Positions 1 to 64,000 of a DNA stretch of 64,000 bases are shown here, in pieces. Origin of the DNA: Rhynchonema sp. JSB1_4 (taxonomy: Eukaryota > Nematoda > Chromadorea > Monhysterida > Xyalidae); the NCBI GenBank assembly GCA_030248065.1, contig JASAMV010009051.1, forward strand, positions 1-64,000, written 5' to 3'. Position numbers and translations under genes: made by a program. The stretch's first letter is position 1. Each line of letters begins with the position of its first letter. A model generated the notes under the pieces. The model was not told the origin of the DNA. It did no database searches and worked only from the letters and a program-made list of their open reading frames with translations.

Positions 1-1
1 A

Positions 2-532
2 CGGTTTGCTGCATGCATCATCAAAAGCTTCCAAAAGACATTTTTGGGTTGTAGGATACACTTGACGAGCGATATTCATCAGTTGCAGACGGTCAGACGG
101 ATTTTTCATCAGTATCAAGTAATGACTATTAATTCTAGCCGTGCGAAGATTGTCAAAGAAGAGATTCTGTACGATATGGAGAATAGATAAATTCCAGTGG
201 TGACTACCTTGACAAAACAAAGTGTTCAGTTCATCTTTCTTTTTACGTCCAAAGGCTTGCATTAGATCGTCACATATGAGCAATTTACGTGTTTGTTTGT
301 CTTCTTTCAGCAACGACAAGTCTGGTATTCCTTCAACCAGTTCAACTAGTGGATTCTGTTCAAGTTCACGGTATCCGTCTTGCCATTCACCGTAACACCA
401 GTATATTTTCTCAGGCGGTGGAGTTATAAGTTCGTGTGCGTGTTTTACGAACTGTTTTGCCCAAACTGTTTTGCCACATTTTGTTCCTGCAGATAAGCAT
501 GCGGTGAAAGGAAACTTGAAACGAAGATCCAT
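2..532 (-). CDS. Polinton packaging ATPase (A32/FtsK-HerA type), 3' end cut by window edge
   Basis: The minus-strand frame opens with ATG at 532 and stays open to the left edge, giving about 177 residues with the C-terminus outside the window. A P-loop of the form A-x4-G-K-T (AGTKCGKT) lies near residues 15-22. A hydrophobic strand ending in two aspartates (LLICDDLM, near residue 77) fits Walker B, and a later VQNLF stretch fits the conserved QN-F motif of this family. In Polintons and related DNA viruses this ATPase drives genome packaging into the capsid. It lies 43 bp beyond the polymerase stop codon on the same strand, the usual pairing in a Polinton. I see no intron in the visible part. 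The frame carries no break, so the copy may be recent. Confidence 0.85.
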   Translation of the reverse strand, partial: MDLRFKFPFTACLSAGTKCGKTVWAKQFVKHAHELITPPPEKIYWCYGEWQDGYRELEQNPLVELVEGIPDLSLLKEDKQTRKLLICDDLMQAFGRKKKDELNTLFCQGSHHWNLSILHIVQNLFFDNLRTARINSHYLILMKNPSDRLQLMNIARQVYPTTQKCLLEAFDDACSKP

Positions 533-575
533 GTTTTGAAAGCAGAATTTTATTTACAGAAGCACTTATATAGGT
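533..575 (-). promoter_or_regulatory. 43-bp spacer with overlapping TATA-like box and poly(A) signal
   Basis: The gap between the polymerase stop and the ATPase start contains, on the minus strand, TATATAA (about 563-569) and then AATAAA (about 548-553). The spacer could therefore serve both as the polymerase 3' end and the ATPase promoter. The motifs are seen directly; their use is inferred. Confidence 0.45.
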
Positions 576-3500
576 TCACACATAACCGAACGGCAAACAA
601 ACACCGAAACCGGGAAGCACATAACATTTGTCATATACAATAGAGTAGGTTTTGTTTTGTGTTTTGGTCACAATCTGACAATTGGGGTCACGGGTAATTT
701 TTGGAGCAATAATGTCCACAGCTCCGGTGTCTTCACCGAAATTGTCCCAGTCTATGAAATTGAGCACCTTTTCCTTCAGGGTTTCGAAATTCAACAGTTC
801 GGAGGCGGCACTTGACAACGTGAACCCCCTAATTTTGATCGAGGTGCCTTCTTTGTCTCCGTTCTTGAATTTGTATGCGTATTGTTTAGGTCCTGAAATT
901 GTGAAACGACTGATTTTCCAGATGATAAGAAAGAAAGGGGCAAGAAAAAACTGACCAGCTGACACGAACTCAGTTATGGTTCCTCCGTCCAATTCGTCCG
1001 TTAGATCACCGAGATAATCACCAGTCGATGGTTCGTAGTCGTCCATGGGTCCAGACGTATAGATCACCTGCGAACACAACAATAATTGTCATATATTTCA
1101 TTGAATACTTTAAACTAACACCAACCGAGTCCGTGTCCCAGTACAGTGCACGGATGTCCAGTTTCTCCAGGTAGGTGAACAGTTTGAGTCGTGCTTGTGC
1201 AGTGACCCAGGCGGCGATCACAGTGTTGGCGTGCTGAAAATATTGTTGTTTTTTATGATTCTCAAGACGACAGCTTTTTTTTAATACCTCGAGCTCTTCC
1301 ACAAATTCGTCCACATGTTTGAACGTCACTTGTGCCATTTCACCAATCGGTTGAATGTCGAGAATTTCCAGGCCAGGATCCGTTACCGTCTTGAAGTACT
1401 CGTCAGGGTTTTGAAAGAACACCGTCTTGGTCATGGCCGATCGTTGTCCGAATTTGCCTGCAGTTAGTTTCAGTTAACTTTTAATCATAAATTTCAAAAA
1501 GTAAACCAACCCCAAAAGGAATTCAAGCACAATTTGGCCAGAGAGCGAAGGCCAGGGTTGTACTCGATCTTCTCCTTGTCCAGCCGAATCCCCTCCTGCC
1601 GTTCGAAATCATCAATGTATTTGTCCTTGTCGTCATCCGTCTGCACCCATGCAGGCCATCCACTGGCTTCCTGTTTGATCTTCAGGAAACAGTTGATGTA
1701 CGACGTGAACATGCCCGTGCTGCCATCCTTGCCATCGTACTGCTCCCACTTGTCGTAGTGGTAGACCTGTATGTTTGACAAATATAAAATAACAAGAAAT
1801 AATATATAATAATTTATTATATTATAATAGATATAATAATAACAAACGTTAAACATTGATGATTCATTAATGTTTACACTGCACCTACCTCGGCAATATC
1901 CAGCACCGTGTAGCCCATTTCGAGAGCTTTGTACACCTCACAAGTGGCCCAGCAGCCCCAAAAGGCACGTTCGTCTCGTGAGTGTTCACAGGCGTTCTTT
2001 GAATGAATACCGGCACACGAGGCACACAGATGGAACAGCAACTTTTTGCCCACACGTTGTGGCAGAACGGCGTGGATCAGGTTTTTCGGTGGCAGAACAC
2101 GACATTTGATTAGACCTAAAAATAGCGTGACCAGACTATTGGAATTATTATTCAAGATTAAACCAACCATTGTACGGTCGATTATCCTTTGTCACGGGCT
2201 CGAAATTCTCCGTTTTGACCGAGGGGTGTCCGACGGGAAACGTGCCGTATTTGCAGACCTGCAGTTATTTATTTTCAGCAATGATAAATATTCCAGTGGT
2301 AATCAACAGTAACCAACCCACGGATACAACGAGCAGACGTCCACGTATCGTGCAGTTTCTTCTCCCGTTGCCTTCCAGTACATGTGACCACAGTTCGTCC
2401 TGCCTGAAAGCTTTCACGAATTAGATTACAGTTTTTGGTACACGTTTTCCATACTCACCTCCGTAGAATGCTTCCCTCGGGTCCATGGGCTCATGGATTT
2501 GCAGACCCTTGACGAACGAATCCATTTCAGGGTTGTTACGACACTGCTTGTTGAATTCACATTCCCAGATCGTGGTGACGTGGTAACCCTGCGCCTCCAA
2601 ATCCTGCTGACGTTGCTTGGTGTGTCGTCTTGTGGTGTGGGCCGACAGTTTGGTGAAGGGAAGTATGGTATTGTCCAGCGGGAAACAACTGGGACAACCG
2701 TGAAAGACCTGAAAGTACGTTATACTATTCACAGCATTTAGTCAGATTATCATTCAAACTTACACATCCGTTGAATTCGTAGATCTGCGTCGGATCGTTC
2801 CTCAGTTGTCCGTCAACCTTGTACTGACCAATACGCACTTCTCCACCGTTCTTGGCATGTTGTATGTCGAGGTTTTGACTGTGCGACAACCATTTGACCC
2901 ATTTGATGCCGGCAATGCTGAAAATTACATAATTTGAGTCAATTTGGAATTATGGAGAATATGGTTTACCTTTGTTTGTCATTCCTTCTGTATCCACCGT
3001 GCGGAACCACTGCAATCGTGTTCGGTTTCAGGAAACGTTTCTTGAAGATGGACATGCACAGACTGGCGATTGTGACTGACGTAAGGAACGGATCGATACC
3101 GTGTTCGGACAAGATTAGATGACGAAACTTCATACAAGCTTTCATCAAAATCTCCACGTCCATTTCACAGTACCGAGACAGTTGATCTTGGAAATTGAAC
3201 AGCTTGCACGATTCGGCTTCTTCCTTGTACCTGCGATATTGTTTATATTTCTGTGAGTTCTCACTGTTCTAGCTAAAACCAACCATTTCAGAAACTCCTC
3301 CTTCTCTTTTGGTTTCTTGTTGTCAGGGTCGTAGTACTTGATGTTGGGCAGCGGACCAACGTAATCCCAGTTGTCCATTGTGTTGAATCGATGCGGAAAC
3401 GTCCCCTTGCAACCCTGGATACCCATGGCTTTGGGCAGACCTGACAGCGGCATGGGGAGGAAGTTGAGACTGTCGATTATCGTGATGTCGGCGGTTGGTA

Positions 3501-5681
3501 CGTAGATCTGAAAGGTAGTTAGTTAAACTTCGGTTTGACATACTCAGAGATAAATGGAGAACCTTGAAATGTTCCAGTCCTCTCTTGATGACTTCTGGTT
3601 GCATGCACTGATTGTAGAGCCACTGCATGACGAACTGCGAGTCGAAACCCCGGGCGTTGTGTGCAATCATTGTGCTGCCTTTATTGACCGGTCTGAACAC
3701 CCACTCACAAAACTGATTCAAGGCATCAGTACCCATGAACCGTTCTTTGGCGACTTTGCAGTTGGTGCACGGACCGGCCTTGTCATGGCACAACTCACAC
3801 ACTTTGCAGACCCAGATGCAGTTAGGAATGTGTTGCATCACCTGACCGTTGTCGTCCACACGAATGACCTGTAAAAAGGATTTTATTAATTTTCGAATCA
3901 AGACAAAAAAAAAACTTTAAAAAAAATACCGTGTCTTGTGTCGTTTCCAGATCGAAGAAAATGAACGACGGTGGAGTGTGACGGCTGTCGGTGTCACGAA
4001 GCGGTTGCATGTAGCATTGGTGTGCCAGAGCATCGACGAATTTCTTGCAGATCCGACATTTGACCTTGCCACACTGGTGCTCTCCCCGATGGCGATCGAT
4101 GTTTTCTCCACATTTGCAGCGTTTGACATTGTCACAGGTGGTCACTGCTTTGCGTTTACCGTGTATTCCACGTCCGTTGCGGATCACTGGTACATACTTG
4201 ACGGCCTGAATCATATGTACTTGTCATCACCTTGAAAGACTAAAATAAACGAAAAGAAACCACCTTATGATTGGCGAAACAGTGCTGACTGACGAATTTT
4301 CGGTTGCAGTCGTTGCAGTAGACGTCCTGCACAGGGTCACATGGACGATGCTCGAAACAGCCGGAACACTTTTGACCACATTTGGTGTGCGTGCGTTTGT
4401 TGATGTACGTTGTCTTGCACTTGTCACACCAGTAGGACGATTCGAAAAAGGCCGGGATAGACGTGACGACATTGTAGTGACGATTATGCAGTAGGAGATT
4501 GATTTCTTTGGCAGAATCCCTCTCATCATACACCACGTTGAACATGTGATCGGACGAAAACACCCTCACACGGTAATTGCCGAGAACTGAGTGCAGTCGT
4601 TCGAGTTCGGGGATGCCACATAGATCCTGATGATGTTCCAAACCGGCGTCCTGCAAAAGAGTATCAGTAGCGGAATTGAACCAGCCATCATCGACAGTCG
4701 AATCATTTGACTAATCCACTGCGCTACGGACACTCTTAACAAATAGTTACGAAAGTGGTATAAGTACCTTCATTAGTGTTACGGCCAGTTCTTTCTGCTT
4801 GGTGCACCTACTGGCGTCTCCTTTACGAACCACTTCCCACAAACGTTTGGTATCGTTGTTATCGTCCTTATGAATACGACACTTTGCGGTCACCAGAGCT
4901 CGAGCCAGGCATAAATTGTCGTTGTTGTTGATGCGAATCAATGAATTGCCGTGACCTAAACTTATTTGAGGATGCTTTTGTTCGAATAATGGGTATAGAG
5001 AACATAACCAACCATTCTTTTCATCCAACCATGCGTCCAAACTTCCACGGAACTTGCGTTGACGGCCACCACCAACTGGAGTGCGGACGGTCGTGAACTG
5101 CCAGATCATTCGATCGTCCAAGTTGAATCCAGCCCGACTTTGCACAACCTGCGTTTATTTCACCAATGTATTGTTGTTTTAATGTAAAATTTAGTGTTTT
5201 ATAACCTGTTCTATCACTCTGATCACTGCCTCAGCGTCAAGTTCGCCACGACGACGGAATGGCACGAGAACGGGTTTGTCCAATGCGGGATGTTTAATTC
5301 GAACACCTGCAACTAAAGTTTTGTGAGACCACAACTTTATCACATTTGTTTGGCAGTCCTAACCGACACGATCCTCGGGTTCTGCGTCTTCAAATGCCCG
5401 GTCAATGAGCCGATTGAATGCTTGTTGTGCAAAATCGTGAACGTCCGGGACTTGATCAAGATTGCGGAAATTGACAGTGAAAGCACGACCCGTGGTGTTG
5501 AGTCGAGCCACATGTTGTTCGAATGGTTGCCCCATGTCGATGTGCGAATCGATGTCTGCAAATAAGTTGCAGTCAACTGGTGGACAAATGTTACAGTCGT
5601 CTAAGCGGAACAAACCATTATCTGGCTCGGCACCACCAATTTGTTGGTCCTGAAGAGGACCGTTGGGTTCGGGCAGAAAAT
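576..5681 (-). CDS. Polinton protein-primed family B DNA polymerase, 19 exons visible, 5' exon missing
   Basis: Exons on the minus strand, all phase-consistent: 5681-5364, 5306-5206, 5148-5013, 4955-4768, 4650-4264, 4205-3930, 3868-3563, 3507-3284, 3230-2970, 2917-2764, 2708-2459, 2403-2318, 2258-2168, 2115-1889, 1766-1511, 1457-1288, 1233-1126, 1067-956, 892-576. They total about 1,320 codons with no internal stop. An N-terminal zinc-finger-like region has repeated C-x2-C pairs. Exonuclease motifs follow: FFDLETT (Exo I, about 3950), HNARGFDSQ (Exo II, about 3650) and YCEMDVE (Exo III, about 3165). Polymerase motifs are VDVCSLYP (about 2330), KLCLNSFWG (about 1520) and WDTDSV, which spans the intron at 1125. 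It replicates the transposon by protein priming. The first exon used here has a good acceptor (CATTCCAG) but no ATG, so a short leader exon lies upstream. Introns are roughly 35-110 nt, and six begin GTTGG. Confidence 0.88.
4661..4733 (-). pseudogene. tRNA-like sequence inside a polymerase intron
   Basis: The intron between the exons ending at 4768 and starting at 4650 holds a minus-strand stretch with a good pol III A box (TAGCGCAGTGGATTAG) and B box (GGTTCAATTCC), spaced like a tRNA and about 73 nt in total. The acceptor arms GTGTCCG and ACTGATA do not pair and the D and anticodon arms are poor, so it is a decayed or tRNA-derived sequence rather than a working tRNA. It makes this intron one of the longest in the gene. 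Confidence 0.45.
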
Positions 5682-5759
5682 CTGGAATGAGTTAGAGTTA
5701 GTTCAAATCTTTTACGTACTTTCAAATTCAAATAATTTTCCGATATTTTATTCACATAT

Positions 5760-6470
5760 GGTACAATAATAGCGTAATATCGCGCATTTACTGCTATTTG
5801 ATGGCTGACGCGCAGCGATCAACTCAACCTCGCTTGCGTGCCGCGTGCGTCCGTATTTAACCCGACGGAAAAGTCACATACCCTACGCTCAAATAATGAG
5901 TCACTCACACGAAAAAATATCACAGCGTGCGTACAGAATCGGCCGCAGATGTCACGCATCTGCGTACGAAACTGCGGTGACTGGCCTTGGCGGCTGACGC
6001 GCAGCGACCAAGGAACCAGTTTCACAAAAAAATATATATTCCGCACAAACACACATTTTAAAGAAAGAACCCCGATCGGACACCCCTTTTTGGACACCCT
6101 GAGTACGTATCCATACTACCATATCTGACACCCTATGTACAACTCTATACTACTATGTCCCGATACTATGTCAGTCCTGACACCCTGTCAGTCCTGACTC
6201 GCTGTTTTGTCTTGACAACCTGTCAGTCCTGATACCCCGTGTTCCAAGTTTGCTGTCAGTCCTGACTCCCTGTTAGTCCTGATGCCCTGTCCGTCCGGAG
6301 TACGCGTGCGTCCGTATTTACTAACGGTAAAGTCACACACCCTATGCATGAACACATTCACAAAAAAGCAGGCGTACGGAAAAAGTCCGTGTTGACTAGG
6401 CTTGGTGGCTCACGCGTAGCGACCAAGTAGCCAGTTTCACATTCACACAGACGGCTCACCCTATCGCGAT
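5760..6470. repeat. Polymerase upstream region with duplicated GACGCGCAGCGA blocks
   Basis: No coding frame is convincing here. The block TGGCTGACGCGCAGCGA occurs near 5801-5818 and again near 5990-6008, with a variant GGCTCACGCGTAGCGA near 6408-6423. A second shared block (GTGCGTCCGTATTTA, then a CGGAAAAGTCACA-type stretch) occurs at about 5848 and 6306. These look like two or three diverged copies of a module of roughly 200-450 bp upstream of the polymerase gene. It could be promoter duplication or part of a terminal repeat; this is inference. Confidence 0.5.
6160..6300. promoter_or_regulatory. Cluster of TGTCAGTCCTGAC palindromes upstream of the polymerase
   Basis: At least five copies or close variants of GTCAGTCCTGAC occur within about 130 bp, separated by short spacers. 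The core GTCAG-nn-CTGAC is an inverted repeat, which suggests a dimeric DNA-binding protein. Related clusters lie upstream of the other small genes of this element. Confidence 0.6.
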
Positions 6471-6716
6471 TATGAGTGCGTGCCGCGCTGTTTGTGTACG
6501 TGTATGTTAACTGTACCCTCCCTGTGCTCACTCCATTTAGTTTTCCCAGCACTTCCCATATTTTCGTTTTGCGTCATCCCAGAGCAGCATAAAGCTCTGG
6601 ATGTACAGTTGGTGCACCCATCCCACGTTAAATGTTTTAACTTACACATCAGTTTCCCAACCCCCCAGTTTATTCCTGTTGTTGCTCATTTGAAATCATA
6701 ACGATAAGATCAACAG

Positions 6717-6998
6717 TCATTTTATTTTATTCGCCACAGAAAAAATGAGAATGAAGGAAGCAAACACGCCTTCTGCAAACATTTCCTCCAGCGTTTCCTG
6801 GTCGATGATGTCGTGGTCGTGCGTAAAGATGAACTCCATGATGTCGTCAGGCAGTGGGAGAGCGTTGGCGATTGGGTCGAGGTCGTAGGCCCGGTTGCGG
6901 ATGGCGTTGTAGAGCTCTCGGTCGATTCTCCACAGTTGTTGACGGATCAGTCCACACACTTCTTCCCACGAACACGTTTCGACGTCAGACGGTTGCAT
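6717..6998 (-). CDS. Small acidic Polinton-region protein, unrecognised
   Basis: A 93-codon frame starts at MQPSDVETCSWEEV (ATG at 6998); an in-frame ATG at 7040 would add a hydrophobic N-terminal stretch. The product is rich in Asp and Glu in the middle and ends in a hydrophobic segment (FASFILIFSVAN). An AATAAA lies in the last codons and stop region. I recognise no domain. Its upstream region, shared with the divergent spliced gene at 7262-7775, carries the GTCAG/CTGAC palindromes. It is probably a real gene of the element, but that rests on context and an intact frame only. Confidence 0.5.
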   Translation of the reverse strand: MQPSDVETCSWEEVCGLIRQQLWRIDRELYNAIRNRAYDLDPIANALPLPDDIMEFIFTHDHDIIDQETLEEMFAEGVFASFILIFSVANKIK

Positions 6999-7104
6999 GA
7001 TGGTAAATAGAATGGCGACAGAAATGGCAAATTGGCTCAAATGAAAGGTTTAAATATAAATCAATAAAATCCAGAACATTCTAGTGCAATTGGGAACCTT
7101 CCAG

Positions 7105-7200
7105 TATATTTCTGACACTTGTCAGTGCTGACATCTCTTCCAATGTCAGTCCTGACACCTCTTTCATTGTCAGTCCTGACAATGTTAGTCCTGACATTAG
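7105..7200. promoter_or_regulatory. Palindrome cluster in a divergent intergenic region
   Basis: Four to five copies of TGTCAGnnCTGACA or half-diverged forms (CTTGTCAGTGCTGACA, AATGTCAGTCCTGACA, ATTGTCAGTCCTGACA, ATGTTAGTCCTGACA) lie between the minus-strand gene ending upstream at 6998 and the plus-strand gene at 7262. This position fits a bidirectional promoter. Confidence 0.6.
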
Positions 7201-7261
7201 GTAGCGGAAATCGAGTTAGAAATATCAAATGAAATATTAAGTATATGTTCTTTAATTGCAG

Positions 7262-7775
7262 TCAACCGTGCGTATCGTCCTTACAAGATGAAGCGGATTT
7301 AGCGATCGATCAACACCTGGCTCATTTGCGCTCGAGGGAGGGCATCGAGGTATAATCAGATACGTGTTTACTGTTGCCCGAGCATACAACTTGTTTTTAT
7401 GCTCTTTGTAGGTCGGCGTGCAAACGTCAGAGCCAGCGGTTGAAATCTCACCTGATAGTGAACATGCGATCGAGAAATTCGAAGGGGGTGTGAAATGTCT
7501 GACGTGGGTTAATACTATCTTTTACATTATGCAACTGTGAAATTTTATTATGCATTAATTATTTCCGACTCTTATCATTTTCACTATTCAGTTCCGAACT
7601 ATTGGATCGAGTGTTGGTGTTGTGCGATGCAATTCGTGAAAGTGATGCGCTGTCGGCGCGTCTCGGAAACCGTCTGACCAATGTGGAGAGCTGTGCAGCA
7701 TGTTTGGTGGCTGCGAGGGCTGTGGATCAAAAACGAAATACGAACACTCAGAAAAAAATTAGAGAGAGCAAGTGA
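7262..7775 (+). CDS. Spliced small gene of the Polinton region, 5' exon not found
   Basis: Three phase-consistent exons are 7262-7349, 7412-7503 and 7592-7775, with acceptors TTGCAG, TTGTAG and ATTCAG and donors GTATAA and GTGGGT. They encode about 121 residues ending in a basic, Gln/Lys-rich tail (NTQKKIRESK). The frame has no ATG, and the first exon begins in phase 2, so an upstream exon within about 200 bp is missing from the model. Charged residues dominate and the last exon looks helical (SELLDRVLVLCDAIRESD). I do not recognise a family. It runs opposite to the ATPase and polymerase genes. Confidence 0.55.
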
Positions 7776-8089
7776 AACGATCTAACAGATTGCTTTCGGA
7801 ATTTATGTCACAGTATTGTCATCACCGTCCGGTATTGCGCCGTTGTACATTGTTGTGGCTCTGCCTGCGTACATTTAATTTCTGATTGCATGTTGTCTGT
7901 GTCTGTCTGTCCGTGATTTCGTCGTAGAGCAAGTGAAATTTGTTGGTGTTCATTTCGCGTGTCATGACATTGTTGTTGTTTGTTTGTTGTTATTTGTTGG
8001 CTTTGTTAAATAAACATGAATGTAAACATGGTTCAGATGAGGTGGCCCTGAAGAGGGCCGTTGGGTTTGAGTAAGGCTACCCGAAGGCG
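7776..8089. other. 3' flank of the spliced gene, no gene seen
   Basis: AT/GT-rich sequence. An AATAAA at about 8009-8014 is a possible poly(A) signal for the plus-strand gene. A run near 8046 resembles sequence at the start of the polymerase first exon (CCTGAAGAGGgCCGTTGGGTT), a short duplication within the element. Confidence 0.4.
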
Positions 8090-8502
8090 CTAGTACGGCA
8101 TATCAAACGACGGTTCACTCTCAACACATTTGGGATAGAACAGATTCATGTGTTGCCCGACTTTGGGTCCTTTCCTGACCAAATAATCACTTAACGAAAC
8201 ATAGGAAGAGAACCACAGGCCAAGCACACGAGAACAAACGTCAGACTCGAATGCAATCCTGCCGAACTTCTCCCATTCATCCTCAATTTCCGTGTTTTCA
8301 CCCAACGTTTGTGCATGTTGCAGAATATAAAACGATGGCGCACACAAACTACTACCTTGCTTGCTACTCATTCCACTGATTGTTGCACTCAACTTTTTAG
8401 CTATTAACTCAATGAATACCGTATCCATCCAGTCCATCTCCTTTTTCATCTTTTGCTGCATGAATGCATACACTGCTTCTTCTTCGTCAGCGGGGATGAA
8501 CA
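8090..8502 (-). CDS. Polinton-region protein of 137 aa, unrecognised
   Basis: The frame is open from ATG 8502 (MFIPADEEEAVYAF) to the stop at 8090. An upstream in-frame start at 8530 exists, but the 8502 ATG has the better context (TTAAAAATG). The product begins acidic and then shows a methionine-rich, probably helical stretch (about residues 10-35). I recognise no motif. The palindrome array at 8585-8905 lies directly upstream, as with the other genes here, which supports its being a gene of the same element. Confidence 0.55.
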
Positions 8503-8584
8503 TTTTTAAGCGGTAAAGAGCAATGAACACAGTGCTTTAATACTGAAACAGTTTCTTCCAGAAATCTACGCCCTACATCGCGCT

Positions 8585-8905
8585 TGTGCAGAATGTCAGG
8601 TCTGACACGACATAGTACACACACGACCTCGTACAGATTGTCAGACCTGACAATGTCAGTACTGACAACTGTCAGTGACACGACTCAGTACATAAAACAA
8701 CCAGTCAGACCTGACACGACTTAACAACCAGTCAGACCTGACACGACTTAGGCTTACGCGAAAAACACCACACTATAGTCAGACCTGACATGACTTAACA
8801 ACCAGTCAGACCTCACATGACTTAGGCTTGCGCGAAAAAACACCACACTATAGTCAGACCTGACATGACTTAGGCTTACGCGAAAAACACCACACTAGAG
8901 TCCTG
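8585..8905. promoter_or_regulatory. Dense array of GTCAGACCTGAC palindromes within a short tandem repeat
   Basis: About nine copies of GTCAG-nn-CTGAC (mostly GTCAGACCTGAC, once the perfect palindrome TGTCAGTACTGACA) fall in 320 bp. From about 8745 they sit inside a tandem unit with the shared text ACTTAGGCTTACGCGAAAAACA and ACCACACTATAG, repeated about three times. The array lies directly upstream of the 8502 start. Confidence 0.65.
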
Positions 8906-9508
8906 ACAACTGCTCCCCAGCTCGCCCCTATGCTTATACACTGCCTATGCTTATACATTGCTCCCCAGGTACCCTCCTAAATGTGCTCCCCAGGGTACAG
9001 CCCTTTACTACTGAACACAATGCATTATCTGTTGAACAGGACAGCCCTGTCCTCTTATCACTAAGCATATTGGGCGCATAGGGGGCACCTGACCCAGTTC
9101 ACAAGTTGCCGAGAATACCATAGCCTTACCACGACTATCCAGAAAGCAAGTATCCATATCCAGTATGCAACCAGTTGTGTAATGTACACACGTCAGAACT
9201 GAAAAGATGGAAAACAACTCCCAATTTGCCTTTGAAGGAACACTTTTGTGCACCTCGGCTGATTGGGCAAATCAAGCCTGCATGAGTAAGAAAATCACAT
9301 CCAAATGGCGTAACTTCCCCATCATCAAACGCTGTCGAGGGGGTCTTGAAGGCAGCTGTCAGGAAATGTTTCGTGTAAATGCACAACAAATTTTTGTACG
9401 AGGCACCTTTGCCTTCGTGGACAAACGTTGAGCTGTGAAAATAGACAATGAAATTACGGTGGATATCGACTGGCAGAAACTTGGAACCAGATTATAAAAC
9501 GTGCCTTG
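8906..9508. other. No gene recognised
   Basis: Contains repeated GCTCCCCAG words near 8910-8995 and otherwise unremarkable sequence. The right boundary of the Polinton may lie near here, but I could not see a terminal repeat. Confidence 0.3.
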
Positions 9509-9735
9509 ACCAGGGTTGGATTAAAAAAAGTAAAAAAAAATTTGTAAAAAAAATTGTTTTTTTAAAAAAAAGTTGGCCACTTTTGTATTTTAAAAGTTTA
9601 AGAAGTAAGTACACTTTTTTATTATTTTTTTCACTTTTTTTCGGTATTTTCTCGCATTTTTAAGGTAAAAAGGCATGTTTTCATGGTGTTTTATTGCTCA
9701 TAATTCTCAAAAAATCGCCTGCGGCGCTTATATTT
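9509..9735. repeat. AT-rich dispersed element, partial
   Basis: Starts CCAGGGTTGG and contains long A and T runs, then TCGCCTGCGGCGCTTATATTTC. The same order of words appears at 58690-58870 (CCAGGGTTTGG, a central AAGTAAGTTCACTTTTTTA-like stretch, CCGCCTGCGGTGCTTGTATTTC). The two are diverged copies of one nonautonomous element, distinct from but similar in style to the hAT-type MITEs at 12697 and 57131. Confidence 0.55.
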
Positions 9736-9865
9736 CAGTTTGAAATGGTGTTGTAATGGACTCATACAGTTCCAGACATCCCAACAATCGCTGCATGTAT
9801 AATATGGGGCACCCCATACCGTATACTGTACAGTTATTGAACGTGTTGTAAACTATCGACAGACT

Positions 9866-10153
9866 ATGGATAATTGGCGCAACAGATTTGACGGTTGTTT
9901 AAAAGCAGAAAAGTTGGTTTCTTCAGTAGAAATGAACAAAGAAAATGCAGTTAACAAATCGGTGAGTAAACCTAAATCGACGATACACATGATCAAAGCC
10001 CACAACTTTGTGACCAAGAAAGATAAACTTCACAAAATGATGAAACCAGTCGAAAGCAAAAAAGGTGCTCAGTCTGTGAAAAGAGTTCTCCATTCACCTG
10101 TTTTTGTGCCCCAGTTAAAATTTTTCATCCGCACAGATTCTTTCAAAATGTAA
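9866..10153 (+). CDS. Small basic protein, hypothetical
   Basis: A 95-codon frame from ATG 9866 (MDNWRNRFDGCLKAEK) to the stop at 10153. The product is lysine-rich and basic with no membrane segment or recognised domain. It could be a nucleic-acid-binding protein of the neighbouring transposon or a chance frame; base composition and an uninterrupted frame are the only support. Confidence 0.3.
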   Translation: MDNWRNRFDGCLKAEKLVSSVEMNKENAVNKSVSKPKSTIHMIKAHNFVTKKDKLHKMMKPVESKKGAQSVKRVLHSPVFVPQLKFFIRTDSFKM

Positions 10154-10413
10154 CCCTAACTTGCAAACTTTCTCATAATTCAGATCATATAATATAAATG
10201 TCAAGTGAATGTGTAATTTTCATAACTATAACTGCCCTGAGTCAAACAAAAAAAGCTACATTTTGTAACGCGTCCATGGGCTTGATTGGGTACAACTAAC
10301 TGCTTTATTTAAACGGCAGTTGAAAGTGCGGTTGAACGCCGTGCTATTCTTTTTACCTGTTCACAACACAGTGTTATAACAAAGTTTGACTCATTAGACG
10401 CTGTTTCGTGTTT

Positions 10414-10803
10414 TTATTTTTTCTGCGACGCATTGGTTTGAGACTTGGATTTGGATTCAGAATCTGAGCTCGATAACGAGTTCTTTGAATGCTTCTGTGA
10501 CTTGGTCGTTTCTTCGGTGGTTGTGGTGATGTCAGAGGTGGTCTTCTTGGTTTCATTTTCAATCTTCTTTGTCGGTGTCGTTTTCGGTTTCTTCTTCTGT
10601 TTGACGAGTCTGGAATAAACTGGTTGCTCTTCAGCCTGCACTGCCAAGGCCACTTTATACTTTGTCTCGTATGTATGTGAGCTGCTTTTTCGTCGTTGCG
10701 GGTTAGATTCAGGGCTTTTTAGGCACTGCAGGAGTCCGAAAACGCAAGCTTCAGGCGAGACATTCCGTTCACCGTGTCCTATGGCACCTAGTCGACTTTC
10801 ATC
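10414..10803 (-). CDS. Ser/Lys/Thr-rich low-complexity frame, possible terminal exon
   Basis: A minus-strand frame of about 130 codons without a suitable ATG starts just after a stop, so if real it is an exon entered through an acceptor near 10815. The first third is unbiased; the rest is rich in Lys, Thr, Ser and Glu (KKTTSDITTTTEETTKSQ). It lies 3' of the lectin/sushi gene on the same strand but that gene already ends at 11087. Chance low-complexity coding cannot be excluded. Confidence 0.25.
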   Translation of the reverse strand, partial: DESRLGAIGHGERNVSPEACVFGLLQCLKSPESNPQRRKSSSHTYETKYKVALAVQAEEQPVYSRLVKQKKKPKTTPTKKIENETKKTTSDITTTTEETTKSQKHSKNSLSSSDSESKSKSQTNASQKK

Positions 10804-11086
10804 CAAATATCCATGCGCTTTAAGTTATTGGGCCGAACTTTGTCTGGACTCTACATATTTCTTGGGCCAAAGTAATCGGACCAAAAAAACTGACTTCAAT
10901 TTGGATTCCCCGTGTGTCAATAGGAGTCAATGGCTTTTGAAACATACTGTATAATTTCCCTGGCTACAAATTCAGGCGTATATATTCATGTTGTCAGCTC
11001 TCGTCGTCAACCAAAGCAGCTCTCAGCTAGAGAATTATGGCATTAGGGTCGAGCTAATGACTTGAGTTGACCACCAAACAAATGAA

Positions 11087-14000
11087 TCAATCAAATCCAA
11101 CAGAAACAAACTCTGATATTGGCGCGGTGTGTTCTGGCCCCGCGCCTGCCGTTATGGCTTGGCTCAACTCCGATGAAGTGGCTGAAACATCATCGAACTC
11201 TCCTTGCTTCACTAGGCTGGCTCGATTCATCGGACTGTCGTAGCACAAGGACGTGTCCCCGGTGGCACTCAACTGCGACTTGGTCGTGTCGGTGGGTGGA
11301 TCGGGCGGTGGCTCCGCGTTTTCATGGTGGTCAGCGGCATCTCTGAAGGTAAACATATACAGTATATGTAGATTATTTTCATATGCTGCCGTACTGACGA
11401 CAAGTGACCAGCAAATGACTGCAGTTTTGGTCGCTCTTCTGACCGTCGAGGCTAAGAACGCAGATTCATTGCCTGAATGGTGTAACCGGCCCGAAATGCG
11501 ACTGAGAGCAATTTTCGGCTCAATTTTGACGTGAGCGGAAGGTCGGTATCACGCCCAACGGAATCAACTTGAAAAACTGTGGTAGATTCGTTCACTTAAA
11601 TAGTGGTGTCACTTTCATGAACGGTTTTGGCAATATTGTCGTTACCTGTGCGCTTTCTGGTATCGTTTTACAAGCCAAGTCGTCAACGCAACCGAGCCAG
11701 ACAGAGCGATTACAGTCACAATTGCAACGATGATACCAATGACAATGATGGTCGAGACTGTAAATGACCAGGAGAGACTGTAAAACTGAGATTTTTCTGG
11801 GTCTGCCTGTATATATAGCTAGCTGGGTTGACTGACTTTGTTCGCAGATAATGGCCGGAGCCCAGTTCCCATTCAAACAGCTCACTTCGGTGCCCACAGA
11901 TAAAGTGCCTGCGAAAAAGGTAGAATGAAATGTTTTCATCATCGAAATATACATACAATCAAAAGTTTCGCTCTACCTGAGGCTTGGTTCAAACGATAGC
12001 CCTCGGCACACGAGACCGTCACGTTCGCTCCTGAGGCATAAGAATTCTTAGTCACCGGTGGCTCGGATTCTTTATCAATCGTCCATGAGTTCGGCTTGAA
12101 GCAAGCTCAAAACAAATAGTATTTACAAAGACAATAAAAATGACAAAAACTCCATGAAACTAATAACCAACATCTTAGGCAATCCTCGACGGTTTCTGTC
12201 CATTGACCATCTACTCCACACGTCACCTTCTGACTTTGCCCGCCGTCGGCTAGGTAGGAGTTCTTGTTGCAAGTGAGGGTAGCATTCACGTACATGTAGC
12301 TCTGGTCGGCTGTGTTGCCTTCGTACTGGATTGTGGTTGAGTTGATGGATTTTTGATGAAGTCGGTCTCGGTTGAGTTCCGGACAAGCTGTGAACAATAT
12401 TTGCATGAAATATCAATAAAGGGCAACATTTAAATCAAACAGGGCATATCCATAGCCGTTGACATGTCCCGACCTGGAACGCATTTCTGACGGAGCTTTG
12501 GCACCCAAGTGGCGTTCTCGCATTTGACAACATTGGTCGGATGGGCCAACGAAACGGCGTAACCTTTCCTGCATTTCAGCTTCAGCTCGAGGTCCTCGGA
12601 AAACGGCGGATTGGGCTCTTCCGCAAGCTCAGCGAAAGCGGGCAACGTTTCGTTGAAAGGCGTACAAGCTGTGAATTAACGATGTGCTGTCTGTATCAGG
12701 GTTGGGCAAAAAACGTTTTTTTCCAAAAAATCGTTTTTTTTTAAAAAAAAAACGTTTTTTTTTTAAAAAACGTTTTTTTTAAAACGCCCAGATGACCAAA
12801 ATATGCCCCCAAAAAAATTGGAAAACGCTCATGTTTGGAAGAAAACGTGGTTAAATGAAGTAATTCTATGTGCTCTGGGGCAAAATAAACGGGTTTCAAC
12901 CCTTTTCTAGCGAGTTGCTAAGATCCCATATCAGACCCGCATCGTGGGACCAACTTTGGCCGGGGTCATCACTGAAAGTCAAACTCCGTATATCGACGTA
13001 TCTCGACAAAGTAAAAATTGGTCGAAAATTTTTTGAAAAAAATGGGACAAAAAATTGATTTTCCTTGATAATCAGGGTACTTTCCCTGAAAAATCAGGGA
13101 AAATCAAGGAAATTCAGGATTTAAAAAAAAACGAAAAACGACCCAGGCGTTTTTTTTTAAAAAAAACGTCGTTTTTTTTTAAGAAAAAACGCCGTCGTTT
13201 TTTTTTGCCCAACCCTGGTCTGTATATGTACCTGCAGTACGTATATAAACCGGAGTGTTCTTGATTGTCGAGCACTCGATCAGTCGTCGCAGTTTATATG
13301 ACAACTTTTTGTTTAATGCCTAAATGTCCTGCGGCTTAGTTCGTGAACCGATTTTTTATTGCTCTGAATGGACATGATAATATGTATAAGCTGAGTACCG
13401 CATGAAACAAGTTGGTCATTAAATCAGAGATAGCAATTATCGAGGCACCGACTGTATTAGGTAACACTTGTATCGGTTACTTTGATCATGCCATCTTTCG
13501 CCTAAAAATCGTAAATTGAAGGGAAACATTTACCTTTTTCACACGAGGTCAGATTGTGTATCCACGTGCCATTGTCACACTTCAACGCTTTCGTGAGCGC
13601 ACGATCACGCCAGGCGAATCCTTCGCTGCACTCTGTTTCAAGCACGGTGTTGTGGACGTTACGATGTTCGTTAAAAACATAGTCCCCTTGGTCGGTCTTC
13701 AGCACAACGTTGGCCACTTCAAAGACGAGGTCGAAGTAGTAGCTTTGCACGTAACCACAGGCTGCAAGGTTTTTTAAAAAATTTAATATAATCAGCTGCA
13801 ACATGAGTTTTCCCAAACCGTCTTCATATGCGCATAATGTTCCCCCTCTGCCACACAACGTAGGTTTCTCAGTCAGAACAAGCAGTTCAGGGAGCACTTT
13901 CTAAAAACTTTACAATTTGTAGCCAAAAGTTACCTACATGCCATTGTAAATCCTCTTTCCACAATAATTTTGTATCCAGTTACCTTTTTTTTCTGGCTGG

Positions 14001-17000
14001 AAGCAATAGAGCTGAAAATGTTTCGATGGCACGATTCTCTTTTGCTTAGGCAAAGATGAAAATGCGTGTTTGATAGAATTAGTTTCCAATAAATCGCTTC
14101 TGAAGAGGATAAACATTATTTAAATCGGCGCGGGTCAAATAATGGATAAACAATCAAATTGTATCGAGTTCGGACGGTCCCACCCAGCGTTGGAATAAAT
14201 GTATCCAGCCACAGAAGAAAATTTTGTAACTCGCATTGTAAGAACGAGAAAAATTGTAGCTGGATGCACACAGGTGGGATCGTCCGAACCCGATACAATT
14301 TGATTGTTTATCCATTATTTGACCCGGGCCCGATTTTTTAAATAATGTTTATCCTCTCTAGAAACAATTTATTGGAAACTATTTCTATCAAATACGCGTT
14401 TTCATGGTTGCCTAAGCGAAAGAAAATCGTGCAATCGAAACATTTTCAGCTCCATTGTGTCCAGCTACAAAAAAATCTACTGGATACAAAATTTTTGCGG
14501 AAAATGGATTTACAATTGCATATAACTTTTTTGGCTGCAATTTGTAAGTTATTTTTATTGTATGAAATAGAAAGTGCTCCTTTTGCATGTATTAACTGGA
14601 ACAAGTTAGCGAATTCTTCCAATGCTAGTAGATTTGATAATAAAAAGGTGTGAATTGAAATGAAGAAATCCGACAGAAATGCCATTTATTATATTACCCT
14701 GGAAACAGCGGCTCAAGTCCTTTGACACCCATTTGTTGAAGTCACATTTTGCGTCGAAAGTGGACACATCAGTTTTGGTTGGCCCCGTTTGGCATGTGAC
14801 TTTCGCTATGCTGAGGTGCTTGTGCTCATTCGTATCTGGTACGATCTTGTGGCCGAAAGGGAGATACCCCACGTAGCAGCTAGCTGGAAGACAGGTTACG
14901 AACAATAGGTGCAATATAGAACAGCCATTTTCCCTGGGCAAACCCAGTCAAACACGGCAATTGAGCAAAACACATTTGAGTAAGACCACTTTGAACAAGT
15001 GAAAAAGAGCAGAGTCCAAAAGAGCAGAACCTAAAAACGAATAGGCTTAAGCCTAAGTCTAAGCCCAAACACAAAACTAATCTTAAGTGTATGTATAAGC
15101 CTAAGCCTAAGCCTGATACCAAAATCAGCCTAAGCCTAGGCCATTGGAACAAAATAAGTGCTCTGCTCTTTTGGCCCTGCTCTTTTTTCACTTGCTCAAA
15201 GTGGTCTTGCTCAAAATGTGCTTTGCTCAATTGCCCTGCCACCGTCAAATACTTACTGCTTAGGCATTCCGGAATCAATGCGGGCCAATTGCCATCGTCA
15301 CATTTGATTTTCGTGGTTTTCGTACGGTCAGGATATAGGAATCTTGAATACTTACAGTAGAGCTCTGCTTCAGAACCATGGGAATACAAGTCTGCTCCTT
15401 CTGGCCCGGCTGACACCTCCCCCGCATACGTCAAATCTGAACTTGTCGGACGCATGCAGTCTGGAAGCAAAGACAAAGTATTTTAGGACTACCATAGAAA
15501 ACACGTTCTGTACAGAGCAGTACAAATACTTACGAAAGTAGCACTGGTTAAATTGTTCGAATTTGTACGTTCCCGCTGCACATTTGGCGTCAAACGATGT
15601 TGTGTCACTTGCACTGGGACCTGTTTGACAGGTAAGACGGACATCAGCCCCCGGCGAATGCAAGCCCTGCGCCGCATCTGGCTCGTTTTCTTGCAGCTGC
15701 ACACCGGGCGGCAGATATGACTTGTGACAGTGAACTGAATTTTTTTGCAATTTTTTTGTATTAGCGGCAAGTGCACCACTTTTGACTCTTGTCAGTATAA
15801 AAAATGATTTGCCAGACAGGTAGCGTATAGTTCTAGGGAAGAGGGGTTCCCCTCGGGTACGCCTTCTTCAACTCGGTTGTGCGCTTGCCTTCTGCCCCCG
15901 TTCCGGGTACTTCTTCTCCCATAAGTTTGTGTGCAAAATAGGCAAATTTGGACTCAACAGGGATATGTTTATCCATAAATTAGGTGTTTTTAGGTTAATG
16001 TTGTTAAACAAATGCCAAAATATGATTTTTATGGACAATTATTTTCCAAAAAAGGACTAAGTCAATCCCCCCCCCAAAAATATTGTTTCCTGAATTCGAG
16101 TCTTTCCCCTTCCTCCTTCGGGATCGGGGGTGTGCCTCCCTCCTCCGAAAAAAGTGTGGGGTTAACATTCTCATATGTACACTGGTAGCTACCATTTAAG
16201 CTGAAGTCGCACAGGTAATATTCCTGAAGGGTGTTGCAATAGCGGGTTTCCAAGCCACGGGGGTGGGCGTAAAAGACTGCGCAGAAACTGTTGTTTGCAA
16301 CGTATTGCCCGCGAACATCGGGATCCCACATTAGCACGTCCACTGGCCGGCCGTTGGACATCCATTTGAACAAGGCAAGGCGACTAGTGGTTTTGGAATG
16401 TTCGTTATAACTTTCTTGGTCCGATAAGGGCACTTGAGCTCCAACGTGCATGTTTCGTTCATACAGTGGTCGGTCCTGTATAGCATTCGTGAAAGTGAAA
16501 CGATCAACATACAACCATACTGTGCTAGTATGTGGAAACCAAAAATCGCATAATATACCCTGGAGCGGTGGAGCTAATATAAAGCGGTCGAAAAGATCCA
16601 ATTCATCGTAATATACCCTGTGTCCACATAATTTATGTATTTCGCACGAACCTTGTAAAAAAGAGCATTTGCAAACTGAAATCTGCTATCAATGGTTGCG
16701 AGCAGGCCCGTTCGAAAATGCTGTGGTGGTGGCGTCTTCGTGCACAGCTCGTTGGCTTCATTCCAGGTGACTTTAGCCGAACTGATGAAATAGCATTTTC
16801 CCTGCAATTATGAGATGAATCTGCGAGCCTGTTGTTTTCAAATTTGGAATGCATGCCTTTGGATAAGTTTGCCTAGCGCAACGAAAAAAACAAAGAAAAT
16901 GAAGAAAATGACTTAGAACGTCCCCAGCTATTGCACCTTGTAGAACATGTATCGGTCGTCGTTTGGGCCCGTTCCTTTTTCCATCGATTCGCATGCGACC

Positions 17001-17081
17001 TTCGCCTCGTCTTCAGTCAGCGACACGACGTGGCGAATCAAAACGAGCAGCAACAGTGCCGGGCCGTATGGGGATGCCATA
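11087..17081 (-). CDS. Selectin-like transmembrane receptor: C-type lectin domain plus seven sushi (CCP) modules
   Basis: Exons on the minus strand: 17081-16937, 16801-16652, 16559-16193, 15734-15534, 15460-15257, 14883-14698, 13761-13534, 12668-12474, 12387-12172, 12105-11977, 11908-11837, 11757-11646, 11342-11087; about 819 codons. Exon 1 starts MASPYGPALLLLV, a signal peptide, but a run of five Ts at 17040-17044 shifts the frame before the rest of the exon; one base fewer would restore it. Exons 2-3 give a C-type lectin domain (GKCYFISSAKVTWNEANELC, later CAVFYAHP and YYLCDF). Exons 4-9 each encode one four-cysteine sushi module, and 10+11 a seventh; all module boundaries are phase 1, as usual for shuffled CCP exons. 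Exon 12 encodes the membrane helix (STIIVIGIIVAIVTVIAL), followed by KRYQK and an acidic tail. The architecture matches Drosophila Furrowed and vertebrate selectins without EGF; a role in cell adhesion is inferred. Confidence 0.85.
12697..13217. mobile_element. hAT-type MITE, copy 1
   Basis: The 521-bp element starts CAGGGTTGGGCAAAAAACG and ends with the inverse, CGTTTTTTTTTGCCCAACCCTG-like, terminus. It is flanked by a perfect 8-bp duplication GTCTGTAT (12689-12696 and 13218-13225). CAGGG...CCCTG ends and 8-bp duplications are typical of hAT transposons. There is no coding capacity. It sits in the intron between two sushi exons of the receptor gene. A second copy lies at 57131-57621. Confidence 0.88.
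13889..14580. mobile_element. Long palindromic (foldback) element in a receptor intron
   Basis: Two arms of about 300 bp are inverted copies with many point differences. The outer ends read GGAGCACTTTCT and AGAAAGTGCTCC. Matching inner parts include GGATAAACAATCAAATTGTATCG (about 14143) and its inverse near 14290-14320. No gene is inside. It fills most of the intron between the exons 14883-14698 and 13761-13534. Confidence 0.75.
14950..15250. mobile_element. Foldback element with a TTAGGC-like core
   Basis: The outer arms (GGCAATTGAGCAAAACACA, GACCACTTTGAACAAGTGAAAA, AAGAGCAGA) reappear inverted at 15150-15240. The centre (15040-15140) is made of imperfect CCTAAG/GCCTAA repeats. It lies in the intron between exons 15460-15257 and 14883-14698. 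Confidence 0.7.
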
Positions 17082-18011
17082 TTGGCGATGAAAATAGACT
17101 GAGTTCTGAGGAAGGCAAAATTCGATCATGCACAATATCGACAATAACAATGAAATCATATCTGATGCTAACATCATTGTCACTGATGTAGTTGTTCATG
17201 TTTGATGAAAAATCAACATATCCTTGATAACAGACTGCGTTTCATCTGTCGCCTGGGTTGCCAAAACGCGGGCAAAATGACGTGGAGCATGAAAGCGCCG
17301 TGAAATTTTACTTGCCACTGTATTTACCTGACACCAACCGCATAATGCGGTGTGCGTGTGAGTGTGCGTTCCGTGATTATGGCAACTGAGAAAAACTCTC
17401 AGCGCTCAACTCTCACTGTGATCGTGATGAACTTCCTACTGAACCACACCGTGGGATATCAAACCGAGTTCAAAGCGATCCTTGCATGATTCAATTTATT
17501 GGTGTAGCAGTTGGATAACTCGGGCTTAATGCTAAAATTGTCCACGTATGTATACTGTACACGCTTGGATGTTGGAGTAAAAGTCCACATTTGTTTCTGT
17601 CCCTGTGAAGGTGCTTACGTCTTTGCTTTGATTCAGGGAGACTGAATCTGAACTTTTCACTTTGGTAGTCTAGTAAATTTCCAAATTCGGTGCCGCACAG
17701 TAAAGTACTCCCCATAGTTTATGTCAGATCCTGAACCCGAAAGCCAACTTGTGAAACATTCGGACAGCCAACACACACGCAGCTTGCCAGCCAGCCAGGC
17801 AGCTGCGCGCAGTGTTTCAGAACTGCGCATGGTTAGCGTTCGGGTTTATAACTTGACATTAACTATGGGGCGTATTTTACTGTGCGGCAGCGAACTTGGA
17901 AATTTACATTAATCTCAGCACAATTGTTTTTACAGAATCCGGTTAGATGGGATCAGAATTTTGTCTCATTTGTATTTTGGTTTGATCGTATCGTTGTGTT
18001 TCGGTTATGTT
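17082..18011. repeat. Intergenic region with a 235-bp palindromic MITE at about 17675-17912
   Basis: Inverted arms start near AAATTTCCAAATTCGGTGCC and end GGCAGCGAACTTGGAAATTT, with CGCACAGTAAA and ACTATGGGG words mirrored inside. The remaining sequence (17082-17670) shows no gene that I can support; it contains the receptor 5' flank. Confidence 0.65.
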
Positions 18012-19772
18012 TCATTTCTTTTGTTGTTTCTGTCTCAATTTGGTCTCCTTTTCGGCCTGTTCCTCCTCCGCGCGTGCCTGTCGTTGCAGATCGGCCGGCA
18101 GCGGGTGTTCGCGTGCGTAGCGATCCGCGAATTCTAAATGTCGACTTTTGAAACATTATGATCGAACTTTGTGATCGGATCGGACTATCCAAATGGATTA
18201 TGTTCCGATTCAATCCGATCCGATCACCTGGTTTGATATCGGCCAAGATTACGAACTGTTTGTATATCAATCTTAATATGTTTTTATCACTTTTTTGCGC
18301 AAAAGCCAATGCATAAAATATGATTTATCAACAGATTTGGCCTTTCGGCAGGACAAGCCCAATGTCTGGTTCTAGACTACCGCACAATTTCGGTTGAGTT
18401 GGCGGCCAATTATATTCCGCGACTTTTCAGGCCCGGAAGTTCAGGCCCGACCTTTTCAGGCCCAGTTTTTCAGGCCCGACCGATTCAGGCCCAGCATATT
18501 TGATCCATTTGTAGGCTTTTTATCCAGCTATTATTAATTTCTTCCTTCGTAAATTTAATTTCTAATTTTCTCAGTCTGGAAAATGGTTGTAAAAGCCGAT
18601 TCTCTAGGAACTGCTTTGTATGGGGCTGGGTTTTTAGTTTATTTAGTATTTTTCAAAAGTTTTTTAATTTTTGCGCAATTTTTTAAACTTGCCCTTGCTC
18701 GCTTTTTTGCCTTCACTCATTTCTGTTTTTTTCTTTTCAATGCTGCCTTCATCAAGCTCTCATTTTTTATGATGTCTTCTACTAATAGATAATAGCAATC
18801 TGTCACAACTTTCCATTTTTATAATTAGGCCCCATTTATAATTTATAATTCTGAATCGGCCGGGCCTGAATGGCTGGGTCTGAACATGTGCCCCGGGACT
18901 GAGCCGTCGCACAATGGGCCAGTTAGGTTATAATGCGACTTCGAGTCCGCAAATCGAGTGATAAATCGAATTTCTCCGCTCGGTTTTTATTGATTAATAT
19001 CGATACAGTATATCATGCTTATGTAAGACGTCCGTTGCTCAGAGAAAATATAAACAAAAGGGCACCAACGGAATTCTCCACTGCTGAATTGTTCGGTGGC
19101 CTTTCTGTATTGTCGATGATGCGGCGTTTCGGGTTCGTCCCCGGTGGGCACGCCGTCGGGCAGATGCACGTGCTGGGCGGCGGATGGGGCACGCGATTGA
19201 GAAATCGATTGGGAAGCACCTGATCAGGAACAGGAAGCCATTTTTTTGAAAGGTCGTGTGTTTGTATGCTTGGATGCTGCGTTTTCATTCACACAAACAC
19301 AAGCCTTGATTTTCTTGAAAAGCACTTATTATTGTCCGTGGCATGGTAACAAAAGCTATGCAAGAAACCCGCACTTTTCCAATGTACCGATGCTTTTAAA
19401 CAGATAAGGGCACTCCTTCGATACTCGGGACCCAGTTCTTAAGAGAGGAACATTTGAGGATTTCTTTTCAGGCTTGGGCTTAGGCTTAGGCCCCAGCCAC
19501 CCCTAATAATACATCGCGTTGCGTGTAGGCCTAAGCCTAAGCCTAACAACAGTGGCTGGGCCTGAAAAGAAAGCCTCTAACCCTGAAATCAGTAACATAA
19601 TATCGTTCCTTAACCAATGTATACAATAAGACAATCCTGAAAAAATTCAACTTATAATAATCTCCATTGCCGTATAACCTGATGTGCTGCTGCTGCCCGG
19701 CGTTGTGACTGGTGGTTGAACACCGGCCCAGGCATAGTAGTGAGGCGGGATTTGTTTCTGGTTCCTAGACAT
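18012..19772 (-). CDS. Three-exon gene for a 121-aa protein, unrecognised
   Basis: Exon 1 is 19772-19679 (start MSRNQKQIPPHYYAWAG), exon 2 is 19219-19070 and exon 3 is 18133-18012. Junction phases agree (all phase 1), acceptors are GATCAG and ATTTAG, and the second donor is GTTGGTGCC, a form seen in other genes here. The full product is 121 residues. The N-terminal half is rich in Pro, Ser, Gln and His, probably disordered. The C-terminal third is a strongly charged predicted helix (ADLQRQARAEEEQAEKETK) ending QKQQKK. There is no signal peptide or membrane segment. I do not recognise the family. Both introns (459 and 936 bp) carry repeat elements. Confidence 0.65.
18420..18890. repeat. CAGGCCCG-word element in an intron
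   Basis: Five TTCAGGCCC(G/A) words lie within 18425-18500 and the inverse GGGCCTGAA/GGGTCTGAA occurs at 18860-18885, framing an AT-rich centre. Similar words occur near 20434 and 58545. It looks like a nonautonomous inverted-repeat element in the second intron of the 121-aa gene. Confidence 0.5.
19440..19590. repeat. Inverted repeat built on TTAGGC
   Basis: The left arm contains GGCTTGGGCTTAGGCTTAGG and the right arm GGCCTAAGCCTAAGCCTAA; the outer parts (TTTCTTTTCAGGC / GCCTGAAAAGAAA and CCCAGCCAC / GTGGCTGGG) also mirror each other. It lies in the first intron of the 121-aa gene. Confidence 0.65.
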
Positions 19773-20433
19773 GATGATGTTGCTTGAGTTTGTATAGATA
19801 TAAAAAATGCAGGAAAATTGGGATGAAGGTTGTCGGTCAGAAAAAAGATGGAATGAAACGATGAAATCTCGAGGCTTTGTTACACAAGGGTAGAAATTGT
19901 GTGACTTTTCAAATGTTGCATTTTACATATACCCTGACAATATTTTTGGGAGAAACTTTTCAAACGCGTTGCCTGATCCGTAAAGCGCACGCGACTGGCG
20001 CAGCCAGCTGAGTTTCGTACCATACCATTTCGCAAATCACTACGTTAGACCTGTGTCTTGAGTGGCTGGCAGTCACGTGACCGCTGCACCTAAACGTACG
20101 CATAATGCGCTTTGCAGATCAGGCAACGCGTTGAAAAGTTTCTCCCATGTACATGTCGCCTTGTGGCCTCCCTGTACTTGTGGCAAACGTAATATACCTA
20201 CATATATATGTATGTTTATGTTTTTGACCGAGTTACCACGCAAATGTACAGGGTGTTGGCCACATGCTCTGACATGGCTCTCATGTTTTCTGAGGTCCTT
20301 TTTTTCCTCTGCTCTACACTTTCGTTTTCTTTATTTGCCACTGGTCTTGCTGCAGGTTTTTTACTTACGAAAGTGTCCTTAGTCGTCAAGAAATTTTTCT
20401 AAACTTCTATTAGGAAACAAATTGAAATTTCTT
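19773..20433. other. No gene recognised
   Basis: Upstream flank of the 121-aa gene. Short frames exist but none has coding features. Confidence 0.3.
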
Positions 20434-20710
20434 CAGGCCCGGTAACCTGAAGTTTCACGCCCCGGTTTTTCAGGTCATGGACGATTGGATCCAATCACCC
20501 GGGCCCTCGTACCCACCTTATGTGCAGGTGAGCCGGCCGCATCCCAAGAGAAAACGGCAAAAAATGCTGAGCACCCAGCTCATGGGTCCGGAAGCGCACT
20601 GCGCCCCCAAATTTACACCCGGTGCTTGCGCCACCCCTTCTGATTTTCGGCCGTTTTGTTCGTTTTTTTTCGGTCTGTTTTCTTGCCAATTTTCACCCAC
20701 AGGAAGCGTT
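20434..20710. repeat. Dispersed repeat, copy 1 (second copy at 31072-31320)
   Basis: About 250 bp match 31072-31320 closely, including CACCCAGCTCATGGGTCCGG and the stretch CGGCCGTTTTGTTCG. The element begins with CAGG-type words and has no terminal inverted repeat that I can see. Frames inside are open by chance only. Confidence 0.7.
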
Positions 20711-21480
20711 CAAAGTTGACCTCTCGGTTCGAGCCGTGCTCCCGCTGCGCGCGAGCTTCACGCCAGAAAACCTTATCCTTGTCTATACGTCAGTATAGCA
20801 CGGAATTAGGCAACAGCAAAACAAAGAAGACATCGTGGCATTAGCTTATTGGCGACATATTCACAAGATAGCTTACGTATTCAATAGTGTTTGTGTGGGG
20901 AAAAAAAATTCGCAACGCAGAATGAAACATCAGCAGGTCAGATTATCGGAAATTTTGCTATACCTGTAGTGTTAAAATCGGGGGTGCTGGCGTGAGCGCG
21001 TGTGTTGGGCTTTTGCTAATTTTATTATTGCGATAAGGTCGTATACCAGGCGGCACAAAACGCTGAAAAAATCAGCCCGATCCGTGCAGTAGAAAGTGGT
21101 TTTCCAGACACCCGAGAAATCGTGATGTCCGCGTTCCCAAATTTCTGGTCATTTTAGTTTTTAGTTATCTCCTCCTAGGAAACTGAACGAAGTAAGGCAA
21201 GTTGTATGTCAATCGACTCGTCTGGTGATGGGGCCGGACGGCATCTATATGGCTTTTTGAAACATCACTTCTATCGCGAGAAATCGGCGATTTTGGCGTA
21301 TTAGCAGTTCTTAGTTCTGATTGGCTGCATGACGTCATTGCGGAGCTGGCTGCTGATTGGCTGTGGTTGGCGCGTGCGCGTGTGCGTTGCTTTCCACGTG
21401 TTTTATGTTCCTTTCTGGCCTTGTTTTCTGTTAGAAACGGCAGCGAGTTGATTATGAGATTAAAGCTCGTTCAATCCAGT
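20711..21480. other. No gene recognised
   Basis: Mixed sequence without a supportable gene. A GCCTAAGCCTAAGCTTACGCC run (telomere-like) starts at about 21484 just beyond. Confidence 0.3.
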
Positions 21481-21554
21481 AATAGCCTAAGCCTAAGCTT
21501 ACGCCTAAAGCCTAGGCCTGAGCATGAAAACCTAAGCTCAAGTTTCGTTTGTTT

Positions 21555-24125
21555 CAGATGTCGCAATCGGGCCGGGTTTGGCCGGCCCGGCCCAGCCTGA
21601 GCCCTCAAATCTCCGGCCCGGCCCGAGCCAAAAGCCCAAAATCACGGCCCGGCCCTGCCCGGCCCGGCCCGATTGCGACCTCCGGTTTGTTTTTAGTTTT
21701 GTTTTTGTTGTTTTTCAGTAAAATAAGTTATTTCAGAAGCTTCGGGCTGGGGTGCCCGCCCCGGCCCGGCCCGACCCTCAAAATCTCCGGCCCGGCCCGA
21801 GCCAAAAGCCAAAAATCGCGGCACGGCCCCGCCCGGCCCGGGCCGAGGTCGGGCCGGCCCGATTGCGACCTGTGGCTTGTTTTTGGTTTTGTTTGATTGC
21901 AGAGGCAGTGTTGGAGGTGCGGGGTTTGGGGGTAGCCCCCCAGTACAGTATGTATTCCCCCGATGTCTGGCATAGTACAGTAGGTATCCCCCTTATTTTC
22001 ACCCCGGTACAGTAGATATCCCCCGATTTTGCCCCAAAAGTGCCAATTTTTGACCAAAATGGCCAAAATTAGTGTAAAATCAGTGCTTTTTGCCTCAAAT
22101 TACCCAAAATTCGCGCGCTACGCGCGCAAATACTACGTTTTCACACGATTCCAGACATAATAAAAACATTAAAAATTTTCACCCCAAAAAACAAACCCCC
22201 CCAATCCCCCTAGGCACATAACCCCCCAGGCCATCGGCTTTGGTACAGTAGGTATCCCCCCTCTCAGGGCGCGGTACAGTAGGTATCTCCCCTCCAGAGT
22301 ACCTCCAACACTATGCAGAACTGTCAATTGGGCTGGCCGGCTCGGTCGGGCCGAGGAAAACATCGGCCCGGCCCGAACAGAACGATGAGGAGAACAGAGA
22401 TATTTTCGGCTCGGTCCGGGCAGGCCTGGTGGGGGCTGGAGGTTGGCTCGGCGTAAATATTGCATAAAAATGGGAATATTTTTGAATTTGGGGATGTCGC
22501 GCCGGGCTTGTCCCCAGTGTTTGAGCTGCGGGGGGGGCTTGGAAGCGGCTACCCCGCAGGACAGTAGGTATCGTATCCCCCAACATAGAGCACCCCAAAT
22601 CCCACCTTTGCCTGCAATTTAGAAATCCCTTTTTCAGATTCACGGTATCAATCTTGAATCGCTACCAATTCACATATCGATCGCTATCAATCGTGATATT
22701 GATTCGAGATTTTATTCAGCCCTCCTATCACAAACGTACAAACCCGTACAATAAAATGGCAAAAAAGAAAAAATGGATCGGGTTTGTTCAAGGAACAAAA
22801 CAATGGACGGCAAACACACGAAAAATGGGGATGATGAGGTTGGTTGGGAAAAATTCAGCCGTTCCGGCACGTTTATTGCGTTGATATTGGTATCAGAGGT
22901 CGCAATCGGGCCGGGTTTGGCCGGTCCGGCCCGAATTTTTGGCTTAGATTTTAACCCAATTTTTGTCATAATTTTTGCGAGATTTTTTAAGCTATTTTTT
23001 GGTTGAAAATTCATTGTTTTCCATGAAAAGGTCGTCAGATAGGCAATACTGATTACTTACTTGCCGAATCCGTCAGAAATCTTAGTATTTTTGACAAAAA
23101 AATCCCTACTTTTTCAGTAAAATAAGTACCCCCCCCCGTAATCGAGCCCCCGAATGTGACCTCTGAAAAAGACCCATTTTTGCCTATGAAACCGTAAATT
23201 CATGGTTATAAGGTACCGTAAAAACTTAAATAGAGCCTCCCCCGGAGTAGAGACCGGGAGGGCTGGGCCCGGCCGGGTTTTGGCCAACTCGGGCCGGGCC
23301 GGAAATTTATTAGACCGGGCCGGGCGATTAAGTTTTATGAGAGGCTTAGGCTATTGTAATGTCCATCGGCAAGCATAATGTCAGCGGTTTTTTTGTTTCA
23401 GAATCGACGACAAGACGAAGAAAAAGTGCCGGCAAAAACATAATAAAACGACGACAAGCAAAAATGGCAAGGAACCAGAAGAATGGGTGAGACGAACGGA
23501 GAGATCAGGAACGGTTGGTTAACGCTCGGCAATTTTATTGGTTTGTTTTAATTGAACGGAGGTGTCGGCTCGAGGTGGGTAGGGCCGGCCCGGGCCGCAA
23601 ATTTGTGGAGCCGGGCTGGGTAGGTCTATACTTGCGGGCTGGAAAAAACCGTTTTTTTCGGAAACAACTGAAAAAAACCGTTTTTTTCCGAAGCCTGGAA
23701 AAACACGTTTTTATTTTTCCGAAAATTTTTCCAAGGGGCAACTTTTGAAAAAAAAAACGTTTTTTTTCAAAAATTTTCGAGAAATTTTCCAAGGTCGCGA
23801 AACGTTGTTGTCAAAACAACTGTAAATCAGTGCCAAACAGTTCAAAATGAGCATTTATCAAGCTCCAAATGCATTTATAGTCTGTTTCAGACCATTGCCA
23901 AAAATACGCAAGTATACGCAGGTCGACTGCGAGCTCTGCGTAAATGTGCTGTTTTTTAATGAAAAAGTTGCGATTCAACCCGTAGGCGTTAATCGGGTCG
24001 GGCTGAGGTTTGTTCAAGAATGCTCGGTACTAAATTTTATATCAGATTTTGGGTCAGATTGTTTGTGGTGTCAGGCTCGGCCCGGCTCGAGCGGCCAAAA
24101 CTCGGCCCGGCCCGCTTTTTGATCA
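21555..24125. repeat. Cluster of GC-rich CGGCCCGG palindromic elements
   Basis: Several short elements made of CGGCCCGGCCC words begin or end with GTCGCAATCGGGCC / GGCCCGATTGCGAC. Examples: 21558-21683 (both ends visible), 21745-21872, 22330-22460, 22896-22945, 23265-23335, 23575-23635 and 24078-24120. In between lie words like CAGTAGGTATCCCCC repeated at about 21940-22280 and 22560. No gene is supportable in this interval. Confidence 0.65.
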
Positions 24126-24440
24126 GCTTTGCTTCGTTATTTTTCGCGCATTTTTTGAAGCAATTTTGTTGGCAGGAAACCAGAGGTCACAATTGAGCTC
24201 CCCCGACCCACCTTTTGTATCGACAAAATTTTGCATCGAGCATTCCTGGTCAAATACTGTTCCTTGAGGCCGATACAAGCGGTTGAACAAACGAGAGAAC
24301 TTGTGGAATAGAACGCATGATATAAAAATTTGGGCTTTCAGTGAAAAGCGAAATAATGAAGTAAAAAAGTGGAGAGTGAGTGTGAAACTAGAACGTTCGT
24401 AAACATTGCCGAATTCTTTAGACCTTTATTTGCTTGACGG

Positions 24441-27400
24441 TTAAGCTTTCCAGAAAACAATGGCCACCAATACACTTAAGAATGCGTAAAAAAACAACAG
24501 AATAGCCACCAATACACCAAGGAAGGCATCCCAAACAACAGCGTAGGACTATATAAACATAAGTAAAAGAACAATGCACACATTATTCTGTCGTTTCAAA
24601 AAGTGACTTACAACAATTATAGTATTCCTGTAAAAAATATAGATTAAAAACAGCTACATTAATTTATAATGTGTCAAAACATGTGTGGTCACACTAATGC
24701 ACATTATGTAAAAACATGTATGTACATTGTCACAGAACATTGTGAATACAGAGAAGATTCGATACAACGAACTTCGATATCACAAATCCCGCGCTATAAC
24801 GAAAGGTTTCTTTGCTCCAAATGTCGTAATGTATTTTTCGTTCTATGTTGACATAAAAATAAAGAGCGGCTTATTTAAAAATTTTGTGACCTTCAAGCAG
24901 CAGTTATTGACCATAAATTGCTGATATAAATGCAAACACAAATTAGAGACATTGCAACGCAAAATAACACAGTGCCAGACTTGGAACAGAATCAGACAAC
25001 AAGACAATACGAATAGTGTCAACGAAAAGGATCACATCGGAACATAAAACAGACATCCAGAATAGCTGCATCATGAACACTTTGCCAAGTGGTGTAGTGC
25101 AGATTGACACTGCAACCTAAAAAATTGGAAGATTTTTTTGTCCGGTCCATGATAGGCATTCTGGGTCTGGGTTTATTCAAACCAGGAATGCCTTTTTGAC
25201 CAAGAAAGCTTTATATTGTCGTTGGTATTCCGGATCTAAATTTCGAAAGAAGATTTAGAAGTGGCTGAAGTGAATGGGAAGAGTGGGTGGCAATTAAAGC
25301 ACTTCGAGGTGTGCGTGGCAACGTGGTATCGCCTTCATCTGGGAGAATTCCATGTAGTTTTTGAACAAGAAGCAGCAGCTTTTTGACCAAGAGTGCTCGC
25401 TACAAAGCTTTATATTGACTTTGGTAAATATTTTGGATCTAATTGTCTAGCAACGATTTAGCAGTGGCTGAGGTGAATGGGAAGGGTAGGTGACAATTAA
25501 GACACTTCGAGGGCATCGCGCAGCGATGCCCGAGGAGTGTGCGTGGCAATGTGGTTTTACCCTTGAACTGGGAGAAACTAGGAAAAAAGAGCGTAAACAG
25601 GCTTACGGAATTATGCAACATCCGTAACTAAACCTGGCCTAGACTTCTGACGGTACAATGGGGAGAAACAAGTCTAACCGTATACTTATGACGGTACAAT
25701 GGGGAGAAACAAGGATTATCGAGCAACAGTTATGCGGTCCGACCACGTGATGTAGAAAAAATGGCGTTGCATAGTTCCGGCGCCCGCTCGGGGGAGGCGT
25801 AAACGCACAGTGCCGTGTTACATTGGGGGTTAGTCAAAACTTCGTACAACAGCGCAGAACACTTGTGTGCACTTGCACTTACATTTGTGCTTGTCTGTTA
25901 CCTGATGGAAAACCATGATATGAAAATGAAAAGAGGAAAGTGTCAACAAGGGTTGCCTTGTGAAACCGTGTGTTCAACCCAACGCTAAGCCGTGTGTATT
26001 TAATAGCCAGGGATTTTGTGCTTTTTTTGTCTGGTCTGACAATCCGCATCTTATTCATACGAACTAATTAGCTTGTCCAAAAAGCCAACTGATGATTATT
26101 AGCGAGTTGAACAAATCGATTCCGTGAAGTTGCATAAGAATCGGGATAATAAGACCTAATATACATAGTAAATGTGATAATGGGTGCTATTGTGGGATTA
26201 TGTGGCGGGTGAAATCATGCAGCACTTGTTTCTCACACTGACTAATGATAAGAAGTAAAATGAAAGGTGTGTAATTGCGCTAGAAGATTGTGTTCTGTTA
26301 CTGAAAAAATGGTACTGAAAGAAGCGGAAATGGACAAAAAACCGATGGGGTGCCGAACACCGAGCGGGCGCCGGAACTATGCAACGCCATTTTTTCTACA
26401 TCACGTGGTCGGACCGCATAACTGTTGCTCGATAATCCTTGTTTCTCCCCATTGTACCGTCATAAGTATACGGTTAGACTTGTTTCTCCCCATTGTACCG
26501 TCAGAAGTCTAGGCTAGGTTTAGTTACGGATGTTGCATAATTCCGTAAGCCTGTTTAGGCTCTTTTTTCCTAGTGTTACCATCAGCAGGCAACCACGCTG
26601 GCTTTTCTCGCACCCAGCTTTCGACGGAGCTTACAGTATAGTCCGTCCACCAGCTCATGGCACTTTGTGTTGCTGCTGGCTGGTTAGTTCCCTTCCTCCA
26701 CGTTCTAATGAAAGAGAAATTGAGTGTGACCGATTTTGCAAAAAATTTAATAAAATAACAAAATGTGTCGAAAAAGATTGAATTCGATCAAATTTAAAAT
26801 TAAATTGAATTAAAACCGATAAAACACGTCGATTTCATAAAAACCACAATCTTGGAGCAAAAGCAATTTTTTTTCGGAATCTCAATTTCTCTTTCATTAG
26901 AACGTGGAGGAACTGAACAAGTTGGCCAGCAGCATCACAAAGTGACATGAGCTGATGGACGGACTATACACCCAACGCAAGATCTCACCGTTTTGAAAAA
27001 CATCAGCCGTGTAGTCTTCAAGAGCAGTTGCAAGTGCCGTATGTTTTTTCCAGCACTTTCTGAAGTGAGGGGGAGTTCGATTTTTTCACGTGCATTTCAG
27101 GAAAGCATGAAGGTGTTTGAAACTAAGCAGATTTAGATTAATCGAATCTCATGAAGGGGAGTAGAATGACGAAAAATACATGTGATCGACTAAATCTGAA
27201 CCCACAAGCCTGCTGGTATACGAGCATTACCAGGAAATGAGGTCCAAGTTTAGTTTGTACGGTTCGAACGGGATCCCGCTCCCAAATCAATTACCGAATG
27301 GTTTTTGAGTCCCGGTCCGGATAGTGAGCTCTGTATGTTTAGGACCGGCTGCCTCTGGGGTCGAATGTATTTATGATTCCAGGCCTGATGTTGAGCGTGT

Positions 27401-28082
27401 GATATGGTCCGCCTGTGCCACCCGTGCACCATGTGTGTTCGCTGGGTGGCTTTGTGTTATCGCTCGCGCTCACGTTATGATCAGTCATGCCTTGTTCGTG
27501 CAGTTATTTGGTCTGCATAGGTATTAGTCCTTCAAGCCCGCCTGTCACGGACGCGTAGTTCAGCTGGTTACAACAGTCGGAGGGAAGAGATCAACCCCCA
27601 AATTTGGAGGAACAAATAAGTCCATAAAAATGGGCAGTACAAAGAAAAATTATACCCATGCGCAGCCTTATTGAACTTTTTCTGACCATGTCTGGCTGGG
27701 TGCCGACTTCATCTGTGCAAACAACGCCAATCATGAACTGTTTAGTGCATTCTGACATACAGTACTGTACTATGCAGTCATGTGAACATGCATGGCTTAT
27801 GCCGGGCCACACACGAACAGTTTGCCAGCTGAAAAGGTAATGGTCGTTTATCAATAACTGACCATAACGGTCCCATTACTAGGCAGCAGCATAAATTGAT
27901 TTTATCTTTATCGGCACAGGCGACCCGTGTTTATGGAAAAACGAACACCAGATATCGTATAAGCATCCATCTGCGCAGTATGCAATGGTGTAATGGTTCT
28001 TATCACGTGGTTTTCTGATTATGAGCACACCAGGCTGAGGCAACTGAACACAGCGTACACCAGCAGCAGCGTCTGAGGACAT
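24441..28082 (-). CDS. Putative multi-exon membrane protein; 3' exons better supported than 5' exons
   Basis: Candidate exons on the minus strand: 28082-27880, 27828-27656, 25109-25001, 24627-24612 and 24548-24441. Phases agree (2, 1, 2, 0). The last exon encodes a long hydrophobic segment (FLGVLVAILLFFYAFLSVLV) ending FWKA-stop, followed 11 bp later by AATAAA (24425-24430). The exon at 25109 encodes another membrane segment (MMQLFWMSVLCSDVILFV). The fourth exon is a 16-nt microexon. The first two exons encode a soluble, cysteine-containing region (CSHDCIVQYCMSEC). Joining them across a 2.5-kb repeat-filled intron is inference; they could be a separate gene. No family is recognised. The start lies 75 bp from the divergent start at 28157. 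Confidence 0.4.
25185..25566. repeat. Tandem duplication of about 190 bp
   Basis: 25192-25345 and 25388-25565 share order and text: TTTTTGACCAAGA, AAGCTTTATATTG, GATCTAA, ATTTAG-AGTGGCTGA-GTGAATGGGAAG, CACTTCGAGG. The two copies differ at many sites. Confidence 0.65.
25568..26573. mobile_element. 1-kb element with 220-bp inverted terminal repeats
   Basis: The left arm 25568-25800 (CTAGGAAAAAAGAGCGTAAA...) is mirrored by the right arm 26345-26573, ending CTCTTTTTTCCTAG. Both arms contain two GACGGTACAATGGGGAGAAAC boxes. The 540-bp centre has no credible gene. It is a large foldback/MITE inserted in the presumed intron of the minus-strand gene. Confidence 0.8.
26639..26966. mobile_element. Palindromic MITE with TATAGTCCGTCC ends, copy 1
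   Basis: Ends TATAGTCCGTCCA and its inverse; arms of about 100 bp pair through GCTCATGGCACTTTGTG and CCACGTTCTAATGAAAGAGA. The centre is AT-rich. A near-identical copy lies at 62181-62507. Target duplication is probably TA, as in Tc1/mariner-derived MITEs. Confidence 0.82.
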
Positions 28083-28156
28083 TCTAAAGGAGCTTTTGTT
28101 TGTTTTCCCAATCTCGGAGCAACATGTTTGCTCACATTTCTTCCACAGGGTTCATC

Positions 28157-30582
28157 ATGGTTGGAGTGAACAAAATTGCGTTTGGCAAAGTGGAGAAGCA
28201 ACTGCCGGATTTGAATTCAGCAGAGAGCAACGATCAACCGGCGGTGGAGGATCACATGAAGCATCGATGCTGTTGCGGGCTTATGCATGTCCGAACGGGC
28301 GCACTGACTATCGCCTGGATGGGGGTTAGATGTGTCTCATTGCTCCCCCCAGTCACTCCAGAGATGTTTTGGCAACCACGCTCTGCCAGTGCGGCACCGG
28401 TTGAGCAGCGAGCAGCCCTGGTGCCGTTTGGTGTTTTCCGAATCGGCCACCTGCGGGTTTATTTGGGACACATTTGTTGCTTGAAAACAGACGCATGTCC
28501 CAAACGAACGCCCAAAGAGGTTTATGTTGCAGAATGAAAGCAGTGTTCCATGCGGTAATAGAGGGAGAGGGGAAGGTGGGGGACAATCGCACTCCTCCGG
28601 TTGTAAATTCCATCACACACACAAATTCAGATCGTGGCGTTTCTTCTGTGCGCAATGTCTCTGTGTGCCACAATGTCGTTGTTGTCAGTCGGCAAGGTCG
28701 AGGCAGAGAACACGTTGCGTCATACGGACATGATGGTTTGGCACGCACAACACGCCATGGTTAAGGACTCGTTCAAGTTGCGTTGCGGGATCGACGCTGT
28801 CATCAGATTGTTGTTCTGTCAGTTTTAATGTTTTTAACTTAGCTTTGTACTAGACGGGACCCGTGCCTACGGCCCGGCTACAGCGCCGCAACCGTGCCGT
28901 GCCACCCCCCCCCCCGAAAACCAGTTATAGCATATACCCAAAGCTACCCGTGAAAATTGACCCGTCCGCACCTCCGAGGGAGGGGGCCACAGACACACAC
29001 ATACATACAGTACATACGTCTTCCTGTTTTAGCAGTATTGATATTTAGCTTTAGTTCTCAGACTCGGAATTCCAGGAGTGGAATGTTCACGAAAGACTGT
29101 ACGCTACGCTTGTCTTACGAGTTCGTTGTTCGTGTTGGTGACGCTTTGAAAATTTTTGACATATAAAAACTGATTTTCTCATTCATCCGCAGCAAACCGT
29201 ATATTTATAATTCGAAACTTTACAACGACTGACAATGGTGGTCTAACAACGAACCTTGGCATGTACTGCAGTGGTCAAATCATTTCGTCAAATCACTTTG
29301 TAAAGTCATCAACTAACCCCGAATGCCATGTGTATTATTTGTTGCGCTCATTTGGGGCTGCTGTGAGTTGACGAAGTGACCTGGGTTTACCACTGTAATA
29401 TCATCCCGAACTTTGGCGAAAACCACTTTTGAAATAAACCAGGTTCCATTGCAAAAATTTTGCTTTTGAAACATCTGCAGGTCAGTGCGGTGCGTGGTTG
29501 TTGTACAGCGTGGTGATGGTGTTCTGCCACGTGGCACTCCTTGTCGGCGTCTACAAACAGTCACGCGCTTGGCTGCGACCATACACCCTGTGTACCTGCA
29601 TTGGTGGTGTGCTCTGCACAATCTTGTTCGTCGGTTTCATCATTGTCGATGTTTCATTGTTGAGCGAGATCACAAAGGACTATAACGAGGTATGACATTG
29701 TAGTAGCAAGTATGTATACGGGGTATTCATTTGAAATAGATGAGACATATGCAATTTTTACAATTGTTACACTCGCAGTTTTACAAATCCAAATGTTACT
29801 TTGTTTATTGGGTGATAATTTCGAAACGGTGTAAAGGTCAGTTGGGTGCAGAGGTCGGTGGAAAGCTTGGTGGGAGAAAGTTGCATGCACATGTCGCCAA
29901 ATGCCCTCATCACTCATACTATTGTCATTTCTGACATGATATCTGAATGCTGCTCAAATCACTTGATCGTGGTGACACAAACATCTGAGGCGCTTCGTGT
30001 ACGAGTGAGATTGGCAGGGGGCAGGGGCACACGGAAATCGATAAACCATCCGAGCCAGGCTGCCGAACACCCAGGCATATGCGCGCACTGCACCATTGAA
30101 TTCGCCCCTTTCGCAGAGTCTGCAAGCCTTGCATTCGTTGATATATACAAAGGTCACCAGCGCAGGGCAGGCCGTCTTAGCCCTAATTATGTACTTGCTC
30201 GGATATCCGCACCAGCAACAATTTCAATCACCAATTTTCAGTACATCAAACTCAACGACATCAATGAACCTCGTTGGCCGCACGCGGAGATCAGCACAAT
30301 TGGCCTCGGTGCCTTGTTCGCGATTGGAGTGGGACTCGTGGCTTTGGCAGTGGAGGTACTACTACTATGTTTCGGTTTGGTATTTCTTGCCACCCTTAGT
30401 TCTCCACCAGCTTTTTTGTTGAAACTTTCTGCCGGATGTCCTGAAAGTAATGTTGCACATACGTTCAGATGGCATTCGTTATGGTTGTGAGCAAGTTCTC
30501 CCGTTATTTGCGTGAAAAAGTGGAAATCAACCAGAAATCCGATGATGTGATGTATTGGTTTAATTTGGACGTGTTCGTTTGA
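28157..30582 (+). CDS. Four-transmembrane protein, LAPTM4-like
   Basis: Five exons with agreeing phases: 28157-28324, 28631-28817, 29481-29689, 30242-30355 and 30469-30582; 263 residues. The N-terminal cytoplasmic part ends in a cysteine cluster next to the first helix (RCCCGLMHVRTGALTIAWMG), which resembles the start of LAPTM4-family lysosomal four-helix proteins. Helices lie at about residues 48-75, 120-140, 150-180 and 203-230. A poly(A) signal AATAAA follows at about 30702. An acceptor-like TTCTTCCACAG ends 9 bp before the ATG, compatible with a 5' UTR intron or spliced-leader addition. LAPTM proteins act in lysosomal membranes; that role is inferred from similarity only. The fourth exon overlaps a longer chance frame that should be ignored. 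Confidence 0.75.
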
Positions 30583-30892
30583 AAAAGAGGTGACACTTGA
30601 GTTGAATTATGCATGAATATGATATGGTCACCGTTTTCTAATTCTGAAAGTACATATACTCACAGCTGCAAAACAAAGCTATAACTAAATTTTTGTACTT
30701 AATAAATGCTTCAGTTATCATTATTCCAGATGACATTCATTTTACCATATCGTTTCTTGTATTGTGTGTGTGCGATTTGCACCGTTGCTGTACTGTGTAT
30801 AAAACGTCAGAGTCGTAAGACAGACGGGCAAGCTCAAACATCAAAAAGCCGAGTATTCATTCAAATTGTTATTCAACCACACCCATGAAACA

Positions 30893-30970
30893 TTTGCAGG
30901 CGAGAGCGGTTTATGGTTGTTGTACAGCGTGGTGATGGTGTTCTGTCATGTGGCACTCCTTTTCGGCGTA
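30893..30970 (+). pseudogene. Duplicated start of the third LAPTM-like exon, broken by a MITE
   Basis: Sequence 30893-30968 repeats the acceptor and first 60-odd bases of exon 29481 (GTTGTACAGCGTGGTGATGGTGTTCTG is shared) with some changes, then stops at TA followed by CCGGAGTTTTCCAC, the end of a dispersed MITE. It is a relic of a partial tandem duplication of the gene. Confidence 0.8.
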
Positions 30971-31066
30971 CCGGAGTTTTCCACTTAAAGCCCCGGGGGC
31001 TCTATGCGGAAATTGGTGGGAAATGGACCCTCCGACCAGAAAGAAAAAATCCAATTAGAGCCAATG
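30969..31066. mobile_element. CCGGAG-type MITE fragment fused to another repeat
   Basis: Starts TACCGGAGTTTTCCACTTA and contains GGGTCCATTTCCC-type text inverted as GGGAAATGGACCC. It breaks off at about 31066, where the repeat also found at 20434-20710 begins. Confidence 0.7.
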
Positions 31067-31071
31067 CCTCT

Positions 31072-31320
31072 TCACGCCCAGGTTTTTCAGGCCAGGTTCG
31101 ATTCGACTCAATCACCCGGACCCGGGTACCCAACTTCTCTGCCCGCGAGCCGGCCGTGTCCCAAGAGAAAATGGCAAAAGATACTGAGCACCCAGCTCAT
31201 GGGTCCGGAAGCGCGCACTGCGGCCCTAAATCCACACCCGGTGCTTGCGCCATCCCCTTCTAATTTTCGGCCGTTTTGTTCGTTTTTTTGTCTGTTTCTT
31301 GCCACTTTCGGTGAAATTTC
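31072..31320. repeat. Dispersed repeat, copy 2 (see 20434-20710)
   Basis: Same orientation and word order as 20434-20710. No terminal repeats are visible. Confidence 0.7.
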
Positions 31321-32349
31321 GCGGTGAAATCTCATTCAACAAGCGGCTGATGGGGATTTCGTGTCACAAAACTTGCTTGTTCAAATCACAGGTACGGCGA
31401 TAATTGTGAAAGATGCGTGTACATTAATCGTTTTTATCTTGCGCTTATGTTTAATTCGCCGATTTTAAGCCAAATACTACACAAAATACGCTCATGCGCG
31501 CGTGGCGCGCGAAAATGTTACACTTTTGTGAATATTCGTCGTGAAGTCACTTCAAGGTGCCGGTTCATTTGATTTTTCATCTTTTTCTGGCATTCGTCTT
31601 CACACTTTTGTCGTTGTGACTTCTGTCATGTGTGTGTCGATACTGGATGCAAACAATAAATTGAATTGTGAAGTGTTTCTTCTGGCTGCGGAAGGTTGAC
31701 AGTTTTCCAGAGCGCACTGTTTGAACTGGAGTTGAGACTGAAGTGACACGCATCAGTCACAAAACGGTCATAAATTTACTCACCACCAGGCTGCAGTACA
31801 CAGGTGTGCTGTATGTGTGTGCAAGAGGCACCCTGATCTAGCAAGATGCACGTGCATTATTATTGCTTGTCTCTGCTCACTGTGTGTGTGTGTTTTTGCA
31901 CACGCAAAGAACAAACATGGGCACACTGCAGCAGTATTGATTAATTATGCAACGCTACCAACACCATTCTGTTTCACCGACCCACCTAAATAATAAAAGC
32001 AATCTTTAGACGACCGCTCAGCACAGCTCCTGGCCCACAGGAGTGCGCGCTGTAAAGCAAGAGCACAACAAGCGAAACAACACCACACTAGGAGGCGTAC
32101 GTTGTAGACGAGGACTGGGGATGAGATGGGTCGGCTTCCAGCTGACACCGCTCTTAGGCCTGTGCACCCAGTTCAAATCCAACGTCGTCTCATGCGCAGC
32201 TTTTTGCAATTTTTAAGTTTGCCGTTATTTTCTGGAAATTGTTTGCTGAGTATTTTCTGATGTTTTGTCTCATTTTTGTTGAAAGATTTGGTTGGCCCTG
32301 TTTCCAAAGTTACAATCAGAAAACAAAATCACCAAAAACATATCTCGGC
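31321..32349. other. No gene recognised
   Basis: Contains an AT-rich stretch with GCGCGCG words near 31495-31510 and TG repeats near 31885. No frame has support. Confidence 0.3.
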
Positions 32350-32781
32350 ACCGGCTCTACGCGGAAATTGGTGGGAAATGGACCCTCCGACCAGAAAGAA
32401 AAAATCCAATTAGAGCCCCCGGGGGCTTTAAATGGAAACGTTTCCACTTACAGCCCTCGGGGGCTTTAAGCGGAAAACTGGGTGTTTTCATTGTTATCAG
32501 TAGGGACACTTTAGGCCAGCATTTCGACATTCTGATACCATATTTCAACCTGATTGTGAGGATCTTCATTTAAATGTGGCAAAACGTTGGTAAAACAACA
32601 GAAAAGTGCGGTATTTTGGTCATTCTTACACTAGTTTAAACTATTTTGGCAAGTTTACTGTTCGATGTAAAATCAATGGCCCGTAAAAAAATAAATTCAA
32701 TTAGTGCCCCCGGGGGCTTTAAGTGGAAAATTTTCCGCTTAGAGCCCCCGAGGGCTCTACTTTAAGTGGAAAACTCCGGTA
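32350..32781. mobile_element. CCGGAG-type MITE, nearly full length, left end deleted
   Basis: Matches 63167-63628 in inverse orientation over its whole length (for example AAACCATT-free core GTAAAATCAATGGCC versus its inverse). The right end is complete: GTGGAAAACTCCGG-TA. GCCCCCGGGGGC words occur several times. Confidence 0.78.
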
Positions 32782-33329
32782 TGTGGTTTAATAGCTACTT
32801 TGGGTTCATTGACGAAGCTCTGCTCAAAACACTGTGATGCCAGCCTTCATATACTGTAGTTAACATGGGCGAACCTCGGGATCAAGATCTGTGACGCGTT
32901 GCTATGTATCTCTTTTGTAGCACCCACCCGGACAAGTCGCAAACGCCTGTTACGTCCGTAAGCCTCACCCACCTCTTATTCACTCTTTCTCTACTGTTCA
33001 TATCTGTCTGGCTATGCGTTACCCGTTAGTTACTTGAAATGCTTTCGCATTTTAAAACAAAAACTGGCACAAGGGAACGTCTTTAGTACATATACGTAAT
33101 ACATGTCGCATACAATTTACAAGTCAGACAAGCAAAGTCCGTTGGTACAAGTGTTTGAAAATCATTAACATTCAAACAAAAAACGCGCAGCTGAACAAAT
33201 TTTCTGAACATGCCTTGCAGCAACCAAAATAATATACGAGTCATTATTTGAACACTCATCCACCAATGGAACCACGCGTTTGAATATTTTAATTTCAACA
33301 AAAATGTTCAACGAATCGATTAACATATA
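32782..33329. other. No gene recognised
   Basis: 5' flank of the first iGluR-like gene. I see no clear TATA box or other site. Confidence 0.3.
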
Positions 33330-34574
33330 ATGGGTTCGTCACACAAAAGTCCACTTCGACTTTTACACTCTGTGTACCCACCAGCCCGGTATGAATGTTC
33401 CACAGACTCTAATCTGCAAAGCACGCCGAAGTGCCCGTTCCCGGGCTATCACTCCGAACAAATAGCACTGGTCATGGCTGCCGCCCGATTGAAATTCCAG
33501 TTGATTCCCGTGAATCAAACTCTGATCGCCGAGCGAGGCAGTTTCCTGGAAGCCGTCTATGCGATGATTGAGACGGGGTCGGTCGACTCCGCTACCATGC
33601 TATTCCAACCGACCGAAGATCGTGTCAAACGGTTCACGTGGTCCTACCCGATCTACAGCGGTGAGAGCATGTCGGCTCTGGGCGCCCCGGTGGAACGGAC
33701 ATCGTTGTTCCACTACTTGAACGTGTTCGACAGTTGGGTTTGGGTGGCGTTGGCCGTAGCCGTGCTTTCCGTCCGACTTGTGTGCCGATTGTGGCATCGC
33801 ATAACGCTGAAAGACAATCATCTTGATCGTCGAATCTATGCGAAATGGCCGATAACCCTGATCGCCGGGGCATCATTCTTGATCGGCGTTGTACTGTCCC
33901 TGTTTGGCAACAGTGTGCTGGCAATGCTGCTGCAACACGACATTCAACTGCCGTTCGACAGTCTGGCCAGTCTCGCTGAGCACATCTCACAGGGAGACAT
34001 ACAAATCCTGGCCGGTTACAATGGCACCGCTTGGTATCTGAACTTGATGTCCGGCAATGAACGTGACTCGCCTCGAACCAAAATGCGCTCAGCGCTGAAC
34101 AATGACCCACCCGTCTTCGTGCCGGTTCCACAATTGCAGTGTGAACTAATCGGCGCCGAAAATGGCGTGTTCTTGAGCTGGCGATCCTCCGCCGAATTCT
34201 TGCGGTCGTCAATCGCAGAATGTTGCGGCGTGCTGCGGCACGATTTCACGGCAGGCGAATTCAACAGCCAGGGTGGCGCAATGTTGTTCGCGGGAAATGT
34301 GTCGAAGAAACTGTTGGTCAGAATCAACGAGGCCATTATTCAAACTCAAGCGGGCGATGATCTCATTATGCAACGTTATATGAACTTCTTGGAGCATCAG
34401 ACGCCGAATTGTTCAGGTTCAAATGATTCGACTGTCCCAGACAACCATCTGGCTCTCAGTCATGTTCTGGGTTTGTTTCTTTTGTGGGCGCTCGGTTGTG
34501 TGGCCGGTTTAATTGCGTGTTTCGGTGAACTTTTGCACCATCTACTGTTGAATGCTATTCGCGCGAATTTGTGA
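33330..34574 (+). CDS. Ionotropic glutamate receptor-like protein, copy 1, intronless
   Basis: A single open frame of 414 residues. Order: ligand-binding S1 half (about residues 9-130, with PGYHSEQIALVMAAA and FTWSYPIYSGE, the usual FS-PY-like motif), helix M1 (about 134-154), helix M3 (about 174-201, SLFGNSVLAMLLQ in place of SYTANLAAFLT), the S2 half (about 205-370, with two nearby cysteines) and helix M4 (about 378-403). Only about 19 residues separate M1 and M3, so the pore loop M2 of typical iGluRs is absent. There is no N-terminal signal peptide in the frame; a leader exon may be missing. Similar short iGluR-like proteins exist in nematodes. A chemosensory or binding role is inferred; channel function is doubtful. 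Confidence 0.78.
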   Translation: MGSSHKSPLRLLHSVYPPARYECSTDSNLQSTPKCPFPGYHSEQIALVMAAARLKFQLIPVNQTLIAERGSFLEAVYAMIETGSVDSATMLFQPTEDRVKRFTWSYPIYSGESMSALGAPVERTSLFHYLNVFDSWVWVALAVAVLSVRLVCRLWHRITLKDNHLDRRIYAKWPITLIAGASFLIGVVLSLFGNSVLAMLLQHDIQLPFDSLASLAEHISQGDIQILAGYNGTAWYLNLMSGNERDSPRTKMRSALNNDPPVFVPVPQLQCELIGAENGVFLSWRSSAEFLRSSIAECCGVLRHDFTAGEFNSQGGAMLFAGNVSKKLLVRINEAIIQTQAGDDLIMQRYMNFLEHQTPNCSGSNDSTVPDNHLALSHVLGLFLLWALGCVAGLIACFGELLHHLLLNAIRANL

Positions 34575-34668
34575 CTGTGACTGGGTAAAATTTATTTGAT
34601 CATATAAAAATCATTATGCAAATTATGTAGCTGAGACGCAAAGTATCCTAGACGTTCATTTCGTCAAC

Positions 34669-34923
34669 AATGGCCCAAATTCTAGAAAGAGCAACCGCCA
34701 ACACAACAGCGGTGTTTGCGCCCCCAAAAACGATGATGACAACTTCCAGCTGGCTGAGCTCAATTCGTTGCGTGCTCAAGCGAACAGAAGCGTTGTTCAT
34801 CAATGCACGCGCGTTTTGTCAATAAAAGGGAATTTACGCACCGAGGTGGAGAGCGTAGGATATACATACATATCAATTACACTGTTGCGCTACCGCCAAC
34901 CGCGCTTTCGAGAATTGGGGCCA
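34669..34923. mobile_element. 255-bp MITE with TGGCCCAAATTCT ends
   Basis: The left end GGCCCAAATTCTAGAAAGAGC is mirrored by CTTTCGAGAATTGGGGCCA at 34902-34923, with CAACCGCCA boxes mirrored inside. A related sequence lies at 43474-43600. It is inserted directly before the decayed third iGluR-like copy. Confidence 0.65.
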
Positions 34924-35120
34924 ATGCTGTGTGATCGAGATATTGGCTGGTACCGGAATCTGATAACCAGCAGCTAAGATCAGGATGTGTCCTGCCATGC
35001 ACAAAGCCCTGATGGTGAGCAACGCTCACAATTCGGCGCGGATCAGAAATCCATATGCAGCCTGATATGGGCAAGTAAGGACAAGGAGCGCCTAGTTGCA
35101 AGAAAACAAGGATTCCTTGA
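34924..35120 (+). pseudogene. Relic of a third iGluR-like gene copy
   Basis: GGCTGGTACCGGAATCTGAT (34943-34962) matches the S2 segment of the second copy (GTSWYRNLMT at about 36145), followed by a DQD match and, after a stop and indels, a GAD-QK-C-LIWA stretch parallel to the CDQIWARNG region. Roughly 150-200 bp remain, from the middle of S2. The frame is broken by a TAA at 34975. Confidence 0.7.
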
Positions 35121-35448
35121 GGTCAGGCAATGTTTCTTCAATGCCTCGTGTGTTGTGACAGTCTCTGCTGTAATTTTGTTCTCAGTGGAACAAAGCTCTC
35201 AGATAACATTGCGTAATGATGAATAATAAATCCAAGCATGGGAAATATCGCATGATGTCGCTGCACTATTTGCAAATCGTTAGTAGTGCTGTGCCCATCT
35301 GCGTCACGTTTCATTTACTTGCGTTCCACTTTCTTTGGCTAGCTGTCCGTTGTTAAAATGATCCAACACAAAGAAAATGCCAGAGGTGACTGATTGATGA
35401 GACCGTTTAAACGAACGGTTATGCACAAAGTTTAACCACACAACTGCG

Positions 35449-36708
35449 ATGGATCCAACTATAAACCCAATTCGATTAATCCACGTCGTCAGCTCTCCCG
35501 CGCGAAACCCATGTTCAACCGAGTCCCATCTGCAAAGTGCTCCAAAGTGTCCCTTTCCCGGCTATCACGCCGAGCAAATCGCACTGGTAATGGCAGCTGC
35601 AGGCGTACAGTTCAAACTAATTGAAGTCAATGAAACATTAATTGAAGAGCACAACAGTTTCCTGGCGGCCGTTTACGCCATGATCGAAACGGGAATGGCG
35701 GAATCCGCCGCATTTCCGTTCCAGCCGACACAGGAGCGTATCGAACGGTTCGCATTGTCCTACCCGTTACAAAAAGGTGAGAAGCTGACGGCCCTCGGAG
35801 CACCCGTTGAATGGAGGTCAACCTTTCACTATTTGACTGTGTTTGGGACCTGGGTCTGGGTGGCGCTGTCAATGTCAATCATTTCTGCGTGCGTCTTGAG
35901 GCGTTATTGTCTTCCGACTTTGAAGAAAGCAACAACAACTGATTTGACCGAATCCCACACCGGCTGGCCGATCGTGCCAATCGCCGGTGTTTCGTTCCTG
36001 ACCGGCATCGTTCTGGCGTTGTTTGGGAACAGCGTGTTGGCGATGCTACTTCGGCGTGACATTCGACTGCAATTCAACAGTTTGTATGATTTGGCGCAGC
36101 TCGTGTCCCAAGGTCAAGTCACGGTTCTCATCAGTTCGGTCGGAACCAGCTGGTACCGTAATCTGATGACACCCGGTCACGACCAGGACCCATATCGAAC
36201 CGCTTTGCGCTCGGCTTTGACAAAGAATCCGCCTATGTTCGACAGAAGCACCAACGCCCAATGCGATCAGATCTGGGCACGAAATGGTGTGATATTCAGC
36301 TGGAAACTGCATTCGTTATTCATACAATCTACGGTGAGCGAATGTTGCGGTACTCTCAGACATGACTTTAGGGGTGATGAATTCCGAAGTCACGGCAACA
36401 CAATGCTGTTCGCTAAGAATGTATCGCGCCAGTTGCTGGACAGAATCAATCGAGCCATAATTGAGACTCACACGGGCGCTGATCATATTGCGCTTCGCTA
36501 CATCAACTATCTGGAACATCAGATGCCGAATTGCAGCTCGAACATAAAGTTGAATGCGAATAATGTTCCAAGCAATCACGACTTGACTTTCACCCATTTT
36601 CTGGGATTGTTCGTTCTGTGGGCAGTTGGCGCTCTCGCTGGCTTGGTGACTTGCGGTGTTGAGGTGCTTTACAAGTTCATGTTGAACATCATTACCGCTA
36701 ACTTGTGA
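35449..36708 (+). CDS. Ionotropic glutamate receptor-like protein, copy 2, intronless
   Basis: A 419-residue single-exon frame, clearly paralogous to the copy at 33330 (shared PKCPFPGYH, EQIALVMAAA, FLAAVYAMIETG, ALGAPVE, ALFGNSVLAMLL, ECCGTLRHDF, MPNCSS). Layout is the same: S1, M1 (about 136-155), M3 (about 177-204), S2, M4 (about 383-410), with no room for a pore loop. Differences are spread over the whole length, most in loops, which fits an old duplication with both copies kept under selection. The start ATG at 35449 gives no signal peptide. Copies 1 and 2 and the relic between them form a tandem array. Confidence 0.78.
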   Translation: MDPTINPIRLIHVVSSPARNPCSTESHLQSAPKCPFPGYHAEQIALVMAAAGVQFKLIEVNETLIEEHNSFLAAVYAMIETGMAESAAFPFQPTQERIERFALSYPLQKGEKLTALGAPVEWRSTFHYLTVFGTWVWVALSMSIISACVLRRYCLPTLKKATTTDLTESHTGWPIVPIAGVSFLTGIVLALFGNSVLAMLLRRDIRLQFNSLYDLAQLVSQGQVTVLISSVGTSWYRNLMTPGHDQDPYRTALRSALTKNPPMFDRSTNAQCDQIWARNGVIFSWKLHSLFIQSTVSECCGTLRHDFRGDEFRSHGNTMLFAKNVSRQLLDRINRAIIETHTGADHIALRYINYLEHQMPNCSSNIKLNANNVPSNHDLTFTHFLGLFVLWAVGALAGLVTCGVEVLYKFMLNIITANL

Positions 36709-37262
36709 CTGTGTGTATCTAATTTTAGATTATCTGCGAGTAAACAACATGTTGTGCGATACAGCGTTCTGCGCTTGATTTTGATGAAGACTTTGAGTGC
36801 CTTTTCATGAGTTTACTGGAGCTCTACTTTTTTGGCTGCTTTCAGTGGGATTTCAATCGTACCGTCAAGCTGGGCTCCATAACCGTCAGAATTAAATAAC
36901 ATTATTTGAATATATAACCAAGCACACACGCACTCTGCAAAGAAATTGCATAAAAGTATGACTGCTTTGTGAATCATATCACCCGGAGACTGGATTTAGC
37001 ATTGATAATAACCTTCGGGTATTAAATTCTACAAAATTGAAAGGGTACTAACACGCGAAAAAATGGGACGAAACTCGTTGAATTGAAGAAGCTCGTTTTC
37101 GTGGGGTAGGGGTTGATGTGATAAAGTTTTGTCAGGCACTAATTCTCATAACTGAAAGAAACAATCAAGGCAGTTGGCTTGTTTGAATACAGGGTACTTT
37201 TTAAAATAAAGATGCACAATAATTATGTTGAGATGTTTAACAGGATACATCGCCCAATAAAT
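36709..37262. other. Convergent intergenic region, no gene seen
   Basis: Lies between the 3' ends of the second iGluR-like gene and the calponin-repeat gene. No further feature is supportable. Confidence 0.35.
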
Positions 37263-40200
37263 TTACTCTTCCTCTTCCTCCTCTTCTTCCTGAAAAATCA
37301 ACACAAAATTCACACCTTGCTAACCTTCATGAGAGGTGTCCCTGACAAACTAAGTACCTAATTGAGGTCGTTCCTCAAACTGTTCAATTTTATTTCATCT
37401 TTTACCAAAAATTCGTTCTAATTTAAAATGTATGTATGTACCTCTTCCTCCTCCTCTGCTGGTGCTTCTTCCTCTTCAGCGGGTGCTTCGGGTTCGGGTT
37501 CTGGTTCCGGCTCTGAAATTAAGTAAACTCGGGGCCATGATTGATCAAAGAATGCTCTGTTGACGTTTTTGCGCAATTAAAAGCGAGAATACTTTCACAG
37601 CTCTGTGAAAAGGGTTTCACCATGTCCTCAGACACAGATAAATTCTTTTATGGAAAGTAAATCAGCATTTTAGTCACAGTTTTGCCTCACCAGGTTCGGG
37701 TTCCTCGGCTTCCGGTTCCGGTTCTGGTTCAGGTTCCGGCTCTATAAGAACAGAAGAATGGGGATTAACTGAAAATTCGGTTACAAAACTGGAACGACGT
37801 TGAAATTCTGTTAATATTTTGGTCAGTCAGAAAGGTATACACAAAGCTTATACATGTACCGCAACGATAGAATTCTACGAACGAGCCAAAAGAAGAAAGT
37901 GAAAACACAGGTCCAAACTTTGACAGATAAGATACGTATTTGAAACATCAGCAGCGGTCACCACACGTAAATACAGGCTGATGTTTCACACCGAGTAAAA
38001 AACCGACCTGGTGCCGGTGCTGGGGCGGCTGCTGGTGCCGGAGCGGCCTCCTCAGTCGGACCGTAAAGTTCCTGTGGATGTGCCTCCGCCCATTCACGCT
38101 CGGCGATCTCCAACTCCAACAGCCTGAAACATTTTGTGGTAAACGTGGTGGTTACAGTGGTGATGATTCGGCTGCGTTTATGGCTAAGCGAACGTTTTTG
38201 AAAAAAAGCGTTGACAGTAAAATGTGGCCCGCGAAACAGTGTTGTTATCAACGATTCACACGAAACTGTTGCGCTGGTGAAATTGAACAACTACTTCCGA
38301 TCCAACCGATTTAAAGAAACCTTGCCCGAACAACGAGTTTCAAGTTTGATCATTCTGTTTATATACACACTACAACGACACAGGAAAACATAAATCGAAT
38401 GGCAAAATATTTTTGCAAACAATTCAACCATATCCGGCTCGGCGCTCACCATTCCTTCTTCCATCCCATGCGTGTCACCTGCGTGCGCGGTGCGCCGAAC
38501 GAAGTCTGTCCCTTCTGACTGGCCAACGTGTTTGTCCCGGATTGCGACCGAATCACGCCCTGGCTGGCCATCGCCTTCACTGGGTCCAGTGGCTTCGAGT
38601 CCTGTTTGTTTTTGTGATTCTTGATGCGACATCATTGATTTGAGTTAGTCATATTTTTGCAGATGAACAAGGCGCAGCAATGAAAGAATTGAAGGGCCAT
38701 GTCAACTGCGACCGTATCATTGTGCAACAACAGTCAGCTGGTATACATACTGTATGTATGTAGTGCCATGTGCCCATGTGTCTGCAGATGTCTTGCATAA
38801 GCCAGCACGGCCAGTTCTCTAATGTTTCACAGGGCCACAAATAACATGACGCTTTGCGTGTCACATGTTTCTTTCCAAAAACATAGTACAACCAAGGTTG
38901 CATTCAATCGTAAACAGGTGGCGCTACACAAATACAGTATCTAACAGAAGCCACAAATTTCGCTGCTTCAGTACTTCAAAAATAATGACCCATATGCTCA
39001 GAACTTTGCAAGGAATTTTTCGGGGTCTAAAAATGACAGAATGACGAAGCATTCATGGTCGCTTTGCTTTAGCCATAGTACTATTATTTCATCACTAGTT
39101 CTGTCCAGAATGATGTTTCACTCACCTTCGTATGATTGACCACATCACGGACTTTGCCGAATCCGCCGGTGAGCTTTTGCGAGTCGAATTTGTTGACGCC
39201 GCAGAACCAGGGGATCTCTTTGGTCGCCGCGCGCATCTTCTCCTCACTGCGTTTTTGAATTATTACTTTTTACATTGAAATTTGTTTCCCATTTTTTCGA
39301 CCAAAAACCATAAAAAACGTTCAGAAAGGAAACGCACTCAATTCCGTATTCGATCGAGGCCGTCTGTTTACGATAGGCGCCCGTGCCCGGCGGTGCTTGC
39401 ATGCCCTTCTGGCTGGCGTGTGTATTGCTGCCTGCATGCATGTTTGAGTGATGATTTGGGGCTCATTCAAGGATGATATTCATGTCGTTAACACACATCG
39501 TCAATTCTCGTCGTCAACTCAGCCCTCATGCTCACAGTCATTCAGGACTGTTTCAGTTGACTACCAGAGCTGACGACTTTCATTGACGACAAAACAGTTA
39601 GCCAATTCTAATGTTTGTCGACGCCAGCATGTCGAAGCTTTTACGAACGCAACGAAGACCCAAATGAGCGCATGAACTACATGTATATTCATTGCGTCAA
39701 CGCCATTTGAATAGGCCTTGTTTGGGAAGTTATGCTAACAAACTACAGTCAAAACCAGTTGAATGGAGTGAAAGGCCTGATCTGCCAAGCCCAATCGTCA
39801 AAACAACATCGAACCTGCTTGGAACGGCATGGCACTCTCGCAACGGAGGTCCCGCTTCATTCGGCTGTGCACATTGGTCACCTGGTTACGCTTGGCGCCG
39901 ATCGCGATACCCTAAAGTCGATTGTTGATCGCATAATTCAAAAAAAAATTTCCTTCGATTTTTTAAAGCTTTATTTTTTGCAATTTGATAAATTCCCAAA
40001 TATATATAATTTTCGCTCACATTTGTCGACTGATTCGCGTATCCCTGATCGCCCGACTGTTTGACCAGCAGCGACTCGCTGGCTTTATCGTACGGCTTCA
40101 TGCCCTCTTTCAGCACGATCTGAGAGAAAAATTTTTTTGAAATTTTTATTAATTTTTAAAATTTTAAATTGAAAATTAGGAAAACAATCGCGTTGCCCAC

Positions 40201-40821
40201 CCTCGGCACGCCGGGTCGATGCGAGCCCATCGCCGTGTGGCCCTTCTGCGACGCGAACTCGCCGGTGCCTGTCTGAGCCCGGAGCACTTTCTCGCTCGAA
40301 CGATCGTGAATAATGTCGCTGGAGGAAAAGCGAATTTTGAAAAATTTCATGGTGCCTGTGGTACTGATGATGTTCTGGTGCACTGCAAGTTCCATGTATA
40401 CGTACAGTACATCTTCCGTATATGATGGAAGTGCAGACAACTGTATCTGTACAGCATGTATGTACATACATACATATATATAAGCTGATCACAATATACC
40501 GCCGATGTATATCTTCAAAAATCGTTTTTATACAGTGCTTGTTTATAATTGGGCGATTTTAAGCCAATTACCACACAAAATCAGAGCATGCACGCGTTGA
40601 CGCTGTGGGTGTTGATGTCACATGAGCCCAAACATGTTTATACTGACGTACACTTTCTCCTGTCCCTTGTCGGTGCCTCTGTAGACAGTGAGTCGTCCGG
40701 TGCCGATGGCCGTCATGCCCTTTTGGCTGGCAAACCAGTTAGTGCCGGTTTGGGCCGACAAGTGACCCTGCCCGGCACGCATGGTCGCCCAGTCAAACTT
40801 GGGTCGGATCTCTGGTGCATC
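37263..40821 (-). CDS. Calponin-repeat (CLIK) actin-binding protein, UNC-87-like, with acidic tail; first exon missing
   Basis: Eleven phase-consistent exons on the minus strand: 40821-40652, 40318-40186, 40119-40021, 39911-39815, 39431-39338, 39246-39126, 38601-38450, 38123-38008, 37741-37691, 37512-37442, 37289-37263; 376 residues plus stop. Six calponin-like repeats are visible (QTGTNWFASQKGMTAIGTGR, QTGTGEFASQKGHTAMGSHR, GYANQSTN-GIAIGAKRN, GSNTHASQKGM, GVNKFDSQKLTGGFGKVRD, SGTNTLASQKGQTSFGAPR). The arrangement resembles nematode UNC-87, which bundles actin filaments in muscle. After the repeats come a charged helix (LLELEIAEREWAEAHPQ), a Pro/Ala stretch, (EP)n runs in two exons and a final run of eight Glu. 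No calponin-homology domain is present in the visible part. An upstream exon with the ATG is missing; I found no clear candidate. Confidence 0.85.
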
Positions 40822-40998
40822 CTGCGCGCAAGGTTTAAGGGTGGGGTGTGTACTCAATTGGAGATGTGACTCATTGATCAGATCAGATCTGTGCAACACC
40901 CGTACCGCTACCTCCGAAATAAAGTTGGGGCAACGGAAAGTTTTTGGAGGATCAATATCGATAACGCCAGAAAAGTTTAAAAACTGGTGATTAATCAA

Positions 40999-41900
40999 AT
41001 ACGCTTATCACGAATGTGGAAGATTTTTTTGAATCAGACAGCAGCATCGGTCGCGGTATGGGTTCGATCCAAAAAAATAATCTTCCGGATCAGTGATGTA
41101 CTCAGATCACCCATTTACCAATTTTTTTTTAAAAATTTCTGCGATATCGATTGATAATCTAAAATTTCCCCATGATATCCGCTCATCGCGAATTTTGTAG
41201 GTGGTGCGAGTGTCGTTGCTGCACGGGCCTGGTTCAGAATGCTTGTGCCACGCGTGTAGATAGCAGTCTTTGCATGAGTGTTTGCATTATTTCAATGAAC
41301 ACAAGAGTTTCGTGGGAAATCTCGCTTCAGATATGCGAACGTAGCTGTGAGCATAAAGCTTTCGCTGAGATACGCGTGGCACTAATATTCTAACATCAAT
41401 GCGAAGTTCAAAAAATGAATTCACTCACGTCTTCGCCCATATTTGTATATTATGCACCAGTCAGCGTAAAAATAAACCTGAAAATATGATAATTATAACG
41501 CTTAATAATTCAAATTGGAAACTATTGATTTACAATAAAATTAAAGTAATTTACAAAAAACACGGGTATACGTATAGTACGATAAAAAAGAGCGCAAACG
41601 TGAGCAGTGAGCGAATGTAGACGGTTCAGTTATGAAGGTAATGCCTGGAGGCAGCTAAAAATCCCAAACCGTCTCAAAACTGTGAGTGACTGTATACAAA
41701 AGCAACATCACGCACGACTACGTACAAGCACCCGGCGTTAGAGTGCGATGGAGCTTCACTTTTTTGCTGAAATCCAGTTTTCGCTCTCAGAAATAGCACG
41801 AAAGTTGCTGCGTGTTGTATGTAGTTGAATTCCATTGTGCATTATCTTGCCACACCGGCAGTGGCTGCAAACTTTCTCAACGGTCTTGTTCGAAGTCGTC
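40999..41900. other. 5' flank of the calponin-repeat gene, no exon identified
   Basis: The first exon of the calponin-repeat gene should lie here or further upstream, but no minus-strand ATG frame with a phase-0 donor stands out. Confidence 0.3.
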
Positions 41901-41903
41901 CTA

Positions 41904-42110
41904 CTATACATTCTTTTGACACATCAGATTTTTATGATCAATGGTGTTCTTAATGTCAGAAACAAGTACGGAGTATACGGTTTTAACGGGGTGGTGTGTT
42001 TCCACCTTGATTTCCAACAAAAAAGGTTTGGTTCCACATTTAACCCTGAAGACCGCATCGACCCGACCTCGAACACTGTTCCTCCCCTGTCTCCTCACCT
42101 TCACGGTACG
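41904..42110 (-). pseudogene. PD-(D/E)XK nuclease-like fragment
   Basis: A minus-strand frame of about 65 codons reads RGRVDAVFRV, then about ten residues later FLLEIKVETHHPVKTVYSVL. The pattern G-x-V/I-D ... L-E-I-K followed by a helix ending in V-Y-x-V-L resembles the catalytic core of Dna2/RecB-type nucleases. An in-frame stop follows at 41904 and no flanking exons could be joined, so it is probably a gene fragment or a single exon of a lost gene. Confidence 0.35.
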
Positions 42111-43324
42111 TACATACCAACAGTAGTTACAAAAATCATCATAGAGTATATTCCAACCTGCACAGTGCGCTTTGAAGTCCAGGGAGACCCGCACGCTTTA
42201 GCCGGCCACTTTTTTGCCTATTCGCTATCCCCTCAATAAGCTGGTTGCGGTACCCGTTGGTGAATGTTTATGATGTTGTGAAGCATTACAGACTGGTGCA
42301 GGCTGTACCTGACTTGTGGTGGTGCACAATGCACACTGTGACTGTACAACTGTGCACGTTTTACAGTCACAATTGAGCGAAATTGTTATTGGGTGCAAAG
42401 CATTGAGTTGCATTGTATATGTAATGACTGGCTTGCTGGAGTATACCCGCTAACTAGACTTTCATTGTGAAGCGAGCAGTCCAGAAACTTTCTACTGTAC
42501 AATGATATAAAGCTACATACAATAGCTTCAGAATTTGAAGCTCGTTTTTTACTAATGTATATTCCAAGTTGAACGTGGGTGTGATTTGTGAACCTGTGGG
42601 CCGACCTGCAGTGGCTGAATTTGTGATTGTAGTATGTATGTACAATGCTCATTGTACATTACGTCCTGAATTCAGTAGTTTACTGAGTCATTGGTTCTGA
42701 GAAAATATATGTACACACCAATAAAATAAGGTGAAAACCCAGCACACGCGCAAAAAACGTGGAAGCAAGTGTACCGCATTGGAAAAATGATTGTTTTGGC
42801 CATGGGACACGCCAAAATTGCATAAACGTCCATGCTGTCTGGGCTCACAAACTCAACCAGGCCGTATTGTAGATCATCGCACCAACGGTTGGAGGCTGAA
42901 TTTGTTCACTTTGGTTTTGATCTTACTATTTTGTGATTGGAGTTTGGCGAGTTTTGACCAGCATGTTGTTCACACCACCAACTACATACAGCTTCCTCTG
43001 TGTGGACGCGACAAGCTGACTACCAAATCGTCAACTTAATGACTTTTAACCGTGCACTCAAAGCATATATACATACATACATCTTGGCACATGTACATAG
43101 GTGGCTAATTCTAGTGTAGTCCACGCACATGCGCATTTCGTGCTAACCCAGGTGGGCCACAGCGTTCTTACTTGTGCAACGCACGTGGTTTGCGTGCAAA
43201 ACATAACGCGGCGACAACTCATCCGCCTGAATGAGCGCGCGAGGAAATGATTACGCTGTTGGTATATGCATGTTGTAAATTTCCTAATTCTGTAAGTACC
43301 ACGGTTAATACCGAAAGCCCGAAC

Positions 43325-43425
43325 GCTAAGGGCGGCCTTACGTAAAACTGGGAAATAGGAATATTTCCTATTTCCTATTTTCAAAAAGAAGGAGTAAGGA
43401 AATAGGAAATCTTTCCTACATACAT
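43325..43425. repeat. Short self-complementary element GGAAATAGGAAATA
   Basis: Begins AAGGGCGGCCTTACG and then alternates GGAAATAGGAA words with their inverse TTTCCTATTTCC. Two similar elements with different words lie at 54960-55305 and 60298-60417. Confidence 0.6.
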
Positions 43426-43473
43426 ATTTCCCCTTGTTCTGCGAAACCAGAAATTTGGAACATAGGAAATTTT

Positions 43474-43925
43474 AGCCCAAATTCTCGAAAGCGCAACCGC
43501 CACCGGGGGTGGTTGCGCCGCAAAACACAATGATGACAAGTTCCAGCTGACTGACCTCAATTCGACGCGTGCTAAACAAAACAGCAGCAGAAATATGCCC
43601 AGATGCGTGAACTACATTAAAATAAGCCCACACATTTTTAATGAAAAATGAATATATGTATATGTATACGAGTATATGTGTATTGGTTGCACAATGACTT
43701 TATAAGAATTGGTCAAATATTTTTTCTGAATCGTAAAGCGGGAAAGTGACGGGGCAATGACGTTGCGTTGCGTGATCGCACACAAAGCATGTACCGTAAA
43801 AACCTAAATAGAAGGGGGGGCTTTATTAACTCACTGACCCCATTTTGGGGGCTCTATTACGGGGGGGGCTCTATTCCGGGGGGCCTCTATTAATTCACTG
43901 ACCCGAACCTGAAAAATTGTTCCCA
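43474..43925. repeat. Two repeat fragments upstream of a LINE end
   Basis: 43474-43600 is related to the MITE at 34669-34923 (GCCCAAATTCTCGAAAGCGC). 43793-43915 contains TACCGTAAAAACCTAAATAGA followed by G-rich GGGGGGGCTCTATTA words; the same start occurs near 23214 (TACCGTAAAAACTTAAATAGA). Confidence 0.55.
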
Positions 43926-44460
43926 GAAATACCCCCAAAACCCCCTAAAAACGGGTTTGAAAGGATGTTTTTTCGCTTGCAACCGCATTTATTCGTGTCT
44001 ATTCGTCAATAGGAGGCGGTCCGGGTATTGGGCTTATCGCGTTGTGGACCTCTGGAACAGGCTCCCAGAGGACGTCGTCTCCGCTGCCTCAATTGCGGCC
44101 TTTAAATCTAAACTAAACTCACGTGGTCGAGACGTAGTTTCTCGCCATATTTCAACAAAATTTTCAGCCGTCGTTGACTGATCTCCTCAGTCACTGAGTT
44201 GCTGCTTTCAGGTAATCGTCAATTTCGTTATCGCCTGTTTTCATCTTGTGTCCGCCATTGATCACTGATTTTTCGTCTGTCGTTGCTGTGTTTTTGGTTG
44301 GTTTAGAATTTCTCCGGTACGTTTTGTCGTTTGTTCATTCATGATTATCATTATGTTACGTACACTCATATGTTTATTTTTCAGGTATTTTCCGGATCTC
44401 GTTGTAGGTCTTTGCGTGAGCTTGCAAATAAAATTTGAAATTTGAAATTTGAATTTGAAA
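43926..44460 (+). mobile_element. 5'-truncated non-LTR retrotransposon (LINE) 3' end
   Basis: The frame 43957-44181 contains RVVDLWNRLPEDVVSA followed by AFKSKLN, the typical last residues of CR1/Jockey-like reverse transcriptase ORFs. A 3' UTR follows and the element ends at TTTGAAATTTGAAATTTGAA, a microsatellite-like tail usual for such LINEs. The left limit is uncertain. Confidence 0.7.
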
Positions 44461-44560
44461 TGTTACACGGTGAAGAATACAAAATACAATGATTTTCTCT
44501 TTCTATTCGTTTTAAATACACAGCACCTTCCAAATCGGGCTCGTGTTGGTGTAGTTTGTC

Positions 44561-44566
44561 TTTATT
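44561..44566 (-). terminator. Poly(A) signal AATAAA of the micropeptide gene
   Basis: AATAAA on the minus strand, 18 bp past the stop codon at 44585. Confidence 0.6.
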
Positions 44567-44584
44567 TGATTCACCAAGCCTATA

Positions 44585-44755
44585 CTAAATCTTCTCCACG
44601 TCACCATGAAACAGCCTGCCCTTCAAATCTAGCACCACAAACGGACACAAATAGCCAAAGAACACCACGACCATGATCATGGCCGTGAAAGTGATGAGTA
44701 CAAAGTCGAGGCTGAGTTTGTGCATCAGCGCCAGGATTGGTTCGTCTTGCGTCAT
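44585..44755 (-). CDS. 56-aa single-pass membrane micropeptide
   Basis: The ATG at 44755 sits in the good context AATAATGA and the frame ends at TAG 44585, giving 56 residues: a polar N-terminus (MTQDEPILALMHKLSL), one hydrophobic segment (about residues 18-42) and a polar C-terminus ending GDVEKI. The start, length, single clean helix and nearby AATAAA together suggest a real short gene. The sequence is unlike any micropeptide I can name; small SERCA-type regulators share only the general plan. It is read opposite to the LINE end downstream of it. Confidence 0.55.
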   Translation of the reverse strand: MTQDEPILALMHKLSLDFVLITFTAMIMVVVFFGYLCPFVVLDLKGRLFHGDVEKI

Positions 44756-44769
44756 TATTGTACGTATGT

Positions 44770-47700
44770 ATGTGAAAATCCGCGATCCGGATTACCGGTT
44801 GCCGATGATGCAGCAGCGAAATTGGGATGTTTGATCTTTCGGAATTGAGGGTTGCCAGGTGCGTTTGCAGCAAGTGAGAAAATGGGCTCCACGGCCAAAG
44901 GGAGCGAGATTCGCAAGCTTTCTTGTTTGTTTGCGCACTTCGATTTGGAAGATCTTTCGTCGAAGTCACGTGTTCAGCTGGTGTTCATGTCTAAAACATG
45001 GTACATACTTTATGGACAATTCGAGTGTCATGATGGCTTTAATCCTTGTTTGGAAAACGTTCAAACTTACATATATCTGCAACGATCATGACACCAGATG
45101 ACTGTGACACTAGCGTCGTGAATTTTGTTGTGCTTTCCTTAAATATGCCGGTCAATAGATTTTTCAGTCATTGAATAGTGAAATGTGGCAAGGATCAGAG
45201 CGTTTGACGCAGAAGTCTGAAAACGAAGTCTGAAGAACTGTCCACCGGGTTGCGATGCAACAAAAAAAGCCAAATATTATGACTTCACGCTAAACGAAAC
45301 AATGCTAACCATGCTCACATTATAAGCATACCATGCTAACTTCAGAAACAGCAGCTGCAAAGCGCGGAGAGAGCGCGTTTCTCACTCGTTAAACCGAGCG
45401 AACATGATCACACGCGGTGCGTGTTTTCGCAAATAAAATTTGGCAACTGCGCCACCGTGAAAACAGTACTGAAACATAGAGACGAACCATTTTCTTCCAA
45501 AAGACTTGAGCGCGTCCATGATGACTTTGCATGTTTCCTCACGTGCACGTGAATACTCGTAGAATCAGATGTGTAGGTACTTTCCGACAAGGTTGCCTGT
45601 TCCTGGTGTGGTATGCATGTGCTTTTGCGTGGAACATGAGTACAGTACCTATACACACTGCATACCCACAGTCTTTGAGGGAACAACTACATGTCCGCAT
45701 ACAATATGCATGGATAACGTATCGAGAACAACAAGATTAAGCCTATTTCTGATTACCACAGCAGCGGCATTTTGCAACATGCGCGATGCTTTCTTAAAAG
45801 ACGGACTCGAAGAAGATGAAATCATAAATACAAGGCCATGCATTTGCAACGTGAACGAAAACTTGGTTGGCCTTGCAACAATGTCCAGAAAAAACAACTT
45901 TGGGCTCAGAATGTCATGTACATACAATGTATGTACAGTATGTAAAATGCTGATTGTAAATGTGGTCTGACCAAAAGCAATGAGCATCAAAAATGAATGC
46001 AATTTACTGCGCTTCGATCATAATCGCGAATTCCACCCACTGTCTTGTGCTACCATAAAGTTGCTGATGAAAAAATGCAATGCGTACCGATCACAAAGAA
46101 GACTCAAGACCACACGAGGCTTGAATATGCGCCACCACAGTAAAATACATTCACACGCACAAAGCGTGCCAAAATCATCAGTTCCTGGTATAATCACGTT
46201 TGCGCCCTCCGTGTGCAGCTCCGTATAACAAAGCCCGTAGAAAAGCAGAGTGAATACTAATTTTTTTGCAAGCCAACACCCCTATACATGTTTGATCGTG
46301 TTACCAACTCGGACCCGTGACAAAGGAATCAAGTTTCGAAAACTGTGCTGTGTATGCGTGTTATTTTGGTTTGATTTGGGGCTTTTGGGACAGCCCAGTT
46401 ACGCATGAAATTCAACAGCCCCGAATTTCCATATTGTTTGCAGTTTTCTTTCGGTGAACTGGCATTCCGAAGCAGACAAACACACAGCATCACTTTTTGA
46501 ACCAAAAAGAAGCACTTGAGTAATCAAGCTGATCCGCATATAGGAAAACAAGTTTGGCTATACTGCCATCATGATCCCAAACATATTGAAAGCCCAAATT
46601 AATGCACGTTGTTTTATGGAAGCACCACTGGGGTTGCCAGCCCATACATACAGTATACCTGCAATGATCCCTTGTACTCGCATTTGAATAACAAAGTCTC
46701 AATCAAGCATATACTTTGCCAAATGAAAAGTCGACTATAGTACCTCAGACATGCATGTGAATATGTATACGTTAAGGGATCCCGCACCCAAATGCGCGGC
46801 TAATATTAACCGTGCTCATTGTGAACAAAGCATGAGCAGTAGTCCCAGCGTTGCCATGGGATTTTTTTGGCTCAGCTCCCTTGTTTCATCGCAAATACAA
46901 TGGATGCATCCAGTAAAATTGCACTTTACCTGCGCCGGGGGTGTGCTTTACTTTATGAAATTTTATGTGGTCTAATAAATCATATGCAAAACTGGGGCGC
47001 GTGAAAGTTTAATCTAAATGCCATGGCAATCAGCTGATAACAACAATGTTCTTGACCACATTTGGTTGGGTATAAAAAACTGGCCCCAAGAACGTAAGAA
47101 AACTGCGTGACATTTTTCCTGTCGCTTTCGGTGTTGGTCAAAGTAATTATTGTTTTTATGATTCAGCACTCTGTACGATTACAGACAAACCTGATGACAG
47201 TTGTTTGACAATAACCGACATTGTGTTCAGCCTAACAAGCTTCGCTACCGTATGGCACCCCCAACTGCGTCTTCTTATATTGGTTTTTGTTTGTATTCAC
47301 GGTTTATTGTCGTTGATATGTATATGGTTTCCCTGTGCCGTCGGGCAAAACCTTACAATCGATGATACATGATACCGCAGTGTTTTGACGCTCCGCAACC
47401 CAAAATACGACTATGCGTTCAGCTCATCGTCAGCGGGCGAATATGCAAATTTACGGCTACTTATATATAAATATACACCTTAGAACTCACGCACAAAACC
47501 ATTGACAAATTCAGAAATCTTTGCTCAGGCACCAGAAAACCGGGCAACCTTGCACGTGATGGATACACCCATCACCCCAAAATATACCGTCAAACCTCAC
47601 CTGGACAACCGGGGCATGCTCCTCACTGCCCGCTGTGTTGTGGCATAGTTTACAGGATTCAAAATCTGTCCGGCGTTAGCGGTTGTCACAAAAAGCCAAG

Positions 47701-48358
47701 CCAAAATACGTTGTGTGCATATCGCTTTCTGCCAGCGTAGCAGAGGTAAAAATACCCCGATAAACGAAATTTTTGGTTATGTCAAACCATTTTGGGCAAC
47801 GTTTTTCAAAAAGGAGAAACCCCTTGAGCTTCAAAAAAATTGCTAATCTTATTTATTTGTAATAGTTTTTTTGAAGCAACGCTGGGTGAGAGTTTTCCAT
47901 CTGGGACTGCTTCAAGTCGGTTTTTGCTCAGCTGGCAATTCTTGTGTTTACATCAAACCCCTTGTGTTTATGATAAGACACCGCCATCATCATCGTAATT
48001 CACGCCATAATCAGGTGTCATAAATATTGTTCTTGGTGTCGGTAAACATCAGCTGATATTGAAAACGATGTTATTTATCGTCGACAATCGGTTTCGCGGC
48101 GCCTTTGACCTTTCGCTGTCTGCTTGCTTATTATGTTCGCATACATTGCAGACATTTTTCTGAGATACAGGCGAGCCAAGTGTTGAAAAAATGTTGACGG
48201 TTCTTTTCCCGGTTGGATCTTGCTGCATGAGCTTGTGGTGTATTGAAATTGTAAAATATGATACAATTTTTGTTTTTATACGATTGTGCAGAACTGACCA
48301 GCTAAAGTTTACCTAAGCCCATACGTTTACTTTTGATTAAAGTTTACTTTAGTGCACA
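44770..48358. other. Long stretch without a supportable gene
   Basis: Several frames of 60-130 codons occur on both strands (for example near 45569-45970 and 45649-46002) but they overlap each other, lack motifs and have no splice-compatible neighbours. TATGTACAGTATGTA-like words recur at 45640-45950. No transposon ends were recognised. Confidence 0.35.
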
Positions 48359-48912
48359 ATTTAAAGGGTGTGTCTAACGTCTCCTAACCCCATGTTTTGT
48401 TGGGTGGAATTGAAAGATGTCTTCGCAAGGCCGCCGCGTGCAAAAAACCGCGACTTCTAACTTGCTAAATCGCGAAATCTTGAGGGTTACTTTTCGAATT
48501 AAATCAATTTCCGGACACAAAATTCAGACTGAGCAGACAAGAAAAGTTACGAAGCGAAACACACACAAACCAGCTTCTGTGGGTTAAATGAAACATTCAT
48601 TGTGTCCACAGTCAAGCCAGCAGCCAGAGCGTTGTGTGTTGAGCGTTTACGTGCATTGTATAGGCGGCTGAGCCGCGCTTAAACATGCAATGTTTCAGCA
48701 GAAAAACGCCAAACGTGAGTAGCGCGCACTCAAAAGCGCCTGGAGTTTTTGTGTCCGGAAATTGATTTAATTCGAAAAGTAACCCTCAATATTTCGCGAT
48801 TTAGCGAGCTAGAAGACGCGGTTTTTTGCACACGGTGGCCTGTCGAGGTCATCTTTCGATTGCACCCAATAAAACATGGGGTTAAGAGACGTTAGACACA
48901 CCCTTTAAAGGA
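48359..48912. mobile_element. 550-bp MITE with 160-bp inverted repeats
   Basis: Left end TTTAAAGGGTGTGTCTAACG, right end its inverse CGTTAGACACACCCTTTAAA; arms of about 160 bp also share CCCCATGTTTTGTTGGGTG-type and TTACTTTTCGAATTAAATC text. TTAA or TTTAAA is present at both edges and may be the target duplication, as for piggyBac-type elements. It lies about 440 bp upstream of the symporter start. Confidence 0.8.
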
Positions 48913-48962
48913 GGCATCTTGAACCCAGTTACTGAATCGCCTTGAATAATTTTGTTGAGAAC

Positions 48963-49050
48963 TACCGGAGTTTTCCATTTACAGTCCCCCCCCCCCCCGC
49001 GAAAATGGAAAATGTTCCAAATAAAGCCCCATGTGGCTCTATTCGGGATC
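48963..49050. mobile_element. CCGGAG-type MITE fragment
   Basis: TACCGGAGTTTTCCATTTACAG followed by a run of C and the GGCTCTATTCGGGATCCGACCAG part of the family; the rest is missing. Confidence 0.6.
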
Positions 49051-49348
49051 CGACCAGAACCATGGTTTTCTTTTACAGAACACGCGACTAAAAACGTACT
49101 TTTATGGGATATGGCACCGGCGGACACTGAGTTATCAGCCACCTTGATTTCAGTCAGTTTTATTCGCATCAGCAGGAATACAAAAACACAAGAAATGACG
49201 TGATAACACGTGTCCTAGCGGTGTTTTCTGTGTTATTGTGCTTGTGCGTCATCTCCTGTATTGGCCTATAAAGGACAGGCAAACAAAAGTTACACTCACA
49301 GTTCGACGATATTGTTCAAGTGATTCAATCCGGAATCCAAATTCGAAA

Positions 49349-52300
49349 ATGTCGGATCAACTCGTATTTCACGCAAAGGCCGCGTTCGCAGCAATCGATT
49401 TTGCGGTTCTCTTCGCCGTCCTGTTGGTGTCTGTGCTTGTCGGTGTCTACTACATGTACCAGGACCGCAAAAAATCCAGTAACGCCACTTCGACCACCTA
49501 TTTGATGGGCGACCGACAACTGCCGGTCATACCTGTGGCGTTGTCTTTGTTGGTTGGTCGAAACATTTGCTGTTGGGAGTTTGGCTTAACATATCCGATT
49601 TTTAGATCAGAATGTGGCTTTATTTATTTATCTTTATTTTTTCTCCGACATAAACGATGATATTGGCAGGGTTTATCAATCTTATTCGTGTTTGTAATTC
49701 AGTTGGAGTACGTAAGACGTTGATGACTGAACAATTAGGCAAACAACGCCAATGTCAAGCTTGGTATACCTGATCGGAAATGGAATCACTTACAGTACCG
49801 GGGTCAATTCATCAGATTGTCAACTCTTATCGTTTACCTATTTCGGCCTGATTTCACAGACGGACGAGTTGCCATGCCGGATCGGTGCAACTGCAAGCAC
49901 CCTGGCCAAATAGCTCCTCCAAAAAGCACACGAGCAGCAGATCTTATTACTCGGCGCTGATGCGCGCAAACGCACAAAGGTGGTGAGATCGAGGCATGTT
50001 GTATAAGTTCTTGCGCTCATCTGGGGCTGCATGAGTTCACGACGAGAGTTGACCATTTGAGTTAACGACAGTACCGTTAGCCCGGAAATGAACTGCTTTG
50101 TATACTACCGACCATAGACTTTGCCCGTTTTGGGCTGGAAGTCTGCTGGCCAGCGCAACGTGTAGCGCTGTGGCGTGCAAAGCATAAGAGTGTGTGTGTC
50201 TGTACGGTTGCATGGGTATAAGTGCAACTTTGAGCCGCAGCCAGACCGTGTTCCCGTAGCTCAGTTGGTACAGGAACTGGCTGTCCAGGCCTGATGGCTG
50301 GGAGGTCGGAGGTTCGAGTCCTTCCGGAAGCATACGTTTGGTGTGGCGATTCAGAGTTCACACTCCCCTATTACAGGTGAGCTTCCTGTCGGGCATCACG
50401 GTGCTGGGCTCCAGCTCCGAGATGTCCCTCCGAGGCACCACCTACTGGTGGGTCTATGTTGGCATCGGGGGATCGGCCATCGTCACAACGTTCGTGTTTG
50501 TGCCCGTTTTCCACGATTTACAGCTGATCAGTGTTTATGAGGTAAATGGGGTTGGTTTATGTGGGTCAGTTTCTGTTCGCGATTCTGGTTTCGACCGGCA
50601 CGCATGACAGTGACAGATTATAGAAGCGGAGTACCAGGGCATCGCTAGTGTAAATGCACCCTGACCGACCACAGGTGCTGGAATTGTCAATTCTTACAGG
50701 CGCATTATTACAGGCGAATTATTATGACGCATCACAGGCAGTTTTCTGAAACGAGCGTACGTTTGCTTTCACTGTCCCAATGTTTTACTTCCAAGTCTTG
50801 GGCTTCGGGTCAACGCGCTCGCTGCCTTTGACAACCATAAATCTGATAGACCCCATGATTTCTTGTTGTATAGGCATGGATCTGGTGGTAGGTACGTGCG
50901 GTAAGTACATTTGAACGAAAATTGAGCCTTCCGAGGAAGCGATACGTTGCCGCAGTGCAAAAAACACAAAGCAGGATATGCTGATAATCGGTTACAACAC
51001 AATCATTAAAATTTCCTATCATACATAATTGAATTTCAGTATCTCGAAGTCCGCTTCAACTCCCGCCTGCTGCGTAGAATCGGCGCGCTGCTCTACATCA
51101 TCATAAACGTGGGTAACATTTTCTCTTTTTCCATTTTTTTCTTTTCTCTTTTTCGTCAAAGCAACCTCACACAGGTCATCTACCTGGCGCTGGCCATGTA
51201 TGCGCCGTCCGTTGCACTGGCTGGAGGTAAACCGCAGAAGAAATAATCAGAAGAGAAAATGCATTATTTTCGAAAATTTTACTTTTATAAAAAATGATAC
51301 TTCATGTTGCTTTCAGTCTCGGATATTCTCCCGATGTGGGCCCTGACCCTGCTTGGCGGAATCGTTTGCACATTTTATGTCACCATCGTGAGTTTAATTA
51401 AGAAACACCCTGTACCAACGTGTTTGTTGTCAGCAATGTCCGTTAACCATGACATTTCTATACAGGGTGGCATGAAAGCCGTGATCTGGACCGACGCTAT
51501 TCAAGCATTTGTGATGGCCGTTGGTATTGTTGGAGTCTCGATTGTTGTAAGTTCATCACACATACTTATTTCAGGGTGGCTGATGTTTCACAAGATATTC
51601 AATTGAGCTCAATCTGTTTTAGGGCACCATCAAAGCAGGTGGCTACGACCACGTTATGCGAGTGGCGAGAGAAACGGGACGATTGATTTATTTTGAGTTC
51701 GTTTCTCCAGACTTCGCTTAAAGTTTCAACTTCGTCGGTCAAAATAACTGGCGGGTGACCGATGGGCATGATAACAGACCACAATGTCAACGTTGGAATA
51801 CTTTCGGGGTGAAATTCCAGCTGCGGAATCTGGCATAATCGTTAAAATTAAATCATTGTCCCGCCAATTTTTCAGTGGTCGTCTCGACCCATTTGTGTAC
51901 ATGACAAGCTGGGGCATAATGTTTGGACAATTTACCGGCTGGCTGGGTTGGTATGGCATAAATCAGGCGGCCGTGCAGCGCTACTGCGGTGTGGCGACGA
52001 TTAAAGACGGTCAAATGTTGGAAAACTTGAAAGATTTCTCCTTTCTCTGAAAAAAATTATTATTTTTCTGTTTCTCTCCAGCGCTGTAATGTCCAATCTG
52101 CCATTCATGATGGCTCTGGGCACCCTGGTCTGCTATTGCGGCCTGGTGATGCACGCCTATTTTGAACATTGTGACCTTTTGGAATCAGGCATCGTTGCTG
52201 ATCGCGATCAGGTTTGGTGGCGTTTCTAAAGTGTTAAAAAATTCAAAAGTGTTATAAAAACAAAAAATTTCTACAAAGTTTTATGCTTTATTTTTCAGAT

Positions 52301-55300
52301 GTTGCCCTATTTTGTGATGGATGTCATGAACACAGTACCTGGGCTCGCAGGCCTGTTCGTTGCCTGTCTCTATGCTGGAACATTGAGGTATTCCAATTCC
52401 GTCTTTCAGAATCAGGGACTGGGACCCATTGGATTTTTTTCGAAAAATGCACAATTTTCTTCAGCACCGTGTCATCTGGTCTCAACTCTCTGTCGGCGGT
52501 GACGTATGAAGACTTTCTCTACACGGATGTGCCCATGTCCGAAAGAAATCCGTCACCGAATTTGACTCGACTGCTTTGTGAGTGAACCTTTTTGGCTATT
52601 TCTAAGTTGTCAACGCAAAGCATGAAGCTGTCCTGAATGGACGCGAGAAATTCACGTCGCATTAGGGTTTGAGTTGGCGATGTGAGTTGACGACTTGGAA
52701 ATTAACCGTCCGTTTTTTGGTAAAAAAAACTTTTTTGTCAGGAATATGCAAAAAGAACAAAAAATTAATCAGACATTTGATTTTTTTACTCAGGTGTGAC
52801 CTTCGGCACAATGTGCACTCTGTTATCCTTCTTCGGTCCGTATCTGGGTGGTGTGCTGCAAGCGTGTTTGTCGTGTATGGGCGCCATTAATGGTCCCCTG
52901 ACCGGCATGTTTATTCTCGGCGTGCTCTGTCCCTGGGCGAATCGGAAAGTTAGTGCTTTTTTGCTGGTTGTGGGAACTGCTGGTTTGGTGATGTTTCGTG
53001 ACTGGGTCAAATTCACCCTCTGGCACCTTGTTTTAATCCCGGAAATTTGAGTTCATGTGTTTTGGCTCATTGCGCATATTGTAGCTGCTGCCTGATTATA
53101 TGATCTGGTTTTACAAATTAATTGCTCCAGTAGGCGGGACTGAACGTTTAGGCCCGAAATGTCGTTGAATAAAAGCAGCCCACCGACCAACTACACTCAG
53201 ATGTACCCACATGTAAAGGTACTACTTTCTACGTTATGTACTTAGCGCATTAATCGCATGAAGTTTTACAGGAATTACAAGAATTCCGTTGTTATCATGC
53301 CCACTAACTATACCCGTATTGACGCAAAATAACTGCAAAATTCGTCCCTGAACTTTCAAGGGAGTCACGCTGGGGGTGATCATTGCGTCAACGGTAACCA
53401 TCAGTTTGTGCGTTGGCTACCTCTACCTCGACCCGCATTCCGGGTATCTGCCCGCTGATACGTCGGGATGTAGTGATTTGATCGTGAACTTCACTGCACC
53501 GATTGCTCGGAATCACTCAATTGGCGAGAAAGAATAGTAAGAATCATTTTTGCCCATAATTGTTAAATTTGGTGATCGGATCGGTTTCGACGTAAAAGTT
53601 GTTCACGTGATTATTTGGAACGGATATTTTGAGGTTTCGGCGATGATAACATGTAGGTGGACCAGTGCAAAGGTTGGTCCCTGGTTGAAAATAAACTGCT
53701 TTTACGCTGGTCGAAATTATTGGCACATCACAATGCTACGAAAAACCTATACGTGACCAATCTGATTCGATCAGCAAGCTTAATGCGGCTCTCATGCCGG
53801 AAATACTTGGCATGGAAATAAATCCATTTGAGTACCGCGTCTATCTTTCCAGCACCTGGTTCTCGAAGTTGTTTACCGTCCAATACGCGGTCTACGATTT
53901 GATCGGAGTCATTTTGTGCATCGCCGTTTCGATACCTGTCAGCTACCTCACTGGTAAGTTGCCATGTACATCCTTGATGAAACCATTTGGTTAATTTGCG
54001 CATTGAGCTGCTGCATCAAACTTTGTGATCGGTGATCGGCTTCAAATCTGCCTTGATCGCGTGACTTGTCGAAACGCTACTGTATATTTCGAAATTTCCG
54101 GATGCCACCAATTTCGACCTACGCGAAACTTGCTTAAAGATCCCAAATAACCAAAACCAGTGCTGCACCAAATAACCGTAAATATTTCACGCTTAGAAAG
54201 TGCCATATGCGTGATCTGAAAAAGACACAAACCCGACCAGAAGACAATCCTATCATCCAAGTCAGGATATCATAATAATTTTAACTTCAATCCAATGAGT
54301 CCGTATTCAGGTTTCGAAGAAGTCAGTCAAATGAACGCCAAACTGTTCCATCCGATGTTCGCGCGTTTTGCCGCTCGTGAGGAATTGGACAACGAGCGGG
54401 CACCAGTGGAAATGCAGCCATTAACGAATGGCACGCTCCACAAAGTTGAGCAATGGAGACATTCAAGTGTGAGTCTAGATTTTCGATTATTATTTTTTGG
54501 TTTTATTTATTTTGGGACGATACGGGCCTTTGTTTTTGTATTTCGGACCTGGACCTGCCAACAAGATGGGCATGATAACAGAGACATGATGCGCAGGATA
54601 GTACTCCTCGTAGAACAGGATCAAATTTATTTATGGCAAGAACCACGCGACCACGGCTGGACTGCTGGGTATTTTTTTGTTGTCTTTGGTAACAAAAATT
54701 GTTTTTGGCTTGCCGGCACAATTGAAAAGAAGGCGCATACAGTGATTCCCTTCAAGTTTGGTATGACCTTTATTCTGGGTTCGCATTTGCAAGATATATA
54801 TTTGCGGAAGAAACCAGACAGGTATAGGTACCTAAATGCGGGCTAATGGTACAGTCGTCAACGCAAGTGGTCAAATCTCATCGTCAACTCAAGCAGCCCT
54901 AATGTAAAAACGAGAGCGAGAAATTATGCATGCATGGAGACGGGCAAGACTTAGGGCGCCCTTAGTCGTAGTGGAAAATGGAAATGGAAATACAAAAAAT
55001 AATCTATGTCCAAGTTTTCCATTTCCATTTTCCATTATGACTAAGGGCATATTGGAAAACGGAAACTGGAAATGAAACTGCAGCAGTCATGTTTTGACAT
55101 GTGACAAAAACATTTTCTGTTCCACCCAATTCTCGGCAGCTGATTGGTCAGATTTCACACAGAAAATGTTTTGTTTCATTTCCATTTTCCATTTTCCAGT
55201 ATGCCCTTAGCCATAATGGAAAATGGAAATGGAAAACTTGGAATAGAATATTTTTTTGCGTTTCCATTTCCATTTTCCACTATGACAAAGTGGAACGCGC

Positions 55301-55509
55301 CCTTAACGATCTGAGTTGACGTCACCGTCGTTAGTAGATACACCATCGTCAGCTTACAGTATGTAAACGTGCATTGAAATGATTCACAGGAGGTGTACGA
55401 CTTTGAGCCGGTCGATTCAATGACGAATATTGAAAAACCAAAAATTCAACTAGATGTGGTTGATAGTCAGGCAGTTTTGATGGACAATAAAAAAGAAGAC
55501 GTGATTTAA
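49349..55509 (+). CDS. SLC5-family sodium/solute symporter, complete, 16 exons
   Basis: Exons: 49349-49552, 50377-50541, 51040-51108, 51175-51226, 51317-51387, 51466-51546, 51623-51696, 51876-52016, 52082-52211, 52299-52387, 52465-52577, 52794-52948, 53361-53536, 53775-53953, 54311-54468, 55390-55509. All phases agree and the product is 658 residues. Family features: an extracellular N-terminus before TM1, YLMGDRQLPVIPVALSLLVS leading into SFLSGITVLGSSSEM (TM2, Na+ site region), GGMKAVIWTDAIQAFVM, GINQAAVQRY, a 'SSGLNSLSAVTYEDF' stretch (the conserved SSxINAMAxV-like motif) and FFGPYLGGVLQA. The pattern is closest to the monocarboxylate/multivitamin branch (SMCT/SMVT), which couples Na+ to uptake of small anions; the substrate cannot be told. 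The C-terminus is cytoplasmic and polar. Donors of exons 1 and 8 begin GTTGG. The exon 13 acceptor (TTCAAG) is weak and the exon 14 start is less certain. Confidence 0.9.
50250..50332 (+). pseudogene. tRNA-like sequence in symporter intron 1
   Basis: Acceptor arms GTTCCCG and CGGAAGC pair at six of seven positions, the T arm pairs fully (GGAGG/CCTTC) with loop TTCGAGT, and A and B boxes are good (TAGCTCAGTTGG, GGTTCGAGTCC). The central part is about ten nt longer than usual and no clean D or anticodon arm forms, so it may be a tRNA with a short intron, a decayed copy, or a tRNA-derived SINE head. The antisense strand reads the well-known spurious peptide pattern GLEPPTSQPSG. Confidence 0.5.
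54955..55305. mobile_element. Self-complementary element in symporter intron 15
   Basis: Starts AGGGCGCCCTTAGTCG and ends CGCGCCCTTAA. Inside, GGAAAATGGAAATGGAAA alternates with TTTCCATTTCCATTTTCC four or more times, so the element can pair with itself in several registers. The rest of the intron shows a GTCAACTC-family repeat at 54850-54900. Confidence 0.75.
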
Positions 55510-55806
55510 AAAAATATTTTATATTTTGTACATTTCGATGTATGTATATGTGGTATCAAATTTCCGTATGTATCGTTTTTCTTGGTTGTGTCGCGCTGTT
55601 GTGTTACTATAATAATAACAAACATAAACATCCGTTTAGACGTTTTTATTTAATTCATATCAATTCATAAAATCGCGGTTAACCCATAGAAACTGGAGAT
55701 CTGCAGCAATAAACAACATACAATCGGCAATTTTAAATTTTAATTCTGCTTAGTCCCGCTATGTCTAGTACAAAAATGTCGCATTAAATAATCATAATAT
55801 AATAAT

Positions 55807-56516
55807 TCAATAAGAATTCTTCTTCTTCGAGTGTTTCTTTTTGTTGAATATCTGTCTCCAAATATTGTGTGCGTTATGTTCGATCTGATTTCTGATGATC
55901 ACATCCTGTTCGCTCAAGCTTCGCTGTGGTCCGTGACTTTCGGGCTCGTCTGGAAAATTTATGTTCGTAAAATAAAGAAATATCTCGTTATTTTCATCCA
56001 AATATTCAATAAGTTTTGACAGCGAAATGATCCAGAAATATGTACCTATCTTACAACTATGCAAATTTTTTGTTTGGTGCAGATTGCGCAGGCTAAATGC
56101 TCGGTCGTCGACCCAAATTGTCAACTCTGGTCATCAACTCAATTCGAGCAACCCTGAGCGCGAGAAAGGCATACATACGTATAGGTATACCTATATCAAT
56201 ATATTGATACCTACACATGGCATTGGAGCTGAGTTGACGATGTGCTTTCAGATTGTAGCCCCGTCCTTATAGAACATCGCCACAATGAGCACAATAACAA
56301 GATCAGGTTGCCTTGAAATCCAACAAAGCACATAAAATTGTTCCATAATTTGCCAAAAAATAATTAATCATACTCAAACTCACGATAGCTGGTGAGTGTT
56401 TGAAAAAATCGCGCGAGTTTGTACTTGTCGAGGTCAGTCAACGCCTGCTTTGCATCCGTCTGTACCGTCACGCATGCCAGCCCGCAAACTGTCACTATTA
56501 ATATTGGGATTTGCAT
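55807..56516 (-). CDS. 91-aa secreted peptide, paralogue A
   Basis: Two exons, 56516-56384 and 55949-55807, joined in phase 1 (donor GTGAGT, acceptor TTCCAG), encode 91 residues. A clear signal peptide (MQIPILIVTVCGLACVTVQ, cleavage probably near TDA) precedes a mature chain of about 70 residues without cysteine. It has two stretches that look like amphipathic helices (LTDLDKYKLARFFQTLTSY and DVIIRNQIEHNAHNIWRQIF), separated by an acidic/proline hinge, and a lysine-rich tail (KKKHSKKK). No family is recognised; a secreted signalling or membrane-active peptide is possible. Its length, splice phase and most residues match paralogue B. Confidence 0.72.
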
Positions 56517-57130
56517 TTTGAGCCTTGCAAATGGGATACAGTTTTTGTTTCTTTATATAAGCATTACGTCATATCACGTGCACAACGTGTTTGTATTATC
56601 TAGGATGGTGGAACACAGGATTTTATTTGCTTTCTGACATCTTTTCTGGAAGCTTCTGAGTCATCGAGAATGATATAATTGCTGCTCAAGCTTCTTGGCT
56701 TCTCAAGTTTGTTATAATTTGAAAAGGTTAAAAAATAATAGTCGGAACTTGAGAAGTTTAATTGAGAGTGGGTGGGGTATAAAGAGCTGATGGAGAGTGA
56801 GGGAATAATCTGTGCTATGGCCCTGAAACATAAGACAGGAGATCACTTCTTATCAATTTACAGTCATTCGGTACAATTGAAACCTGACATTTTATAGCTG
56901 AATAAAGTAACACGATAATTTACTTCACTGGTAATAATTAGAAACCTATTTCAGCTTAAAACTGACACAGGAATTATAGAAAATTATACTCAGAAGCCCA
57001 TAATGCAAGGACGCTTTTACATTGCTGGTCGTTTCTGAAAAATTTCTACAAAAATTTATTGAAAATCACATATTTTTGCTGTGGCGCGTACACTGACAGA
57101 CGGACCAGAAACCCTTCTTGATATTGACAC

Positions 57131-57621
57131 CAGGGTTGGGCAAAAAACGTTTTTTTTCAAAAAATCGTTTTTAAAAAAAACGTTTTTTTTAAAAACGCCC
57201 AGATGACCAAAATATGCCCCAAAAAAATTGGAAAACGCTCATGTTGGGAAGAAAACGTGGTTAAATGAAGTAATTCTATGTGTTCTGAAGCAAAATAAAC
57301 GGGTTTCAACCCTTTTCTAGCGAGTTGTTAAGATCCCATATCAGACCCGCATCATGGGACCAACTTTGGCCGGGGTCATCATTGAAAGTCAAACGCCGTA
57401 TATCGACGTATCTCGACAAAGTAAAAATTGGTCGAAAATTTTTTGAAAAAAATGGGACAAAAAATTGATTTTCCTTGATAATCAGGGTACTTTTTCTGAA
57501 AAATCAGGGAAAATCAAGCAAATTCAGGATTTAAAAAGAACGAAAAACGACCCAGGCGTTTTTTTTTAAAAACGTCGTTTTTTTTAAGAAAAAACGCCGT
57601 CGTTTTTTTTGCCCAACCCTG
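57131..57621. mobile_element. hAT-type MITE, copy 2
   Basis: A 491-bp copy of the element at 12697-13217 in the same orientation, very similar throughout (shared AGATCCCATATCAGACCCGC, ACTTTGGCCGGGGTCATCA). Flanks are ATTGACAC and ATTGACGC, an 8-bp duplication with one difference. Confidence 0.88.
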
Positions 57622-58689
57622 ATTGACGCTGGATCTCTAATTACAGTATGTATTGCTTTTGGTTACCAAATTATGCCAGGTATTACAATGGATTTCGACC
57701 CTTGATGGACACTAGGCCGAAATTGCCGGCTTTTACACGTTTCGCGTGCCGTGTACACAGCGTCAGTCTGAGCTGAATTTTAACACTAACAACACGGAAC
57801 TTGACAAACATGAGGGGATCTAAAACGGTCAATCAGAGACGAAATTATCCAAAAATTGTAAAGGCTCCAACCAAAACAAAACAGTCTCATTGATTACCAG
57901 TGCTGATTTTTGCCTCAGGAACAATTAGGAGCATTTATTTAGACTTTTAATGTGTTCACCGCTGGTGATTTCGTCTCTGGCGATTGACCCTGTGGTCACC
58001 GACCTGTCAATAATGCTTGCAACAGGCAGCAAAACAAGGTACCTTTACAGTACCCGTATTGTTATTGCCGTATGTAAGCTGTTATGCATGAATTACTGTA
58101 TCGGGATGTATATTGTAACGACACTTTATTGAGAGATTTCTTATTAAAATTTTCTGGTTGCGTGACCTGTAGTGCACAACAAGTTAACACGTTACCATCC
58201 GCTTTACTTTACGCATCAGGCAACAGCTTATTGTGTCAAAAACTGTGGTGGACATTGCTGTCGTAGGCCTTGCAGCAATTAAAAGATCACTAATGACCCA
58301 CTTAAAACAAGATCGGCAGGTTTAGTCAGCCGTTAGATCACACGACTTCCTTCAAATGGTTCTTTTCAGCAAAGAACGTCGAAAATAAGCTTACGCGCTT
58401 GTCGTTGTAGCTCAAATTTCGAGAAGAAAAATAGGGGGACAATGAACCTACTGCAGGTATACGAAACCTACCGGAGTTTTCCACATATAGCCGATTCTGA
58501 ACCAATTACGAGTCAAACTTGTTGGACTTGAATCAGCCCGACTTGTAGGGCCTGAAAAACTTCGCCTGAAAAGGTCGGGCCAAAAATTTGCGAGGGCGTG
58601 AAAGTTCCGGCGTACTCGAACAATACTGGGAAAAGAGCTTCAACACAGTATAAACAATTGTTCAATTATATGAGTGTACAGTTGTAACC

Positions 58690-58875
58690 AGGGTTTGGCA
58701 CAAAACACGCCACTTTTTCGGTTTTTAAAAATTAAGAACGTAAGTTCACTTTTTTAATCATTTCCCAACTTTTTTTATTATTTTCCCTTTTTGGTGTAAA
58801 ATGCATGTTTTTATGCATGTTTCTGCTAGTTTTTCCAAAAAAAACCGCCTGCGGTGCTTGTATTTCGCTTCGGTA
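58690..58875. repeat. AT-rich dispersed element, partial (see 9509-9735)
   Basis: Starts CCAGGGTTTGGCACAAAA and ends near CCGCCTGCGGTGCTTGTATTTC. It lies just outside duplication copy A. A CAGGCCCG-type element fragment precedes it at about 58545-58600. Confidence 0.5.
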
Positions 58876-59382
58876 CACTGTCAATTACAATGTGAGCAGC
58901 GGTCTTCAGCTCTACTGAACGACCTATGTAAATAATGCAGGAAGCACGCAAATCAAATGGTCCATACCTGGGGCTCCAATACGCTGAATAACGACTCCCT
59001 TAGACTACAGTGCGGCATTCGAGACCAAAAATCTTCCTCCAAGATAATTCTTTTAGTCTTTTTTGCGTTTCTGTGTGATGTCAGGTTTATGTATGCATGG
59101 TTTTCCTGGCTGTGTCGCTTATGTTGAATTATGATAATAACATAAATGCAGGATCATAAATACATGTAGATCAGCTTTAGACGTTTTTATTTCAATCATT
59201 TTAATCACTAAAATCGCGGTTAGCCCATATAAAGAAACTGGAGATCTTAAAAGCAATAAACATACTGATACTCTACACTACTACACTCTACTCAACACTT
59301 TCAAATTTCTAATTCTGCTTAGTCCGTTGTTGTGCCTTGCCTAGTATATAATGTCGCATTAAATAATCATAATAATAACAAT

Positions 59383-60161
59383 TCAATAAGCGTTCGTCTT
59401 TTTCGGGTGTTGCTTTTTGTTGAATATCTGTCTCCAAATATTGTGCGCTTTTTGTTCGATCTGATTTCTGACGATCACATCCTGTTCACCCAAGCTTCGC
59501 TGTGGTCCGTGACTTTCGGGCTCGTCTGGAAAATTTTATGCTTATAAAATAAAACAATCTTGCTATTTGCATCCAAGTATTCAATAAATTTTGAAAGAGT
59601 GAAGTATTTCATGAATACAATGTTACTGCTTTCTAACGCAAATATTCTCTGGTGCAGACAGTCGTCAAAGCTTATCGTCAACGCTGGTAGTCAACTGAAG
59701 CAGCCCTGAGCACGACAGAGGTACACATAAAGACACACGAGCTAAGTGCTGACGACGAGAGTTGACAACATGAATAAAAGCGATACATTGTGTAGATTTG
59801 GAGGCAAATTTGCCAGAGGCGTTCGCACTGACGAGCCCTGGCGCCTCGGTCTGTCTGCGAAAGCAGGGCGAAACAGACCAACATTACTGCACACAGTAGT
59901 ACAAGGTAGAGTCTCACCACAATGAGCACAATAACAAGAGTAGGTTGCCACGAATACGTGTTGTTTAAAAAAGCACACAAAATGTTCCGTAGTTTGCCAA
60001 GAAAATAAATAGTCAAACTCAAACTCACGATAGCTGGTCAGTGTTTGAAAAAATCGAGCGAGTTTGTACTGGTCGAGGTCAGCCAACGCCTGCTTTGCAT
60101 CCGTCTGTACCGTCACGCATGCCAGCCAGCAAACTGTCACTATTAATATTGGGATTTGCAT
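59383..60161 (-). CDS. 91-aa secreted peptide, paralogue B
   Basis: Exons 60161-60029 and 59525-59383, again 133 and 143 nt with a phase-1 junction, encode 91 residues. Compared with paralogue A the signal peptide has Trp for Gly (VCWLAC) and the mature part differs at about a dozen positions, many conservative (for example DQYKLARFF versus DKYKLARFF). The basic tail is KKQHPKKTNAY. An in-frame ATG upstream (MSHFPDSK) would extend the N-terminus by eight residues; I prefer the internal ATG because it directly starts the signal peptide and is shared with paralogue A. Both copies have kept length and frame, so both are probably expressed. Confidence 0.72.
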
Positions 60162-60297
60162 TTTTGAGTCTGGAAAATGGGACATAGTTGTTGTTTCTTA
60201 AAAACATCTATCACATGCACAATGTGTTTGTACCGTCCATGGTATGCGAATAAAACTCAAAACACCATCAGCATGGAACACCAGATTCACTCCAATT

Positions 60298-60417
60298 AGG
60301 GCGGACTTAGGTTGAACACGGAAACCGGAACACGGAAATATTTCCGTGTTCCGTGTTCCGTGAATAATTTGGAGAATCACGGAACACGGAAATATTTCCG
60401 TTTCCGGAAATAGTTTT
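60298..60417. mobile_element. Self-complementary element flanked by a 105-bp direct repeat
   Basis: Begins GGGCGGACTTAGG and consists of GGAACACGGAAATA words and their inverse. The sequences on either side, about 60193-60297 and 60418-60527, are near-copies of each other (ACATGCACAATGTGTTTGTACCG, GGTATGCGAATAAAACTCAAAAC, CACCAGATTC, TCCAATTA). Confidence 0.75.
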
Positions 60418-61368
60418 CGTTTCTTGACAACATCTGTCACATGCACAATGTGTTTGTACCGTCTAAGGTATGCGAATAAAACTCAAAACCCCATCAGCGT
60501 AGAACACCAGATTCTGTCCAATTACGTGGATATTGTGAAACATTTTGTATTCCAATATGTGCCAGGCATTATAATGAATATCGACCCTTCACGGGCACTG
60601 CCGAAAATGCCGGCTCTTCACGTTTCGAGTGCTGTGTGAACAGTCTGAGTCTGAGATGATTAATACTAACAACACAGAGCTTGACAAACACTGGGGGATC
60701 TAAAATGGACAGTCAGAGACGAAATTGCCCAATGCTAAATGCTGCAACAAAAACAAAACAACCTCTTTGACCATTAGTGCTGATTTTTGCCTCAGGGACT
60801 ATTCGGAGCACTTATTTTGACTTTTGCGTTCGCCGCTGGTGATTTCGTCTCTGGCGATTGACCCTGGTCACTGGTGTTCCCTGAAGACCTTTCCTGTTAA
60901 TGATGGGTGCAAGTGCAACAGGCAGCAAAACAAGGCACTTTTACAGTACCTACCATATTGTAATTGCTGTAAGCTGTTATGCATGAATTACTGTATCTAT
61001 ACGTAACATTGTAACGACACTGTTTATTGAGAGATTTCTTATTAAAATTTTCTGGTTGCGTGACCTGTAGTGCACAACAAGTTAACACGTTACCATCCGC
61101 TTTACTTTACGCATCAGGCAACAGCTTATTGTGTCAAAAACTGTGGTGGACATTGCTGTCGTAGGCCTTGCAGCAATTAAAACGCAATAATGACCCACTT
61201 AAAACAAGATCGGCAGGCTAGTCAGCCGTACATCATACGACTTCCTCTAAATGGTTATTATTTTCAGCAAGTTTTCGAAAACAAGCTTATCGTGCATGTT
61301 GTTTAAGATATCTCAAATTTCGTGAAGAAAAACATAGGGACAATGAACCTACTGCATATATACGAAGC

Positions 61369-62060
61369 CTACCGGAGTTTTCCACACAAAGCCCCAAAAG
61401 GCCTGAGTAGAAATTTGTGGAAATGGGCCCTACGACAAAAAAATCAGTTCAGCCCTGGGGATTTAGGTGTTAAACTCATATCCTTTCCACTGGTTGAGTG
61501 TTTTCAACTTTGTCTGTAGGGACGTTTTAGAACAGCATTTTAACGAAGCGCACTGGGTGCTGTCTTGTGGACTTGCTTTGCACAAAAGATGATAGATCAA
61601 TAACGATGCGATTTGGCCTTGTGTGCACGCATTGCGTTAGATCTGTGAATGCAGTTGCGGCCCATAATCCCAGACTGCAATGACGCCCTGGGCCTTCTCA
61701 ATGACAAAAGCGCCAGTGGTTACCACCATCATAAACCGAAAATGATCCAGCTCAACCTTGTAGGTTGAGTGAAACAAAAGCGGTCCACTGGCGCTTTTGT
61801 CATTGACAAGGCCAAGGGCGCCATTGCAGTCTGGGATTATGGGCCGAAACTGCATCCACAGATCTAACGCAATGCGTGCCCACAAGGCTAAATCGTAGCA
61901 TTTTAACGTTCTCCATATTGATTGGAACGATTTTGATAAGTTTGCCGATTGTTTTAAACGTTGATCCAGTCCGAAACACCGGGGATTTAGTGGAAAATTC
62001 TACACTTGAGGCTTCAAGAACTCTATTCGCGGGTGGGGCTTTACGTTAAAACTCCCCGGC
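61369..62060. mobile_element. Diverged CCGGAG-type MITE with a nested hairpin
   Basis: Left end TACCGGAGTTTTCCACACAAAG; internal ATCAGTT, TGTAGGGACGTTTTAGAACAGCATTTT parallels the intact copies; the right end near 62045 is TAAAACTCCCCGG. At 61626-61880 an almost perfect 95-bp inverted repeat (GCATTGCGTTAGATCTGTG ... ACAGATCTAACGCAATGC) is inserted, a second element nested in the first. Confidence 0.7.
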
Positions 62061-62180
62061 ATGCATATGAATGGAACGCTGAATGCATATGAATGAACAG
62101 CCTGACAGAAAGGGTGGTGACCATCATTTAGTCACACAAACTGATCATGTGCCCAACTTTTAGACACGTGTACATATGTA

Positions 62181-62507
62181 TAGTCCGTCCACCAGCTCAT
62201 GGCACTTTGTGTTGCTGCTGGCTGGTTTGGTCCCTTCCTCCACGTTCTAATGAAAGAGAAATCCAGTGTGAGCGATTTTGCAAAAAACTTAAAAAAATAA
62301 TAAAATGTGTCGAAAACGATTGAATTCGATCAATTTTAAAATTAAATTAAATTAAAATCTATAAAACACGTCGATTTCATAAAGACAGCAATTTAGGAGC
62401 AAAAATATTTTTTTTTCGGAAACTCAATTTCTCTTTCATTAGAACGTGGAGGAAGGGAACAAGTCGGCCAGCAGCAACACAAAGTGCCATGAGCTGTGGA
62501 CGGACTA
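62181..62507. mobile_element. Palindromic MITE with TATAGTCCGTCC ends, copy 2
   Basis: Near-identical to 26639-26966 in the same orientation, with the same mirrored ends and AT-rich centre. Confidence 0.82.
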
Positions 62508-63166
62508 TACACACCAACTTTACACTGGCCTAATACATTGAGACCTGATTAAGCGAGTGATGGTAAGCCAGAAATGAGAGCAAGTGGTGTCCGACCAACA
62601 ATAGCGGCCGGCCCGGTTTAATGGCCAACACAGAATTTATTAAAAATAAGAGAAACGGCAGAGAATCTCTGTGCGTTGCACGAGTGGTTGAACCGTCGAC
62701 CTTTTTTGTCTTCACTGCTGCGCGTCAGACCACTCGGACATAGCGATGTCGCATCTTCCCATAATAAAGCAGACTTTTTTTACGCGAACTATTCATACAA
62801 ACATCACCACACGCGTGTGAGACTGACCGCGTGTGTTGCAGCATTGCATATTGCCTGTTGTGCTGGCTGCTTGTGGTTGGCCGATTGTGACCAGGTAGTC
62901 ACATCACGTGATGTGATCTAACTTACTCACCAACAGAATCAGTAATCTGGACTGGCGTTATGTTGCTGCAGCATGACATTGTTTTTATATAATACACCAG
63001 GTGCTTATAACATCACCCAGCTGGCCATGTGCGAACAAGTTTGTCTGCTGTGTGTGTGCAATAGTGTGCAACCAGCGCACACCCAGCCTACAACACGGCG
63101 CCATAGACACGCATAGACAGTTAGATGATGTTGCAGAAATAGATGTCTGTCTGATATAAAAACAAC
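62508..63166. other. No gene recognised
   Basis: A minus-strand sequence around 62690-62745 has weak tRNA-like boxes (CCGAGTGGTCTGACGCGC, GGTTCAACCACTC) but no pairing arms. TGTGTTG and CGTGTG words dominate the rest. No coding frame is credible. Confidence 0.3.
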
Positions 63167-63628
63167 TACCGAAGTTTTCCACTTGAAGCCCCCCGAATAG
63201 AGCCTCGGGGCTCTAAGTGGAAAATTTTCCCCTTAAAGCCCCCGGGGGCTCTAATTGGATTTATTTTTTACAGACCATTGATTTTACATAGAACAGTAAA
63301 CTTGCCAAAATAGTCAAACTAGTGTAAGAATGACCAAAATACGGCACTTTTCTGTTGTTTTACCAACGTTTTGCCACGTTTAGATGAAGATCCTCACAAT
63401 TAGGTTGAAATATGGTATCAGAATGTCAAAATGCTGGCCTAAAGTGTCCCTACTGACAACGATGAAAACACCCAGTTTTCCGCTTAAAGCCCCCGAGGGC
63501 TGTAAGTGGAAGCGTTACCACTTAAAGCCCCGGGGGCTCTAATTGGATTTTTTCTTTCTGGTCGGAGGGTCCATTTTCCACCAATTTCCGCATAGAGCCC
63601 CCAAGGCTGTAAGTGGAAAACTCCGGTA
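63167..63628. mobile_element. CCGGAG-type MIT element, full length
   Basis: A 462-bp element from TA-CCGAAGTTTTCCACTTGAAG to GTGGAAAACTCCGG-TA. Terminal inverted repeats with TA at both edges are typical of Tc1/mariner-derived MITEs. GCCCCCGGGGGCTCT words occur near both ends. The copy at 32350-32781 is its inverse. Confidence 0.82.
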
Positions 63629-64000
63629 TCGAGTCAGGTCCGATCCGATCACATCCGATCACCAAATTTGATGTCGACAATTCTGCGCTTTATAAATCAG
63701 GCAACGTAGCGCGTGTAAATGCATTGTTGTGTGTGCTTGAGCATCAATTACTATTCTTTTTGAGCTGTGCAACGTGCAAACGACTTGGAGAAAATATTTT
63801 TGCAGCAAGGTAGCACGAAAACCCAACCCACATATCAGCCGTGATTTTGCCTTCGGGAGAACCGTTTCTGCACAAAAAGTCCAAGTCGTGATCTCAAACC
63901 GGTCTCAAACGCGAAGGTATGAATTCGGCGACAGCACTATCATATCCCTGAGTACGAAAATCCCATACTTGCATTCCTGTGGTATCAACTAACGTCTGGG
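63629..64000. other. No gene recognised
   Basis: Starts with GGTCCGATCCGATCACATCCGATCACC, words also seen near 18170-18235. No gene is supportable before the window edge. Confidence 0.3.

Follow-up and report, generated by a model that had tools for sequence, protein, structure and literature searches.

Short palindromic arrays in the Polintons of a nematode genome differ between related families

A short palindrome (dyad A, TGTCAGnnCTGACA) recurs in the noncoding DNA of one family of Polintons, in most cases at the start of a gene and close to a TATA-like box, and sister families in the same genome carry other palindromes at the homologous promoter. It is reasonably likely that these palindromes are the sites of a dimeric, sequence-specific regulator, most likely encoded by the elements, whose specificity changes with the family and whose cassettes are exchanged between elements. 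To our knowledge, the mechanism by which genes are switched in animal Polintons is not known; dyads that are common within a family and replaced between families of near-identical polymerase provide a direct handle on such switching. The window considered here is the whole 64-kb stretch of DNA that was analysed.

The element and its genes

The element is a Polinton, as identified by its family B DNA polymerase (PolB), an integrase on a sister copy, terminal inverted repeats and a target-site duplication. The right terminal inverted repeat (442 bp; 8571–9012, no strand) ends in TTTACTACT and matches the left end on contig C2581, taken in inverted orientation, at 99.8% identity over a 443-bp alignment that extends one base beyond the repeat. 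The 6-bp target-site duplication GAACAC occupies 9013–9018 and recurs ahead of the left terminal repeat on C2581; repeats and duplication were read from the ends on these two contigs, C2581 and that of the window. PolB matches (PF03175) exceed the cut-off on sister contigs, C3049 and C1453 among them. The retroviral-type integrase (rve, PF00665, E 1.7e-13, L072:2560-3663) belongs to sister copy C3049, the integrase region of the window's own copy falling outside the window. Copy C1502 contains a candidate adenovirus-type protease (Peptidase_C5, E 4.4e-4; 20.4 bits against a cut-off of 21.3). The candidate genes that we take to encode a jelly-roll capsid protein and a packaging ATPase have no Pfam match above the cut-off, and the same is true of the presumably packaging-ATPase-like gene whose start lies at 2–532 (minus strand), where it is cut by the contig end. 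An IMG/VR search with the integrase and the capsid candidate returned no relatives; among environmental proteins, the integrase has matches of up to 60% identity. Matches to the dyad pair pattern in viral contigs (60 stretches, 54 with a single match, counted without a control) were taken as chance.

The open frame previously annotated as a gene at 6998 is probably the first PolB exon (6720–6998, minus strand), and its homologue on C1313 is continuous, in a single open frame, with the PolB exon that follows (5362–5691 in the window, minus strand). The latter exon includes an in-frame histone-like stem-loop sequence at 5646–5661 (20.5 bits, E 0.025). Another PolB exon (3560–3868, minus strand), which alone is below the Pfam cut-off, served as the family marker. 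Divergent from PolB, an open frame on the plus strand (7503–7775) contains the final exon of a small gene whose product has a basic C-terminal tail and is, speculatively, a candidate binder of the dyads. A protein of the "Gene3" family (8093–8503, minus strand; phmmer E 2.9e-10) is transcribed away from the terminal repeat; the gene3 structural model (pLDDT 85.8) found no clear structural match, and the gene4 model (pLDDT 33.9) was useless.

Several accessory genes of the elements terminate with a stem-loop of the host's histone 3′ type, which follows the gene closely and has a 6-bp stem, a 4-base loop and a trailing ACC. One lies directly after the gene at 8503 (8019–8064, minus strand; Rfam Histone3, E 4.7e-5), its 27.8 bits falling short of the gathering score (34); in element loci, 15 matches range from 25.9 to 35.2 bits, with one above 34. 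The host H2A and H2B genes, which were recognised by eye, score 36 and 36.3 bits, and genome-wide 27 of 70 matches are above the gathering score, including matches on C2581 and C4342. Replication-dependent histone genes, which belong to the host, have in common with several of the accessory genes the 3′ stem-loop and its flanking sequence and, for a number of them, a downstream AACCATG as well. As judged from sequence, these 3′ ends would suggest that expression is coupled to DNA replication. Rfam microRNA- and snoRNA-type matches in the same loci are far below their gathering scores.

Dyad A in the window and across the genome

Matches to dyad A were scored as exact, with at most one mismatch or with at most two. 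At up to two mismatches the window contains 23 matches, compared with a mean of 2.69 and a largest value of 10 in 100 dinucleotide shuffles. Three clusters together hold 15 sites at up to one mismatch, and the looser threshold adds a site at 8804 in cluster 3; the three clusters of the first-pass annotation are thus upheld, but its "nearly twenty" copies become 15 or 16 by the thresholds used. Strays within the window are found at 26028 and 29923 (up to one mismatch) and additionally at 3433, 9191, 42836, 50685 and 63445 (up to two). The clusters have no strand and, as had been stated, lie outside coding exons, overlapping no exon recognised in the analysis. Cluster 1 (6169–6267 by motif scan; four sites at up to one mismatch, one of them exact) had been described as upstream of the polymerase; because the frame at 6998 is probably PolB exon 1, its position is rather, and probably, within PolB intron 1. 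Cluster 2 (7120–7196, also by motif scan; four sites, three exact) is located between the divergent genes at 6998 and 7262, as described, flanked by PolB exon 1 on the minus strand and by the small plus-strand gene, an exon of which begins near 7262. Cluster 3 (8594–8865; seven sites at up to one mismatch, three exact, plus one with two mismatches) is upstream of the gene at 8502/8503, as annotated, but its site is inside the terminal inverted repeat. Parts of this cluster are tandem duplications with units of 27, 48 and 74 bp, and some of its sites are therefore not independent of one another.

The 204-Mb genome contains 89 exact dyad A sites, compared with 14 for the reversed pattern. Among the 50 places listed of these 89, 45 are on contigs that carry Polinton genes (C316, 4; C1502, 6; C2581, 23; C2731, 6; C3049, 1; C3605, 5) and 5 are isolated and unclassified, on C90, C185, C375, C422 and C3326, a background to be set against the 14 of the whole-genome reversed control. 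Twelve of the remaining 39 exact places were located, seven in the window and five on C4174. Pairs of sites at most 30 bp apart number 37 forward and 47 reverse genome-wide, versus none on either strand for the reversed pattern; they include further pairs on C3605 and C4342. The first-pass suggestion of an "element-wide promoter code" survives in part: the sites are element-specific, noncoding, mostly at gene starts and recur in other Polinton copies, as a scan of those copies confirmed, but dyad A belongs to one family, and its clusters are also found between convergent gene ends (C2581:20127-20310), in the terminal repeat and probably in an intron. The divergent promoter between gene4 and the 8503-type gene on C1502 has no dyad A at up to two mismatches; a heat-shock-type match is present there.

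Comparison of homologous copies, with sites picked in one copy only, indicates that 5 of 212 aligned cells are changed among the inner half-site positions, compared with 82 of 739 in the spacers and 6 of 42 at the two central bases, so that half-site change is about five times rarer than spacer and centre change. Fisher tests on these counts give p-values of 2e-5 and 4e-3, which are optimistic because the copies are related. The earlier observation that the centre varies while the half-sites are kept thus holds between homologous copies, and a per-family matrix, its sites chosen by matching, agrees with conserved half-sites and a free centre. RNA hairpins were rejected as an explanation, the G and C of the would-be loop being as invariant as the rest among sites matched at up to two mismatches, a choice that leans to conservation. 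Host MEIS/TGIF sites, going by their consensus, were also rejected, as the base after the dyad varies.

Other dyads in sister families

Sister Polinton families of the same genome have different dyads at the homologous promoter: TTACGnnCGTAA (B), TGTCGTnnACGACA (C) and GTCmGATCkGAC (D). A single 14-mer for Polintons generally, and with it a general Polinton code, was rejected, dyad A belonging to one family and the sister families having dyads of their own. Dyad B has 18, 13 and 3 sites (up to one mismatch) on C1280, C1181 and C4847, compared with shuffle means of 0.2, 0.3 and 0.2. Pairs of TACGnnCGTA are found genome-wide at 33 places (19 in the reversed control), all on C591, C1181, C1280, C3494, C3574 and C4210; gene3 or PolB-exon-1 matches are present on five of the six, the exception being C591, which is unclassified. 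Dyad C has 11 sites on C1453, versus 0 in shuffles, and 50 genome-wide, versus 35 in the control. Of these 50, 17 are isolated and 33 are clustered on C1453, C2600, C3594 and C5071, which have gene3 or PolB matches, and on C5431, which has a Histone3 match only. The genome-wide controls for B and C are high, and the case for these two dyads lies in their clustering. Two pieces of C3049 have 13 and 8 dyad D sites at up to one mismatch (0.1 and 0 in shuffles). Pairs of this dyad, 11 and 12 genome-wide versus 0 and 0, are confined to C3049, where they occupy four distinct places close to gene starts; a fifth place (5679-5704) has two one-mismatch sites.

Exact matches to A, B, C and D number 48, 0, 0 and 1 at the A loci, 0, 6, 0 and 0 at the B loci, 0, 0, 7 and 0 at the C locus and 1, 0, 0 and 11 at the D loci, and the D block of capsid, integrase and ATPase genes has none of the four. 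Dyads A and D overlap in letters, such that D at one mismatch matches A loci 53 times. PolB identity does not track dyad type: the PolB of the window (A) is 87% identical to that of C3049 (D), 84% to that of C1280 (B) and 84% to that of C4174 (A).

Dyad arrays of types A–D are present at 9 of the 19 PolB-exon-1 loci in the genome. A clear array is missing at the other 10, of which four have G+C-rich repeats rather than clean dyads, five have neither, and one (C976) has two exact sites of another dyad (E). Dyad E was set aside as weak, with 9 sites genome-wide versus 26 in the control. When the 19 loci were compared with shuffles for exact dyads that recur, this test by itself flagged the A loci, C1280, C4847 (for another sequence) and C976; C1181, C1453 and C3049 were unflagged, their sites being imperfect or their array lying outside the 3-kb piece. 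The evidence for types B to D comes from the scans of individual loci and of the whole genome given above.

A putative family-specific regulator and its known counterparts

In the layout common to the families the genes are divergent and an array of short dyads lies between them; TATA-like boxes are present as well, together with heat-shock-type elements in some copies. A dimeric DNA-binding protein would bind the palindromes and control transcription at one family's promoters, among them those formed by the terminal repeats. Related families have the same layout with a different dyad. The specificity of the binder must then have changed with the family, since related families use different dyads, and the binder should co-vary with the dyad. 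It would most likely be an element-encoded protein, and promoter–regulator cassettes would have passed between elements whose polymerases are almost the same. Against this explanation stand the A cluster between convergent gene ends, the 10 of 19 loci without a clear array and the arrays that are tandem repeats. The search for a binder, in which gene3 gave no clear structural match, the C1502 promoter that lacks dyad A, the overlap in letters of A and D and the high genome-wide controls for B and C also count against it.

Host transcription factors could read the dyads if each Polinton family had captured another host factor, as with the heat-shock-type elements. These elements, presumably host-read, adjoin several arrays (at up to two mismatches in overlapping windows, 6 matches versus 0.6 in shuffles on a C4174 piece and 6 versus 0.4 on C2731). 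Such capture is nevertheless unlikely, as only 5 of the 50 listed dyad A places are off Polinton contigs, dyad D pairs are confined to one contig, and the same layout with at least four dyads would require four host factors. A role mainly in replication or genome maintenance, with the terminal repeat as origin or initiator site and the internal arrays as copies of it, would fit the long runs of sites in the family A terminal repeats, a similar run of dyad B in the terminal part of the C1280 element, and the terminal-repeat sequence copied into the rearranged element C1502 (at 4210 and 6502). This role is more improbable still: the internal clusters of family A have the dyads of the terminal repeat but, for the most part, other spacers, and dyad D arrays sit at separate gene starts. 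Minisatellites or recombination by-products with no reader would account for the tandem units of cluster 3 and for the D arrays with 14-bp periodicity, but are highly improbable given the slower change of half-sites and the same dyads in separate promoters with unrelated spacers.

If a dimeric, element-encoded regulator is accepted, the replacement of dyads suggests that virus-like elements keep each other's regulators apart, each family as if with its own password. By analogy, animal Polintons might even form immunity groups, each family having a repressor or activator for its own dyad and several accessory genes tied to S phase through the histone-type 3′ end, a doubtful proposal at present. 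Resident copies would then recognise and silence (or help) incomers of the same family and not those of sister families, as temperate phages do.

Neither a dyad code nor a histone-type 3′ end in Polintons is described in the available parts of the literature searched, subscription papers being outside its scope. Papillomavirus E2 sites are palindromic, dimer-bound and present in several copies in the control region, and the present dyads resemble them in their symmetry and in their multiple copies in a control region. We know of no case in which E2 sites switch sequence between close relatives, and no E2-like protein was identified in the present analysis. The E2 sites are those of a viral protein (PMC11784461). 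The EMALEs of Cafeteria are Polinton relatives, with several element types per host, and each type reportedly has its own motifs upstream of genes, as do the present elements (PMC8547959). The motif of EMALE type 4, TCTA in an A+T-rich setting, is thought in the same text to be read by giant-virus factors and is not a dyad, in contrast to the present dyad arrays, which are also found in terminal repeats (PMC8547959). Operators and stoperators of Cluster A mycobacteriophages are 13-bp sites with a known repressor, many per element and mostly outside promoters (PMC6550527), and are asymmetric (PMC9283540), whereas the present sites are palindromic and their binder is putative. In both systems the site sequence differs between related elements, and in the phages it changes with the immunity group (PMC6550527).

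The 14-mer palindrome of family A

The palindrome TGTCAGnnCTGACA of the window's Polinton family (family A) lies, as the first-pass annotation held, in three clusters, with 15 sites at ≤1 mismatch (7 of them exact); at ≤2 mismatches the window has 23 matches versus 2.7 in shuffles. Across the genome searched for dyads (203.9 Mb, 5747 contigs), 89 exact sites are present versus 14 for the reversed pattern, and pairs ≤30 bp apart occur 37 times on one strand and 47 times on the other, versus 0 and 0 in this control. Among 50 listed of the 89 exact places, 45 fall on contigs that carry Polinton genes, whereas five are isolated. Further Polinton copies with the 14-mer are found on contigs C3605, C2731, C4174, C316, C1502, C2581, and C4342.

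On C2581, the 14-mer occurs in the terminal repeat, upstream of gene2 (11 exact sites), and between gene3 and gene4, in their divergent promoter; a further stretch with sites separates gene4 from gene5, whose ends converge. This last stretch is at odds with a pure promoter role.

Conservation was counted in alignments of the intron-1 array (three copies) and part of the terminal-repeat array (six copies), with sites defined only in C5550, the window's contig. Changed cells amount to 5 of 212 at inner half-site positions, 2 of 44 at outermost positions, 82 of 739 in spacers, and 6 of 42 at the two centre bases. The half-sites are thus kept while the centre varies, as had been claimed (Fisher p 0.004; half-site versus spacer p 2e-5), although the copies are not independent of each other.

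The best-supported reading of the sequence is that the dyads are sites of a putative dimeric regulator, which would read them at promoters and at terminal repeats. Because the dyads are element-restricted and of several different kinds, we infer that the regulator is encoded by the element; the dyad binder was not identified (candidate folds: gene3 and gene4). One viral contig, L121 (IMGVR_UViG_3300047482_000019), fits the paired dyad pattern four times at 4373-4676, probably without any relation to the Polinton dyads.

Element structure and the position of the clusters

The window is the start of C5550, and the element continues past the contig's left end. Its right end, at 9012, is a terminal inverted repeat of 442 bp that C2581 carries in inverted form at 99.8% identity; cluster 3 (8594-8865) therefore lies within this repeat, which is at the same time the upstream region to which the cluster had been assigned, that of the accessory gene at 8503. 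The same six bases, GAACAC, lie outside both terminal repeats, and C2581 and the window may contain opposite ends of a single insertion. The sister copy on C3049 encodes a retroviral-type integrase (E 1.7e-13) together with PolB and genes that we take to be an ATPase-like gene and capsid candidates.

The window gene at 6998 is probably PolB exon 1, since one open frame on C1313 matches this gene in its first part and exon 5362-5691 in its second. Cluster 2 (7120-7196), correctly placed between divergent genes, would then lie in the divergent promoter of PolB, and cluster 1 (6169-6267), originally placed upstream of the polymerase, is probably within PolB intron 1. An imperfect dyad, TTGGnGGCTnACGCGnAGCGACCAA and variants, recurs in this presumed intron and is common to families A, B, and D, which the promoter dyads are not (window 5798-5822, 5987-6011, and 6402-6426; contig pieces L042, L043, L045, and L056).

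A short cysteine-rich gene between gene2 and gene3 (L030:116-600, minus strand, on C2581; L043:5056-5580) probably encodes a secreted or membrane-type protein. C1502 contains a rearranged element in which a duplicated capsid-type gene is directly fused to a terminal-repeat end (L044:1-945, 4475-5311; 4210-4356, 6502-6648). The host flank of the window contains interstitial runs (15039-15142, 19461-19551) of the type of TTAGGC, the nematode telomere repeat, and many GGCCCGGCCC repeats farther along. Along with two named relatives of the integrase, in Meloidogyne (35% identity) and Caenorhabditis (30%), the TTAGGC-type runs suggest that the host is a nematode.

Sister families with other dyads

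An initial search for recurring dyads, with no motif given in advance, recovered TGTCGTnnACGACA on C1453 (dyad C) and hints of further dyads on C1280 and C3049. Read directly, the homologous promoters of C1280, C1181, and C4847 contain dyad B, TTACGnnCGTAA, and that of C3049 contains dyad D, GTCmGATCkGAC, spaced by 14 bp in its main arrays. At ≤1 mismatch and against 50 shuffles, dyad B has 18 versus 0.2 sites on C1280, 13 versus 0.3 on C1181, and 3 versus 0.2 on C4847; dyad C has 11 versus 0 on C1453, and dyad D 13 versus 0.1 and 8 versus 0 on C3049 pieces. The matrix of exact A/B/C/D sites is nearly diagonal: 48/0/0/1 in A loci, 0/6/0/0 in B loci, 0/0/7/0 in the C locus, 1/0/0/11 in D loci, 0/1/0/0 in the host part of the window, and 0/0/0/0 in the D capsid block. 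A and D have letters in common; one D site fits A too, and D at one mismatch has 53 matches in A loci.

Genome-wide, D pairs are confined to C3049 (control 0 and 0). B pairs number 33 versus 19 in the control and lie on six contigs, five with gene3 or PolB-exon-1 matches and one, C591, outside the classification. Dyad C has 50 sites versus 35, with 33 of the 50 clustered on five contigs, four with gene3 or PolB matches and one, C5431, with a Histone3 match only. Two exact CTGTGAnnTCACAG sites are present in the homologous promoter of C976 (family E), a dyad not enriched genome-wide (9 versus 26 in the control). By eye, four loci have CACCGTG- or CGCCGCG-type repeats (C1313, C3582 twice, C4537), and five have neither dyad array nor such repeats (C2559, C1277, C3287, C5576, C2618). 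The dyad switch is therefore clear for four families, but not for these ten of the 19 PolB-exon-1 loci.

PolB exon identity to the window is 98% for C2731 (A), 87% for C3049 (D), 84% for both C1280 (B) and C4174 (A), and 70% for C1453 (C); in exon 1, which adjoins the promoter, it is 97% for C4174, 88% for C1280, 74% for C1453, and 69% for C3049. Judged by these identities, dyad type does not follow polymerase relationship, which suggests that promoter cassettes are exchanged among elements.

Heat-shock-type elements and histone-type stem-loops

Heat-shock-type elements were scored as four alternating GAA/TTC units (≤2 mismatches, overlapping windows, 10 shuffles). Matches exceed shuffles on C4174 (6 versus 0.6), C2731 (6 versus 0.4), C1502 (14 versus 1.9), C1181 (4 versus 0.4), C4847 (5 versus 0.5), C1280 and C1453 (each 3 versus 0.5), and the C2581 pieces L041 (7 versus 0.7) and L030 (3 versus 0.3; L011 has 0 versus 0.3), with some of the matches located outside promoters. 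Counts do not exceed those of shuffles in the element of the window itself (1 versus 1.2), its host part (7 versus 7.5), or the three C3049 pieces, and not clearly so on pieces of C976, C1313, C4537, C3287, C5576, and C2618. In several Polinton promoters such arrays lie beside dyads or replace them (L044:2086-2135, L042:4201-4254, L041:169-203, L056:1835-1887).

At the 3' end of several accessory genes is a stem-loop whose flanks hardly vary, AACCCAAC-GGCCCTCTTCAGGGCC-ACC. It is found in families A to E as well as in others, and a few variants differ in stem, loop, or flank. Rfam Histone3 gives 15 matches in element loci (25.9 to 35.2 bits, one of the 15 over the gathering score) and, in a separate scan, one after the window's 8503 gene (8019-8064, minus strand, 27.8 bits); genome-wide, 27 of 70 scored matches exceed the gathering score, C2581 and C4342 among them. 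The stem-loop sequence also occurs inside the PolB coding frame, in the window (5646-5661, minus strand, 20.5 bits) and in several families (L042:2802-2817, L045:689-704, L056:547-562, L068:1720, L069:1702, L070:1711). Two host genes read as H2A and H2B have Histone3 matches of 36 and 36.3 bits at their 3' ends, with the element-type stem, loop, and flanks; this likeness between several accessory genes and the host genes is seen at window 8019-8064 and L030:676-722 (both minus strand) and on L133 and L134.
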